49,132 nucleotides of DNA from Candidatus Saccharimonadota bacterium (GTDB lineage Bacteria > Patescibacteriota > Saccharimonadia > Saccharimonadales > Saccharimonadaceae). The translations under genes and the position numbers were made by a program. Location of the stretch: the NCBI GenBank assembly GCA_010014665.1, contig RZYF01000003.1:1-49132 (forward strand), given 5' to 3'. The notes beneath the pieces were generated by a model, which saw only the letters and a list, made by a program, of their open reading frames with translations, was not told the origin of the DNA and did no database searches. Shown here in pieces: positions 1 through 49,132 of this stretch (position 1 is its first letter; each line of letters begins with the position of its first letter).

Positions 1-1
1 C

Positions 2-304
2 AAGCATGACAGCATAGAAACTAAAAGGCAAAGTAGATGCAAGATCGGGCTTACAGCCCCGACCTTACGGTCGGGGAATTACGCGCCGCGGATTAAAAAC
101 AATATCGTAAATGAATCGAAAATTAGCAATACTATAGTAGATTGTTTAAACCGCGGAGCAGACATAATCATACTAGGTTGCACACATTATCATTGGATAA
201 AACCCCTAATTGAAAGAATTGTCGGAAATAATACAGTAGTGCTTGAGCCATCGGAGGCTATTGCACGGAGAGTTCGCGCGCTAATTGATTTACCTGTTCA
301 ATAA
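2..304 (+). CDS. murI: Glutamate racemase, C-terminal part (5' end outside window)
   Basis: An open frame runs from the window edge to a TAA at 302-304. It carries the C-terminal signature of MurI: the LRSGNY segment, then ILGCTHY with the second catalytic cysteine, and a final PSEAIARRV. MurI interconverts L- and D-glutamate in the cytoplasm and supplies D-Glu to MurD, which is encoded convergently next door. About 100 residues are visible of a family usually near 260, so the first two thirds, including the first catalytic cysteine, lie outside the window. Its last 47 bp overlap the 3' end of murD on the other strand. The family assignment is firm; an intact N-terminus cannot be judged. Confidence 0.85.
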   Translation, partial: KHDSIETKRQSRCKIGLTAPTLRSGNYAPRIKNNIVNESKISNTIVDCLNRGADIIILGCTHYHWIKPLIERIVGNNTVVLEPSEAIARRVRALIDLPVQ

Positions 305-1562
305 ACTGTTCACCTCTATCGACATAATTCTTAAACATACCGAAACTTGCGCTAGCTGGGCTAAGTATTACAACATCACCTGGTTCCGCCCAAGAAGAAG
401 TAATATTTACAACTTCTGGCATACCGCTTTCGTGCGCTTCACGCACTTGTACACTGACTTCTTTACATAAATTTGCGATATATTCTCCAGTTTGTCCCAT
501 AGTAACGACTCGAGTATTTGTAGTCCTACACAAATTAATTAGTTCTGTATAATCAGCCCCTTTATCGTAACCTCCAAGAATAAGAATTTTTGGCTCGGAA
601 AAACTTTTTATCGCAGCGATCGCACTACCCGGTGTAGTCGCGATGCTATCATCAAAATATCGCACGCCCTGAATTTCTTTGACCAATTTAAGTCGATGTG
701 GCAAGCCTTTGAAATCATTGATACCCTTTTTAAAGACTTCCGGCTCGCGCGTGTATTCCCAAGTAGCAGAAATTGCCGCACAGGCATTTTCTATATTGTG
801 CTGCCCGACAAGGTGCAATTCCTTGGTATTACAAATCTCAATATCCTGAATAAAAAATTTATCCTTCTTGACATAGCACGCTCCGTCCTCCGCAACACCA
901 TAGCGACGAGGTGGTGTAGCTGTCGACGTAAAAGCCACTTGGTTTGATAGTTGATTTGTTGGGTGATAAAAACACACATCACCTATTACTTGATTGCTTC
1001 TAATATTCGATTTAGCTCCGACATATTCATCCATATCTGTATGAACGTCCTGATGATCGGGTTCAATCATTAGAACTACAGCAATGTGAGGGCTTTTTTT
1101 AATATCCCATAGCTGAAAGCTACTAAGCTCGAATACGACAATATCGGTCGATTTAATTATAGGAAGAACCTCGAGCGCTGGCGTACCAATATTCCCTACC
1201 AAATGAACGGTTTTGTCTGCGGCCCGCAAAATCGAAGCAATTAAACTGCACGTAGTACCTTTGCCTTTGGTACCAGTTACGCCAATTATCGACGTCGGGC
1301 ACTTAGTAAAAAATTCATTAGTAGCCGACCAAACTTGTTTTGCACCCTGTAATCGATCAGGGCGTAGACTGGCAGTCCTGACTACTAAATCATATTCCGA
1401 AAGGCTCTGAAAAGCCTGAGGGCCTAACACACACGAAACACCGTCGGGAACTCTTTCCAAATTTGAATTCTCGTCAAGCACTGTTACTTCGTCGCCTCTG
1501 GAATACCAATAATCAACACTCGCTCGGCCTTCTAATCCATAGCCCGCAATTGCTACTTTCAT
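258..1562 (-). CDS. murD: UDP-N-acetylmuramoylalanine--D-glutamate ligase
   Basis: This 434-residue protein has normal MurD length. The order is an N-terminal Rossmann-like UDP-binding region (GYGLEGRAS), the Mur-ligase ATP loop GVTGTKGKGTT near residue 95, the central LSSFQLW and EPDHQDVH segments, and the C-terminal FDDSIATTPGSA motif. It adds D-glutamate to UDP-MurNAc-L-Ala in cytoplasmic peptidoglycan synthesis. The start is 3 nt after the stop of the M16 peptidase gene, so it is probably the last gene of a secA - M16 - murD transcript. Its end overlaps the convergent murI end, and the two enzymes act in sequence on D-Glu. Confidence 0.95.
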   Translation of the reverse strand: MKVAIAGYGLEGRASVDYWYSRGDEVTVLDENSNLERVPDGVSCVLGPQAFQSLSEYDLVVRTASLRPDRLQGAKQVWSATNEFFTKCPTSIIGVTGTKGKGTTCSLIASILRAADKTVHLVGNIGTPALEVLPIIKSTDIVVFELSSFQLWDIKKSPHIAVVLMIEPDHQDVHTDMDEYVGAKSNIRSNQVIGDVCFYHPTNQLSNQVAFTSTATPPRRYGVAEDGACYVKKDKFFIQDIEICNTKELHLVGQHNIENACAAISATWEYTREPEVFKKGINDFKGLPHRLKLVKEIQGVRYFDDSIATTPGSAIAAIKSFSEPKILILGGYDKGADYTELINLCRTTNTRVVTMGQTGEYIANLCKEVSVQVREAHESGMPEVVNITSSWAEPGDVVILSPASASFGMFKNYVDRGEQFIEQVNQLARELSVQ

Positions 1563-1565
1563 GTC

Positions 1566-2861
1566 TTAGCCCTCCTTTGCGATACCGAACAATGGTTCAA
1601 GTTTTGACGCCAAACCACGCACGAAAGCAATTTCGCTACTGCCGTAGGCCCCAAAAGTCCAACAAGGATCTTCGAAAAATTTCCGCGCTGATTTAATAAT
1701 AGTTTCTTTTGACACAGCGTTAATTTCCTCAGGCTGGGCCATAAAATCTTCAATTTTTCCATCGAAGAAATATCTGCCGGCATACCAGCCGTTTATACGG
1801 CCAACTGTCTGTGCACCCATCTGATGACGTCCAAGTGCGTAACTTTTTGCCGCATCAAGTTCTTTATCGTCCAACTCTCCACGCAAAATAGCTGAAATTT
1901 CTTTAACTATAATATCTACAAGCGCATCTACAGTATCGATATTTGCCTGAGCTCCAAAATCCCAAGTACTAGTATGTTCGTTAGTTGATGTATCTGAAAA
2001 CATACTATAAACAACACCTTTCTTTCGTGCTGCTCCTAATATGCGTGATCGTAAAGTACCAGTCAATATATGATTCAAAAAATCCATCGAATTATCTTCT
2101 TCGTCACTCAGGCGTCGTTTAACTACATAAGTCAATCCAAAAGTCAGATTTGGCGCATCTTTACGGCGTATCAAAAATGATGGTGCACTATGTAATTCAT
2201 CAACTTCTATTGGTAGTCGCTCTCCACTCGGTAGCTCCCAACTATTTAGGATTTCTTCTAGTTTACCGTGCTCTCTATGAAAATCACCAGCTATCACAAA
2301 TCGCAAGTTATCAGCTCGATGTGTTCGCTTATAATGCTCACGAACGTCAGTAAGTGTTATATCGGGCAAAACCGCCAAACGCTCCGGATATGTTAGTATA
2401 TCCTCACCTAGTTCCTGGGAAATCTTAGGCCAGAGCAATCTTTCTGGGATATTTAGATATCCAGTTAACTCGCTCTTTACGTTACCACGCTCGCTCTCGA
2501 ATTCTTCTTCCGTAAACAATGGTTGAGTGATTGCGGCTTGTTGCAATCCTAATATACGATCCCATTCGAATTTCGCACATTCGGCCTCATAAACCATTGA
2601 GGTATTTGACGTATATGCATTGTGATATGCGCCGTTTTTAGTAAACTCAGCTTCATATTCGTGTGAATCACGACAGCGCTTATTAGCACCGAACGCCATA
2701 TGTTCCATGATATGTGCTGTTTCGTAAATACTTCGGTCTCGAACAAATCGATTACCAGCTCGAAAATGAAACTGTGTACTCATAACCTGAGCACCTGGTA
2801 CGTCTATGATAAGTCCTCTCGCTCCGTTTTTCAAGATGAGTTCTGATACGATGTGTTTCAT
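1566..2861 (-). CDS. M16 family zinc metallopeptidase (insulinase-like)
   Basis: The 431-residue protein has the inverted zinc motif HIMEH at residues 50-54. A glutamate 76 residues after the motif (E131, in the ERGNVKSE segment) fits the third ligand of the M16 HxxEH(76)E pattern. An N-terminal peptidase domain is followed by an inactive-type C-terminal domain, as in single-chain M16B/YmxG-type enzymes that act as dimers. No signal peptide is visible, so it is probably cytoplasmic. The start codon directly abuts the secA stop with no gap, and murD follows 3 nt later, so the three are likely co-transcribed. The substrate is unknown. Many bacteria carry a pair of M16 genes; only one is present here. 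Confidence 0.88.
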   Translation of the reverse strand: MKHIVSELILKNGARGLIIDVPGAQVMSTQFHFRAGNRFVRDRSIYETAHIMEHMAFGANKRCRDSHEYEAEFTKNGAYHNAYTSNTSMVYEAECAKFEWDRILGLQQAAITQPLFTEEEFESERGNVKSELTGYLNIPERLLWPKISQELGEDILTYPERLAVLPDITLTDVREHYKRTHRADNLRFVIAGDFHREHGKLEEILNSWELPSGERLPIEVDELHSAPSFLIRRKDAPNLTFGLTYVVKRRLSDEEDNSMDFLNHILTGTLRSRILGAARKKGVVYSMFSDTSTNEHTSTWDFGAQANIDTVDALVDIIVKEISAILRGELDDKELDAAKSYALGRHQMGAQTVGRINGWYAGRYFFDGKIEDFMAQPEEINAVSKETIIKSARKFFEDPCWTFGAYGSSEIAFVRGLASKLEPLFGIAKEG

Positions 2862-5486
2862 TTATCTCCTCTTGCGAGCTGCTCTGGCGCTCTTACGTTT
2901 CTTCTTAGCGGAAGCTTTTTTCTTAGCAGCTTTATCGGCTGATTGTTTTTTCTTCGTATTGAACTCATTATCTCCATGCTTAGTTGGCGCACCAACGTCA
3001 TTCACACCAGTCTCGACAGCGCTTTTAGCAGCTTCCGTAAGTTCGGACTCATATACATCATCTGTCATTTTCTTTTGATCAACAGTTTGTTTACGCACGC
3101 TAAACAAAGTACGTAAAACTTCTTGACGCAACGTACCTTGTAGACCTTCGAAAAGCTTCTGCGATTCAGAGCGATACTCTACCAATGGATCTCTCTGACC
3201 AACACTACGCCAGTGTATACCGTCACGTAAATGTTGCATATTCTCGAGATGATTCATCCAGAGTACATCTATAACTTGTAGATAAACTTCACGCTCAATC
3301 CCTCTTAGTAACTCTTCGCCAAGCTCTTTTTCTTTAATTTTATAAAGTTTTTTAGCAACTTTTTCGGCGACTTCTAGCCGTTTCTTGTCATTTTTTTCAG
3401 AACCAATTTCTAAAAGGGATTTTTCATCTATCGGCATCACAGCTAAGAAGTCATCGTTAAACTTAGGATTATTTTTCACTGATAGTAAAGTCAATTCACG
3501 AACTTTCTCGTGTAGCAAACGGCTAATTTCGCCCTCTATATCTTGGCCCTCCAAAATCTGACGACGAATTTTGTAAACAACTTTACGATGACGATTAATA
3601 ACGTTGTCATACTGAACAACATTTTTTCGAGTATCATAGCTGTATCCTTCAACACGTTTTTGTGCGTTCTCGAGAGTCCTAGATACCGCCTTGTTTTCGA
3701 TTGGCATGTCTTCGTCGACACCAAGACGATCCATCAGAGAAGCGATTTTTTCACCCTGAAAGATTCTCATGAGATCGTCTTCAGTGCTAACATAAAATTG
3801 CGACATACCTGGGTCACCCTGTCGCCCACCACGTCCACGTAACTGATTATCGATACGTCTTGCCTCATGCCGTTCGCTTCCTAAAACAACTAAACCACCC
3901 AACTCACGAGTCTCTTGAGTCAAAACTATATCAGTACCACGACCAGCAATGTTTGTAGCTAGAGTAACAGCACCTCGTTCGCCGGCTTTAGCGATTATAG
4001 AAGCTTCACGTTCGTTGTTTTTGGCATTCAAAAGTTCGTGAGGTACGCTTGCCTTTTTAAGTTCAGTCGAAATTAGCTCGTTCTTAGCAATCGAAGCTGA
4101 TCCAATAAGGACTGGTCTACCTTGCTCATAAAGTTGTTTTACATCTCCTACCAAAGATGTTATCTTGCCTTTTTCGGTTTTAAATATTTTATCCGTTTTG
4201 TCTTCACGTACCATGGGTCTATTCGGCGGAACTTGAACAACATCAAGACCATAGATCTGCTGAAACTCCTCGGCTTCGGTATACGCCGTACCGGTCATAC
4301 CAGACAATTTGTCATATATACGAAAATAATTCTGAAACGATATAGTGGCAAGAGTCATACTCTCTTGAAGAACTGGTACGAATTCCTTTGCCTCTATAGC
4401 CTGATGTAAACCTTCGTTATAACGACGACCATGCATGAGACGACCGGTGAACTCGTCAACAATTATAACTTCGTTGTCGACATTGACAACGTAGTCTTTG
4501 TCACGACGAAATAGAGTTTCAGCTCGAAGCGCTTGGTCCATATGATAAACACTCCGTACGTGATCTGGACTATATAAATTTTTAATTCCTAGCAGTCTCT
4601 CTACCAGATCAACGCCTTCATCTGTCAAAGCTACACTTTTACGCTTCTCGTCAAGTGTATAATGTTCAGGTTTCAAACTCGATGCAATTTTAGCAAATTT
4701 AATATAGTTTTCAGGGTTTTCAGCAGCCGGAGCCGATATTATAAGAGGTGTCCTAGCTTCATCAATTAAGATAGAGTCAACTTCGTCTACGATCGCAAAA
4801 TTCAGATCACGTTGTCGCAATAAATCTACATCGTTAACCATGTTATCCCGGAGATAGTCAAAACCAAATTCGTTATTTGTGCCATAAGTTATATCGGCGG
4901 CGTAAGCTTCCTTACGTGAGCAAGGTTTGAGGAGTTTCATTCGCGGATCATCATGGTCTGGATTATCGAATTTTGGGTCAAATATAAAAGACTGGTCGTT
5001 TATGATACAACCAACGCTAAGCCCTAGGAAATTATGTATCTGCCCCATCCAACCAGTGTCACGCTGGGCAAGATAGTCGTTGACTGTCACAATATGCACA
5101 CCCTTGCCGGAAAGTGCGTTCAGAAAGCTAGGCAAAGTAGCCATTAGGGTCTTACCTTCACCCGTCTTAAGTTCAGCTACGTTACCTTCATGTAGCACCA
5201 TACCGCCCATCAACTGCACGTCAAAATGTCGCATACCTAGCACACGATCAGAGGCTTCACGAACTAAGGCAAAAGTTTCTGGTAGTATATCGTCTAAAGT
5301 GGTTTTTTTGTTATCAAGTTTTTTGCGTAAAATTTCAGTCTGTTTCTTCAACTCAGCTTTCGACATCTTGTGATATTTATTTGATAGCTTGTTGATATCG
5401 ATTACACGCTTTTCAAGTCGTTTAAGAGTCCGCTTTTGCGGGTCACCAAATACTTTTATCAACGCTTTCTGTCGGCTTACTACCAT
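2862..5486 (-). CDS. secA: Preprotein translocase ATPase SecA
   Basis: The 874-residue protein has the full SecA core: Walker A TGEGKT at 108-113, TVNDYLAQRD, the DEVDSILIDEARTP Walker B region, the GMTGTA segment, the ATNIAGRGTDI and RQGDPG helicase motifs, and the WMNHL segment of the helical scaffold. It drives Sec-dependent export at the membrane. The C-terminus ends in a roughly 40-residue Lys/Arg/Ala tail instead of the usual CxC...CH zinc motif, so SecB binding through that element is not expected. It is transcribed from its own promoter (5544-5571), with a ribosome site of the GGGGAG type about 10 nt upstream of ATG. It heads the secA - M16 - murD block. Confidence 0.97.
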   Translation of the reverse strand: MVVSRQKALIKVFGDPQKRTLKRLEKRVIDINKLSNKYHKMSKAELKKQTEILRKKLDNKKTTLDDILPETFALVREASDRVLGMRHFDVQLMGGMVLHEGNVAELKTGEGKTLMATLPSFLNALSGKGVHIVTVNDYLAQRDTGWMGQIHNFLGLSVGCIINDQSFIFDPKFDNPDHDDPRMKLLKPCSRKEAYAADITYGTNNEFGFDYLRDNMVNDVDLLRQRDLNFAIVDEVDSILIDEARTPLIISAPAAENPENYIKFAKIASSLKPEHYTLDEKRKSVALTDEGVDLVERLLGIKNLYSPDHVRSVYHMDQALRAETLFRRDKDYVVNVDNEVIIVDEFTGRLMHGRRYNEGLHQAIEAKEFVPVLQESMTLATISFQNYFRIYDKLSGMTGTAYTEAEEFQQIYGLDVVQVPPNRPMVREDKTDKIFKTEKGKITSLVGDVKQLYEQGRPVLIGSASIAKNELISTELKKASVPHELLNAKNNEREASIIAKAGERGAVTLATNIAGRGTDIVLTQETRELGGLVVLGSERHEARRIDNQLRGRGGRQGDPGMSQFYVSTEDDLMRIFQGEKIASLMDRLGVDEDMPIENKAVSRTLENAQKRVEGYSYDTRKNVVQYDNVINRHRKVVYKIRRQILEGQDIEGEISRLLHEKVRELTLLSVKNNPKFNDDFLAVMPIDEKSLLEIGSEKNDKKRLEVAEKVAKKLYKIKEKELGEELLRGIEREVYLQVIDVLWMNHLENMQHLRDGIHWRSVGQRDPLVEYRSESQKLFEGLQGTLRQEVLRTLFSVRKQTVDQKKMTDDVYESELTEAAKSAVETGVNDVGAPTKHGDNEFNTKKKQSADKAAKKKASAKKKRKSARAARKRR

Positions 5487-5543
5487 GTTTTCTTATCTCC
5501 CCTTGTTTATCAGACGCAAGTTTTCTCGTAATTACCTCATAAG

Positions 5544-5571
5544 ATTATACTCTGTTATAGACTATTATCAA
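5544..5571 (-). promoter_or_regulatory. Promoter of secA
   Basis: On the minus strand a TTGATA -35 (5566-5571) is followed by a 16-bp spacer and a perfect TATAAT (5544-5549). The implied leader is about 50 nt and contains a purine-rich ribosome site, unlike the leaderless arrangements elsewhere in the window. Confidence 0.65.
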
Positions 5572-5615
5572 AACTATTTCGCAACAAATTTTTAATACAT
5601 CCAGAGATATTAAAC

Positions 5616-6854
5616 CTATACACTTAGTAGCTTGAAAAGCGTTGGCTCATCAATTAGTTGACTTTCACTCTTGCTTCTTGATTTATACTCCAGCTTACCT
5701 GCTTCTAAAGTTTTAGGTGATACAACAACCCTATGCGGTATACCTATCAGATCGGCGTCGGCAAACTTCTCACCTGGACGCATATCTCGATCGTCCCAAA
5801 TTGTTTCTATACCGGCTTGCTGCAGCTTGTTGTATAGCTCATTCACTTGGTTTTCAACATCACCAATCTGAACCAAATATACTCTGGCCGGCGCGATGTT
5901 ATTTGGCCAGACTAAGCCATGCTCGTCTGAAAATTTTTCAGCAATCACACCCATGACGCGAGTAATCCCTATACCATACGAACCAAGATAAGCTGGATTT
6001 TGGGTACCAGCCTGGTCGGTAAAGTACAGCCCCATTTCTTCGCTTTTCTGAGTACCAAAGTTAAATATATTCCCTACTTCGGCCGTCTTGATAGGCTCAA
6101 GATCTTTTTTGTCCAGACCTAGTTCTTCAATAGCTTCATCCAACACCTCTTCATTGACAGCAATATTCTTCCCACGATGTAGATAAATCACATCTTCTCC
6201 AGCATCACAGATCGTTTGAAATTCATGACTGAATTTGGTAAATGCCCCGCCACTTGCAAATGTCATGTAAGTATCGTCACCGATACCTAAGCGATCATAG
6301 GTTCGTTCATAGGCTTGAATAACCTTATCGTAATAGCCAGCTAAATCTTCAGTATTAGCATGAAAACTATACATATCTTTCATAATAAATTCTCGGCCTC
6401 GCATGATACCACTTTTTGCCCGTAATTCGTTACGCATTTTTGTCTGAAATTGATAAACACTAACCGGCAAATCCTTATAGCTTTGTATGTATTGTTGCAT
6501 CATTTCAATAATCGGCTCTTCATGAGTCCAGCCAAAACCTACATCGGTACCATCTTGCAGTTTTGATTTAAACCAAACGTCCACTTTTTCGTCACTCCAA
6601 CGCCCAGACTTTTCCCAAACCGCCTTGTTTTGTAAACTTGTCATGATTATCTCTTGACTATCAATTACGTTCATTTCTTCTCGAACGATCTGTTTTATCT
6701 TTTCTAGTACCCTAATACCTAAAGGTAGGTAAGCGTAAGCCCCGGCCATTTCTTTGTAGACAAAACCAGCCCGAATTAATAATTGAGCATTCAAAGCTAC
6801 CTCATCTGCCGGTGCCTCGCGTAATGTCTTCGTAAAATTATGTGAAAGTCTCAT
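5616..6854 (-). CDS. proS: Prolyl-tRNA synthetase, short form without editing insert
   Basis: A class II synthetase of 412 residues. The N-terminal half shows motif 1 (AYAYLPLG), the WTHEEP segment and motif 2 (RGREFIMKDMYSFH). Motif 3 lies in GSYGIGITRVMG and an anticodon-binding domain ends the protein. Bacterial ProRS is usually about 570 residues because a roughly 180-residue INS editing domain lies between motifs 2 and 3. Here that span is only about 70-80 residues, so the post-transfer editing site for Ala-tRNA(Pro) is missing, as in alphaproteobacterial and mitochondrial short forms. It is the last gene of the frr - uppS - rseP - CPBP - proS block, 5 nt after the CPBP gene. Confidence 0.93.
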   Translation of the reverse strand: MRLSHNFTKTLREAPADEVALNAQLLIRAGFVYKEMAGAYAYLPLGIRVLEKIKQIVREEMNVIDSQEIIMTSLQNKAVWEKSGRWSDEKVDVWFKSKLQDGTDVGFGWTHEEPIIEMMQQYIQSYKDLPVSVYQFQTKMRNELRAKSGIMRGREFIMKDMYSFHANTEDLAGYYDKVIQAYERTYDRLGIGDDTYMTFASGGAFTKFSHEFQTICDAGEDVIYLHRGKNIAVNEEVLDEAIEELGLDKKDLEPIKTAEVGNIFNFGTQKSEEMGLYFTDQAGTQNPAYLGSYGIGITRVMGVIAEKFSDEHGLVWPNNIAPARVYLVQIGDVENQVNELYNKLQQAGIETIWDDRDMRPGEKFADADLIGIPHRVVVSPKTLEAGKLEYKSRSKSESQLIDEPTLFKLLSV

Positions 6855-6859
6855 GCTAA

Positions 6860-7627
6860 CTATTGTAATAGATTAAGGCCGTAAATCGGAATAATAAATA
6901 ACATTATGTAGGCAAATCCATTTTGAAAGACATGCATCATAATTGTCGGGTACACACTATCGAACTTCTCGCGAAGCAGACACATGAGAACACTAAGTAG
7001 TCCCACAACTATCGCTACATTAGCCTGACCATGCACTACCCCGAAGAACACACTAGTTAAAACCATAGATATTATCACTCCGTTATATTTTCTGAGACGT
7101 CCGTACAAATAGCCTCGAAATATCAATTCTTCAAATACCGGCGCTAGTACCACCAACAAGACAAAAGCCGCCACGTACTCATACCAATAAGATAATTCGT
7201 TAAACGACAATTCTTGTTCTTGTGCTAAATCTAGGTTAGGTATCTGGATTACCGAAAGAACTAACACTACGAGTATGGTTATTCCTATAAATAAACCTTG
7301 ATAAAAAAGCGCCCACAGTAACATCTGAAAGCGAATCGGACGTTTCAGACCTAATTTCTGTAATATCTCAACAAAAGAATTTCTCTGAATCAGTAAAGGT
7401 AAAATAGTTAAGAAAAATGCAATACTATAGATAACCACAGAAAAAGCCAGTGCACCTATGGGCGAACTTATCCAGTAGATAAAATCTTCTGGAGCAAACA
7501 AACTAACAGCATTACCGATAGCAAACATCCCAACAACAATTAACGCAAAACTAACCCACAAGAGATAGGTTAGCGTCATTGCAAACCGTTTACTTATTTT
7601 TTTTAATGGCACCTGTTTTCGAGTCAT
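6860..7627 (-). CDS. CPBP family intramembrane metalloprotease (CAAX-type)
   Basis: A polytopic membrane protein of 255 residues. It has the ABI/CPBP hallmarks EELIFRGYLYGRL (EExxxR) and a later FFGVVHG (FxxxH) inside membrane helices. The family includes glutamate-dependent intramembrane proteases, and bacterial members are often linked to membrane maturation or immunity. The first residues are basic and cytoplasmic, followed by about seven to eight hydrophobic segments. The start overlaps the rseP stop by 4 nt (ATGA), indicating translational coupling, and the gene lies directly upstream of proS. The specific substrate cannot be inferred. Confidence 0.87.
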   Translation of the reverse strand: MTRKQVPLKKISKRFAMTLTYLLWVSFALIVVGMFAIGNAVSLFAPEDFIYWISSPIGALAFSVVIYSIAFFLTILPLLIQRNSFVEILQKLGLKRPIRFQMLLWALFYQGLFIGITILVVLVLSVIQIPNLDLAQEQELSFNELSYWYEYVAAFVLLVVLAPVFEELIFRGYLYGRLRKYNGVIISMVLTSVFFGVVHGQANVAIVVGLLSVLMCLLREKFDSVYPTIMMHVFQNGFAYIMLFIIPIYGLNLLQ

Positions 7628-8814
7628 ACCAACTTGGTTACATCCGAGATTGTCACTAGTATAATTAGCCCAAACAGGATCAGCATACCGGTGCCATTAA
7701 TTTTTTCTTCTTGATCTTTCGAAAGTGGTTTGTTCAATATCTTACGATAAATCAAAGTCACAAACCAACGGCCACCATCAAGTCCTGGTATTGGTAATAT
7801 ATTTATAACTGCCAACGTTAATGACACTAAAGCTGTGGTCAATATCAAGCTCGAAATACCGGCTTCACGGGCCGAAGGAAATAGAATTCCTAAAAGTGCT
7901 ATAGGGCCACCAACACTATCACCAACCTTGCCTATCTCTACATTACCCTTCTCTCTAGTTTGAGAATTTAAGCTGATACTATTCACCAAACCAGTTACGA
8001 AGTTCGCAAAAGTGTCACCCAAGCTAGACAAAGTAAACGTCGTTAGCTGCCCAGTCATAACCACACCAACGATTGGCGCAGACCAACTAGATCGATAAGT
8101 CGTTGGCTTTTCCTGAAACATCATAACACCTAAATAACCTTTTTTATCTGAATTATCAGAACGTATTGCCACAGGGGTTATATTCGACTGACCATCTCTG
8201 ATAAATTCTATTTCAACAATTTTTCCGGCGTTATCCAGAGAAATCTGCGATACATCAGACGGAGATAGCACGTCTAATCCAGCAATTTTAACAACCTGAT
8301 CACCCTGTTTTAAACCAGCTTTTTGAGCTGGTAGATTAGGACCGACCTCAGCCAACTTCACAGGTATTGCATTTATAACAACGTCATTCTGAACAATAAA
8401 TTGATTCGGTATTAACTTCGGTAAGCCACTCGTAAAAGCCATGATAGAAAACAAACCTGCAGCAATCAACCAGTTCATAAGAACGCCTGCTAGTAATATC
8501 TTTGTTTTTGACCAAAAACTGACAGAACCATAATCACCCTTACTGGTCGCGGAATCATTTTCGCCTTGCAACTTAACAAAACCACCAAGTGGCAACCAGT
8601 TTAGACTGAAGAGAACATTTTTGCCTAATATACTGTTTTTGATCTTTTTACCCCAAGCAAACGGCGGAAATCCTATGCCAAATTCTTCAACCACAACGCC
8701 GTTACGTCGAGCCACGATCCCATGGCCTAGCTCATGCACTGCAACTAATACAACTAGTATGATAAGCCCGATAACGACCGATAAAGCAAAATTAAGCACT
8801 CCTAAAATATCCAC
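7624..8814 (-). CDS. rseP: Site-2 membrane zinc protease (RseP/RasP-like)
   Basis: This 396-residue M50 protease has the HExxH motif (HELGHGIVA) in the first membrane helix, a central PDZ domain with the GLKQGDQVVKIAG core, and the C-terminal LDGGRW zinc-ligand motif preceded by NILPIPG. Members cleave transmembrane helices after a first cut, releasing regulators or removing signal-peptide remnants. It sits between uppS and the CPBP protease, the classic frr-uppS-rseP neighbourhood but without cdsA or dxr. It starts 3 nt after the uppS stop and overlaps the next gene by 4 nt. No anti-sigma partner is visible in the window. Confidence 0.93.
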   Translation of the reverse strand: MDILGVLNFALSVVIGLIILVVLVAVHELGHGIVARRNGVVVEEFGIGFPPFAWGKKIKNSILGKNVLFSLNWLPLGGFVKLQGENDSATSKGDYGSVSFWSKTKILLAGVLMNWLIAAGLFSIMAFTSGLPKLIPNQFIVQNDVVINAIPVKLAEVGPNLPAQKAGLKQGDQVVKIAGLDVLSPSDVSQISLDNAGKIVEIEFIRDGQSNITPVAIRSDNSDKKGYLGVMMFQEKPTTYRSSWSAPIVGVVMTGQLTTFTLSSLGDTFANFVTGLVNSISLNSQTREKGNVEIGKVGDSVGGPIALLGILFPSAREAGISSLILTTALVSLTLAVINILPIPGLDGGRWFVTLIYRKILNKPLSKDQEEKINGTGMLILFGLIILVTISDVTKLV

Positions 8815-8817
8815 CGT

Positions 8818-9507
8818 CTAGCCTCCAAATCTTCTTGAGCGATTATTATATTCTTCTAGTATAGCAGTGACATCTTCGGGTCGCATGTCGGGCCAATATT
8901 TTTCGAGAAAAATAAATTCGCTATAAGCACTCCTCCAAAGCATAAAATTACTCAGCCGCTGTTCTCCGCTGGTTCGAACTATCAAATCACATGGTGGCAC
9001 TTCAGGATGATCTAAATATTGTGCAAATTTCTTTTCGTCGATTTCACTCGGTTTCACACCCTGTTCTAGGATCCGTTGCGTTGCCCGGACTATCTCTTGC
9101 TGGCCGCCGTAGTTAAAGCAAACAGCCAAAGTAGCCCTGTCACCTTTCGCAGAACTTGCCTCGACTTGATCGATCATTTTGAGAATATCGTCTGGTAGTT
9201 GATCTTTAATACCCAAAACAACCAGTTTATAGCCTTTTTTTTCGAGTTCTTTTAATTCTCGTGTAAAAAGCCGCCTGATTAGATTCATCACCGCCTGTAC
9301 TTCTTCTTTAGCGCGGTTCCAGTTTTCGGTAGACCAACTGTAAAACGAAATATATTTCACTCCTGCATCGGCCGTTGCATCTATAACGTCTCTTAGCGCC
9401 TCGTAACCAGCCATATGTCCTTCATATACAGGTAGGCCGTGTTGTTTTGCCCAGCGACGGTTACCGTCTAATATATAGCCAACATGAGTCGGAATTTTTC
9501 CAGACAT
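8818..9507 (-). CDS. uppS: Isoprenyl transferase (undecaprenyl diphosphate synthase)
   Basis: The cis-prenyltransferase signatures are clear in 229 residues: ILDGNRRWAK (with the catalytic Asp) near the N-terminus, GHMAGYEAL, FSTEN-like YSWSTENWNR, and the C-terminal DLIVRTSGEQRLSNF and SAYSEFIF. It condenses isopentenyl diphosphate onto farnesyl diphosphate, giving the C55 lipid carrier for peptidoglycan and wall polymers. The gene overlaps the frr stop by one base (TAATG). The usual cdsA and dxr that follow uppS in many bacteria are missing, and rseP follows directly. Confidence 0.95.
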   Translation of the reverse strand: MSGKIPTHVGYILDGNRRWAKQHGLPVYEGHMAGYEALRDVIDATADAGVKYISFYSWSTENWNRAKEEVQAVMNLIRRLFTRELKELEKKGYKLVVLGIKDQLPDDILKMIDQVEASSAKGDRATLAVCFNYGGQQEIVRATQRILEQGVKPSEIDEKKFAQYLDHPEVPPCDLIVRTSGEQRLSNFMLWRSAYSEFIFLEKYWPDMRPEDVTAILEEYNNRSRRFGG

Positions 9508-10061
9508 TAAACTGTCATCACTTCTTTTTCTTTAGCTTTGAATACTTCGTCGATCTTAGTCTGATAATCACGCATGCTATCGTCGATACCTTTTTCGATA
9601 GCTTTTACATCATCTTCAGATAGTTCTTTGGCATCTTTTTTACGCCTAGCGTCTTTGATTGCTTCCTGACGAATAGTTCGTAAAGTTATGCGACATTCTT
9701 CTACTTTATCGCTTAACTGTTTAACCATATCTCGACGGCGCTCTTCGGTTAGTGGTGGCACCGGAACACGAATAACTCGACCATCATCTGTCGGATTAAA
9801 TCCCAGCGAACTAGCGTCTCGTATAGCTGCTGCTATCGCCTGGACATGACTAGGATCAAAAGGACTGACCATAATCATCTGAGATTCAGGCACGGTAATA
9901 TTTGCGACCTGAACTAGTGGCATAGTCGCTCCATAAGCTTTTACTATTACGCTATCAAGCATATCTGGATGAGCCCGACCAGTGCGTATTTTTTTCATTT
10001 CTTCTTCAAGATGCGCTATAGCACTTTCCATTTTCTTCTCATAAGGTTTCGTGTCAAACAT
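9507..10061 (-). CDS. frr: Ribosome recycling factor
   Basis: RRF is about 185 residues, all helical and charged, with the signature RTGRAHPDML near residue 27, the VPPLTEERRRDMVK segment and a C-terminal helix rich in Lys/Glu. It splits post-termination ribosomes with EF-G. The open frame reaches 10097, but I chose the ATG at 10059-10061 (protein MFDTKPYEKK...). It gives the family's normal length and is preceded by a strong AAAGGAGG ribosome site 3 nt away. It heads the five-gene operon to proS and has an extended -10 promoter just upstream. Confidence 0.95.
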   Translation of the reverse strand: MFDTKPYEKKMESAIAHLEEEMKKIRTGRAHPDMLDSVIVKAYGATMPLVQVANITVPESQMIMVSPFDPSHVQAIAAAIRDASSLGFNPTDDGRVIRVPVPPLTEERRRDMVKQLSDKVEECRITLRTIRQEAIKDARRKKDAKELSEDDVKAIEKGIDDSMRDYQTKIDEVFKAKEKEVMTV

Positions 10062-10087
10062 AAGCCTCCTTTGTTTACGGTATTTAT

Positions 10088-10093
10088 AGTATA
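10088..10093 (-). promoter_or_regulatory. Probable extended -10 promoter of frr operon
   Basis: On the minus strand a TATACT box with an upstream TG dinucleotide (TGCTATACT) lies 26 bp before the frr ATG. No good -35 is present, consistent with an extended -10 promoter. It is the only candidate in the gap between frr and the disrupted gene. Confidence 0.45.
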
Positions 10094-10202
10094 GCAAATA
10101 CTAGTCTGCATTTTCTTTTACATTAATAAACACCAAGTAACGGCATATTGCCAATATGTATTATCGGCACGAAAATAATATAAAACACTGTACACTGACT
10201 CA

Positions 10203-10803
10203 CTATGGCATTGAACGTCGATGCTTCAATATATCTGCAATTAATTGTGTCATGTATGGAGTATGAGCGTCCATAAACCCGTGGCTTTGCCGATGAAGTA
10301 TCATCTTTGACCAACCAGCTCCTTGGCATTTCTCAAAATCATTTACCAAAGACTCGAAAGCATCTGCTAACAGTTCACCATAGGCCTCAAAACTACCTGT
10401 TTTTGTCATTTCTCGCATAACTGACATCGGTAAACGATTGCTTCCACGGACACCAGGCATGTTTACATAGGCTAAAGTAGTTGAGGGCATCTGTAAAGAC
10501 AGGTGAGCCATCTGTCTTTCTGTTAACGGATGTCCACCGTCGCCAAGCCAGCCTGTTTGAATTAATATTAAATTTTCTTGATTCAGGTTAAACAATGTGG
10601 CAGTCAAAACAGAACGTCCAGCTGTTCTAAATCTTTTAGTCTCACCAGAAATTATCGTAGGCTCTCCTGCGGTAGTATCTGAAAGTTCAAACTGGCTAGT
10701 AGCTGTTTCGCCTTTTTTAAACAGCGTAACAGAACCTCCGAAATTATTTTCAAAATATCGGTCTAGCCCAGGATCACTGACTGAAGTTGCTCCAGGTCCC
10801 TTT
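10203..10803 (-). pseudogene. Alpha/beta-hydrolase-like gene disrupted by IS30 element
   Basis: The minus-strand frame is open from the IS edge (about 10803) to a stop at 10203, about 200 residues. Its start is cut off by the insertion. The visible part reads like the first half of an alpha/beta hydrolase: alternating beta segments, LILIQTGWLGDGGHP, a YVNMPGVRGSNRLP loop and MILHRQSHGF, which resembles a nucleophile elbow but with RQSHG instead of GxSxG. The protein ends about 27 residues after that elbow, too early for a complete fold, so the 3' end may also be truncated. The original promoter and ATG (protein start MKTYR) appear to survive beyond the IS at 11859-11899. The function call is tentative; the disruption is well supported. 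Confidence 0.6.
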
Positions 10804-10815
10804 GAAGTAGGGCAC
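10804..10815 (+). repeat. Left terminal inverted repeat of IS30 element (core)
   Basis: GAAGTAGGGCAC, matching the complement of the right-end repeat at 11 of 12 positions. It lies 20 bp before the transposase start. Confidence 0.7.
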
Positions 10816-10835
10816 CCTCCAAGAAAGGTGAGTGT

Positions 10836-11828
10836 ATGAAACGGTATAGAAAAGTTAGAAAAAATAGTCGATCAAAATCTACAATAGTAGCTATGGGTCA
10901 AAAGTACGAACATCTTAGTTATGAAGATAGAGTCAAGATAGAACACTGGCGTAAGAGAAGTAAAAGCATTCGCTACATAGCTAATGAGTTGGGGCGAAGC
11001 CCTAGCACCATCAGCTATGAACTGAAGCATCTGACTGTTTCCAATGAATATGTCGCTAAGAAAGCCAGTGTCAAAGCCTACCAGAAGCGCTACTATGCAA
11101 GGACGTCAAGTAACAAAGTAGCTGGGAACAAAGTTTTGCGACAGTACGTTGATGATGGCCTAGATAAAGGTTGGTCACCTGGCGAGATAGCCGGCAGTAG
11201 TGGCTGTCCGGTTTCAAAACGGACTATCTATCGCTACGTCAACCTGTACGCACTACAGTACAAACTGTACTTTCGAGGTAAACCAAAACAGCGTAAAGCT
11301 ATGTACCGCCATGGACTGATCGGTGAGCGCAAGTGGATTGAAGAACGGATTCTGCGTGATGAGGTCGGGCACTTCGAACTAGACTTCATCGTTAGCCCAA
11401 CCAAGAGTGGTAGTAAAGCTGTATTACTGGTTACGGTTGACACACTCAGCAAACGAACGCTCATCGAGCTATTACCCAACCGAACCAAACAAGAACTTTC
11501 ACAAGCCCTAGGTCAGATGTTTGACGGCGTTGCCGTCAAAACCATCCTGACCGACAATGACATCGCCTTTACATACTGGAAACACTTCGAGCAGTTGCTT
11601 GGCGCGCCATTATACTTTACTCATCCCTACCATAGCTGGGAGAAAGGACTAGTCGAGAATACCAATAAGTGGATTCGTCACTTCATCCCAAAGACAACTA
11701 ACCTAGAGACAGTCACAAAAGAAACCATCGTTCAGGTACTGATGTACCTAAACGACCGCCCAAGACAAGTCTTGGGCTACAAAACAGCTAATGAGGTATA
11801 CTTAGAGTACTTAACAATACAGGGTTAG
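10836..11828 (+). CDS. IS30-family transposase
   Basis: The 330-residue protein starts with a basic stretch and the IS30 helix-turn-helix region (YEHLSYEDRVKIEHW, then IANELGRSPSTISYEL). The DDE integrase core follows, with the first Asp in FELDFIV, the second in LTDNDIAF and the Glu in GLVENTNKWIRHF. All catalytic residues are present, so it is probably functional. The ATG at 10836 has an AAAGGTGA ribosome site 7 nt upstream; a second ATG at 10893 is an alternative that matches the usual family N-terminus. The stop codon lies on the edge of the right inverted repeat. Its codon use looks more G+C-rich than the flanks, consistent with acquisition. Confidence 0.95.
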   Translation: MKRYRKVRKNSRSKSTIVAMGQKYEHLSYEDRVKIEHWRKRSKSIRYIANELGRSPSTISYELKHLTVSNEYVAKKASVKAYQKRYYARTSSNKVAGNKVLRQYVDDGLDKGWSPGEIAGSSGCPVSKRTIYRYVNLYALQYKLYFRGKPKQRKAMYRHGLIGERKWIEERILRDEVGHFELDFIVSPTKSGSKAVLLVTVDTLSKRTLIELLPNRTKQELSQALGQMFDGVAVKTILTDNDIAFTYWKHFEQLLGAPLYFTHPYHSWEKGLVENTNKWIRHFIPKTTNLETVTKETIVQVLMYLNDRPRQVLGYKTANEVYLEYLTIQG

Positions 11829-11839
11829 TGTCCTACTTC
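11828..11839 (-). repeat. Right terminal inverted repeat of IS30 element (core)
   Basis: GAAGTAGGACAC on the minus strand, the partner of the left repeat with one mismatch. It overlaps the last base of the transposase stop codon. Confidence 0.7.
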
Positions 11840-11858
11840 GGGGTATCCTGTACGTTTT

Positions 11859-11899
11859 CATAATTAGCTATATTATACTTAATTTTGCATAAATGTCAA
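11859..11899 (-). promoter_or_regulatory. Orphaned consensus promoter of the IS-disrupted gene
   Basis: On the minus strand a perfect TTGACA (11894-11899), a 16-bp spacer and a perfect TATAAT (11872-11877) are followed 10 nt later by an ATG (11859-11861) reading MKTYR before the IS boundary. This looks like the promoter and leaderless start of the interrupted gene. It now points into the IS, antisense to the transposase. Confidence 0.7.
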
Positions 11900-11981
11900 G
11901 TGTAGTAACGCAAATCTTCGTATATTTACGTCATTTACTACATGAATTTTTATAAAATACCAGTTTGTCGATATTTTATAA

Positions 11982-12578
11982 CTACTCGCTAACACCAAGT
12001 TCAATGCGACGTATCTGGCGAATGACAATATTTTCGCCAAGCTTGCTAATATGCTGTTTGACATATTCGTCAACTGAGATATCGGGGTTTTTGATATATG
12101 GTTGCTCGAGCAAAGTCTTTTCAGCGAAATATTTCTTGATTTGCCCTTCAACTATCTTCGCAGCAATTTCGGCTGGCTTACCAGACGCTTTGGCTTCTTC
12201 AACTAGTTCAGCTTTTTTGGCTTCACGAACTTTAGCTGGGATACTGTCAGTCGAAATATATATAGGATTAGTAGCCGCTACATGCATAACAATGTCATGA
12301 ACTAGTGCCTTGAAATCATCGGTTCGTGCCACAAAATCTGTTTCACAATTCACTTCAACCATAGCTCCTATGCGACCGCTGTGTATATAAGCATCTACAA
12401 TACCTTGCAGAGCTTCGCGTTCACCACGTTTCTCTGCTTTTGTTAAACCTTTTTTGCGCATAGCTTCTAGCGCTTTGTCGAAGTCACCTTTGGCTTCGAC
12501 TAACGCTGTTTTAGCGTCAGTCAGACCGACACCAGTCAAATCTTTTAGTTTTTTAATTTCATCTATAGAAATACTCAT
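11982..12578 (-). CDS. tsf: Elongation factor Ts, short form
   Basis: The 198-residue protein begins with a UBA-like domain (IKKLKDLTGVGLTDAKTAL) followed by the EF-Tu-contacting core, VEVNCETDFVARTDDF. It exchanges nucleotide on EF-Tu. The length is close to the Thermus-type short EF-Ts and well below the about 280 residues of enteric forms, so part of the dimerisation subdomain is absent. The gene follows rpsB by 77 bp in the conserved rpsB-tsf order. A GGAG ribosome site lies about 10 nt before ATG, and no separate promoter is obvious in the gap. Confidence 0.95.
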   Translation of the reverse strand: MSISIDEIKKLKDLTGVGLTDAKTALVEAKGDFDKALEAMRKKGLTKAEKRGEREALQGIVDAYIHSGRIGAMVEVNCETDFVARTDDFKALVHDIVMHVAATNPIYISTDSIPAKVREAKKAELVEEAKASGKPAEIAAKIVEGQIKKYFAEKTLLEQPYIKNPDISVDEYVKQHISKLGENIVIRQIRRIELGVSE

Positions 12579-12655
12579 TTTGTTCTACTCCAATTATCAG
12601 TTTTACCGTTCTAAGCGTACAGCCCAGTATATTGAATTTTGTTAATAATTAACCG

Positions 12656-13393
12656 CTACTTTACTTCGCTTACTTGCTGTTTCTTCAGCTCAATCTTCTT
12701 GTCCGAAACGTTCTTACCTTCTTCGACAGCTGCCGCCATGTAATCGAGGATTAGTTTGAGGCCTTTTATGGCGTCGTCATTGCCAGGTATTACGTAATCA
12801 ATAAGACTTGGGTCAGCGTTCGTATCAACTATAGCAATTACAGGTATCCCTAGTTTATTAGCCTCGCGAACAGCGTTAACATCTTCGAGTATATCGGTCA
12901 CAAATACCGCGCCAGGCTGACCATTCAGATCTTTGATGCCATTATATTTACTGTTCAGATCATCTATCTCTTCCTGAAAACGCTGCACCTCTAGCTTGCT
13001 ATAACGATTCGCTAGCTCACCAGAGTCCATACGTCGTTCAAGTGACTTAAGATTTTTAATCTGAGCTGTCACGGTTGCGACATTTGTCAGCATACCACCC
13101 ATCCAGCGCTCGGTGACATATGATTGACCAACCGACATAGCGACTTCACGCACAATATCTTGCGCTTGTTTTTTGGTGCCGACAAACAGTACTTGTTTAC
13201 CCTTGGCTACTACTTCGGTCACAAAAGGCAGAGCTTTTTCTAGCCCATCTACAGTCTTAGTCAGATCTATAATGTGACTGTCCTGACGTTTACTATGAAT
13301 ATACGGCGCCATTTTTGGGTGCCAACGACTCGTTTTGTGTCCGAAATGAACACCAGCTTCGAGCAAAGCTTTAATATCTACCTTTACGGCCAT
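12656..13393 (-). CDS. rpsB: 30S ribosomal protein uS2
   Basis: The 245-residue protein shows S2 hallmarks: [19 protein letters not shown] at the N-terminus, the [11 protein letters not shown] segment, [10 protein letters not shown], and [13 protein letters not shown] near the end. It joins the 30S subunit late, between head and body. A charged Lys-rich tail ends it. The start has an AGAAGG ribosome site about 6 nt upstream. The gene has its own promoter and a structured leader (13413-13440), and is co-oriented with tsf. Confidence 0.97.
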
Positions 13394-13412
13394 GATATCC
13401 TTCTCCCTTCGC

Positions 13413-13440
13413 GTGCGCTCCTGTTAGGATATCCGCGCAC
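13413..13440 (-). promoter_or_regulatory. Hairpin in rpsB leader, possible S2 autoregulatory site
   Basis: The leader folds as a 6-bp GTGCGC/GCGCAC stem enclosing a GGATA bulge and a second TCCT/AGGA stem with an AAC loop. It ends 19 nt before the rpsB ATG. There is no T-run, so it is not a terminator. Feedback by S2 on rpsB mRNA is known in other bacteria; a similar role here is inference. Confidence 0.4.
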
Positions 13441-13470
13441 GTTGCTTCGTTAAAATTTATTACAGATTTC

Positions 13471-13499
13471 ATTATAACAGATGTGGTGTCACCCGTCTA
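13471..13499 (-). promoter_or_regulatory. Promoter of rpsB-tsf
   Basis: On the minus strand TAGACG (13494-13499), a 17-bp spacer and TATAAT with an upstream TG (TGTTATAAT, 13471-13476). The implied leader is about 70 nt and includes the hairpin. Confidence 0.65.
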
Positions 13500-13586
13500 T
13501 CCTTATGATAATATATTTATAGAATATTTTAAGTCGAATTATGAAGTATGTTAAAATCATATCAAGCATAAACGAAAAGAAACGTC

Positions 13587-14288
13587 ATGAACCCTCAACA
13601 ACCTCACGGCCTACAACCTGATTCACCTTTAGTTGACCCATCTACTCACAAGCCGTCAAAAAAAATTGTCATAAGCATATCTATTGGTGTAGTTATGCTC
13701 GTGATTGCCGGTATTTTACTCTATTTGTGGCTCAAACCTTCACTTACTGAGCAAAACGAATCTGACGCACAATCTTCCACTAAGCAATTAAACGATACAA
13801 ATAATGTTGGCAAAACCGACAAAATGACCGATGAAACGAAAACAACAGAAGAAAACAACGAACAGCCGGTTAGCGAAAACTGTTTAACTCCGGCGGACGC
13901 CCATGACTTTTTCGGTGTCGAAAAAGATTACATACCACAAGATGTTGTAAAATATTTTTATAGCGAAACTATTTATTTCAACGCCGACTCGAACGAATAT
14001 TCAAATCCGGATGCCGCTAGACTTCGATACGATAAAATGGCGGAATTTTACAATAAATATTCCAAAGAAGTCTTTCTGTACTATATTCAAGCCACTACTT
14101 ACGAAGACAACACGAGCTCGGAAGGACTGAAAATAGCTCAAGCACGAGCTGACCGCGCCAAACAAGAACTAACTTCACGTCAAATACCAGCTTCATATAT
14201 TGTGGTTGAACAGCCTAAGACTAGTACCTACAATGCTGAAAGTATGCGTAATGTTGTGATAACTATTAGAGGTAGTAGTGATTGCTAA
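13587..14288 (+). CDS. Single-span membrane protein with OmpA-like C-terminal domain (paralog 1)
   Basis: The 233-residue protein has a short cytoplasmic N-terminus, one membrane helix (about residues 27-48), a Gln/Asn/Glu/Lys-rich linker and a C-terminal globular domain starting at ENCLTPADAHDFFG. That domain ends in a pattern like the OmpA/MotB fold: a beta strand (LYYIQATTYED), an alpha helix (IAQARADRAKQEL), then IPASYIVVE and MRNVVITIRG. It is a paralog of the next gene, and both end with a Cys near the C-terminus that may pair with the Cys opening the domain. Wall binding outside the membrane is plausible from the fold but not shown; key OmpA peptidoglycan-contact residues are not clearly conserved. 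Confidence 0.7.
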   Translation: MNPQQPHGLQPDSPLVDPSTHKPSKKIVISISIGVVMLVIAGILLYLWLKPSLTEQNESDAQSSTKQLNDTNNVGKTDKMTDETKTTEENNEQPVSENCLTPADAHDFFGVEKDYIPQDVVKYFYSETIYFNADSNEYSNPDAARLRYDKMAEFYNKYSKEVFLYYIQATTYEDNTSSEGLKIAQARADRAKQELTSRQIPASYIVVEQPKTSTYNAESMRNVVITIRGSSDC

Positions 14289-14310
14289 AAATAATAACTA
14301 AGGAAATACA

Positions 14311-15339
14311 ATGAACCAAGACGACCAACCAACTTATACACTCCAAACACCTGCTCAAGCCGATGCTCAGCAAACAATCCCTACAACACCGGACAATTTA
14401 ACTGCGATAGCCGCCCAGCCCAGTGTCCGAGGCAAGTCACGACTCCCGATTATCGTTGCTATCATAACCGCACTAGTGCTGATAAGTGGCCTTATAGGTG
14501 GATTTCTCTGGTGGCAGTCAATAGAGCAAAAATCCCAAGATCAACAAAACGTCGCATCAGTCGTAAGCGAGTTTTTTGAAGCTTCCCGCCTAGACCAAAC
14601 CGAACGTCTCGATCAAATAATAGCTGCCGATGCCGACGAAAAATTTATCGAGAGCTATCATAAAATTGCCAAGCAAATCGGACGCGAATGCAAAGCCGAG
14701 CCGACAGACGTTTCAGTTTTATCCAGTAAACCGACTACGGCCATCATGACGACAAGCTGCATTCCTAAACAATCTTGGGAGTTTGAACTAACCAAAGACT
14801 CTGACTTATCATGGAAGATTACTGCCGTCGAAGGAACAAACTTAGTACCTGATATCAAACAAGCATTAGCTATCGACCCGTACGTAAATATAAGTATCTA
14901 CGAGGATGAAAATAAACCCAAGCCCGGGAGTTGTCTAGTACCAGACGACGCTGCGCTGTTCAATGGAACGTCACTGCCGCGCGATCCATTTCTCTATTTT
15001 TATCACGAAAATATATTGTTCGAAACAGATTCACTAAAATACTTCCCTACCGAAAAAGCCACGGACCAATTTGATGCCCTAGAGCGATTCTATCGCCTTA
15101 CAGCTCAACGTAGATATCACTTTATAATTACCCCAGAAAGCTATGCTTCACCTTACAAAGAACCTATCCTCAAACTAGCGAACGACCGTGCAGAAGCAGT
15201 CCAAGAGTCACTTCTAAAACGTGGTATACCTAGGGCACGTATAACCATAGAAAACCCAGTCGACGAAACCCGTACTGCACCTGAACAATCGCGCGGGGTA
15301 AAAGTAAATATCCAAGCTAGTCGCTCTTGTGAGCCATAG
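14311..15339 (+). CDS. Single-span membrane protein with OmpA-like C-terminal domain (paralog 2)
   Basis: The 342-residue protein starts 22 nt after its paralog. A Thr/Pro/Gln-rich cytoplasmic tail of about 43 residues leads into a membrane helix (about 45-68) and then an extra domain (about 75-190) resembling a small DUF4878-like or lumazine-type fold with two Cys. A C-terminal OmpA-like domain follows from CLVPDDAALFNG. It aligns with the first gene through LYFYHENILFETDS, FDALERFYRL, LANDRAEAVQESLLKRGIP and SRGVKVNI. Probably a surface or wall-associated protein made together with paralog 1. The domain names are judged by eye. Confidence 0.68.
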   Translation: MNQDDQPTYTLQTPAQADAQQTIPTTPDNLTAIAAQPSVRGKSRLPIIVAIITALVLISGLIGGFLWWQSIEQKSQDQQNVASVVSEFFEASRLDQTERLDQIIAADADEKFIESYHKIAKQIGRECKAEPTDVSVLSSKPTTAIMTTSCIPKQSWEFELTKDSDLSWKITAVEGTNLVPDIKQALAIDPYVNISIYEDENKPKPGSCLVPDDAALFNGTSLPRDPFLYFYHENILFETDSLKYFPTEKATDQFDALERFYRLTAQRRYHFIITPESYASPYKEPILKLANDRAEAVQESLLKRGIPRARITIENPVDETRTAPEQSRGVKVNIQASRSCEP

Positions 15340-15429
15340 AGTACTCTACGATAAATCGAACATGCTGACTAAGCATAGTAGATAACAAAATAATAACGCA
15401 AAACACTTTACTTTTTTGCCTAGAACAGA

Positions 15430-15435
15430 TATAAT
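15430..15435 (+). promoter_or_regulatory. -10 box of rpmE (short or absent leader)
   Basis: TATAAT at 15430-15435, with TTTACT 17 bp upstream as a -35 candidate. The ATG is only 12 bp downstream, so the transcript should have about 5 nt or less of leader. Confidence 0.6.
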
Positions 15436-15447
15436 CTACCTCCAGTT

Positions 15448-15777
15448 ATGAAAAAAGATATACACCCTAACGAATATCGTTTCGTCGTATTCCAAGACGA
15501 AGCTGCTGGATTTAGTTTTTTGACTCAGAGCACCGCTACTAGCAACGAGACTATCAAATGGGAAGATAGCCAGGAATATCCGCTTGTTAAAGTTCATATT
15601 TCTAGTGCTTCTCACCCTTTCTTTACTGGCGAAGAAAAGATTATCGACACCGAAGGTCGTGTCGACCGCTTCAAGGCGCGGGCAGCAGTTGCAGAACAGC
15701 GTCGTCAAGCGCTAGCCAACAAAGCCAAAAAAGCCGCTGTTGTCAAAAAGAAAAAGACCGCCAAAGCCGAAAAATAG
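15448..15777 (+). CDS. rpmE: 50S ribosomal protein bL31, Cys-free type with basic tail
   Basis: The 109-residue protein opens with [15 protein letters not shown] and contains the conserved [21 protein letters not shown] and [12 protein letters not shown] segments of bL31. The zinc-binding cysteines of type A L31 are absent, so it is the type B (zinc-independent) form. A roughly 25-residue Lys/Ala tail extends beyond the usual 80-90 residues. It forms an intersubunit bridge on the 50S. It lies upstream of prfA, a common order, with an intrinsic terminator between them. Confidence 0.93.
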
Positions 15778-15795
15778 ATTCTATTCACAAGATAT

Positions 15796-15820
15796 AAGCT
15801 CCTCAATGGAGCTTTTTTAT
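15796..15820 (+). terminator. Rho-independent terminator after rpmE
   Basis: A 7-bp stem AAGCTCC/GGAGCTT with a TCAAT loop is followed by a T-rich run. It lies 18 nt after the rpmE stop and just before the prfA promoter, making the two genes separate units. Confidence 0.88.
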
Positions 15821-15841
15821 TATACCGTCATAGCAATCTGT

Positions 15842-15847
15842 TATAAT
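15842..15847 (+). promoter_or_regulatory. Extended -10 promoter of prfA (leaderless)
   Basis: TGTTATAAT, with the TATAAT at 15842-15847, ends 10 bp before the prfA ATG. No good -35 and no ribosome site are present, indicating an extended -10 promoter and a leaderless mRNA. Confidence 0.6.
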
Positions 15848-15857
15848 TGTCTCTGTT

Positions 15858-16934
15858 ATGGCAGAAATCTCACTTGATCTAGAAAGCCTCAAAACAGAAA
15901 AATCCGAACTGATGGGTTTTTTGTCGCGTTCTGATGCCTTTTCAAATACCGATTATGCCAAAAAAAATCGCCGTCTCCTAGAACTTGATGAACTAATCAC
16001 CACTGGCAATCGACGAGAAGAATTACAGGACCAGATCCAACAGGCTTATGAACTTTCCGACAAGGGTGATGAACTTGCAGAACTCGCAAAAGAAGAATTA
16101 CCAGAACTTGAATCTGAGCTAGAACAGCTCAACGATAAACTTTTCGTACTACTCACTCCTAAAGACCACAACGACGAAAAAAACGTAATCGTCGAAATCC
16201 GCGCCGGTGCAGGTGGCGATGAAGCCTCGCTATTTGCCGCCGAGCTATATCGTATGTATCTACGTTGGTGTGAAACTCATAACTATAAAGTTGAGCTCAT
16301 AAGCGAAAGCGCCAACGAATCTAGTGGATACAAGGAAGTTATTTTCGGTGTTAAAGGTGACTCACCCTACGCCAAACTCAAATTCGAGTCCGGTGTCCAC
16401 CGTGTTCAGCGAGTACCTGCTACCGAATCGCAAGGCCGTATACACACTAGCACTGTGACTGTAGCGGTACTACCGGAAGCCGAGGAAACTGACATAGAAA
16501 TCCGAGACGCTGACTTACGTATAGATATCTATCGCGCTTCTGGTCACGGCGGACAAAGCGTCAATACCACCGACTCCGCAGTTCGTATTACCCACACACC
16601 AACCGGCCTCGTCGTAACTAATCAAGATGAAAAATCACAGTTAAAAAATAAGCTAAAAGCCATGAGCGTACTTCGTTCACGTCTCTTGCAAATAAAGGTT
16701 GATGAAGAAAACGCCAAGTTGTCGGCCGAACGCCGTGGGCTGATCGGCTCGGGTGACCGTAGCGAAAAAATCCGCACCTACAACTTTCCTCAAGACCGTA
16801 TCACCGACCACCGCATCGGTTATAGTCGCTCAAGCATTCCACAGGCCATGAACGGTGACATTGACGATATAATCGAAAAACTCCAATCCTACGAACGTGA
16901 GCTAAAGGCTCAAGGCGCAGCAACCAGTAAATAA
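15858..16934 (+). CDS. prfA: Peptide chain release factor 1
   Basis: The 358-residue protein has RF1 length and order: an N-terminal coiled domain, the [20 protein letters not shown] core, the [14 protein letters not shown] segment, and the peptidyl-tRNA hydrolysis motif GGQ in [19 protein letters not shown]. The expected PxT-type recognition region precedes the GGQ. It terminates at UAA and UAG. The downstream gene prmC encodes the methyltransferase that modifies the GGQ glutamine, so the pair is functionally linked, although prmC has its own promoter. Confidence 0.97.
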
Positions 16935-17027
16935 GGCTTATATTTTACCTATAATACAATTCTTTGGTGCCATTAGACAATATTTTCCCTTCAATTCATC
17001 AGATTTAATTGTAATTTTCTAAAAATC

Positions 17028-17055
17028 TTGCAAACCTTTACAGAGGTGGGATAAT
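17028..17055 (+). promoter_or_regulatory. Promoter of prmC (leaderless)
   Basis: TTGCAA (17028-17033), a 16-bp spacer and GATAAT (17050-17055) end 6 bp before the prmC ATG. An AGAGGTGGG stretch lies inside the spacer, too far upstream to be a normal ribosome site once transcription starts near the ATG. Confidence 0.55.
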
Positions 17056-17061
17056 AAACAC

Positions 17062-17964
17062 ATGGAATCAATAAGTAAAATACTTCATCATGCCAAAAAT
17101 AAGTTTGTAGCATTGGGTATAGAGACAGCTCAGCTAGATGCTGAAGTATTGTTAGCTCATGCTTTAGACGTCAGGCGTGAGTGGCTTGCGGCTCATCCAG
17201 AGCAAATACTCCTAGGAAATTCCCTGAAAATATATATGAGTATGGTAAAAAGACGAATAAATCGCGAGCCTGTTGCCTATATAATCGGAAAAAAAGAATT
17301 CTACGGCCGTGATTTTATAGTCACCCCCGAAGTTCTTATACCACGACCTGATACCGAAGATTTAATCGACCTGTGCCTAAAATACTCTAAGGAAACAGCT
17401 GACATACAAAACCCCTATCTGGAAAAGCTGGAAAAGGGTGAACCTTTTACAGATGAGAATAGTACGGATTGTCGGATAGTCGACGTTGGTACTGGCTCGG
17501 GATGTGTCGGTATCACCTTGAAGCTTGAAATACCCGAAGCCACCGTAGTATTGACCGATATCAGCACGGCTGCGCTTGCGATTGCTCGCAAAAACGCCGA
17601 AAACCTCGATGCGGACGTAATGATTGTTGAAAGTGACCTCTTAGATAAATACAGCAAAACCCAAAATGCAAAATCCAAAATCCACTTTGACCTCATAGTT
17701 GCTAACCTCCCCTACGTCGACAAGAGCTGGGAGGTATCCCCTGAAACTATTTATGAACCTCAGCTAGCTCTATTTGCCGAAGACGACGGACTCGTGCTTA
17801 TCAAAAAACTTATCTGTCAGTCCAAATATCTACTGAAGCCTGGCGGAATCTTGGCTTTAGAAGCCGATCCCGAGCAACACTCCAGTATAGCCAAGTACGC
17901 TAATCAATATAGGTTAAAGCAAGTAGACAACAAAGGCTACGCCCTTGTCTTTGAGCTAGAGTAG
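17062..17964 (+). CDS. prmC: Release factor glutamine-N5 methyltransferase
   Basis: The 300-residue protein has the PrmC layout: an N-terminal helical release-factor-binding domain (IETAQLDAEVLLAHAL), the YIIGKKEFYGRDF segment, VLIPRPDTE, a SAM-binding Rossmann motif DVGTGSGCVGI and the catalytic NLPY motif (VANLPYVDKSW). It methylates the GGQ glutamine of release factors. A stretch near residues 190-205 (KYSKTQNAKSKIHFD) is a longer, more polar loop than usual. It converges with the htrA gene, whose stop is 34 bp away. Confidence 0.95.
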   Translation: MESISKILHHAKNKFVALGIETAQLDAEVLLAHALDVRREWLAAHPEQILLGNSLKIYMSMVKRRINREPVAYIIGKKEFYGRDFIVTPEVLIPRPDTEDLIDLCLKYSKETADIQNPYLEKLEKGEPFTDENSTDCRIVDVGTGSGCVGITLKLEIPEATVVLTDISTAALAIARKNAENLDADVMIVESDLLDKYSKTQNAKSKIHFDLIVANLPYVDKSWEVSPETIYEPQLALFAEDDGLVLIKKLICQSKYLLKPGGILALEADPEQHSSIAKYANQYRLKQVDNKGYALVFELE

Positions 17965-17998
17965 ATCAATTCCGCGTCGCTATAACGTCTACCATAGC

Positions 17999-19156
17999 TT
18001 AGTTCGATGACATAACCTCTAGTTCGACCCGCACAGTTGATTCTTTGCCGTCGCGTAGATAAGTCAGCTCAACTTTATCACCCGGCTTATGCTGAGCTAT
18101 CATACTAGCAAAAGGGTGTTGCCCGTCGACTTGAACCCCGTCGACCTTAGTTATGATGTCTTTATCTTTTAGTCCAGCTCTATCGGCAGGACCACCTAGC
18201 ACAACGGCATTATCCTCATTAGGACTAAACAAATAAGCTCCTTGTCGCACACTTAGACTGAGTTGTTTAGAAACCGTAGGGCTAAGTGAGATATAGCGCA
18301 CTCCAACATACGGCTTCTGAACTTTACCGGTTTCGATCAATGACGCTACCATGCCCTTAGCGTCATTTATTGGTATAGCGAAACCGATTCCCTGCGCACC
18401 AGAAGCAACAGCTGTATTGATGCCGATCACCTCTCCAGCATAGTTAACAAGTGGCCCGCCGGAATTACCAGGATTTATTGCCGCATCTGTTTGTATAAGA
18501 TTCTCTAAGGTTTCAATTTCTGCGCCAGTCTGCTCTGATGAAGCTGTAATTGGTCGACCAAGCGCCGATATAATACCAATAGTAACGGTGTTTTGGAACT
18601 GACCAAGTGCATTACCTATAGCAATAACCTTCTGGCCAACTTTTACTGACGACGAATCACCAATTTTAGCGGGCTTGAGACCTTTTGCACCTTCAATTTT
18701 CAGAAATGCCACGTCATTGACCGGATCATTACCGACATACTTAACTTCTTTAAACGATGTACCGTCAGAAGTTATAACTTCAACACTATTGGTCGAACTC
18801 GGCACTACGTGTTTGTTGGTCATAATATAACCATCACTACTTATCACTATACCCGTTCCAGCTCCTTGTTGCATTGTGCTATAACCCCAAATAGTCTGAG
18901 CTGTAGAAGCAGTTACAATCGAAACTACACTCGGACCAACTTTTGAAGCAACGTCTGATATAGCATCGCCCTCTTGAGTAACCACTTTGTCGTTATATAC
19001 AATCTGTGTATTTTGACTAAAATTTAGTAAATCCATAGCATAAGAACCCACCATACCCGCTAGTAAAGAAGCAATTATAACAATACCCGCGAATAAGTTG
19101 CGTGACACGGGCTGTTTCGTTCGGATATCAGTTGTTTTATTTGTCTCCTTGTCCAT
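17999..19156 (-). CDS. htrA: HtrA/DegP-like S1C serine protease with PDZ domain
   Basis: The 385-residue protein has an N-terminal membrane anchor (about residues 20-42), then a trypsin-like domain with the triad His in TNKHVV, Asp in DVAFLKI and Ser in NPGNSGGPL. One C-terminal PDZ domain follows (GGPADRAGLKDKDIITKVDG). The active site should face outside, where it handles misfolded exported proteins. It has one PDZ, like DegS and many Gram-positive HtrA proteins. A very strong GGGGGG ribosome site precedes ATG. The gene lies downstream of the membrane protein and lytR genes on the same strand. Confidence 0.94.
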   Translation of the reverse strand: MDKETNKTTDIRTKQPVSRNLFAGIVIIASLLAGMVGSYAMDLLNFSQNTQIVYNDKVVTQEGDAISDVASKVGPSVVSIVTASTAQTIWGYSTMQQGAGTGIVISSDGYIMTNKHVVPSSTNSVEVITSDGTSFKEVKYVGNDPVNDVAFLKIEGAKGLKPAKIGDSSSVKVGQKVIAIGNALGQFQNTVTIGIISALGRPITASSEQTGAEIETLENLIQTDAAINPGNSGGPLVNYAGEVIGINTAVASGAQGIGFAIPINDAKGMVASLIETGKVQKPYVGVRYISLSPTVSKQLSLSVRQGAYLFSPNEDNAVVLGGPADRAGLKDKDIITKVDGVQVDGQHPFASMIAQHKPGDKVELTYLRDGKESTVRVELEVMSSN

Positions 19157-19176
19157 ATACCCCCCTGTAATTTATT

Positions 19177-19953
19177 CTATAAACTAGTTTGATCAAAGAA
19201 ATTAGAAACCAGTAATAAGACAATGCCGACGAGTACAAATATTGTCGGTGCAGTTAAAGCTCTATTGTCTACACGCTGTCCAGCTGATTCCCTGTATAAG
19301 CTTTGGTATATGGCTAGTGCCCAAAAGCTAAGCAATGTTACTAATAACGAGATCTGAGGGACCCTAAGCGGAGTATATGCTATCGTCCAATACCAAGTAA
19401 TCCACCCTAGCGTAGCAACAACAAATGCCCAAATAAGATTCAATAGGGTATCCTCGAACTCCTCGGCAAACATATTTATAACATGATGAGAAGCTACGAA
19501 GCCTATGACAGCTGCTATAACCACGACGACAATCTGAGGTAAAGAGTAAGCTACAGTGAAAAGTGCCCAAAGAGCAACGAACTGCATGATACCAGCCTGA
19601 GCTATTAAAGCTAGATGCTTATTTAGGGGCTTCAAAAATATCACCCATAGAGCAAATACAACACTGAAAATCAACTGTATCGAAAACCATCCACTATTTT
19701 GCCATATCAAAGTTACGATTGAGACTCCAAACATTATATCTAGCAAGTTTGATTTCAGATTCGTCCACCAGAAACGAGGTCTAACAGCAAAAATTCGCCA
19801 CTTACTCAATATCAAAGCTAGATAAGCTAAATATGGTGAATTAAAAACCAACACTAAAACCAAAACCGTAACTACAAGAGTAAGGTTAAGTACTATGTGC
19901 CCGATTTCGCCAATCTTTGATCGACGAGCTACTGAATTAATTAACTCCATCAC
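19177..19953 (-). CDS. Polytopic membrane protein of unknown function
   Basis: The 258-residue protein consists almost entirely of hydrophobic segments, about eight predicted spans, with short loops. One loop is acidic (FAEEFEDTLL) and one is basic (YRESAGQRVDN). No catalytic motif or known family is recognised. Its first 17 nt overlap the end of the lytR-like gene, which argues for translational coupling, and htrA follows 20 nt downstream. The neighbours suggest a role in wall-polymer or envelope assembly, but that is only context. Confidence 0.75.
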   Translation of the reverse strand: MMELINSVARRSKIGEIGHIVLNLTLVVTVLVLVLVFNSPYLAYLALILSKWRIFAVRPRFWWTNLKSNLLDIMFGVSIVTLIWQNSGWFSIQLIFSVVFALWVIFLKPLNKHLALIAQAGIMQFVALWALFTVAYSLPQIVVVVIAAVIGFVASHHVINMFAEEFEDTLLNLIWAFVVATLGWITWYWTIAYTPLRVPQISLLVTLLSFWALAIYQSLYRESAGQRVDNRALTAPTIFVLVGIVLLLVSNFFDQTSL

Positions 19954-21514
19954 CTAGTAGTATAACAAAATCTGCATCACTCTGCACACCAACCGGCAAC
20001 GTAGAGCCCAATGATTTTACACCCAGATTTTCCTCAAGACTAGCTAAAGTTTTCGGCATCTTGCCTAAGGTAGTGTCGTAAAGCTGTATGGCTGAGGGTG
20101 CCATATAATTCGTATCCCCTGACGACACATCAACAAAACCTGCATCTTCTAACATAGTTTGTTGACGCCCAGCAATACCTATGCGTGTTGACGCATTCAA
20201 AATTTCAATAGTAGCCGACTCTCCGAACTTGTTTTCTCCACCACTCATCTTTCTTGCAATATATTTTTGAATATCACTATAATCTTTGATACCTGCTATA
20301 GGCCGTACTATGCTTGCACCGTTCATACTACCTGTGGTTACAACAGGATGACCCTTCTCTACTAAACTAACTTGAACTATATTTTCTTGCTTCACATCTT
20401 CAGCAAGATTAACGAGTGTTTTAATCTCACCTGCCGAAAAATCACTGCGAATATTACTCCCCATCGCATCCAATATGCCACTCCAGGCAACAGGATTAGT
20501 CAATGTGCCGGCACTTAGTGCTTTATCACGAATCGCTAAAATCATAGCTTGTTGATTTTTCTCACGTACAAAATTACTCCCTTCAAAACCGTACCCTCCA
20601 CCGTCACCCCTAGCACGCACAAAGGCCAAAGCCTGCTCACCCTGAAGGGTGGACTGACCGTTAGGAAGTTTTAGCTTGGTATTATAGTCATAAATACCCC
20701 GAGGATCGTCACTACTGACCGTAACGACAACGCCACCGAGAGCAGTCGTTAGATCTCTTACGACACTGTAATTTACTTTTGTAAAATAGTGCATATCGAC
20801 TCCAAAAACTTCACCAACCTTCTCTTTAAGTAGTGAGGCGCCTTCAGATTCTCCTCCGCTCTCAACACCACAAGAATATAGAGCATTGATTTTACCGGAG
20901 AATCCAGCCAAACAAGCCCTACCGTAGTCTACCCATAAATCACGTGGCACACTGATCATTGTCACTTTTTTGTCTTCTTGATGTACCGAAATCATCATGA
21001 TACTATCTGTTAAAGCAGCCCCGGCGTGGTTAGGACCGTCCTCGGAAGTACCAAAAACAAGTATATTGGTCCAACCTTTTTCGTCTTGTTTTATCTGAGT
21101 ACCACTGCCTAGTAGGTCGAACAGATTTCCGCTAAAAACTCTGCCGCTATTTAAGATAAATTTTGTCAAAAAGTAACCTACAAAACCAAGAATAATTAGT
21201 CCAACAATAATTAGAACCACTTTTTTTTTCGGTTTTCGGTATCTTCGGGCTTTCCTCTTTGGTATCTCTTCGAGCCCAACAGCATTTAGTGAATCGTCAA
21301 TTTCAGAGCGATTTAATCGATCACCTCTTTTAGGTTGATCATAGGTTTTAGACTCAGGAGCGTTGGTAATTGAATCGTGTTTTGCAAGATCAACAGTATT
21401 AGTTGCCTGTAAACCAGGCCGTTTTGAATGATCTGTATGGAATTCATTATTATCAGCAGTTCGTCGCCTCACGACAAAACCATCTACACTATTTTTCTTT
21501 ATCTTAGGAGACAT
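19937..21514 (-). CDS. LytR-CpsA-Psr (LCP) family protein with LytR_C domain
   Basis: The 525-residue protein has a long polar cytoplasmic N-terminus (about 105 residues), one membrane span (about 106-125) and an extracellular LCP domain with the SVPRDLWVDYG, KINALYSCG, and QALAFVRAR...DGGYGFEGSNFVREKNQQ signatures carrying the pyrophosphate-binding Arg and Asp residues. A C-terminal LytR_C region begins near ATIEILNASTRIGIA. LCP enzymes attach undecaprenyl-linked glycopolymers to peptidoglycan. It is divergent from lepB, with a palindrome between them. The start codon lies 10 bp from a TATAAT box and has no ribosome site. Confidence 0.92.
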   Translation of the reverse strand: MSPKIKKNSVDGFVVRRRTADNNEFHTDHSKRPGLQATNTVDLAKHDSITNAPESKTYDQPKRGDRLNRSEIDDSLNAVGLEEIPKRKARRYRKPKKKVVLIIVGLIILGFVGYFLTKFILNSGRVFSGNLFDLLGSGTQIKQDEKGWTNILVFGTSEDGPNHAGAALTDSIMMISVHQEDKKVTMISVPRDLWVDYGRACLAGFSGKINALYSCGVESGGESEGASLLKEKVGEVFGVDMHYFTKVNYSVVRDLTTALGGVVVTVSSDDPRGIYDYNTKLKLPNGQSTLQGEQALAFVRARGDGGGYGFEGSNFVREKNQQAMILAIRDKALSAGTLTNPVAWSGILDAMGSNIRSDFSAGEIKTLVNLAEDVKQENIVQVSLVEKGHPVVTTGSMNGASIVRPIAGIKDYSDIQKYIARKMSGGENKFGESATIEILNASTRIGIAGRQQTMLEDAGFVDVSSGDTNYMAPSAIQLYDTTLGKMPKTLASLEENLGVKSLGSTLPVGVQSDADFVILLGDGVN

Positions 21515-21524
21515 AACTTATGCT

Positions 21525-21553
21525 ATTATACATGAGTTTTATGACCTACCCAA
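21525..21553 (-). promoter_or_regulatory. Promoter of the LCP gene (leaderless)
   Basis: On the minus strand a TTGGGT-like -35, a 17-bp spacer and a perfect TATAAT (21525-21530) end 10 bp before the ATG at 21512-21514. No ribosome site is present. Confidence 0.6.
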
Positions 21554-21554
21554 T

Positions 21555-21592
21555 AAGGCTTTTTATCTAGATTATCTAGATTTTTAAGCCTT
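21555..21592. repeat. Compound palindrome between divergent LCP and lepB genes
   Basis: An outer AAGGCTT/AAGCCTT arm pair (21555-21561 and 21586-21592) encloses two copies of the self-complementary octamer ATCTAGAT (21565-21572 and 21574-21581), separated by one T. It lies upstream of both divergent start sites. It could be an operator for both genes or a cruciform; the lack of a gene ending here argues against a terminator. Confidence 0.6.
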
Positions 21593-21613
21593 AGTGTTTT
21601 AGTTTAGTGTATT

Positions 21614-22228
21614 ATGGAGTACGTGAGTATACAGATAGATACATCATCCAAACAACATTTAACCGATATTCTAAACATTATTGGTTTTATATTAGCAGTC
21701 GTAATCGGCGCTTGGATGATAAATATGTTCGTCTTTCGTAGTTTTAATGTTAGTGGACCAAGTATGGAAGACACTCTACATACAAGTGATCGTCTAATCG
21801 TAAATCGATTACCTGTTACGTGGGACAGTGTCCGCGGGCGATCTTATGTACCAAATCGAGGTGACATTATTGTGTTCAGAAACCCTCAATTTGGATCGAA
21901 TGCCTTACATGACGAATATATTGTTAAACGTGTTATAGCGCTTCCTGGCGAATACGTTGAGTTGACTAACGGCAGATTCACTGTTTATAACGATTCTGAA
22001 AAAAATAATCCTATAGATGTCGACAAAGAGTACCCAGGAGCAAAATATCCCACTGAAGGTGAAGTTCACATGGAAGTACCAGAAGGTGAAGTATTCGTTG
22101 CTGGCGACAATCGCAATGGTGGGCACAGTTTCGATTCTAGAAATGGTCTTGGTACAGTGCCTTTTGCTTCAATCATCGGGCCCGTAGTAATACGTATTTA
22201 TCCTTTTGAACAAATTCGTTTATTCTAA
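21614..22228 (+). CDS. lepB: Signal peptidase I
   Basis: The 204-residue protein has an N-terminal membrane anchor (about residues 18-38), the catalytic serine in VSGPSMEDTL, the general-base lysine in YIVKRVIALPGEYVEL, and the late GDNRNGGHSFDSR box. It removes signal peptides from proteins exported by Sec, so it partners with secA and the secreted proteins of this window. The upstream AGTGTATTATGG shows that the ATG at 21614 overlaps a possible TATTAT -10. The in-frame GTG at 21623 is therefore a serious alternative start. Confidence 0.95.
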   Translation: MEYVSIQIDTSSKQHLTDILNIIGFILAVVIGAWMINMFVFRSFNVSGPSMEDTLHTSDRLIVNRLPVTWDSVRGRSYVPNRGDIIVFRNPQFGSNALHDEYIVKRVIALPGEYVELTNGRFTVYNDSEKNNPIDVDKEYPGAKYPTEGEVHMEVPEGEVFVAGDNRNGGHSFDSRNGLGTVPFASIIGPVVIRIYPFEQIRLF

Positions 22229-22268
22229 AAATCGATAGTTTGTCGTTAATTAAACGGACTGGATAAAT

Positions 22269-23159
22269 TTAAAACAATAATTTCTTTAGATTATCTAAGT
22301 CTTTTTCTGACTTATAAGATATGATGATCTGACCACCTTTTGCGGTAGTTTTTTGTACTACTGGAAGAGAAAGTTTGTTGGCTAAGGCCTCAGTAAACTT
22401 TGTTTGAGTTCGTGTCGAACGTACCGCTGTGACACGTTGAGCATCTCCATCTTTTTTGTTGCCATTCTTATAGCCTATAACATACTGTTCAGCTTTCCTA
22501 ACACTCCAGTCCTCTTCTACTATGTGATCAAATAAATCTCTCTGAGCGGCTAGGTCATCGTGTAACGCCAATAATTGTCTACCGTGGCCTTCCGTGATCG
22601 TGCCTTCAGCTATAGCGTATTTTACATAATCCGGTAGCTGTAATAGACGCACGATATTACTGATTGAAGTTGATGAACGACCACCAACTCTTTTTCCGAT
22701 CTCGTCATTAGTAAGATTAAACTGATTTTTAAGTTTCAGATATGCTGTTGCCATTTCCATCGGATTAAGATCTTCGCGTTGTAAATTCTCAATCAAAGCT
22801 AGTTCGAGTTTATGTTGGCTAGTAGCGGTTCGGACTAAAGCCGGAATTTTTCTCAGACCGGCTAACCCTGCAGCTCTCCAACGACGTTCGCCGGCAATTA
22901 TCACAAATCCTTGTCGACGAGGGGCTACGACTATAGGTTGCAAAACACCAAATGTGATTATTGAATCAGCAAGCTCTTGTAATGAAACTTCATCAAATTT
23001 TCGTCTCGGCTGATCGGGGTTCGGAATAATTTCAGACAACTGTATATATCTTAGTTCAGAAATTTGACCATCGCTAGAGGCTGTCGGGTCAAATGTCTCG
23101 TCAAGCACATCGGTGGGTATTAGAGAATCAAAACCCCTACCCAAGCCTTTTTTACTCAT
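22269..23159 (-). CDS. parB: Chromosome partitioning protein ParB
   Basis: The 296-residue protein begins with KKGLGRGFDSLIP. The ParB/Srx CTPase domain follows (IQLSEIIPNPDQPRRKFDE, then VIAGERRWRAAGLAGL), then the ALIENLQREDLNPMEMA segment and the helix-turn-helix region GRSSTSISNIVRLLQLP. A C-terminal dimerisation tail ends the protein. It loads at parS sites and spreads as a CTP clamp. It overlaps parA by 4 nt. I saw no parS-like 16-mer in this window. Confidence 0.96.
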   Translation of the reverse strand: MSKKGLGRGFDSLIPTDVLDETFDPTASSDGQISELRYIQLSEIIPNPDQPRRKFDEVSLQELADSIITFGVLQPIVVAPRRQGFVIIAGERRWRAAGLAGLRKIPALVRTATSQHKLELALIENLQREDLNPMEMATAYLKLKNQFNLTNDEIGKRVGGRSSTSISNIVRLLQLPDYVKYAIAEGTITEGHGRQLLALHDDLAAQRDLFDHIVEEDWSVRKAEQYVIGYKNGNKKDGDAQRVTAVRSTRTQTKFTEALANKLSLPVVQKTTAKGGQIIISYKSEKDLDNLKKLLF

Positions 23160-23947
23160 GAAGCATCTCCTCTCGCCTGAATCATTCTTTTATTCACTTC
23201 CTCTGCCAAACTCCGGTAAGCTCTTGTGCCCTTACACCAACGATCATAAGTACCAACTGGTTCACCGTGACTAGGCGCCTCAGCAATTCGAACATTTCTA
23301 GGTATCGTAGTTTCAAACACCTTTCCTGGAAAATGCTTTTTTATTTCCTCGTAGACTTGGCCACTAAGAGTCGTCCGGCTATCAAGCATTGTTACAAGCA
23401 CGCCCAATATCTCGAGAGTTGGGTTCATACCTTTACGCACCAACTGTATAGTCTCAAGTAACTGTCCTAAACCTTCTAAAGCATAAAACTCAGCCTGTAC
23501 TGGTAATAGCACATAGTGAGCGGCAATTAGACCGTTAACGGTCAGTAGACTCAAACTAGGTGGACTATCAATAATCACATAGTCATACCCTTCTGTATCG
23601 GAGAGTGCGTCTTTAAGCCGAGTAAATCTATGTTCGGCTTTTGCCAGCTCGACTTCGGCATTGGCAAGTTGAGATGTGGCGGGAACAAGAGATAAGTTCT
23701 TGTAGTTGGTTTTTATAGATACGTCAGATATAGATGATTCACCATGTATCACATCCAGCACTGTCGCCTGTAGGTCAGTCTTATTGATACCGAGACCACT
23801 AGTGGCATTGCCTTGTGGATCAAAATCTATTAACAATACTTTCTTTTTCTTATCTTTGGCTAGGCTATATGCCAAATTAATACTTGTGGTAGTCTTACCG
23901 ACACCACCTTTTTGGTTGGTCACTGCCAGTATCACTGGACGGGACAT
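23156..23947 (-). CDS. parA: Chromosome partitioning ATPase ParA/Soj
   Basis: The 263-residue protein has the deviant Walker A KGGVGKTT in VTNQKGGVGKTTTSINLAYSLA, the IDFDPQGNATSGLG motif and the YDYVIIDSPPSLSLLT Walker B region. It is the Soj-type small ParA with no N-terminal DNA-binding extension, typical of chromosomal systems. It works with ParB in origin segregation. A TATAAT box at 23980-23985 and a GAGAGGA ribosome site precede it, giving a normal leader of about 25-30 nt. Confidence 0.97.
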   Translation of the reverse strand: MSRPVILAVTNQKGGVGKTTTSINLAYSLAKDKKKKVLLIDFDPQGNATSGLGINKTDLQATVLDVIHGESSISDVSIKTNYKNLSLVPATSQLANAEVELAKAEHRFTRLKDALSDTEGYDYVIIDSPPSLSLLTVNGLIAAHYVLLPVQAEFYALEGLGQLLETIQLVRKGMNPTLEILGVLVTMLDSRTTLSGQVYEEIKKHFPGKVFETTIPRNVRIAEAPSHGEPVGTYDRWCKGTRAYRSLAEEVNKRMIQARGDAS

Positions 23948-23979
23948 TTGTGTTTGTCCTCTCTTTTCATCTATAGTGC

Positions 23980-23985
23980 ATTATA
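23980..23985 (-). promoter_or_regulatory. -10 box of parA-parB
   Basis: TATAAT on the minus strand, 32 bp before the parA ATG. A GAGAGGA ribosome site lies in the leader. The -35 is weak. Confidence 0.5.
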
Positions 23986-24044
23986 GCATGAGCGTGAAAA
24001 GATGTATATTTTCACGACTTTTCACAAACAGAGAACAATAATCC

Positions 24045-24416
24045 TTACGACAAACCTTCACGACTTTGTCGTTTTAGTAAAGATCTCGCACGCCAGCCAC
24101 GTTTTGGTGTAGTAGCATCCTTGTATTTTCTGAGTTGTTCACTTAATTTAGCTTCAATTATATCTACTGCTGCAAACATATTACTTGTCGAGTCTTGTGC
24201 GTGAAATACTTTACCCGGTACGGTAAGCTTAGCTTCGCATTCATATTTATTGCCATGGTCTCGATTAACCTCTCTCAAAATTACTTCGGCCTGTACGGTT
24301 TTTCGAGAGTGTCTTGGTAAAAATTTATCAAGTTTTCCGATCTTTTTAGTGACGTATTTTTTGATTGCCTCATCTGGAGTAAATCGTGCACTAGTTATGT
24401 CGATATGTTCGATCAT
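24045..24416 (-). CDS. hpf: Short ribosome hibernation promoting factor (HPF/RaiA family)
   Basis: I chose the ATG at 24414-24416, giving 123 residues (MIEHIDITSARFTP...). A strong AAAGGAGG site lies 6 nt upstream, while the longer frame to 24449 lacks one. The protein has the beta-alpha-beta S30AE fold, with FLPRHSRKTVQAEVILRE and FHAQDSTSNMFAAVDIIEAKLSEQLRKYK. It lacks the C-terminal dimerisation domain of long HPF, so it should behave like short HPF/YfiA, binding the 30S decoding region in stationary ribosomes. The last 20 residues are basic. Confidence 0.92.
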   Translation of the reverse strand: MIEHIDITSARFTPDEAIKKYVTKKIGKLDKFLPRHSRKTVQAEVILREVNRDHGNKYECEAKLTVPGKVFHAQDSTSNMFAAVDIIEAKLSEQLRKYKDATTPKRGWRARSLLKRQSREGLS

Positions 24417-24476
24417 ATAAGACCTCCTTTTTAAAGTACCATTCGTCATTTAAGCTATCTGGTACTATACTCTGTA

Positions 24477-25616
24477 TTATACGCTTTTTATGTCTTGTCC
24501 GATAGCTTCAGATATATTAGAAAAACCATCTTCTCTTAATAAATCTACTAGACCCCGATTTATCTCACCTATAAGTTGTGGCCCCTCAAATATAACTCCA
24601 GTCACTAGAGCCACAAGTGACGCACCAGCCTTGATTTTTTCATACGCATCCTGAGGTGTAAATACACCACCTATGCCTATTATTGTAAGCCTATCACCGT
24701 ACTTTTCATAAGTCTCCCGAATTAAACTAGTAGATATCTCGCGACATGGAGCACCACTCAAATTTCCTTTAACCGTATCGGGCAAATCGTCTAAAAGTTT
24801 AGCTTTTGTACGGTCTTTTAGTAAATTGCCTATACTAACTCCTTGTATATTGTGTTCTATGATCACGTCTAACAATAATTTAAACTCTTGCCACTTGAGA
24901 CTGATTGGCATTTTCACAAACACGGGCTTGTCTAGTTTCAAGTCATCAGTAGCCTGCAATAATTTCTTAAGTCGCTCTGGAATAATAAAAGGTTCGCCAC
25001 TATAAGTATTTGGACACGATATGTTTATTTCGTGCATACGTACGTTTGGCTCGCGCTCCATGCGCGCTAAAGTTACACAATAATCTTTTATTCCCTCAGT
25101 TTCCGAAACTACCTCTAGGTTGTTAGTCTTGGCAGCTGAAACACTAAGCGGAAAATTAATAAATAGCTTAGCCGGGTATCGAGATATTCGTTTAGCCACC
25201 TGTTCGGACCCTCGGTTAAACAAACCAGTATATACCACTAAAGATCGTGTTTTTTTCAGTCGATGGAACCAAGGACGTGGATTACCAGTACAGGGTACAG
25301 CTGTTACGGAACCAGCTGTCATCCACCCAAAACCGACCGCTCTCATCACCCCTACTGTATCGGCATTCTTATCCAAACCAGCCGAGAGACCAACTGGATT
25401 CTTAAATATAATACCGTGCAGCTCCTGTGCTAAGTATTTATCATTTTTGTATGCCCATATTTTCGGTACATCACGTACGAACGGAATACGCTGGACACCG
25501 CGCGCCATTCGAATCATTCCTTCATGCACCCTGTCTGGGGTATTCGCAAATAGTATTGGCTTCGCTAATTTGTGATAACCTAACCGCGTTAAGTGCCTGA
25601 CCTTTTTTCTGACCAT
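24477..25616 (-). CDS. pyrD: Dihydroorotate dehydrogenase, class 2 scaffold with Cys base
   Basis: The 379-residue protein has the class 2 layout: an N-terminal helical segment, FKNPVGLSAGLDKNADTVGVMRAVGFGWMTAGSVT, the FMN region, and late GIGGVFTPQDAYEKIKAGASLV. At the catalytic base position, class 2 enzymes have Ser (NISSPNT), but here it is NISCPNT, the Cys typical of class 1. It oxidises dihydroorotate to orotate in pyrimidine synthesis. The start is 2 nt after the serS stop, so they form an operon. No other pyr gene is in the window. The electron acceptor is uncertain. Confidence 0.88.
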   Translation of the reverse strand: MVRKKVRHLTRLGYHKLAKPILFANTPDRVHEGMIRMARGVQRIPFVRDVPKIWAYKNDKYLAQELHGIIFKNPVGLSAGLDKNADTVGVMRAVGFGWMTAGSVTAVPCTGNPRPWFHRLKKTRSLVVYTGLFNRGSEQVAKRISRYPAKLFINFPLSVSAAKTNNLEVVSETEGIKDYCVTLARMEREPNVRMHEINISCPNTYSGEPFIIPERLKKLLQATDDLKLDKPVFVKMPISLKWQEFKLLLDVIIEHNIQGVSIGNLLKDRTKAKLLDDLPDTVKGNLSGAPCREISTSLIRETYEKYGDRLTIIGIGGVFTPQDAYEKIKAGASLVALVTGVIFEGPQLIGEINRGLVDLLREDGFSNISEAIGQDIKSV

Positions 25617-25618
25617 AT

Positions 25619-26866
25619 CTAAATCCTTTCTCGACCACCCATATATGGTCGTAATACTTCAGGAATTGTTAATGACCCATCTTCATTTTGATAATTTTCT
25701 ATTATAGCTACAAGAGATCTTGCCAGACTCACCGCTGTACCATTCAAAGTATGTAGTACTTCAACCTTTCCATCTTTACGACGAACACGTATATTGAGGT
25801 TTCGAGCTTGAAAATCTGTGCAGTTCGAACAGCTTGTCAATTCACGGAATTTTTTATCAACCGGAGACCAATACTCAAGATCATATTTTTTCGCAGCCGG
25901 CAGGCCTAGATCTCCCGAAGCAATATTAATGATATGGTATGGAACCCCAAGAGTTTGCCAAATCTGCTCTTCGAATTTAAGAATTTTTTCATGAATATCA
26001 CGTGATTGTTCAGGTAGACAAAAGGCGTACATCTCAAGCTTATTGAACTGATGCACGCGAAAGAGCCCACGCGTGAATTTACCATAAGTACCAGCTTCTT
26101 TTCGGTAACAAGGGCTATAACCTGCATACAATAGCGGTAAGCGGTCTTCGTCAATAATCTCATCTGCGTGATATCCAGTTAGTGGCGCTTCGGCTGTTCC
26201 GATAAGCATTAGGTTCTCATTATCAATAAAATACTCATTACTTTCAGTACTACTTTTTGGCGCAAAACCTGACCCGTAAGCAATCCTTTCGCTTACCATG
26301 TGAGGTACGGTCATAAACGTAAAGCCATTTTTCACGACAAATTCAAGCGCAAACTGATAGATTGCATTTTCAAGAAGCGCCAAATCACCCTTGAGGTAAT
26401 AAAACTTCGCTCCGGCAACTTTTGCACCTGCTTCGAAATCGACCCAGTCACGCTTTACGGCAAAATCTAGATGATCTATTGCTGTATCACGTTTATCACC
26501 CCAGGTTTTTATTTCAACGCTATCTTCCTCACCACCGATAGGAACGTCATCAAATATTATATTAGGAACAACATTCATTGCATCCGTATATTCACGCTCA
26601 GCATTCGTTAGATAGTCTTCACGCTCAGCAAGGGCAATCTTGATCTGTTTCCCTTCATCAATCAAGCTTTGTTCGGGCTTACCATCTTTCATCTTCGCGG
26701 CATTATTATTACGTTGAGTACGTAATTCATCAACACGCTGTTGTAATTCACGTCGTGCTTCATTAAGCTCGAGTAATTTTTTGATATCTACGTCTTTGTA
26801 CCCTTTTTGCAAAGCTGAGTCCTGGACACGCTCCGCATTCTCTCGAATAAAACGAATATCTAGCAT
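25619..26866 (-). CDS. serS: Seryl-tRNA synthetase
   Basis: The 415-residue class II synthetase has an N-terminal coiled-coil arm that binds the long variable arm of tRNA(Ser) (about residues 25-105), then the catalytic core with the TAEAPLTGYHADEII segment, motif 2 (YRKEAGTYGKFTRGLFRVHQFNKLE) and motif 3 (NGTAVSLARSLVAIIENYQ). The C-terminus ends in RPYMGG. Its ATG follows a TATACT box by 6 bp with no ribosome site, suggesting a leaderless mRNA. pyrD is co-transcribed behind it. Confidence 0.97.
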   Translation of the reverse strand: MLDIRFIRENAERVQDSALQKGYKDVDIKKLLELNEARRELQQRVDELRTQRNNNAAKMKDGKPEQSLIDEGKQIKIALAEREDYLTNAEREYTDAMNVVPNIIFDDVPIGGEEDSVEIKTWGDKRDTAIDHLDFAVKRDWVDFEAGAKVAGAKFYYLKGDLALLENAIYQFALEFVVKNGFTFMTVPHMVSERIAYGSGFAPKSSTESNEYFIDNENLMLIGTAEAPLTGYHADEIIDEDRLPLLYAGYSPCYRKEAGTYGKFTRGLFRVHQFNKLEMYAFCLPEQSRDIHEKILKFEEQIWQTLGVPYHIINIASGDLGLPAAKKYDLEYWSPVDKKFRELTSCSNCTDFQARNLNIRVRRKDGKVEVLHTLNGTAVSLARSLVAIIENYQNEDGSLTIPEVLRPYMGGRERI

Positions 26867-26872
26867 GAATAT

Positions 26873-26878
26873 AGTATA
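26873..26878 (-). promoter_or_regulatory. -10 box of serS-pyrD (leaderless)
   Basis: TATACT on the minus strand, 6 bp before the serS ATG, in the 15-bp gap after the ABC permease stop. The -35 is weak and would lie in the permease gene. Confidence 0.5.
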
Positions 26879-26881
26879 CCA

Positions 26882-28246
26882 CTACTCAGTTCGCAGGGCT
26901 TCTATAGGATCTAGTTTGGCAGCTTTACGCGCTGGAAACCAACCGGCCAAAACTGCAATAATTATTAACGCAATTAGTAGTTCGACAGCTGAAAGCCATT
27001 CGAACTCAAGAAGATAATTACCTTCTCCTAAATTCAAGGTACTAGTAATCCAGGGATTTAAAAAGTATGTAGCTACCCAGGCCAAACCTACGCCTATAAC
27101 ACCACCGAAAAAGCCAATCCAAGCTGCTTCATAACGAAATAATTGAGATATCTTACGACTACGCATACCTAGCGCCTTCATGAGACCAATTTGACTAGTT
27201 CTCTCTAATACACTGATATACTGCGTATTGACAATCCCAAATACGCTAGCAACCAGAGCTAATACACCAAAACCGGTAACAATGTATTGCAATACATCTA
27301 CAAATTGAAATATTATTTGTTGCACATCCTCAGCAGTCATGGCATATATCTTGTTGTCTTTTTCTAGCCTTTGCTTGAGATCTACAGGGCTCACGCCATC
27401 TCGTGCACGAACGGTGATAGTGTAATATTTTCGATAATCATTAGTACCTTTTGTGGTATATTCTGATATTTCATATGCAGTACTGGAATCAATTACCACT
27501 GATCCATTGCCACCAGTTAGCGAGGATGAGCCATTTTCTCTAATAACCGCCCGGACTACGAACGTGACATCCTTTGTTTGACCCTGCATACGCTCTTCTA
27601 CCGCTTTAGCCCCTCCCGTCATGAAAAGTTGAGTTAGTTCTTCCTGAGAAGGTTGATTAGGCAAACTTTCTATTGTAACTATTACTTTTTTACCAATCAA
27701 CTCACTAGGCTTGAGCCCTAAAGTATCAGAGAAACCTTCTGGCAACACAATATCATTTTCGCCAATTCTCGTACCTTTTGAGGGTAGATTTCCCGCCACT
27801 ACGTCGTTTCTTATAAACGAATCATATCGCGATATGTTCATGGTATATTTCGTTTCACTACCTTCAAATCTAGTGTACTTGGCAGCTATCTGATAAAACG
27901 GCTCCACCCAATCCACGTCATTACGGTCTCGTAACGCATCTATATCTGCTTGAGTCACTAGATCGAGACCTGAACGGGCATCTCTACTATCGCTATATTC
28001 CTGTAACGGTGCGGATCCAACTCGGTTACCTTGGTTGAGCGATTTGTCTTTGAAAGCAATCAGGGTTTGTGGGTCAATGTTTGACTCTATGAGATTTTTT
28101 GAATATTCCCTAGTACCAGCCCCGGCCGCCAAACTCATCATAATCGTAAAAGATCCTACAGCAATAGCTAAACTTGTCAGAATAGTACGACCTTTTGATC
28201 GCCCGATATTTCGTCCAGCTCTATTCATAATATCTAATGTTTTCAC
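26882..28246 (-). CDS. MacB/FtsX-like ABC transporter permease
   Basis: The 454-residue protein has an N-terminal span (about residues 20-45), a large extracellular MacB-PCD-like domain (about 50-315) and three C-terminal spans in the FtsX fold. The conserved cytoplasmic loop ERTSQIGLMKALGMRSRKI precedes the last two spans, and the end reads ARKAAKLDPIEALR. Family members work by mechanotransmission rather than a classic channel. It overlaps the ATPase gene by 4 nt. With no periplasm or outer-membrane partner expected, export or removal of a membrane-embedded substrate such as a peptide is plausible but unproved. Confidence 0.9.
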   Translation of the reverse strand: MKTLDIMNRAGRNIGRSKGRTILTSLAIAVGSFTIMMSLAAGAGTREYSKNLIESNIDPQTLIAFKDKSLNQGNRVGSAPLQEYSDSRDARSGLDLVTQADIDALRDRNDVDWVEPFYQIAAKYTRFEGSETKYTMNISRYDSFIRNDVVAGNLPSKGTRIGENDIVLPEGFSDTLGLKPSELIGKKVIVTIESLPNQPSQEELTQLFMTGGAKAVEERMQGQTKDVTFVVRAVIRENGSSSLTGGNGSVVIDSSTAYEISEYTTKGTNDYRKYYTITVRARDGVSPVDLKQRLEKDNKIYAMTAEDVQQIIFQFVDVLQYIVTGFGVLALVASVFGIVNTQYISVLERTSQIGLMKALGMRSRKISQLFRYEAAWIGFFGGVIGVGLAWVATYFLNPWITSTLNLGEGNYLLEFEWLSAVELLIALIIIAVLAGWFPARKAAKLDPIEALRTE

Positions 28247-28980
28247 TGGATAATTCTCCTAGCTTTCGTGTTTTTTTGTGAGTACTTTGTTTTAACAGAT
28301 TTGCCCCAATCTCGCTCGCTTACAACATGACCGTCACGTAAATATATTTGTTGTTCACATTTATTAGCCAAATCAAAGTCATGGGTTACTACTACCAGGG
28401 TAGCTCCGTAATTCTTCGAATAATCAAACAATAGTTTTTCAATAACCGCCCCAGTAGCACTGTCAAGATTACCGGTTGGCTCATCAGCAAAGAGAATCTT
28501 AGGATCGTTAACGATAGCTCTAGCAATTGCTAACCGCTGTTTTTGACCACCCGATAAGTTTTTCGCTTTTTGTTTGGCTTTATCTTCGAGTTCTACTGCT
28601 CGTAGCGCTGCCATAATCTTTTCTTTACGCTGTCGATTAGGTACGTCAGCTATCTCGAGTGGCATACTAACGTTTTCGTAACACGTCTCGTTACCCTGAA
28701 CAAAAAAACTTTGGAATATAAAACTCATATCTTGAGCTCGAAACTTGTCGACTTCTTTTTTCTTAAGCATAGTAATATCACGACCGCCCATAATAACACT
28801 TCCGCTTGTCGCCGTATCTAAACCACTCATTATATGCATTAGAGTACTTTTACCACTACCACTTTTGCCGACTATCGCCAGCCTTGTGCCTTCGTCTATA
28901 CTAAAGCTAACGTCATCTAGAGCAACAAACGTATTGTCTTTTTTCCCATAAATCTTCCCAATTTGTCTAATTTCTATCAT
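28243..28980 (-). CDS. ABC transporter ATPase (MacB/LolD type)
   Basis: The 245-residue protein has Walker A GKSGSGKST, the Q-loop IFQSFFVQ, the signature LSGGQKQRLAIARAI, Walker B ILFADEPTGNLD and the H-loop VVTHD. The LFADEPTGNLDS wording and its size are typical of MacB/LolD ATPases that partner FtsX-type permeases. The permease overlaps it by 4 nt. The ATG lies 6 bp after a TATACT box, and the gene is divergent from the sensor-kinase-like gene, sharing a short intergenic region. Confidence 0.94.
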   Translation of the reverse strand: MIEIRQIGKIYGKKDNTFVALDDVSFSIDEGTRLAIVGKSGSGKSTLMHIMSGLDTATSGSVIMGGRDITMLKKKEVDKFRAQDMSFIFQSFFVQGNETCYENVSMPLEIADVPNRQRKEKIMAALRAVELEDKAKQKAKNLSGGQKQRLAIARAIVNDPKILFADEPTGNLDSATGAVIEKLLFDYSKNYGATLVVVTHDFDLANKCEQQIYLRDGHVVSERDWGKSVKTKYSQKNTKARRIIQ

Positions 28981-28986
28981 ATATAT

Positions 28987-28992
28987 AGTATA
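28987..28992 (-). promoter_or_regulatory. -10 box of the MacB-like ABC operon (leaderless)
   Basis: TATACT on the minus strand, separated from the ATG by ATATAT only. No ribosome site is visible. The promoter is divergent from the kinase-like gene. Confidence 0.5.
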
Positions 28993-29071
28993 TAGGAACG
29001 CGTTTCATAAAAAAATAGACTTGAAACGTTTGCGTTTTCGCAGTAAAGTTATTCTAGCGGTAGAAATATCC

Positions 29072-31054
29072 ATGAAACAAATATCATCAATAAAATCTCT
29101 TATACTAAGGTCAATGCCTGTCATAGTGGCATTATCATTAGCTTTTCTGGGCATGCGTGCGTTTGCAGCCAGCACGACCACCGTTCAGGTTAGTGTTGAG
29201 CCTATGGTGGCGGACGTTTGTCTAAATATTGATGGGGTACAGTCATCCGTACCAGAAGGCATGCTAGTAGATTTAGACGGAAACTGCTACACACCAATAA
29301 CTCCTCCTCAGCCGCCCGAACCAATTGATTTATGTTCTAACCTTACGGGTATACAAGAAATCCTACCAGACGGATATTATCGGATTGACTCTGGCCAATG
29401 TTATCTGCAACCACCTCCCCCAGCTATACCGAACGATGTCTGTTTAAATATCGATGGGATACAAGCGTCTGTACCACCTGGGCATTATTTAGATACTTCC
29501 AATAACTGTTTGCCAGCCCCTAACGAAGAAGACATTTGCTTGAATATACCTGGAACCCAGGAGACAGTGCCCGAAGATATGATAATACGAAACGGTAATT
29601 GTTATACACCTGATCCTCCGACAGGGACTGCGTCCCCTGGTAATACTTCTACGGATAGCGATCAGTCTGTTATTGGCGAAGAAGAAAAATTAAAAAATGT
29701 TCCGGATGTCTTGCAACCAGCAGCAAAAGTATTAGTTGAAGCTTTGCCGAAAGAAACTGTTCAATTCTTTAAGGCTCTGCCTGAAGAAACTGCTCAAGAA
29801 ATGCCAAAATACATATTGATTTTAGCGCTTATACTTATGTTTATACCTATACTCCAAGCTATCCGTGAAACAATATTTCATAGACAAATTGCAATTATCC
29901 TAAAAAGAGAACGGAGTATCGCTGAACAAAAAGATAACTTCATTGCACTTGCCTCACATTACCTCAGAACCCCACTAACTGTTATGCGTAACGGTCTAGA
30001 AATGATGCTATCAATCAAGGAGGTGTCAGAGGAAAACACCCAAGATCTATCTAAGACGCTTTCAGGCCTCGACACAGATATCGCTCAAGTCCTTAGTAAT
30101 ATCGAACAGGATACCTCGTTGAAGAATATTAATTTACCACCAGAAGAAAAAGTACCGAGTGTTCTCTCCTCTGTCTATTTATGGACTCCAATTGTAATGT
30201 CTATCATACTTACATTTCTCGCCAACTTTTTCATTGGAGTCGTCGGTAATAAAGAAATAAGTACTAACAATAGTATGGTGCAGGTCCTTATAGTCGCCGG
30301 TTTAGTATTGGGAGTATATCTACTTGCAAGAAATATTTTCATCCAAAAGCACCTGAAAGAAAGAAGTCAACAATTAATAGAACACGAGAAGACTATCGAC
30401 GAAATTCGCAACGCCCTGATTAGTCAACAAACTGAAATTCTAAAACGTAGACTTGACGATATCAATAGAGAGAAAGCACCACTAGAACCTGCCCCGTCAT
30501 ATCATATATTTGAAGATGGCTATATGCGTTTTGTTCGCATGCTTGAAAAATTCCTGTTACTAGGCCAAATCAGGACTGGTGCTAATAGAACTGTGGAAGG
30601 AGTCAATCTACGAGACGCTGTGGAGCAAGTCCTGTTTAATTACCAGAGTGATTTAGCTACCAAAGATATCCGAGTAATCAATGCAACTTCAAACTCAAAA
30701 ATAATTCAAAATGAAGTACTTTTCAATTTTGTGTTAAATTCACTTATAGACAACGCTATAAAATTTAACAAAGAAGGTGGCATTATAACTATCTCAAACA
30801 ATACCAAGGGCCGAACAATCAAAATAGAAATCAGCGATAACGGTATTGGAATCGACAATAACAAACTTGATCAGCTATTTAAGCCCTTTTCACGAGCTAG
30901 CTCGGCTGTCGAATTCAACTACGAAGGCCTCGGGTTTAGCCTGTTCCTAAATAAACTTATCATGGAATACACGGGTGGTTCAATCGCTGCTCAAACAAAC
31001 CCAAATGGTGGCACGCGAATGATCGTAGACACTCCTGTTAAAGTAGTCGTTTAG
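29072..31054 (+). CDS. Histidine-kinase-like membrane protein with extracellular Cys repeats and split kinase core
   Basis: I chose the ATG at 29072 (660 residues). It begins a clean signal peptide ending near FAAS, and a TTGAAA-17-TAAAGT promoter lies just upstream; the TTG at 29021 is less likely. Outside there are four repeats of about 36 residues with the form CLNIxGxQxxVPxG...C (Cys pairs at about 50/72, 88/110, 124/146, 156/177). Then come a span (about 247-267), an H-box-like SHYLRTPLTVM with His near 296, two further spans (about 370-390 and 402-423), a coiled coil and a HATPase domain (N-box NSLIDNAIKFN, G1 DNGIGID, then GLGFSLFL). Placing two spans between the H-box and the ATPase is unusual, and the acidic residue after His is Tyr. 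No response regulator is adjacent. Confidence 0.8.
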   Translation: MKQISSIKSLILRSMPVIVALSLAFLGMRAFAASTTTVQVSVEPMVADVCLNIDGVQSSVPEGMLVDLDGNCYTPITPPQPPEPIDLCSNLTGIQEILPDGYYRIDSGQCYLQPPPPAIPNDVCLNIDGIQASVPPGHYLDTSNNCLPAPNEEDICLNIPGTQETVPEDMIIRNGNCYTPDPPTGTASPGNTSTDSDQSVIGEEEKLKNVPDVLQPAAKVLVEALPKETVQFFKALPEETAQEMPKYILILALILMFIPILQAIRETIFHRQIAIILKRERSIAEQKDNFIALASHYLRTPLTVMRNGLEMMLSIKEVSEENTQDLSKTLSGLDTDIAQVLSNIEQDTSLKNINLPPEEKVPSVLSSVYLWTPIVMSIILTFLANFFIGVVGNKEISTNNSMVQVLIVAGLVLGVYLLARNIFIQKHLKERSQQLIEHEKTIDEIRNALISQQTEILKRRLDDINREKAPLEPAPSYHIFEDGYMRFVRMLEKFLLLGQIRTGANRTVEGVNLRDAVEQVLFNYQSDLATKDIRVINATSNSKIIQNEVLFNFVLNSLIDNAIKFNKEGGIITISNNTKGRTIKIEISDNGIGIDNNKLDQLFKPFSRASSAVEFNYEGLGFSLFLNKLIMEYTGGSIAAQTNPNGGTRMIVDTPVKVVV

Positions 31055-31107
31055 AATAATGACTAGCCCAATAAAATATTTCTTATTAGACAAATATTTT
31101 ATTATAT

Positions 31108-32331
31108 TTAATTTTTAGACGGCCTTTTGCCTATCGAATTATTCACAGGAGTATTAGCTTCACTTAATGAACTGATTTTCTGCGTATCTTTATATGAATG
31201 TTCTTTGAATTGATGTCGTAGGTTATAAATAGCCATACCTACACCTGTCACAAATGCGATTAAGCCAATTAAAACGCCCACTATTGGGACTGCAATTAAT
31301 AAACCGAGCGCAGCCGCTCCAGCCGTAGCATGAAGTATCATGTTCGAAGACCTACCTTCAAACATCCAACGGCCTAAGTAATATGAAGTTAGCGGAAATG
31401 CTGTAGTAAATATTACCGCATAGCCAACAATTAAAAGTGGTATTATTGGCGCACCTATTATTGTAAAAATAAGAACTATTAGAATCGGAATACTTAGTAA
31501 TATAGCCGCTAGTCCTACCAGAAAAACAAACCCAAGCTTAGGTAAAGATAGTGCAGTCGTCTCGCGAACATTACGCGGCACAATTAGCACCATAGCTATT
31601 GTCAAGATAACGAGGAAGAATATACCACTCGCTATATTTAATATCGAATCAGCGACTGTTGGTGTCGTCTCACGCGATATAGATTCATGACGTATAGCCT
31701 GACCAGCAACCGTACCTTTATAAATTTCTGCATCATCTTGACTCCAATATTGCACATCACCACCAACCCTCGCGCCCTCCGAAACAACAAGTTTAGTAGT
31801 CTCAACCTCAACATGACGACCAACCAAACCATTTATTTCTATTGATTCACTACCGGCTCGTATGTCACGTTGAACAACCCCGTTAATTCTAATTGAAGAC
31901 CCGGCTAATAAAGCGTCTTGTTGAATTACAGCCTTTTTATCAATAGTTAATGTATTAGCAGCTGCAGTCAAATTACCACTAGCCATACCGTTAATCGTTA
32001 TTATACTGCCCGCTACACGTATATCGCCGTCTACCTTGCCTTCAATAGTTAGGTTTCCACCAACACATATGACATCGCCGTCAATTTCTCCATATATATG
32101 TACTGTTTCTGCTGCACAATATAGATCGCCGTTTACCTTGCCTGCGACCGTAATTGTTTCACCAACCATAAACACCGCGCCATCGACAGTCTCGTTAGGG
32201 GCCACAGTAAATACACCGTTATCTGAAATAGCCACCCTACTCGAAGCTAATACTGGTACCGTCCAAGCAATTATCACAAGTCCAGCAAGAACGGTAAAAA
32301 CTGCCAATTTCGTAAACAGGGTTTTTTTCAT
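31108..32331 (-). CDS. Membrane protein with extracytoplasmic bactofilin-like beta-helix
   Basis: The 407-residue protein has a signal peptide, then about 160 residues of short repeats (GKVNGDLYCAAETV, GEIDGDVICVGGNL, GKVDGDIRVAGS...) typical of bactofilin/polymer-forming beta-helices. A linker and about four membrane spans (residues 225-375) follow, then a polar tail. Classic bactofilins are cytoplasmic filaments; here the helix follows a signal peptide and should be outside. Its start overlaps a 56-residue gene by 4 nt and has a strong AGGAGGGGAG site. A wall or cell-shape role is plausible by analogy only. Confidence 0.82.
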   Translation of the reverse strand: MKKTLFTKLAVFTVLAGLVIIAWTVPVLASSRVAISDNGVFTVAPNETVDGAVFMVGETITVAGKVNGDLYCAAETVHIYGEIDGDVICVGGNLTIEGKVDGDIRVAGSIITINGMASGNLTAAANTLTIDKKAVIQQDALLAGSSIRINGVVQRDIRAGSESIEINGLVGRHVEVETTKLVVSEGARVGGDVQYWSQDDAEIYKGTVAGQAIRHESISRETTPTVADSILNIASGIFFLVILTIAMVLIVPRNVRETTALSLPKLGFVFLVGLAAILLSIPILIVLIFTIIGAPIIPLLIVGYAVIFTTAFPLTSYYLGRWMFEGRSSNMILHATAGAAALGLLIAVPIVGVLIGLIAFVTGVGMAIYNLRHQFKEHSYKDTQKISSLSEANTPVNNSIGKRPSKN

Positions 32332-32498
32332 GACTCCCCTCCTGGACTCATGTTGATGTCATTCAGAGAAAAACCGTAACGTTCAAGTACATCAACAACT
32401 TCTTCCTTGTCACCAACTTTGTATTCATGCGCAAGCGCAGCTAAAAACTCACCGACCGTTGCGAACAGCTGTCCGTCAAATTCGTATGCTTCTCCCAT
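32328..32498 (-). CDS. Small acidic 56-residue protein, coupled to bactofilin-like gene
   Basis: A short frame from the ATG at 32496-32498 to a TGA at 32328-32330 encodes MGEAYEFDGQLFATVGEF... and ends SPGGES. A strong GAGGAGG ribosome site lies 7-8 nt upstream, and the stop overlaps the next gene's ATG as ATGA. A promoter (TGTTATAAT, with TTGACA 20 bp further up) lies before it. The content is helical and acidic with no Cys and no membrane span, so it should be a cytoplasmic protein. I recognise no family. The translation signals make it very likely real. Confidence 0.85.
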   Translation of the reverse strand: MGEAYEFDGQLFATVGEFLAALAHEYKVGDKEEVVDVLERYGFSLNDINMSPGGES

Positions 32499-32525
32499 AA
32501 GCGTCCTCCTCAGATTTATGAAACA

Positions 32526-32557
32526 ATTATAACATGCGAAAAATAACCGCTTGTCAA
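32526..32557 (-). promoter_or_regulatory. Promoter of the small gene and bactofilin-like operon
   Basis: On the minus strand TTGACA (32552-32557) and an extended TGTTATAAT (-10 at 32526-32531) are separated by 20 bp, longer than usual, so the TG extension probably matters. The leader carries a GAGGAGG site. The rest of the gap up to 32664 is A+T-rich with nothing else recognised. Confidence 0.55.
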
Positions 32558-32664
32558 TCGCGTGGCTACTAGAAAAATTATCAATAAATCATTTTTCTGG
32601 TTACATACTAATGTTAAATAAGTTAAGAGCGTTTTTTATCAAAATATAATAGTTGTATTTTATA

Positions 32665-33591
32665 CTACAATTTTATAAACTTGATTTGTTTACTAATTTG
32701 AGCATAGAGTTCAATTGAAGTATCAAAAAGTTCACTCGCCACCTTATCGTTTAGGACTTTGTAGCGCTGGACTAACCATATTGCATTATCCTGAATTTCA
32801 ATATCAGTTTCTGGTAACTTATAATACAACACTTCCAATACATCCGGCGTAAACACCTGTAGCGCAGTTGACTGGTCGGATCTGGCCGCATATGCGTCAT
32901 AATGCGCACCGTTTACGCCCTCAAATTGGAATCTCATATCACTTTCGTACCTAGTTGTCATGTTCGACGCACGAGCCTTCTCATTACTCCTAGCATTAAT
33001 AACTATATGCGGCAACGAGACTGGAAGCTCGAGCTTAATAACAGTATCCATTTTCCATTCTCGCCAGCGCAGCAGACCACCTTCTTTGTAACATCTAGTA
33101 AAGAACACTATTCCGATTCCGTTTATGTTTCTTGTTAGTGGAGTCGATGACCAATTTGATACATTTTTGTTAAAGCTAGGTACCGTCGTTAACTCTTTCG
33201 CACGTTTTCTATCTATTTCTCTATGAAAATGATTCAATTTCGCAAAATTACTCCATGCATAATTCATCCATATCCAGGGAATAACTTTTACAACGTACAC
33301 GGCAACAATTAGGTATAAGATTATATTAAACTCTGAGCAACTACCACTTGCGTCGTTACCACAAGAATATGACTCAAAGAAATTATATGATTCTGTCGTT
33401 GTAGGAGCGGCTTGAAATGAGCTATTCTGTAATGCAATAATAACTATAATAGCCCAACCTACTACCACGCCTAATACAGCTAGAAATACTAGTCGCAAGA
33501 GTATCATTTTTGCGCGACCTATCCAGATATATAATAAAAACAATTTAGGAAAGTTTCTTAACGGAGCATAGTCAACAGTTAGCGGACTCAT
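32665..33591 (-). CDS. Membrane protein of unknown function
   Basis: The 308-residue protein has two predicted spans (about residues 30-54 and 87-112) separated by a short loop with two Cys (SYSCGNDASGSCSEF). A larger soluble C-terminal part of about 190 residues is probably cytoplasmic. That part (around NINGIGIVFF, then the PDVLEVLYYKLPETDIEI region) faintly resembles the DUF3137-type domain, which I offer only as a comparison. It begins 3 nt after the lysS stop, so it is read with lysS. No catalytic motif is evident. Confidence 0.75.
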   Translation of the reverse strand: MSPLTVDYAPLRNFPKLFLLYIWIGRAKMILLRLVFLAVLGVVVGWAIIVIIALQNSSFQAAPTTTESYNFFESYSCGNDASGSCSEFNIILYLIVAVYVVKVIPWIWMNYAWSNFAKLNHFHREIDRKRAKELTTVPSFNKNVSNWSSTPLTRNINGIGIVFFTRCYKEGGLLRWREWKMDTVIKLELPVSLPHIVINARSNEKARASNMTTRYESDMRFQFEGVNGAHYDAYAARSDQSTALQVFTPDVLEVLYYKLPETDIEIQDNAIWLVQRYKVLNDKVASELFDTSIELYAQISKQIKFIKL

Positions 33592-33594
33592 GAA

Positions 33595-35115
33595 TTAGAG
33601 TTTTACTCCAGGATATAACACACGAGTTACCTCGTCTATCTCACGGCGCAACTGTGGAAATGGAACACCTTCACGAGCAGTAACGCCCTCAAGTGACCAG
33701 AATACCCTCTCACTATAGCCAAAACCGCAAGCAGGTGGCATCCCGTACTCAAGCGCCTCAACAAAGTCTATATCTAACATCTGGGCTTCATTATCTCCAG
33801 CATCGCGTAATGCTTGCTGTTCCATGAAACGATCGAGTTGGTCTATCGGGTCATTCAACTCCGAAAACGCCTTACACATCTCGCTACCACCAAAAACCAG
33901 GTTAAATTGCTCCGTCAAACCATTATCACCTGTTTGATTTTTTGCAAGCGGTTGCATGAACGTAGGGATGTCAACAAGAAACACTGGACCAGCTACTATT
34001 TTACGGTATGCTTTCCATAACTTATCTAGACTACGGATGCGATTGTCTTGTTTTTCTACTTCTAGCCCGTGTTCTTTGAGTTTATCTCTGATATCTTCCA
34101 TCGACGATTTAAATACGTCTATGCCGTACTGTTCTTGAAGAATTTTTACAAAACTAATACGTGGAAAATGTTCACCGTCATTACCAAAATCAACCACTTG
34201 ACCGTTTGCGAGAGTGAATCGACGAGCTCCCCAAGTCTTGTCGGCAATAAATCGTATTAACCGCTCAGTCAGTTCCATTCCCTGTTCCCAGTTAGCGTAT
34301 GCCCAATACCATTCCATGGCATTATGCTCCGGCAAATGCTCTTCTGAGTAGTTCTCGTTGCGAAATCGCGCACCAATATCAAACACCTTTTCAAAACCAG
34401 CCACTAGTAATCGTTTAAGTGGAAGCTCATGGCTAATACGTAAATAGAAATCTTGGTCAAGAGCATTCATGTGAGTCACGAATGGAGTGGCATCCGCACC
34501 GCCAGCCGTCACCTCAAGTACCGTATTATTAACTTCAAGAAAGCCCTCTTGCTCCAGAAATTCACGGGTTGCTTTCCAGAACTTACTACGCCGGATAAAA
34601 CGTTGTCGAACTTCTTCGTTAACATTCATATCAACGTAGCGACGCCGCATGCGCTCTTCTTTGTCAGTTAATTCACTCGGCATCGGACGTAAAGCTTTTG
34701 TCAATAATCGTAAGTTTTTCACACCGACAGATATTTCACCAGTCTGCGTCTTCATCACTACTCCGCTTACTTCAACGAAATCACCCGTATCAAGTAAATT
34801 AATTTCTTCAGGCATAATCAGCTCACTATTCGTACGATCTACCTCGGTAGCTGTGTCACCTTTTCGAATAAATAACTGTAAATTCTGACTTCCATCATCT
34901 TTAATAACTATAAATGCCAGTTTTCCAAATTTACGTATAGAAGTTATGCGTCCCGTTACGGTCACTTTTTGGCCTTCCAGATCAAGAAAACTCATATGAA
35001 TGGTTTCGATATCGTGGCTACGATGCGCCACGCTAGGGTAAGGATCCACGCCCAAACCGCGTAGCGCCTCAAGCTTTCGTAACCTCTCGTCTCTATAGTC
35101 TTTTAGCGTCGCCAT
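33595..35115 (-). CDS. lysS: Lysyl-tRNA synthetase, class II
   Basis: The class IIb synthetase of about 506 residues has an N-terminal OB-fold tRNA-binding domain (VTVTGRITSIRKFGKLAFIVIKDD), motif 1 to motif 2 (FRNENYSEEHLPEHNAMEWYWAY) and motif 3 (MPPACGFGYSERVFW). I chose the ATG at 35113-35115 over an in-frame GTG at 35119-35121. A TATAAT box is 10 bp from the ATG with no ribosome site, suggesting a leaderless mRNA. Only about 50 bp separate it from the divergent ABC transporter gene, with both promoters in that gap. Confidence 0.96.
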   Translation of the reverse strand: MATLKDYRDERLRKLEALRGLGVDPYPSVAHRSHDIETIHMSFLDLEGQKVTVTGRITSIRKFGKLAFIVIKDDGSQNLQLFIRKGDTATEVDRTNSELIMPEEINLLDTGDFVEVSGVVMKTQTGEISVGVKNLRLLTKALRPMPSELTDKEERMRRRYVDMNVNEEVRQRFIRRSKFWKATREFLEQEGFLEVNNTVLEVTAGGADATPFVTHMNALDQDFYLRISHELPLKRLLVAGFEKVFDIGARFRNENYSEEHLPEHNAMEWYWAYANWEQGMELTERLIRFIADKTWGARRFTLANGQVVDFGNDGEHFPRISFVKILQEQYGIDVFKSSMEDIRDKLKEHGLEVEKQDNRIRSLDKLWKAYRKIVAGPVFLVDIPTFMQPLAKNQTGDNGLTEQFNLVFGGSEMCKAFSELNDPIDQLDRFMEQQALRDAGDNEAQMLDIDFVEALEYGMPPACGFGYSERVFWSLEGVTAREGVPFPQLRREIDEVTRVLYPGVKL

Positions 35116-35125
35116 ATTCACATAA

Positions 35126-35159
35126 ATTATACACCAAAATTCTAGAGGCGTCGTATAAT
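35126..35159. promoter_or_regulatory. Back-to-back -10 boxes for lysS and the ABC-2 exporter
   Basis: Two perfect TATAAT boxes face away from each other: minus strand 35126-35131 for lysS (10 bp from its ATG) and plus strand 35154-35159 for the ABC ATPase (7 bp from its ATG). Both -35 regions would have to overlap the same 22-bp stretch, so the two promoters may compete. Confidence 0.6.
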
Positions 35160-35166
35160 AATAAAT

Positions 35167-35898
35167 ATGAATACATTCATAGTTACCGTCGACGGATTTT
35201 CAATATCCTTTGGCAACACCCAAGTTATCGACAATCTCAGTTTCAAGGTAAAGCGTGGTGAAACATTCGGCCTGTTAGGCTCCAACGGATCAGGCAAAAC
35301 GACCATCATACGCACTCTGCTGGGTATCTACATTCCAACGGCCGGTAGCCTAACTATCGACGGCGAGCCATTTGATGTCTCGGGCGATATCAAACTCGGC
35401 TACTTGCCAGAAGAACGTGGTCTTTATAAAAAGGAAAAAGTACTAGATGTCATGATTTATTTCGGTAAGCTAAAAGGCCTAAGCGCCGACGAAGCTCGCG
35501 ACTGGTCTTTAGGATACCTTAGTAAAGTAGAGCTAGCGGACAAGGCTAATACAAAGATAGACAAATTATCTGGCGGACAGCAGCAGAAAATCCAGCTAGG
35601 CATCACAATTATGGGCAATCCCGAGCTACTAATCCTCGACGAACCAACCAAGGGTTTCGATCCTATTAACCGTCGACTTCTAATGGACATTGTTGAACAA
35701 CACCAATCGAAAGGCGCTACTGTTATTTTCATTACTCACCAGATGGAAGAAGTCGAGCGGCTATGTGATCGTATCTTACTGCTCAAAAATGGACAAGCCG
35801 CCGCCTATGGATCAGTTCAAGAGGTACGCAAAAAATTCGGTGGCAAAAATCTAGATAGTATATTTATTGAGATTTATGGAGGACGCGACGATGCATAA
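35167..35898 (+). CDS. ABC-2 type exporter ATPase (NatA-like)
   Basis: The 243-residue protein has Walker A GSNGSGKTT, the Q-loop region LGYLPEERGLY, the signature LSGGQQQKIQLG, Walker B LLILDEPTKGFDP and the H-loop FITHQMEE. The EERGLY and PTKGFDP wording is typical of NatA/YhaQ-type ATPases that pair with an ABC-2 permease, which is the next gene (overlap 8 nt). The ATG follows a TATAAT by 7 bp. The substrate is unknown; sodium or drug/peptide export has been reported for relatives. Confidence 0.94.
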   Translation: MNTFIVTVDGFSISFGNTQVIDNLSFKVKRGETFGLLGSNGSGKTTIIRTLLGIYIPTAGSLTIDGEPFDVSGDIKLGYLPEERGLYKKEKVLDVMIYFGKLKGLSADEARDWSLGYLSKVELADKANTKIDKLSGGQQQKIQLGITIMGNPELLILDEPTKGFDPINRRLLMDIVEQHQSKGATVIFITHQMEEVERLCDRILLLKNGQAAAYGSVQEVRKKFGGKNLDSIFIEIYGGRDDA

Positions 35899-37096
35899 TC
35901 TAGGAACAGTTTTTGAATTTGAAGTAATACGAACCCTAAAAAAGAAGACTTTTTGGATTACAGCCCTATCATTTCCACTTATTATGTTCGCAGTATTCGG
36001 CATAATCCTACTATCAAACCAAGCCACAGAAGATGCAGTCAAAGACATGGAGAAACAACAATTCACAGCTTTTACTCTAGATGAATCTGGACTTATCGAT
36101 TCCAACCTAATTGCTGCGATGGATATTAAGTCGGTTGAATCCAGAGCGTTAGGTATTTCTGCCGTAGAACAAGGCAAAATAGATGCCTTTTTCTACTATC
36201 CAAAAGATTTATCTAAAGGAATAGAGATATATGGCAAGGATGTCGGTATATTCCAAAATGGGCGCTATGATACCGTAGCCAGGATAATATTAGATGAATC
36301 AGTCGGTCGTACAATCGACTCCAATACTAAAACGGCAATCAGTGGCAATACTAATGCTAAGTTTACGATTTATAAAGACGGCCAAATATATGACCCGATT
36401 AAGCAAATGATCGCTCCGGGATTATTTCTTGTTCTTTTCTACTTTCTAATCGCTATGTTTGGTAACCAAGCGGTAACAAGCACTACAGAAGAGAAAGAAA
36501 ATCGCGTTATTGAGATGCTATTGACTACAGTTCAGGCTCGCACTGTGATTATTGGAAAAATTTTCGCACTCGTCGTATTAGCAATTCTACAAGCGATCCT
36601 GTTTATAGCTCCAGTCGCAATTGGCTATGCGTTTCTTCATAACCAGCTTGCGCTACCCTCGTTAGATTTAAGTTCTATACCTTTTGACTGGGCTCGTATT
36701 AGTATGGCTACGCTAATTTTTAGCGCTAGTTTCATGTTATTTATTGGTCTTCTGGTAGCTATAGGAGCGGCCACCCCAACTGCAAAAGAAGCTAGTAGTT
36801 TTATTGGAATTGTAATGATTTTAATTTTTGGACCTCTTTATGCAGCAAGTTTATTTATTAGCTCACCCGAACAGCCTATAGTTCAGTTTATGAGCTACTT
36901 CCCACTTACCGCACCAATACCACTTTTACTTAGAAACGCCGCCGGAACCATATCTATTCCTGAAGTCATGATAGCCCTTGCTATCCTGTCATTCACAGCC
37001 GTCATTGTAATACGAATCGCCGTGCGTATATTTCGTTTTGGTGCGCTGGAGTATAGCCGAAAACTTAGCTTCCGCGAAATACTTAGCCGCAGATAA
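35891..37096 (+). CDS. ABC-2 type exporter permease (NatB-like)
   Basis: I chose the ATG at 35891, 9 nt after a GGAGG site. It gives MHNLGTVFEFEVIRTLKKKTFW, the normal amphipathic N-terminus of NatB/YhaP permeases, and 401 residues. A first span (about 22-45) is followed by a large extracellular domain of about 140 residues, then about five to six more spans including SSFIGIVMILIFGP. The conserved TSTTEEKENRVIEMLLTTV segment before the membrane block is typical of the family. It works with the ATPase encoded just upstream. Confidence 0.92.
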   Translation: MHNLGTVFEFEVIRTLKKKTFWITALSFPLIMFAVFGIILLSNQATEDAVKDMEKQQFTAFTLDESGLIDSNLIAAMDIKSVESRALGISAVEQGKIDAFFYYPKDLSKGIEIYGKDVGIFQNGRYDTVARIILDESVGRTIDSNTKTAISGNTNAKFTIYKDGQIYDPIKQMIAPGLFLVLFYFLIAMFGNQAVTSTTEEKENRVIEMLLTTVQARTVIIGKIFALVVLAILQAILFIAPVAIGYAFLHNQLALPSLDLSSIPFDWARISMATLIFSASFMLFIGLLVAIGAATPTAKEASSFIGIVMILIFGPLYAASLFISSPEQPIVQFMSYFPLTAPIPLLLRNAAGTISIPEVMIALAILSFTAVIVIRIAVRIFRFGALEYSRKLSFREILSRR

Positions 37097-37173
37097 TCAC
37101 ATATAGCAAAGAATAGCCTTTTTAGTTAAATGATATTAAATTATAAATAAATTTTCACTAACCAAACGTTAAT

Positions 37174-37626
37174 CTAGTGTACAAGTTGAATAGTGTAAGT
37201 CACTTGGCCTTTTGGTGTTTCTATAGTTACTTTGTCGCCAGCTTTTTTACCCATCAAGGCTGCACCAATCGGTGATTCATCGCTTATCTTGCCTTCTAAT
37301 GGATCGGCTTCCACCGAACCCACAACCTGATAAGTCACACTTGTACCATTTTCTAACTCAACAGTGCTACCTACGTGCACATTACCGCCTTTTTTTGGAT
37401 GGATCAGTTCAAAATTCTGCAATATATCTTCAATCTCAACAACACGACTCTCGACAATTCCCTGTTCTTCACGAGCAGCATCGTACTCAGCATTTTCGCT
37501 CAAATCACCATAGTCACGTGCGGCAGCAATTTTTTCGGCAATCTCACTACGCTGCTCTTTTAGTTCAACGAGTTCATTTTCTAGCTCTGCTTTACCCTGA
37601 GCTGTAATCTGGTATTTTTTTTTCAT
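37174..37626 (-). CDS. greA: Transcription elongation factor GreA
   Basis: The 150-residue protein has the N-terminal coiled coil with the acidic tip (DYGDLSENAEYDAAREEQ, where Asp and Glu coordinate the catalytic Mg in backtracked RNA polymerase) and the C-terminal FKBP-like domain ending ESPIGAALMGKKAGDKVTIETPKG. It rescues stalled polymerase by stimulating transcript cleavage. A GAAGGAGAAA ribosome site precedes the ATG. The gap to rplU (37627-37848) holds no convincing gene. Confidence 0.97.
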   Translation of the reverse strand: MKKKYQITAQGKAELENELVELKEQRSEIAEKIAAARDYGDLSENAEYDAAREEQGIVESRVVEIEDILQNFELIHPKKGGNVHVGSTVELENGTSVTYQVVGSVEADPLEGKISDESPIGAALMGKKAGDKVTIETPKGQVTYTIQLVH

Positions 37627-37848
37627 ATTAGTTTCTCCTTCTATCTGACAAATAATAAGCGCGCTCTATTTCAGCGACGCGTGGTAGTAAATAGTCTAAA
37701 TTTAATTATGCGAATCCTACCCAAACCTGCATATTGTAGATATCAGTCTAGCAGTAGAATAATCTTCAGTCAAGTCGATTATTTCAGTGGCCAAACCTAG
37801 AACGAGTCCCGCCATGTTAAGGCAAATCTCATCTGAAAAATTTAATTT
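37627..37848. other. Gap between greA and rplU without a clear gene
   Basis: A 222-bp gap. The minus strand has a 32-codon frame (MAGLVLGLATEIIDL...) with no good ribosome site and no promoter. It could be a tiny gene or a decayed fragment. No tRNA, hairpin terminator or repeat is seen. Confidence 0.3.
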
Positions 37849-38157
37849 TTAATTACCAATTTTAGCTATTTCGATTCGACTATAAGCTTGTCGATGACCA
37901 TTTTCTTTATGTACGCGTTTTTTACTCTTATAGCGAATTACGCGAATTTTTTTACCCTTAAAAAGTGGCTCAATAACATTGGCTTTGACTTTCACGTCCT
38001 TGACGAACGGCGTACCAACTATTGTCTTGCCATCGTCTATCGTGAGCAGTGCGTCAAGTTCGAGCTCTTTTGTGCCTTCCGGGAGGAGGTCCACCAGGAG
38101 GGTCTCTTTTTCAGTGACGATGTATTGTTTGCCACCGACCTTTATGACTGCTTTCAT
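37849..38157 (-). CDS. rplU: 50S ribosomal protein bL21
   Basis: The 102-residue protein begins MKAVIKVGGKQYIVTEKETLLVDLLPEG and ends with the VIRYKSKKRVHKENGHRQAYSRIEIAKI segment typical of bL21, which binds 23S domain I. A TATAAT at 38192-38197 and an AAGGAATA site precede it. rpmA (bL27), the usual downstream neighbour, is absent here; greA follows after a 222-bp gap. Confidence 0.95.
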   Translation of the reverse strand: MKAVIKVGGKQYIVTEKETLLVDLLPEGTKELELDALLTIDDGKTIVGTPFVKDVKVKANVIEPLFKGKKIRVIRYKSKKRVHKENGHRQAYSRIEIAKIGN

Positions 38158-38191
38158 AGTTATTCCTTATAATTTAATAGTTCAATCAGCC

Positions 38192-38197
38192 ATTATA
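38192..38197 (-). promoter_or_regulatory. Extended -10 promoter of rplU
   Basis: TGTTATAAT on the minus strand, 34 bp before the ATG, leaving a leader with an AAGGAATA site. The -35 is weak. Confidence 0.5.
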
Positions 38198-38236
38198 ACA
38201 GATATCACCCTAATCTGTAAACATATATTTAACTAT

Positions 38237-38491
38237 CTATGCTCTGTCATTGAGCCATACCCATTCCGGGTCGCTACGTATATCACTTTCAACTGACTTC
38301 CAATATTCTTCAAGTTCGTTTGGATCAGGATGCTCCGTTAGTTGCCAATCATCGTCCTTTTCTGTGACGTCATCAACAATAGCATTTATAAGCTCGTCAT
38401 CTTCGTCTTGGACTGGCGAAAATACAAGTGGCGCAGACTGGAAATGGATTTCAGGCAGTTTTATATTAATTTTTGGTTTTATTTCTAACAT
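38237..38491 (-). CDS. Small acidic protein of unknown function
   Basis: The 84-residue protein is strongly acidic in the middle (DEDDELINAIVDDVTEKDDD) and Trp-rich near the end (WQL, YWKS, EWVWL). It has no membrane span and no Cys. Its reality is supported by an excellent promoter on the same strand: TTGACA, a 17-bp spacer and TAATAT ending 6 bp before the ATG (leaderless). The overlapping plus-strand frame is Ser-rich and low-complexity with no such signals. Function and family are unknown. Confidence 0.8.
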   Translation of the reverse strand: MLEIKPKINIKLPEIHFQSAPLVFSPVQDEDDELINAIVDDVTEKDDDWQLTEHPDPNELEEYWKSVESDIRSDPEWVWLNDRA

Positions 38492-38497
38492 ACGTAT

Positions 38498-38526
38498 ATA
38501 TTAGCATAAGCTTGATATATTGTCAA
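38498..38526 (-). promoter_or_regulatory. Strong promoter of the small acidic gene (leaderless)
   Basis: Minus strand TTGACA (38521-38526), 17-bp spacer, TAATAT (38498-38503), 6 bp, ATG. The -35 hexamer overlaps the TGA stop of the rhodanese frame upstream. Confidence 0.75.
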
Positions 38527-38792
38527 TATTTTGCTAATAGTTGTCTGGTTCTACCTTCGTTAATACCGTTGGTAATATTAGTAAAACCGTACTGACCAAG
38601 GATTATGCCACAAGTATTCGAGCGCTGTCCACTCAAGCAGTAAAGTATTATTGGCGTATCCTTTGAAGCACTTGTTAAAATTTTAGGTAGGATTCCGCTA
38701 GCAAATTCTGCGCCAGAAATATTTATTGCTCCGTCAACATGGCTTCTGGCGTATTCATACGGTTCACGAGTGTCAATTATTAGCTATTTAAT
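38523..38792 (-). pseudogene. Rhodanese-like domain protein with a broken or non-standard start
   Basis: An open minus-strand frame of 86 residues ending at TGA (38523-38525) contains a full rhodanese fold: LIIDTREPYEYARSHVDGAINIS, the catalytic-loop Cys in LYCLSGQRSN, and GFTNITNGINE at the end. No standard start codon exists. Upstream, a GAGAGG site (38800-38805) is followed at normal spacing by ATT AAA TAG. That looks like an original start (now ATT) and a third codon turned into a stop. It lies 34 bp after ileS on the same strand. It is either a recently broken gene or one using a very unusual start further in, such as ATA or ATT. Confidence 0.65.
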
Positions 38793-38826
38793 ATAAAATC
38801 CTCTCTATCTCAGCGGTTGACTCTCG

Positions 38827-41691
38827 TCACTGATTACTGAGTTTTAATGTAATCGATAACTTCATATTTTCTATCGTCACCATTTCGCTATACCCGTCTT
38901 TCACACTCCCGAATTTCGTAACAAGAGTTTCATCCTTGATTATAACTAAGAAATCATCTATCGATTGCTGTAGCTCTTTATCTTCTGTGGCCAGATTTAG
39001 TTCGATACGATCGTCAATATTTAAGCCTGCATCTTTACGAGCATTCTGAACGTAGCGAATAACTTCACGTATCAAGCCTTCGCGTTTTAGCTCTGGAGTA
39101 ACAGATTCATCAATCGAGACCTCATTGCCAACCTTAACTGATTTTACATTCAATTCATCAAGTAGAATTTGTTTCCAATCAAAGGCGTTACCTAGTTTAG
39201 GTAGAGTTACACTGTTTAGTGGCTGGCGCACTTTCAAACCAGCTATAGCACGTAAACTAAGGCCTTGATTAACATAATTACGCACCTCGTCCATCTCGTT
39301 CATTACAAGCAGATTAATATTTCCAGCTGGCAACCAATCTTTTAGATGAACGGACTCTTTATCGCCCGTTAAATTATCGTGGAGCTCCTCTGCAAGAAAC
39401 GGTGTAAACGGCGCAAGTAAGTAAGATAGGCGCACTAGCACGTAATGCAATGTTCTATAAGCATCATTTTTATCGTCGTCGTCTTCACTTTTCCAGAAGC
39501 GACGGCGACTGCGACGAACATACCAGTTACTAGCATCGTCAATAAATGGTAATATCGGACGAAGCGCGCCATTTAAATCATAGGCTTCGGTTCGTTCTTC
39601 GACCTCCTTAACTAACATATGTAACCGCGAAACTACCCAAACATCGAGTGGGTTAGAAAGTTTATCAAGCGGGTCAACGAGCTTTCCACTATATTCCCAG
39701 CCATCAACTTCGGCATACATCGTAAAGAAATCGTACATATTCCATACCATCGACAATTTACGTGCCACATTCCCCACATCCTTGTCAGCCAGTGCAAAGT
39801 TCTCACCGTTAGTCAGCGGGCTTGAAAGCATTAGAAAACGGAAACTATCAGCACTAAACTTGTCCATCAGCTCTATTGGATCAGTGTAGTTTTTGAGTTT
39901 CTTGCTCATCTTTTTGCCATCGGCAGCATTAATAAAACCGGTACAAATAAGGTTTTTCCACGGCGCTTTACCGAATAGACCGACATTGACCGCTATAAGG
40001 CTATAAAACCAACCGCGGGTCTGATCGATAGCCTCAACGATAAAGTCTGCTGGATACATATCTTCAAACTTTTCCCTGTTCTCGAACGGATAATGAAATT
40101 GCGCAAACGGCATCGAGCCACTTTCGAACCAGCAATCCAGCACCTTGCCGATATGCTTCATCGTCACACCCTCGAACTCAAAAGTAACGTCCATGACCTG
40201 AGGCAAATGATAATCATCAAGTCGCCTACCAGTTAATTCTTCAAATTCATCATAACCACCGATAACTTTAACGACAGTAGTGCCGTCGTTTTTTTCACCT
40301 TTCCAAACAGGAATCGGTGTTGCCCAATAGCGATCCCGGCTTAGATTCCAGTCTGGTGCTTGTTCAATAATATTGTTGAAACGTCCAGTACGAAGATTAT
40401 CTGGTGTCCAACTAGTCTCAGCATTGGCTTCCAGCATCTCTTTTTTCTGACTCTGAATGTCCATAAACCAGCTCGGATGTGCCCGATACATCAACTTCGT
40501 GCCACAACGATGACAGTGCGGGTACTCATGACGAATGTACTCAATCTTGAGTGCCCTGCCTTCTTCAACGAGTGTCTTGGCAATTTCTTTATTTACTTCC
40601 CAGATATTTTGACCAATCCAACGACCTTCGGTATAGTTTCCGTCTGCATCAACGATAGAAAGTACCTCTATGTTGTTAGTTTTACATAGTTCGTAATCCT
40701 CTTCTCCATACGCCGGCGCTTCATGAACTAAACCAGTTCCATCTTCGAACGTAACAAAATCAGCGTGAAGTACTCTGTGCGCATTCGGGCCACGATTTTC
40801 GAACAATGGTTCATAACGTAAGCCGACCAGATCTTTACCTTTAACTTTTCCGACAATTACGTATTCGAGTGTTTGGTGTTTTTCGTTCTGCATTACTCGT
40901 GAAACTGCCTCACTTGCCACGTAAAACTTTTTCCCATCATATTCAACTAACGAATATTCGATACCTTGGTTAACTGCAACCGCCAAGTTTGCCGGTAATG
41001 TCCAAGGTGTGGTGGTCCAGGCTAACATATACTCTTCGCGGTCTTCTAGTTTAAAATACACAAAAACACTTGGGTCGGTGTCGGTCTGATAGCTATTCTC
41101 CATAGCTACTTCTGATTTCGAAATCGGTGTGGCATCTTTAGTGCAATATATTAGGACTTTTTCACCTTCGTAGATTTTGCCATCTTCGTATAGTTTTTTA
41201 AATGCCCACCAAACACTCTCCATATAAGGAGCGTCCATAGTTTTATAAGCACCCTCAAACTCTACCCAGCGGCCAATACGCTCAATCGTGTCTTCCCACT
41301 CGGTACCGGTCTTGACCATACTTGAACGGCATTCCCGTACATAATCAGCTATGCTAATTTTTGTTCCGATATCTTTTTTTGATTCAATACCAAGCTGCTT
41401 GTTCACGTAAACTTCAGCTGGCAGCCCATGACAATCCCAACCCCATGTTCGCTCAACACGCTGACCTTTCATGGTGTGAAATCGTCCCATAACATCTTTT
41501 ACTGTACTCACGAGCAAATGACCATGATGTGGCGTACCAGTTAAAAACGGCGGACCATCATAAAATACCCACCGATCATCTTCTGAACGTTGTTCAATAG
41601 ATTGATTAAATGTGTTTTCTTTTTCCCAACGTTTCGCCCAATCTTTTTCATATTCTAATGCCCTACGTCTTGTTCCTGATTTAAACTTCAT
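38827..41691 (-). CDS. ileS: Isoleucyl-tRNA synthetase, eukaryote-like type
   Basis: The 954-residue class I synthetase has the HIGH motif as HHGH at residues 55-58 in FLTGTPHHGHLL, the editing (CP1) domain with the TTPWTLPANLA entry, WFMDIQ and the DQTRGWFYSL segment. The KMSKS motif appears as KMSKK in DGKKMSKKLKNY. The GPPFLTGTPHHGH wording and absence of the C-terminal zinc Cys cluster place it with the eukaryotic/archaeal-like IleRS2 group that tends to resist mupirocin. It overlaps the IMPase gene by 4 nt and is therefore under the T-box at 42520-42710. Confidence 0.95.
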   Translation of the reverse strand: MKFKSGTRRRALEYEKDWAKRWEKENTFNQSIEQRSEDDRWVFYDGPPFLTGTPHHGHLLVSTVKDVMGRFHTMKGQRVERTWGWDCHGLPAEVYVNKQLGIESKKDIGTKISIADYVRECRSSMVKTGTEWEDTIERIGRWVEFEGAYKTMDAPYMESVWWAFKKLYEDGKIYEGEKVLIYCTKDATPISKSEVAMENSYQTDTDPSVFVYFKLEDREEYMLAWTTTPWTLPANLAVAVNQGIEYSLVEYDGKKFYVASEAVSRVMQNEKHQTLEYVIVGKVKGKDLVGLRYEPLFENRGPNAHRVLHADFVTFEDGTGLVHEAPAYGEEDYELCKTNNIEVLSIVDADGNYTEGRWIGQNIWEVNKEIAKTLVEEGRALKIEYIRHEYPHCHRCGTKLMYRAHPSWFMDIQSQKKEMLEANAETSWTPDNLRTGRFNNIIEQAPDWNLSRDRYWATPIPVWKGEKNDGTTVVKVIGGYDEFEELTGRRLDDYHLPQVMDVTFEFEGVTMKHIGKVLDCWFESGSMPFAQFHYPFENREKFEDMYPADFIVEAIDQTRGWFYSLIAVNVGLFGKAPWKNLICTGFINAADGKKMSKKLKNYTDPIELMDKFSADSFRFLMLSSPLTNGENFALADKDVGNVARKLSMVWNMYDFFTMYAEVDGWEYSGKLVDPLDKLSNPLDVWVVSRLHMLVKEVEERTEAYDLNGALRPILPFIDDASNWYVRRSRRRFWKSEDDDDKNDAYRTLHYVLVRLSYLLAPFTPFLAEELHDNLTGDKESVHLKDWLPAGNINLLVMNEMDEVRNYVNQGLSLRAIAGLKVRQPLNSVTLPKLGNAFDWKQILLDELNVKSVKVGNEVSIDESVTPELKREGLIREVIRYVQNARKDAGLNIDDRIELNLATEDKELQQSIDDFLVIIKDETLVTKFGSVKDGYSEMVTIENMKLSITLKLSNQ

Positions 41692-42512
41692 AGTCTTTTC
41701 TCCTCCCTTAGAACCATTAAACGTTCAACAATTTCATTATGTACTATACCGTTACTCAAAATAGCCCCCTCTATAGGCCGGTCATAACGCTGTTCTTTAC
41801 CGAAGATATCTGTCACCTTACCACCGGCTTCTTCGATAATAACTTTAGCAGCTGCCACGTCTACATTTTTACCTTCTGTCCCAGGAAATAAGCTAGCAAC
41901 AAATTCACCTTTAGCAACAAGCGCACAGGCGTGAGCTATACTACCAATCGTTAGGACATACATACCGGTATCAAGTGCTAGTTGATGAATTACAGGAACT
42001 GGGTCATAGCCCGCCCCTACCCACCAGTCAGCGTTAAAACGAGCTTTTGGTTCGAGGCCTAAGTTGTTGACGTGAATTTGTTTACCGTTCATAAAAGCAC
42101 CGCCCCCAACCATTGATTCATATAACTTATTACCATGAAAATCATATATAACACCTACTTCAGGTACACCGTTACGTGTTAAAGCTAGAGAAAAAACCGA
42201 TACCATTAGCCCCATAATAAACGGGTTTGTTCCATCGATCGGATCACATACCCAGACATATTCGGAATCTCGGTTATAAGATTCTTCCTCACCATACACA
42301 CCGTGATCAGGAAAGCGTTGTTTAACTCTTTCGATAACCCACCTGTTGATTTTTTCATCTGCTTCTGTAACAACTTCGACCGCATCATTTGTTGGCTTCT
42401 TGTAGTGATTTTTTATGTTTTTTTTGTAATAATATTCGCGCATAATTTCTCCAGCCTCATACGCAACAACTTTTGCAAATTCTAGATAATCCTTATTTTG
42501 TTGTTCTATCAT
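41688..42512 (-). CDS. Inositol monophosphatase family phosphatase
   Basis: The 274-residue protein has the metal-binding motifs of the family: GEEESY (first Glu), DPIDGTNPF (the DPIDGT motif) and a late VDVAAAKVIIEEAGG (WDxAAxxxI-like, with Val replacing Trp). Members dephosphorylate inositol phosphates, PAP or similar small phosphates in the cytoplasm. The ileS start overlaps its stop, and the T-box leader lies directly upstream with a GGAG site 8 nt from ATG. A metabolic phosphatase under a tRNA(Ile) sensor is an odd pairing. The substrate is unknown. Confidence 0.9.
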   Translation of the reverse strand: MIEQQNKDYLEFAKVVAYEAGEIMREYYYKKNIKNHYKKPTNDAVEVVTEADEKINRWVIERVKQRFPDHGVYGEEESYNRDSEYVWVCDPIDGTNPFIMGLMVSVFSLALTRNGVPEVGVIYDFHGNKLYESMVGGGAFMNGKQIHVNNLGLEPKARFNADWWVGAGYDPVPVIHQLALDTGMYVLTIGSIAHACALVAKGEFVASLFPGTEGKNVDVAAAKVIIEEAGGKVTDIFGKEQRYDRPIEGAILSNGIVHNEIVERLMVLREEKRL

Positions 42513-42519
42513 AATTATT

Positions 42520-42700
42520 TCTCCAAATTAAAATCCTTTCTTCCACTAGAACCGCTTTTTTGCGGTGGTACCATCTAGTTTCCGAAAGGATTGATCCTTT
42601 ACAGCGCTTAATTGTTCGGTCTATCGTGCCGATTCCGACGAGGTCTAGTAGGGTTTACCGTTCTTCTCGTAGCTCGTGGTTGATAGCCACTCTCTATGTT
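42520..42700 (-). promoter_or_regulatory. T-box riboswitch (tRNA-Ile type, short Stem I) ahead of IMPase-ileS
   Basis: Minus-strand leader, read 5' to 3'. A small Stem I (42670-42696) has a TAG/CTA base and a GTGG/CCAC hairpin (42676-42690) whose 7-nt loop CTATCAA holds the Ile codon ATC (42682-42684). A middle dyad follows (CGGT...ACCG around 42625-42660). A perfect Stem III-like hairpin AAAGGA/TCCTTT lies at 42585-42600. Then comes the T-box: an ACTAGA/TCTAGT helix, the 7-nt bulge TGGTACC and an ACCGC/GCGGT helix (42545-42579). The bulge TGGT fits the ACCA end of tRNA(Ile). No classic terminator follows. A 9-nt match between 42584-42592 and 42532-42540 (AATCCTTTC/GAAAGGATT) could form the alternative state near the ribosome site. 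Confidence 0.85.
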
Positions 42701-42742
42701 TTTACAAATAACACAATCGCTCACTTAATATTACGACAATAC

Positions 42743-43330
42743 TTACTGTTTTGCAAAATGTTGCACGACAATAATCTGTTTGCTCGAACCGTTAAACTCG
42801 AAAGCCTTGCGCGCACATAACCCCTCGGCAGTATAATCACCCAAAATGTTCTCTTTGTGCTCTTCACTAACCATCCAGCCCGCTACCACAGCGGTTGGAT
42901 CAGTAAAACCATAAGCTAGGTTTTCACCTGACTTAGAATATTGGACACCGGCTCGCTGAAAAAAGACCCAAGGCTCATCCCCGTCAGGAGTATTATGAGA
43001 CCAGTAATTTCGCTTCACCATGTCGTCAGCTTTTAAACAGGCGGATTCGGCAAGTTTGACACTATATTCCAAAAAAGGTTTTCCAACTTTTTCACGCTGA
43101 GAATTGATTAGTTTATGCAATTGGACAATATCTATATTCTTTTCGAACAAATCATCAGTAGACGAACTATGGTCACTAGAAAATTCACTTAGCGCCTGAG
43201 CATAAGTAGCTTCAATCTTCTTCTCTTTGTCAGATATCATTATCGACTGAAAAATAGTTATACCGAGCAATACGAATACAGCCGGTGCAAGTATTATCGA
43301 TAGTATTTTAGTGTTTATTGAGAAACGCAT
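42743..43330 (-). CDS. Secreted CAP-domain protein (SCP/YkwD-like)
   Basis: The 195-residue protein has an N-terminal membrane segment (about residues 8-30) and a CAP domain: LINSQREKVGKPFLEYSVKLAESACLKADDM, the YWSHNTPDG segment with a conserved His, GENLAYGF with the conserved Glu, and VAGWMVSEEHKENIL with the second His. YkwD-like CAP proteins are extracellular and of uncertain activity. It probably sits on or outside the membrane. It follows the LysM-domain gene by 9 nt, so the two are likely co-expressed surface proteins. Confidence 0.9.
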   Translation of the reverse strand: MRFSINTKILSIILAPAVFVLLGITIFQSIMISDKEKKIEATYAQALSEFSSDHSSSTDDLFEKNIDIVQLHKLINSQREKVGKPFLEYSVKLAESACLKADDMVKRNYWSHNTPDGDEPWVFFQRAGVQYSKSGENLAYGFTDPTAVVAGWMVSEEHKENILGDYTAEGLCARKAFEFNGSSKQIIVVQHFAKQ

Positions 43331-43339
43331 ATTAACCTC

Positions 43340-44494
43340 CTAGTTTCGTTTAGGCACATAAATTAACTGACCTTCTTGTAAACTGTCCGAAGAGCTTATT
43401 TTGTTTAATGTAGATAATTTAGACACTGACACATCATACTTGCTAGCCAGAAGTTCCAAAGTATCCCCACTTACAACGGTGTATTTAGTCCAAGCGAGTC
43501 CCGGGTTCCCTAGAGAATTTTTAGCTTCATGGTTGGCCTTATATTTCTGTTGTCGTATCCAGACAAAGAAGCCAAATATAAGCGATATTCCAAATACTAA
43601 ACTTACCAGTGCCCAAGGGGATGGCCAAACAAAATATGTTATCTCCTGACTCGTATCGTATACTAGCTGACTCTTGTCATACGTGCCGTACACACCTGCT
43701 CTCTTGTCATAGGCTATCGAAGCTTTAGCTGAAAGAAAACCTCCCCAAAACGACTTCGTCCTATCATCAAGCATCAGACTAAGCTTTGAATCACCTATCA
43801 CAGTATATTTGCCGCCCTCCTCTTTAATAATATTACCGAATATATTTGAAGTAGTAATCTTAATATCTACATCGGCAGAAACATTACCATTGTTTTTTAT
43901 TTTTATATCAAATTTTGATGACTTTGCTGATTGAACCCTATTGAATGAATCTATTTTTACTGTACGATAAATATTACCGGGCACAATTATAGCTATGCGT
44001 ACAGCCTGCGGAGTTATAGCTTGTTTCAAATTTGAAATCTGATTTTCAGTAGCTACAGGCTGTATGACTATACACCCATTATATTCACCTGCATCAATTT
44101 TTTCCGGCATAGTTACATCGAAACCTATAGTAATATCACTTCGGGCAGGTAAAATGACTCGGCTTTTTTCTAACTCAACCCAGTCTCCGACCCCATCTCG
44201 TTCAACGTTCTGCTCCTCACAAGTATATGATCCAATGTTAGTTAAAGTACCATCGACAGGATAGATTTCCACCGTCTGTTCTTTATCTGAACTATTACTT
44301 AAAAATATCCTGTCAGTTTTTACTTCCCCAGGTTCTAAGGTATACAGAAAAATAGACTGACTTCTTGGGTTATCGGAAGAAAGATTAGCCGGCCTCCCCC
44401 CTACCATCGCTGAAGCATCCGCCAAAGGATTTATGGAAATACTCGCTATCCAGAGCGCAAGTAATAGTACCAATTTAACTCCTCTTCGATTCAC
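43340..44494 (-). CDS. DUF916-like surface protein with transmembrane span and C-terminal LysM
   Basis: The 384-residue protein starts at GTG (with a GGGAG site) and has a signal peptide. Two Ig-like beta domains follow (residues about 40-285), with FLYTLEPGEVKTDRIFLSN and the VTMPEKIDAGEYNGCIVIQP segment typical of DUF916/WxL-interacting proteins. A membrane span (about 289-313), a basic stop-transfer stretch RQQKYK and a C-terminal LysM (about 336-381; YTVVSGDTLELLASKYDVS) end it. By the positive-inside rule, the LysM would be cytoplasmic, away from peptidoglycan. It is read with the CAP gene. Confidence 0.82.
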   Translation of the reverse strand: MNRRGVKLVLLLALWIASISINPLADASAMVGGRPANLSSDNPRSQSIFLYTLEPGEVKTDRIFLSNSSDKEQTVEIYPVDGTLTNIGSYTCEEQNVERDGVGDWVELEKSRVILPARSDITIGFDVTMPEKIDAGEYNGCIVIQPVATENQISNLKQAITPQAVRIAIIVPGNIYRTVKIDSFNRVQSAKSSKFDIKIKNNGNVSADVDIKITTSNIFGNIIKEEGGKYTVIGDSKLSLMLDDRTKSFWGGFLSAKASIAYDKRAGVYGTYDKSQLVYDTSQEITYFVWPSPWALVSLVFGISLIFGFFVWIRQQKYKANHEAKNSLGNPGLAWTKYTVVSGDTLELLASKYDVSVSKLSTLNKISSSDSLQEGQLIYVPKRN

Positions 44495-44568
44495 TACTGC
44501 TCCCTAGTTTAGCCATATAGATTCTATATTCTATCGTACATGGATACACAAAAAACCACAAGCATATT

Positions 44569-45201
44569 CTAGAGGAACAGCGCATCACCGAACCGAAAAA
44601 TGATTGATATAACGACGGCAATCCCAATTAGGAAAATTACCAAAGTATCAAACCCTTTTTCAGAAAAAGCTTTTAGACTATTTTGAGTTTTTTCAGATAA
44701 ACCTAACGTATTATATAGAGCAACATACCGCCAAAATGCAAAAGCTATGAATAACATGCCAACGTCAAGTGTTAAACACCAAGGGCACAGCACTTGGATG
44801 ACAACATAGCTGGTATAAAACATCCAAATTGCAAAAACAACTCCCAAAAATGCCCCCAATAAAGCCATATTCATAAACCACCTAGGAAAACGCACCCCTG
44901 CTAGCCCTGCTACAGCTATAGTGACCATTACCGGCAAAGTCAACATACCAAAAAAACTGTTTGGAATTCCCATAAATATGCTAGCTGAGTCACTAGACCC
45001 TACAGTAGCGCAATTTAGAACTTCACTGATACTACATGGTAAAATAGCATCTTTATTTTTAGCTAATTCTATTGCTTCAACTGACAATACTAGTGAAGCA
45101 AGTAGTGCTATCGCGGATCCAACGAGTAGTGCTACATATATTTTCTTATCTTGCTTACTAGTTTTTCCAAAATCAGATTTTGTATCAACTATCTTTGGCA
45201 T
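44569..45201 (-). CDS. Vitamin K epoxide reductase (VKOR) family protein
   Basis: I chose the ATG at 45199-45201 (MPKIVDTKSD...), giving about 210 residues; the frame extends to 45270, but that N-terminus is unlike the family. Four to five membrane spans carry the VKOR features: the loop Cys pair in LPCSISEVLNCATV, the conserved Ser/Asn region FMGIPNSFFGM and the active-site CPWC. Bacterial VKOR proteins reoxidise DsbA-like partners using quinone, so this should drive disulfide formation in exported proteins such as the Cys-repeat kinase. The start overlaps the thioredoxin-like gene by 17 nt. Confidence 0.9.
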   Translation of the reverse strand: MPKIVDTKSDFGKTSKQDKKIYVALLVGSAIALLASLVLSVEAIELAKNKDAILPCSISEVLNCATVGSSDSASIFMGIPNSFFGMLTLPVMVTIAVAGLAGVRFPRWFMNMALLGAFLGVVFAIWMFYTSYVVIQVLCPWCLTLDVGMLFIAFAFWRYVALYNTLGLSEKTQNSLKAFSEKGFDTLVIFLIGIAVVISIIFRFGDALFL

Positions 45202-45451
45202 AATAGTTGACCTCGTTAATAGTGGGCAATATGATACCGCGCCAGTAATTTTGTAATGTACCATCATCACCTAGAGCTATAATACTAGGAAATTCTAATA
45301 TATCGTAAGTCCGGCACAACGAAACGCCCTCTCTACTTTCAGGATCAATTTTTTCTAAGTCTCTTCCTGTTTGACGTTTGAAATCCCTTAACCAATCCTC
45401 CACTAATCTCGTATAGTCCATCTGCTCCTTGTATAATATCTTTACTTTCAT
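45185..45451 (-). CDS. Small thioredoxin-like protein without a CXXC motif
   Basis: The 88-residue protein has a strand-helix start (KVKILYKEQMDYTRLVEDWLRDF) and the second half of a thioredoxin fold, SLCRTYDILEFPSIIALGDDGTLQNYWRG, including the cis-Pro context. The active-site CXXC is absent and a lone Cys precedes RTYDI. No signal peptide is visible, so it should be cytoplasmic. It overlaps the VKOR gene, and both follow a TATACT box 7 bp from this ATG. A partner role with VKOR is suggested by position only; the topology does not support direct oxidation. Confidence 0.75.
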   Translation of the reverse strand: MKVKILYKEQMDYTRLVEDWLRDFKRQTGRDLEKIDPESREGVSLCRTYDILEFPSIIALGDDGTLQNYWRGIILPTINEVNYYAKDS

Positions 45452-45458
45452 ATTTAAC

Positions 45459-45464
45459 AGTATA
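45459..45464 (-). promoter_or_regulatory. -10 box of the thioredoxin-like/VKOR pair (leaderless)
   Basis: TATACT on the minus strand, 7 bp before the ATG at 45449-45451. It abuts the hairpin that ends the nrdJ transcript. Confidence 0.5.
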
Positions 45465-45508
45465 GCAAATGCGTCATCAAATGTTAGGTGAGATGACGCA
45501 TTATTTGC
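45465..45508 (-). terminator. Strong hairpin between nrdJ and the thioredoxin-like gene
   Basis: A long stem pairs GCAAATGCGTCATC (45465-45478) with GATGACGCATTATTTGC (45492-45508) with a small bulge. It lies 17 nt after the nrdJ stop. A T-run is absent on the minus strand, so it may end transcription poorly or protect the mRNA 3' end. Confidence 0.55.
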
Positions 45509-45525
45509 TACTTAGTCTACCAGAC

Positions 45526-48306
45526 CTAGCTACATCCAGTAGTCGAGCCACAGGTCGTGCAAACATAACAACTGCCGGAACGCTGTGTGACATTACCACA
45601 ATTACTACAGAGTGGCGATTCTGTATCGGCTACCTTTAGACTAGCTCTGGCTGTTCTATATGAAGTCTCGACGCTCTCTTGAGGCTGTAAATCAGCTGGC
45701 ATTGCTTCTGCTACCGCTAGAGGTTTGTCTTCAAGTTTTGCTTTATCGGATTCATCAAGTAAGCTGGCTTGATTATTTTCCAATTCTGCCTCTAACTCAT
45801 CCAAACTAGCTAACCCAAGCTCTAAACGATCATCAATTGATAGATATTCGATAGCGAGACGACGGAATATATAATCAATGATACTTGTAGCTGTTTTTAC
45901 GTCTGGGTCATCGGTCACACCAAACGGTGCAAAGTTTGTGTTAACCATACCGCGCACGTAAGCCCTAAATGGCACTCCATACTGTAGACCATAACTCAAC
46001 GAACGACCAAATGCGTCCATCAAGCCAGCTAGTGTTGATCCCATTTTAGCAACCGTTACAAATAGTTCACCAGGTGTACCATCTTCGAACTCACCAACAG
46101 TAACATAGCCATGGAGGTCAGAGACTCGAAACTCAATTGTTTTACTATTGCGAACTCTTGGCATATCGCGACGCTCGTTAGAACGCACGATTTTTTCTAT
46201 AACCTTAGTTTCTGGCTCTTCTTTAGCTTTTTTGTCGCTGAGAGGTTGACCAACTTTTGATCCATCGCGATAAATAGCAACCGCTTTTAACCCCATCTTC
46301 CAGCTATCCAGATGCATCTGTTCAACATCTTCAATCATAGCGCTCTCGGGCATATTTATCGTCTTTGAGATTGCTCCCGACAGAAAAGGTTGCACAGCGC
46401 CCATCATCTTAACATGCCCCATATAATGAACGGCTCGATCGCCTACCGCACACGAAAATACATCATAATCATCTTCTTTAAGATGTGGTGCTCCTGTAAT
46501 GGTACCGTGGCTATGGATGTAAGCAAGAATTTCTTCCGATTCTTTTTTTGTATAACCCAATGTCTTGAGCGCGCGTGGTATAGTCTGATTAACTATGATC
46601 ATATTACCACCGCCCACTAATGTCTTAAACTTCGTCAAGCTAAAATCTGGTTCAATACCTGTCGTGTCACAGTCCATCATAAAGCCGATAGTCCCAGTTG
46701 GAGCTAATACTGTAGCTTGCGCGTTACGTACGCCATTTTTTCTTCCTAGCTCAACAGCATCGTCCCAGACATCGGCTGCAGTATCAAGCAATTCTTCCGG
46801 CACTAAACTAGCATCAATATTCTTGATAGCTTCACGATGCTTCCTAAGAACGCGGTTCATGCCTTCTTTGTCCTTAATATAACCTCCAAATGGACCGACC
46901 CGCTTTGCTATACGAGCACTCGTAGCGTAAGCATGGCCCGTCATTATAGCAGTTAAAGTTGCAGCGTAGGCTCGACCTTCGTCGCTATCGTACGGCAAAC
47001 CTTTTGCCATCAAAAATGCCCCAAGATTGGCATAACCCATACCAAGCTGACGGAAATGACGAGTATTCTTGTCTATTAGTTCAGTTGGATACTCGCTATA
47101 ACCAACTAGTATTTCTTGTGCAAGGAAAAGTATCCCAATAGTATGTTTATATGCCTCGATGTCAAAACTACCGTCTAGGTTTAGAAATTTTAACAAATTT
47201 AAACTAGCTAAATTACAGGCAGAATTATCCAAATGCATATATTCAGAACATGGATTAGAACCATTGATCCGCCCTGCATTAGGTGTAGTATGCCAATCAT
47301 TTATAGTCGTATCAAACTGCATACCTGGGTCGGCCGATTCCCAAGCTGCCTCAGCAATTTGCCTAAACAATTTGCGAGCTTTGAGTGTTTTGTGAATTTT
47401 CTTATCCTTAACTCCTACAAGATTCCAATCAAGATTATTCTCGACAGCATGCATAAAATCGTCTGTTACACGGACTGAATTATTAGCATTTTGATATTGA
47501 ATGGAAATCATATCGCGTCCATTCAGACCCATATCAAAGCCAGCTTCCTCCAGAACTCGAGACTTACGTTCCTCGCGGGCTTTACACCAAATAAATTCCT
47601 CAATATCTGGGTGATCAATGTTCAATATAACCATTTTGGCAGCACGACGTGTTTTACCACCGCTAGCAATAGTGCCTGCGCTAGAATCGGCGCCTCTCAT
47701 AAAACTAACCGGCCCAGAAGCTTTACCGCCACTAGAACTCAATCGTTCATTACTACCACGTAAACTTGATATATTCAGCCCAGCTCCTGAACCACCTTTA
47801 AAAATCATACCTTCTTCGCGATACCAATTTAGAATACTTGGTAGGTTGTCTTCAACGTGGAGGATAAAACATGCGCTGGCCTGTTGGCTTCTATCCGGTG
47901 TGCCAATATTAAACCACACAGGGCTATTGAAAGCTGCTTTTTGGGTCGCTAATATATATTTCAGCTCAGCGTTAAATGTGTCGGCTTCTTCTTCGTCAGA
48001 AAAATAGCCTTTGTCGAAACCGTATTTCGTAATTGTATCGACTACACGATTTATCAAATGCTTTAAGCTAGTTTCTCTATGCTTTGTACTGGGTGTACCG
48101 TGAAAGTATTTTTGAGCAACAATATTTATCGCATTTTGGCTCCATTGCTCAGGAAATTCTAAACCATTCTGTTCGAATACTGTTTCATTAGTAGACGGAT
48201 TCATAATCTTCGAATCACGTTTCGTCCAATTAAGTAAATCATACGGATCCTTATCTGCCTCTGTAAAATAGCGCACTATAGCAAGCGTGGACACTGACTG
48301 TGCCAT
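45526..48306 (-). CDS. nrdJ: Adenosylcobalamin-dependent ribonucleotide reductase (class II)
   Basis: The 926-residue protein is NrdJ-like: FNSPVWFNIG then the SACFILHVEDN segment with one active-site Cys, GGSGAGLNISSLRG, the radical-site motif NPCSEYMHLDNSACNLASLNL, PTGTIGFMMDCDTTGIEPDF and a C-terminal Cys-rich tail (CSNCGN...CYVCTTCGSTTGCS) that re-reduces the active site. It makes dNDPs/dNTPs with coenzyme B12 and needs no oxygen. It is downstream of nrdR in one operon with tandem NrdR boxes. No B12 synthesis gene is in the window, so the cofactor must be imported or salvaged, an inference. The ATG has a GAGGAGGG site. Confidence 0.96.
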   Translation of the reverse strand: MAQSVSTLAIVRYFTEADKDPYDLLNWTKRDSKIMNPSTNETVFEQNGLEFPEQWSQNAINIVAQKYFHGTPSTKHRETSLKHLINRVVDTITKYGFDKGYFSDEEEADTFNAELKYILATQKAAFNSPVWFNIGTPDRSQQASACFILHVEDNLPSILNWYREEGMIFKGGSGAGLNISSLRGSNERLSSSGGKASGPVSFMRGADSSAGTIASGGKTRRAAKMVILNIDHPDIEEFIWCKAREERKSRVLEEAGFDMGLNGRDMISIQYQNANNSVRVTDDFMHAVENNLDWNLVGVKDKKIHKTLKARKLFRQIAEAAWESADPGMQFDTTINDWHTTPNAGRINGSNPCSEYMHLDNSACNLASLNLLKFLNLDGSFDIEAYKHTIGILFLAQEILVGYSEYPTELIDKNTRHFRQLGMGYANLGAFLMAKGLPYDSDEGRAYAATLTAIMTGHAYATSARIAKRVGPFGGYIKDKEGMNRVLRKHREAIKNIDASLVPEELLDTAADVWDDAVELGRKNGVRNAQATVLAPTGTIGFMMDCDTTGIEPDFSLTKFKTLVGGGNMIIVNQTIPRALKTLGYTKKESEEILAYIHSHGTITGAPHLKEDDYDVFSCAVGDRAVHYMGHVKMMGAVQPFLSGAISKTINMPESAMIEDVEQMHLDSWKMGLKAVAIYRDGSKVGQPLSDKKAKEEPETKVIEKIVRSNERRDMPRVRNSKTIEFRVSDLHGYVTVGEFEDGTPGELFVTVAKMGSTLAGLMDAFGRSLSYGLQYGVPFRAYVRGMVNTNFAPFGVTDDPDVKTATSIIDYIFRRLAIEYLSIDDRLELGLASLDELEAELENNQASLLDESDKAKLEDKPLAVAEAMPADLQPQESVETSYRTARASLKVADTESPLCSNCGNVTQRSGSCYVCTTCGSTTGCS

Positions 48307-48397
48307 ATTATCTACCCTCCTCTTATTTAGTTGGTTTTAATATTTTTATATTAAACATTTACAAGAAATTGAGTATTTTGTATTTGAAACCTTAGAA

Positions 48398-48856
48398 CTA
48401 GGACTTCATAGATCTAGCTTCCGCTATAGCTGCCTCAAACTCGTCAAGTGAACTAAAGCCTCTATATACACTAGCGAAACGGACGTAGGCTACTTCGTTT
48501 TTACGGGCTAGCTGACCGAGCACGGCATCACCGATATATTTCGAAGGCATTTCGCTCATTCCATGCGAATGAAGTTCATCTTCTACGGCAGATACTATCT
48601 CCTCTACTTCTATGTCTGAACGCAAAAACTTTCCAACCGATCTTAGTATCGCTGCAGTTAGTTTATGCCGATCAAATAATTCGCGATCTCCATTTTTTTT
48701 GATTATCGCTAAATTGGGTCGCTCTACCCTCTCGTAGGTTGTATATCGATACCCGCAAGACAGACATTCTCGACGACGTCGAATCGAATCCCTTTCGCTA
48801 GTATCGCGAGATTCAATCACTTTACTGTCGTCATGTGTACATTTGGGGCATTTCAT
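48398..48856 (-). CDS. nrdR: Transcriptional repressor NrdR
   Basis: The 152-residue protein begins with the zinc ribbon MKCPKCTHDDSKVIESRDT and its second Cys pair, CLSCGYRYTTYERVE, then an ATP-cone (LAIIKKNGDRELFDRHKL to the YVRFASVYRGFSSLDEF end). NrdR senses ATP/dATP and represses ribonucleotide reductase genes. It lies 91 bp upstream of nrdJ on the same strand, and two NrdR boxes sit in its own promoter, so the operon should be autoregulated. An AAGGAG site precedes the ATG. Confidence 0.97.
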   Translation of the reverse strand: MKCPKCTHDDSKVIESRDTSERDSIRRRRECLSCGYRYTTYERVERPNLAIIKKNGDRELFDRHKLTAAILRSVGKFLRSDIEVEEIVSAVEDELHSHGMSEMPSKYIGDAVLGQLARKNEVAYVRFASVYRGFSSLDEFEAAIAEARSMKS

Positions 48857-48891
48857 ACTTATAACTCCTTTTATCTTGTGTCAATGCTTCT

Positions 48892-48912
48892 CTACACCTC
48901 CCTAAGGTGTAG
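48892..48912 (-). other. Hairpin in nrdR leader
   Basis: A perfect 8-bp stem CTACACCT/AGGTGTAG with a 5-nt loop, between the promoter and the ribosome site of nrdR. There is no T-run. It may affect mRNA stability or translation; I recognise no riboswitch. Confidence 0.5.
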
Positions 48913-48928
48913 CTGAGTACTACTATAA

Positions 48929-48976
48929 GCTCTATATATGGTGTGTGTAAAGCGTATTTTTTGCAACATATAGTGC
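48929..48976 (-). promoter_or_regulatory. Tandem NrdR boxes in nrdR-nrdJ promoter
   Basis: Two sites resemble the palindromic NrdR box ACAC(T/A)ATAT.T(A/T)GTGT. Box 1 at 48929-48944 matches about 13 of 16 positions, and box 2 at 48961-48976 about 10 of 16 with the ATATAGTG half intact. Their starts are exactly 32 bp apart, the three-helical-turn spacing usual for NrdR. Box 1 lies between TTTACA and TATAGT elements (minus strand) that are probable -35 and -10 boxes. Confidence 0.75.
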
Positions 48977-49094
48977 TTATGCTTTGAATATACTTATTAC
49001 AGTCTATTATATCAAATATTAGCTACTATACGACCTAACTTCCAATATCAAACGCAACCGCTAGAATAAAACATGTAATCAGGAAAGGATTAAC

Positions 49095-49132
49095 ATGAGT
49101 CATCTAACGGCTGCGGATCGGGGCAAGATTGA
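49095..49132 (+). CDS. Start of a probable IS30-family transposase (truncated by window edge)
   Basis: An ATG with an AGGAAAGGA ribosome site 5 nt upstream begins MSHLTAADRGKI and runs off the window. The wording matches the usual start of IS30 transposases (a His-Leu-Thr/Ser start followed by (D/E)R..I) and differs from the transposase at 10836, so it would be a second, distinct element. Only 12 residues are visible, so this is tentative. The 49000-49094 stretch holds no recognised inverted repeat. Confidence 0.5.
   Translation, partial: MSHLTAADRGKI

Follow-up and report, generated by a model that had tools for sequence, protein, structure and literature searches.

The gene at positions 29,072–31,054 of the window (the whole stretch of DNA that was analysed, 49,132 nucleotides of contig RZYF01000003.1, our C31, from a 928-kb metagenome-assembled Candidatus Saccharimonadota genome) encodes a divergent protein of the HisKA lineage that lacks two of the defining features of that lineage: an acid after the phosphoacceptor His and the direct fusion of the His-bearing DHp to the ATPase. 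The segment between its third membrane span and the ATPase is, to judge from alignments and a structural model, a second DHp, and the architecture is that of a conserved family, undescribed in the open-licence literature, with exchangeable ectodomains and spread across Patescibacteria. The reading toward which we lean, with modest confidence, is that of a receptor histidine kinase with two DHp in tandem, split in cis like CheA, whose ATPase would phosphorylate the first of them (DHp1).

Gene layout and the second DHp

The features are collected in Table 1, and residues are given in P0001 numbering, which is counted from the TTG at 29,021 and makes the ATG at 29,072 residue 18. The frame (29,021/29,072–31,054, forward strand) is open and gives 660 aa counted from that ATG, which opens a signal-peptide-like stretch; therefore, the start chosen in the initial annotation is right. 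The domain order is signal peptide, four 25-aa Cys-pair repeats, TM1 (263–281), DHp1, TM2–TM3 (approximately 385–409 and 418–436), DHp2 and HATPase. The Pfam scan returned only HisKA (303–348, 5.8e-6, which is 0.2 bits below the curated cut-off) and HATPase_c (569–673, 7e-19), and the ATPase has its N, G1, F and G2 boxes, with the third Gly of G2 replaced by Ser/Asp. The initial annotation had placed one span ahead of the H-box SHYLRTP, a Tyr after the His and two more spans between H-box and ATPase; all of this was borne out, and in the topology check the two further spans were seen in 35/35 homologues.

Table 1. Positions in the window of the kinase gene, its parts and the neighbouring ABC genes.
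Feature	Position	Strand	Basis
Tandem-DHp receptor histidine kinase gene (candidate function)	29072..31054	+	ORF, Pfam matches, full-length homologues
Signal peptide MKQISS...GMRAFA, probable cleavage after AFA	29072..29167	+	Hydropathy, sequence
Cys-pair repeat 1	29213..29287	+	Profile A4, E 2.7e-13
Cys-pair repeat 2	29327..29401	+	Profile A4, E 3.8e-12
Cys-pair repeat 3	29435..29509	+	Profile A4, E 7.0e-14
Cys-pair repeat 4	29531..29602	+	Profile A4, E 1.2e-12
TM1, out to in; runs on into DHp1 helix 1 in the model	29807..29863	+	Hydropathy, AlphaFold2
DHp1, full hairpin with H-box SHYLRTP	29873..30130	+	HisKA match, ordinary-kinase profile, AlphaFold2 helices
His313 codon, putative phosphoacceptor	29957..29959	+	Kept in 34/35
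TM2, in to out	30173..30247	+	Model, span analysis of homologues
TM3, out to in; runs on into DHp2 helix 1 in the model	30272..30328	+	Model, span analysis
DHp2, degenerate hairpin lacking the His, with Glu472 in its place	30329..30577	+	Alignments, profile, AlphaFold2, PDB-sequence search
CA (HATPase) domain	30596..31036	+	Pfam, Foldseek, alignment
N-box Asn578 codon, inside the CA domain	30752..30754	+	Alignment
MacB/LolD-like ABC ATPase, divergent neighbour outside the system	28243..28980	-	Pfam
MacB-like permease (FtsX + MacB_PCD), neighbour outside the system	26882..28246	-	Pfam

The stretch after TM3 had initially been taken for a coiled coil acting as a spacer, and it is better described as helix 1 of a second, degenerate DHp hairpin that is fused to the ATPase. 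It follows that the loss of DHp–ATPase adjacency, which was also claimed, stands for the His-bearing DHp and falls for the ATPase itself, since the latter still adjoins a DHp, the second and His-less one. When 14 ordinary kinases of the order were combined into a profile, it matched residues 453–674 in one contiguous stretch, from DHp helix 1 through the whole ATPase (E 6e-46), and it matched the same chain a second time at DHp1, covering both helices (E 1e-11). In the AlphaFold2 model (monomer, 12 sequences, mean pLDDT 71 and pTM 0.45 for the full model; add 17 for P0001 numbering), helices 238–314 and 320–345 are followed by TM2 at 368–391, helices 398–467 and 477–502 and then the ATPase, that is, two hairpins with the same plan, in each of which the long helix 1 emerges straight from a span. 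Foldseek placed the DHp-CA of HK853 over 240 columns (target of 237 residues). When PDB sequences were searched by profile, positions 222–447 of the profile (DHp2 plus ATPase) matched the H260A chain of HK853 in one stretch, and the HK853 chain with the wild-type His (4jas) was matched in two pieces, DHp1 and DHp2-CA. Additionally, TM1-DHp1 and TM3-DHp2 aligned in register over about 110 columns with a score of 38.6; none of 150 column permutations exceeded 18.6, and the reversed control gave 17.0. In the circular-shift control, small shifts preserved the alignment. At the DHp2 position that corresponds to the His of DHp1, the window protein has Glu472, and none of the 38 aligned members has a His.

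A conserved family and its catalytic residues

Orthologues with the same Cys repeats, 38–46% identical, were found in genomes G001, G002, G027, G049 and G050, with further ones elsewhere. Profile matches (threshold E < 1e-60, counted by hand from the match table), almost all of them full-length, occurred in 27 of the 393 sampled genomes of the order (~7%), several of which carried three or more copies; the shortest open frame, a partial copy, had 287 aa and the longest 6781 aa. When 333 genomes of the phylum were sampled, four additional ones with members came from outside the order, one from elsewhere in the class and three from beyond it. The named relatives, Candidatus Saccharibacteria MAGs, come from a laboratory reactor, from termite-gut-type samples (the termite origin of the Nt/Th/Emb isolates is presumed by us from their codes) and from UBA assemblies. 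A search of viral contigs gave no homologue, and a viral origin was rejected on this ground. A single contig carries at least four members, which differ in their ectodomains (fn3, DUF285), in about 35 kb (L098, G113:C12:194000–228500).

In the alignment of 38 copies, 35 of which cover the H-box, every one of the 35 had two strong spans between the His and the N-box, with short loops of 3–16 residues and positive-inside charge, compared with 0/14 ordinary kinases of the same order. The distance from His to N-box was 255–288 residues in the family and 116–130 in the ordinary kinases, and in a tree of the ATPase half a single branch (96/99) parted the two groups. The suggestion of a new sensor type made in the initial annotation is thus supported, given that many genomes share the architecture and that the whole of it is spanned by no family model; in open-licence papers, we found no description of this family.

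With respect to catalysis, the phosphoacceptor His was kept in 34 of the 35 members covering the H-box, as was the HxxxT/S motif (34/35), and the His was also present in eight further members examined. The residue after the His was Tyr in 28 members, His in four, Asn in two and Phe in one, and Asp or Glu in 0/35. The N-box Asn, equivalent to CpxA Asn360, was retained in 37/38 members, and the equivalent of CpxA Asn356 was Ser, Thr, Ala, Gly or Gln in 37/38, as against Asn in 14/14 ordinary kinases. In CpxA, Glu249 follows the His, has been proposed as the general base and makes contact with Asn356 in the ATPase, this pair activating the His, and Asn360 is essential (PMC3904827). Thus, the Glu/Asn dyad was lost as a pair while the acceptor His and the ATP-binding Asn stayed, which implies an altered or slower phosphorylation step across the family. 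The H-box core, N-box and G2 were the most conserved segments (mean pairwise identity 0.46–0.50), whereas helix 2 of DHp1 and the helices of DHp2 reached 0.17–0.22. In the members of G050 and G058 the ATPase motifs are degraded and DHp1 is intact with its His, which hints that the His may be usable without an ATPase in cis. The G058 protein (L057, G058:C2, ~2900–23268) is one open frame of 6781 aa that ends in the kinase module; its N-box, G1 and G2 are lost and its H-box SHHLRTP is intact.

Ectodomains and gene neighbourhood

The four Cys-paired repeats noticed initially are real: the eight Cys of the protein fall two to each repeat, and each unit was recovered with an E value of 7e-14 to 4e-12. 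The 25-residue pattern is D-x-C-x-N-I-x-G-x-Q-x-x-V-P-x-G...C, with Pro-rich linkers between units, and in the model the array forms a chain of small beta-hairpins (pLDDT 85). Neither the Pfam scan of the kinase nor the PDB searches by sequence and by fold gave a significant match to it. The idea that the repeats are specific to the kinase was rejected, as unrelated surface proteins without kinases contain the unit too, and it is therefore a general surface module. Among other secreted or membrane-anchored Saccharibacteria proteins, it was seen at L045 (G044:C44), L027 (G070:C11) and L008 (G000:C65). The Cys-repeat array is the ectodomain of the window's own group. According to Pfam, elsewhere in the family the same kinase engine ends proteins with NHL repeats and He_PIG Ig domains (G082, 1583 aa), DUF11 (G092, 1421 aa), fn3 (G092, 2121 aa; G113, 2311 aa), RCC1 with IPT/TIG (at least 3052 aa), Ig/He_PIG (1613 aa) or DUF285 repeats (1496 aa).

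The gene is indeed divergent from a MacB-like ABC pair, as had been observed. This exporter had been put forward as a possible target, and the synteny check did not support it: the pair lies within 3 kb of the kinase in G001, G002 and G049, whose synteny with the window extends further, and the surroundings of the orthologues in G027, G347 and G050 lack it. Since the adjacency is not conserved, the exporter was rejected as a partner, and its position is best seen as regional synteny. It was also correct that no response regulator is adjacent, as the window contains none. In the flanks of orthologues no dedicated response regulator was found except at L110, where a divergently adjacent receiver gene is 62% related to the receiver at C150 of the window genome, a genome that has at least eight receivers. 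That genome still carries the usual kinase of the L110 receiver at another place, its frame broken by one stop, and we treat this receiver as a lead only. With regard to other genes of the window, a membrane protein with a bactofilin-like repeat region (PF04519) is encoded convergently with the kinase at 31,108–32,331 (−), and a homologue of it is also found near the kinase in G049 and G002. A 308-aa membrane protein at 32,665–33,591 (−) had no Pfam or NCBIfam match. Further away, a LysM protein (43,340–44,494, −) with a match to the WxL-interacting-protein peptidoglycan-binding domain (5e-9) adjoins a CAP-domain secreted protein (42,743–43,330).

Mechanism and relation to known kinases

In the usual description of histidine kinases, the DHp that bears the His adjoins its ATPase. 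With the HisKA-type kinases (PF00512 + PF02518; HK853, CpxA, EnvZ, WalK) the window family shares DHp hairpins, including a conserved phosphoacceptor His in one of them (sub-cut-off HisKA match, 34/35, model), a GHKL ATPase with N, G1, F and G2 boxes and the membrane receptor layout, and the DHp2-CA of the window protein superposes on the DHp-CA of HK853 in Foldseek. It differs from them in having two DHp, in carrying the His on the one that is not joined to the ATPase, with two spans between, and in the absence of the acid after the His together with the loss of the partner Asn. In split kinases such as CheA3/CheA4 of R. sphaeroides (PMC3591291), in which the acceptor domain is apart from the dimerisation and catalytic domains, and Hik36/Hik43 of Synechocystis (PMC7656254), in which the acceptor is separated from catalysis, the same parting is seen; however, the window family keeps both parts in one chain with membrane spans between them, and its acceptor is a DHp and not an HPt. 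Neither an HPt (P1) nor a CheW-like P5 was found by the Pfam scan, and the protein belongs neither to CheA nor to these split-kinase families. The tyrosine pseudo-kinase DivL of Caulobacter (Foldseek match 4q20) also has a non-canonical H-box region in a preserved kinase fold, but in DivL a Tyr replaces the His, whereas here a conserved His is present and is followed by Tyr.

In the cis-split receptor kinase that we favour, ligand or partner-cell contact on the Cys-repeat array would shift the TM1 helix, which continues unbroken into DHp1. DHp2 would dimerise and carry the ATPase, and the ATPase would phosphorylate His313 on the neighbouring DHp1 bundle, as P4 of CheA does with the separate P1, after which DHp1 would pass the phosphate to a response regulator encoded elsewhere in the genome. 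Splitting the acceptor from the ATPase would let the ectodomain gate the access of the ATPase to the His. This reading draws on the full-length homologues, the two alignments of the ordinary-kinase profile to one chain, the in-register DHp duplication, the modelled hairpins, the HK853 matches, the kept His and Asn, the conserved H-box core and N/G2 boxes, the branch in the ATPase tree and the span pair in all 35 members. Against it count the acid missing from 35/35, the Asn356 equivalent replaced in 37/38, the His kept beside a degenerate ATPase in G050 and G058, the flanks searched that yielded no dedicated response regulator, and a model that is a monomer only, with the scores given above.

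Phosphotransfer domains need no acid beside their His, and the HxxxT/S position is the phosphatase residue in HisKA kinases. Alternatively, DHp1 could be a phosphotransfer or phosphatase module tethered to the membrane; another kinase or a phosphorylated regulator would load its His, and the attached ATPase would serve as a nucleotide-dependent switch instead of a kinase for it. That all of the family has lost the catalytic acid, and nearly all the partner Asn, beside a kept His and HxxxT/S would agree with this, as would G050 and G058, which retain the His despite a degraded ATPase. Nevertheless, we regard it as rather unlikely, considering that the N-box Asn (37/38) and the G2 box are strongly conserved and that the ATPase is in the same chain in every member where the contig allows, only two having degraded motifs. 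Quite improbable is the proposal of the initial annotation that a pseudo-kinase transmits by shape, with neither His nor ATPase performing phosphorylation chemistry. The lost dyad, the flanks without a dedicated response regulator and the Foldseek match to DivL keep the idea alive, but the His persists in 34/35 highly diverged members while the next residue varies, the H-box core is among the most conserved segments, the N-box Asn is kept and a DivL-like loss of the His was not seen. Finally, a single ordinary DHp split by insertion of a two-span hairpin, with helix 1 before the spans pairing with helix 2 after them in one phosphoacceptor domain, would give the order His-helix, spans, helix 2, ATPase, but it is very improbable, as each hairpin owns two helices in the AlphaFold2 model, the ordinary profile covers both helices of DHp1 and, separately, all of DHp2-CA, and both 4jas matches use HK853 residues 69–77.

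Taking the cis-split receptor kinase further, we tentatively propose, at somewhat less than even confidence, that a Patescibacteria clade evolved an engine in which an ATPase on a His-less DHp phosphorylates a His on a separate, receptor-coupled DHp past a two-span hairpin and without the Glu-Asn dyad, and that this engine was joined to numerous giant ectodomains unrelated to one another, plausibly to recognise other cells. The separation of the His-bearing DHp from the ATPase within one chain, together with the dropped acid-asparagine pair, would test which parts of the kinase mechanism are essential. Host-dependent ultrasmall bacteria would moreover gain a receptor platform whose ectodomains can be exchanged, a candidate means of sensing contact with other cells.
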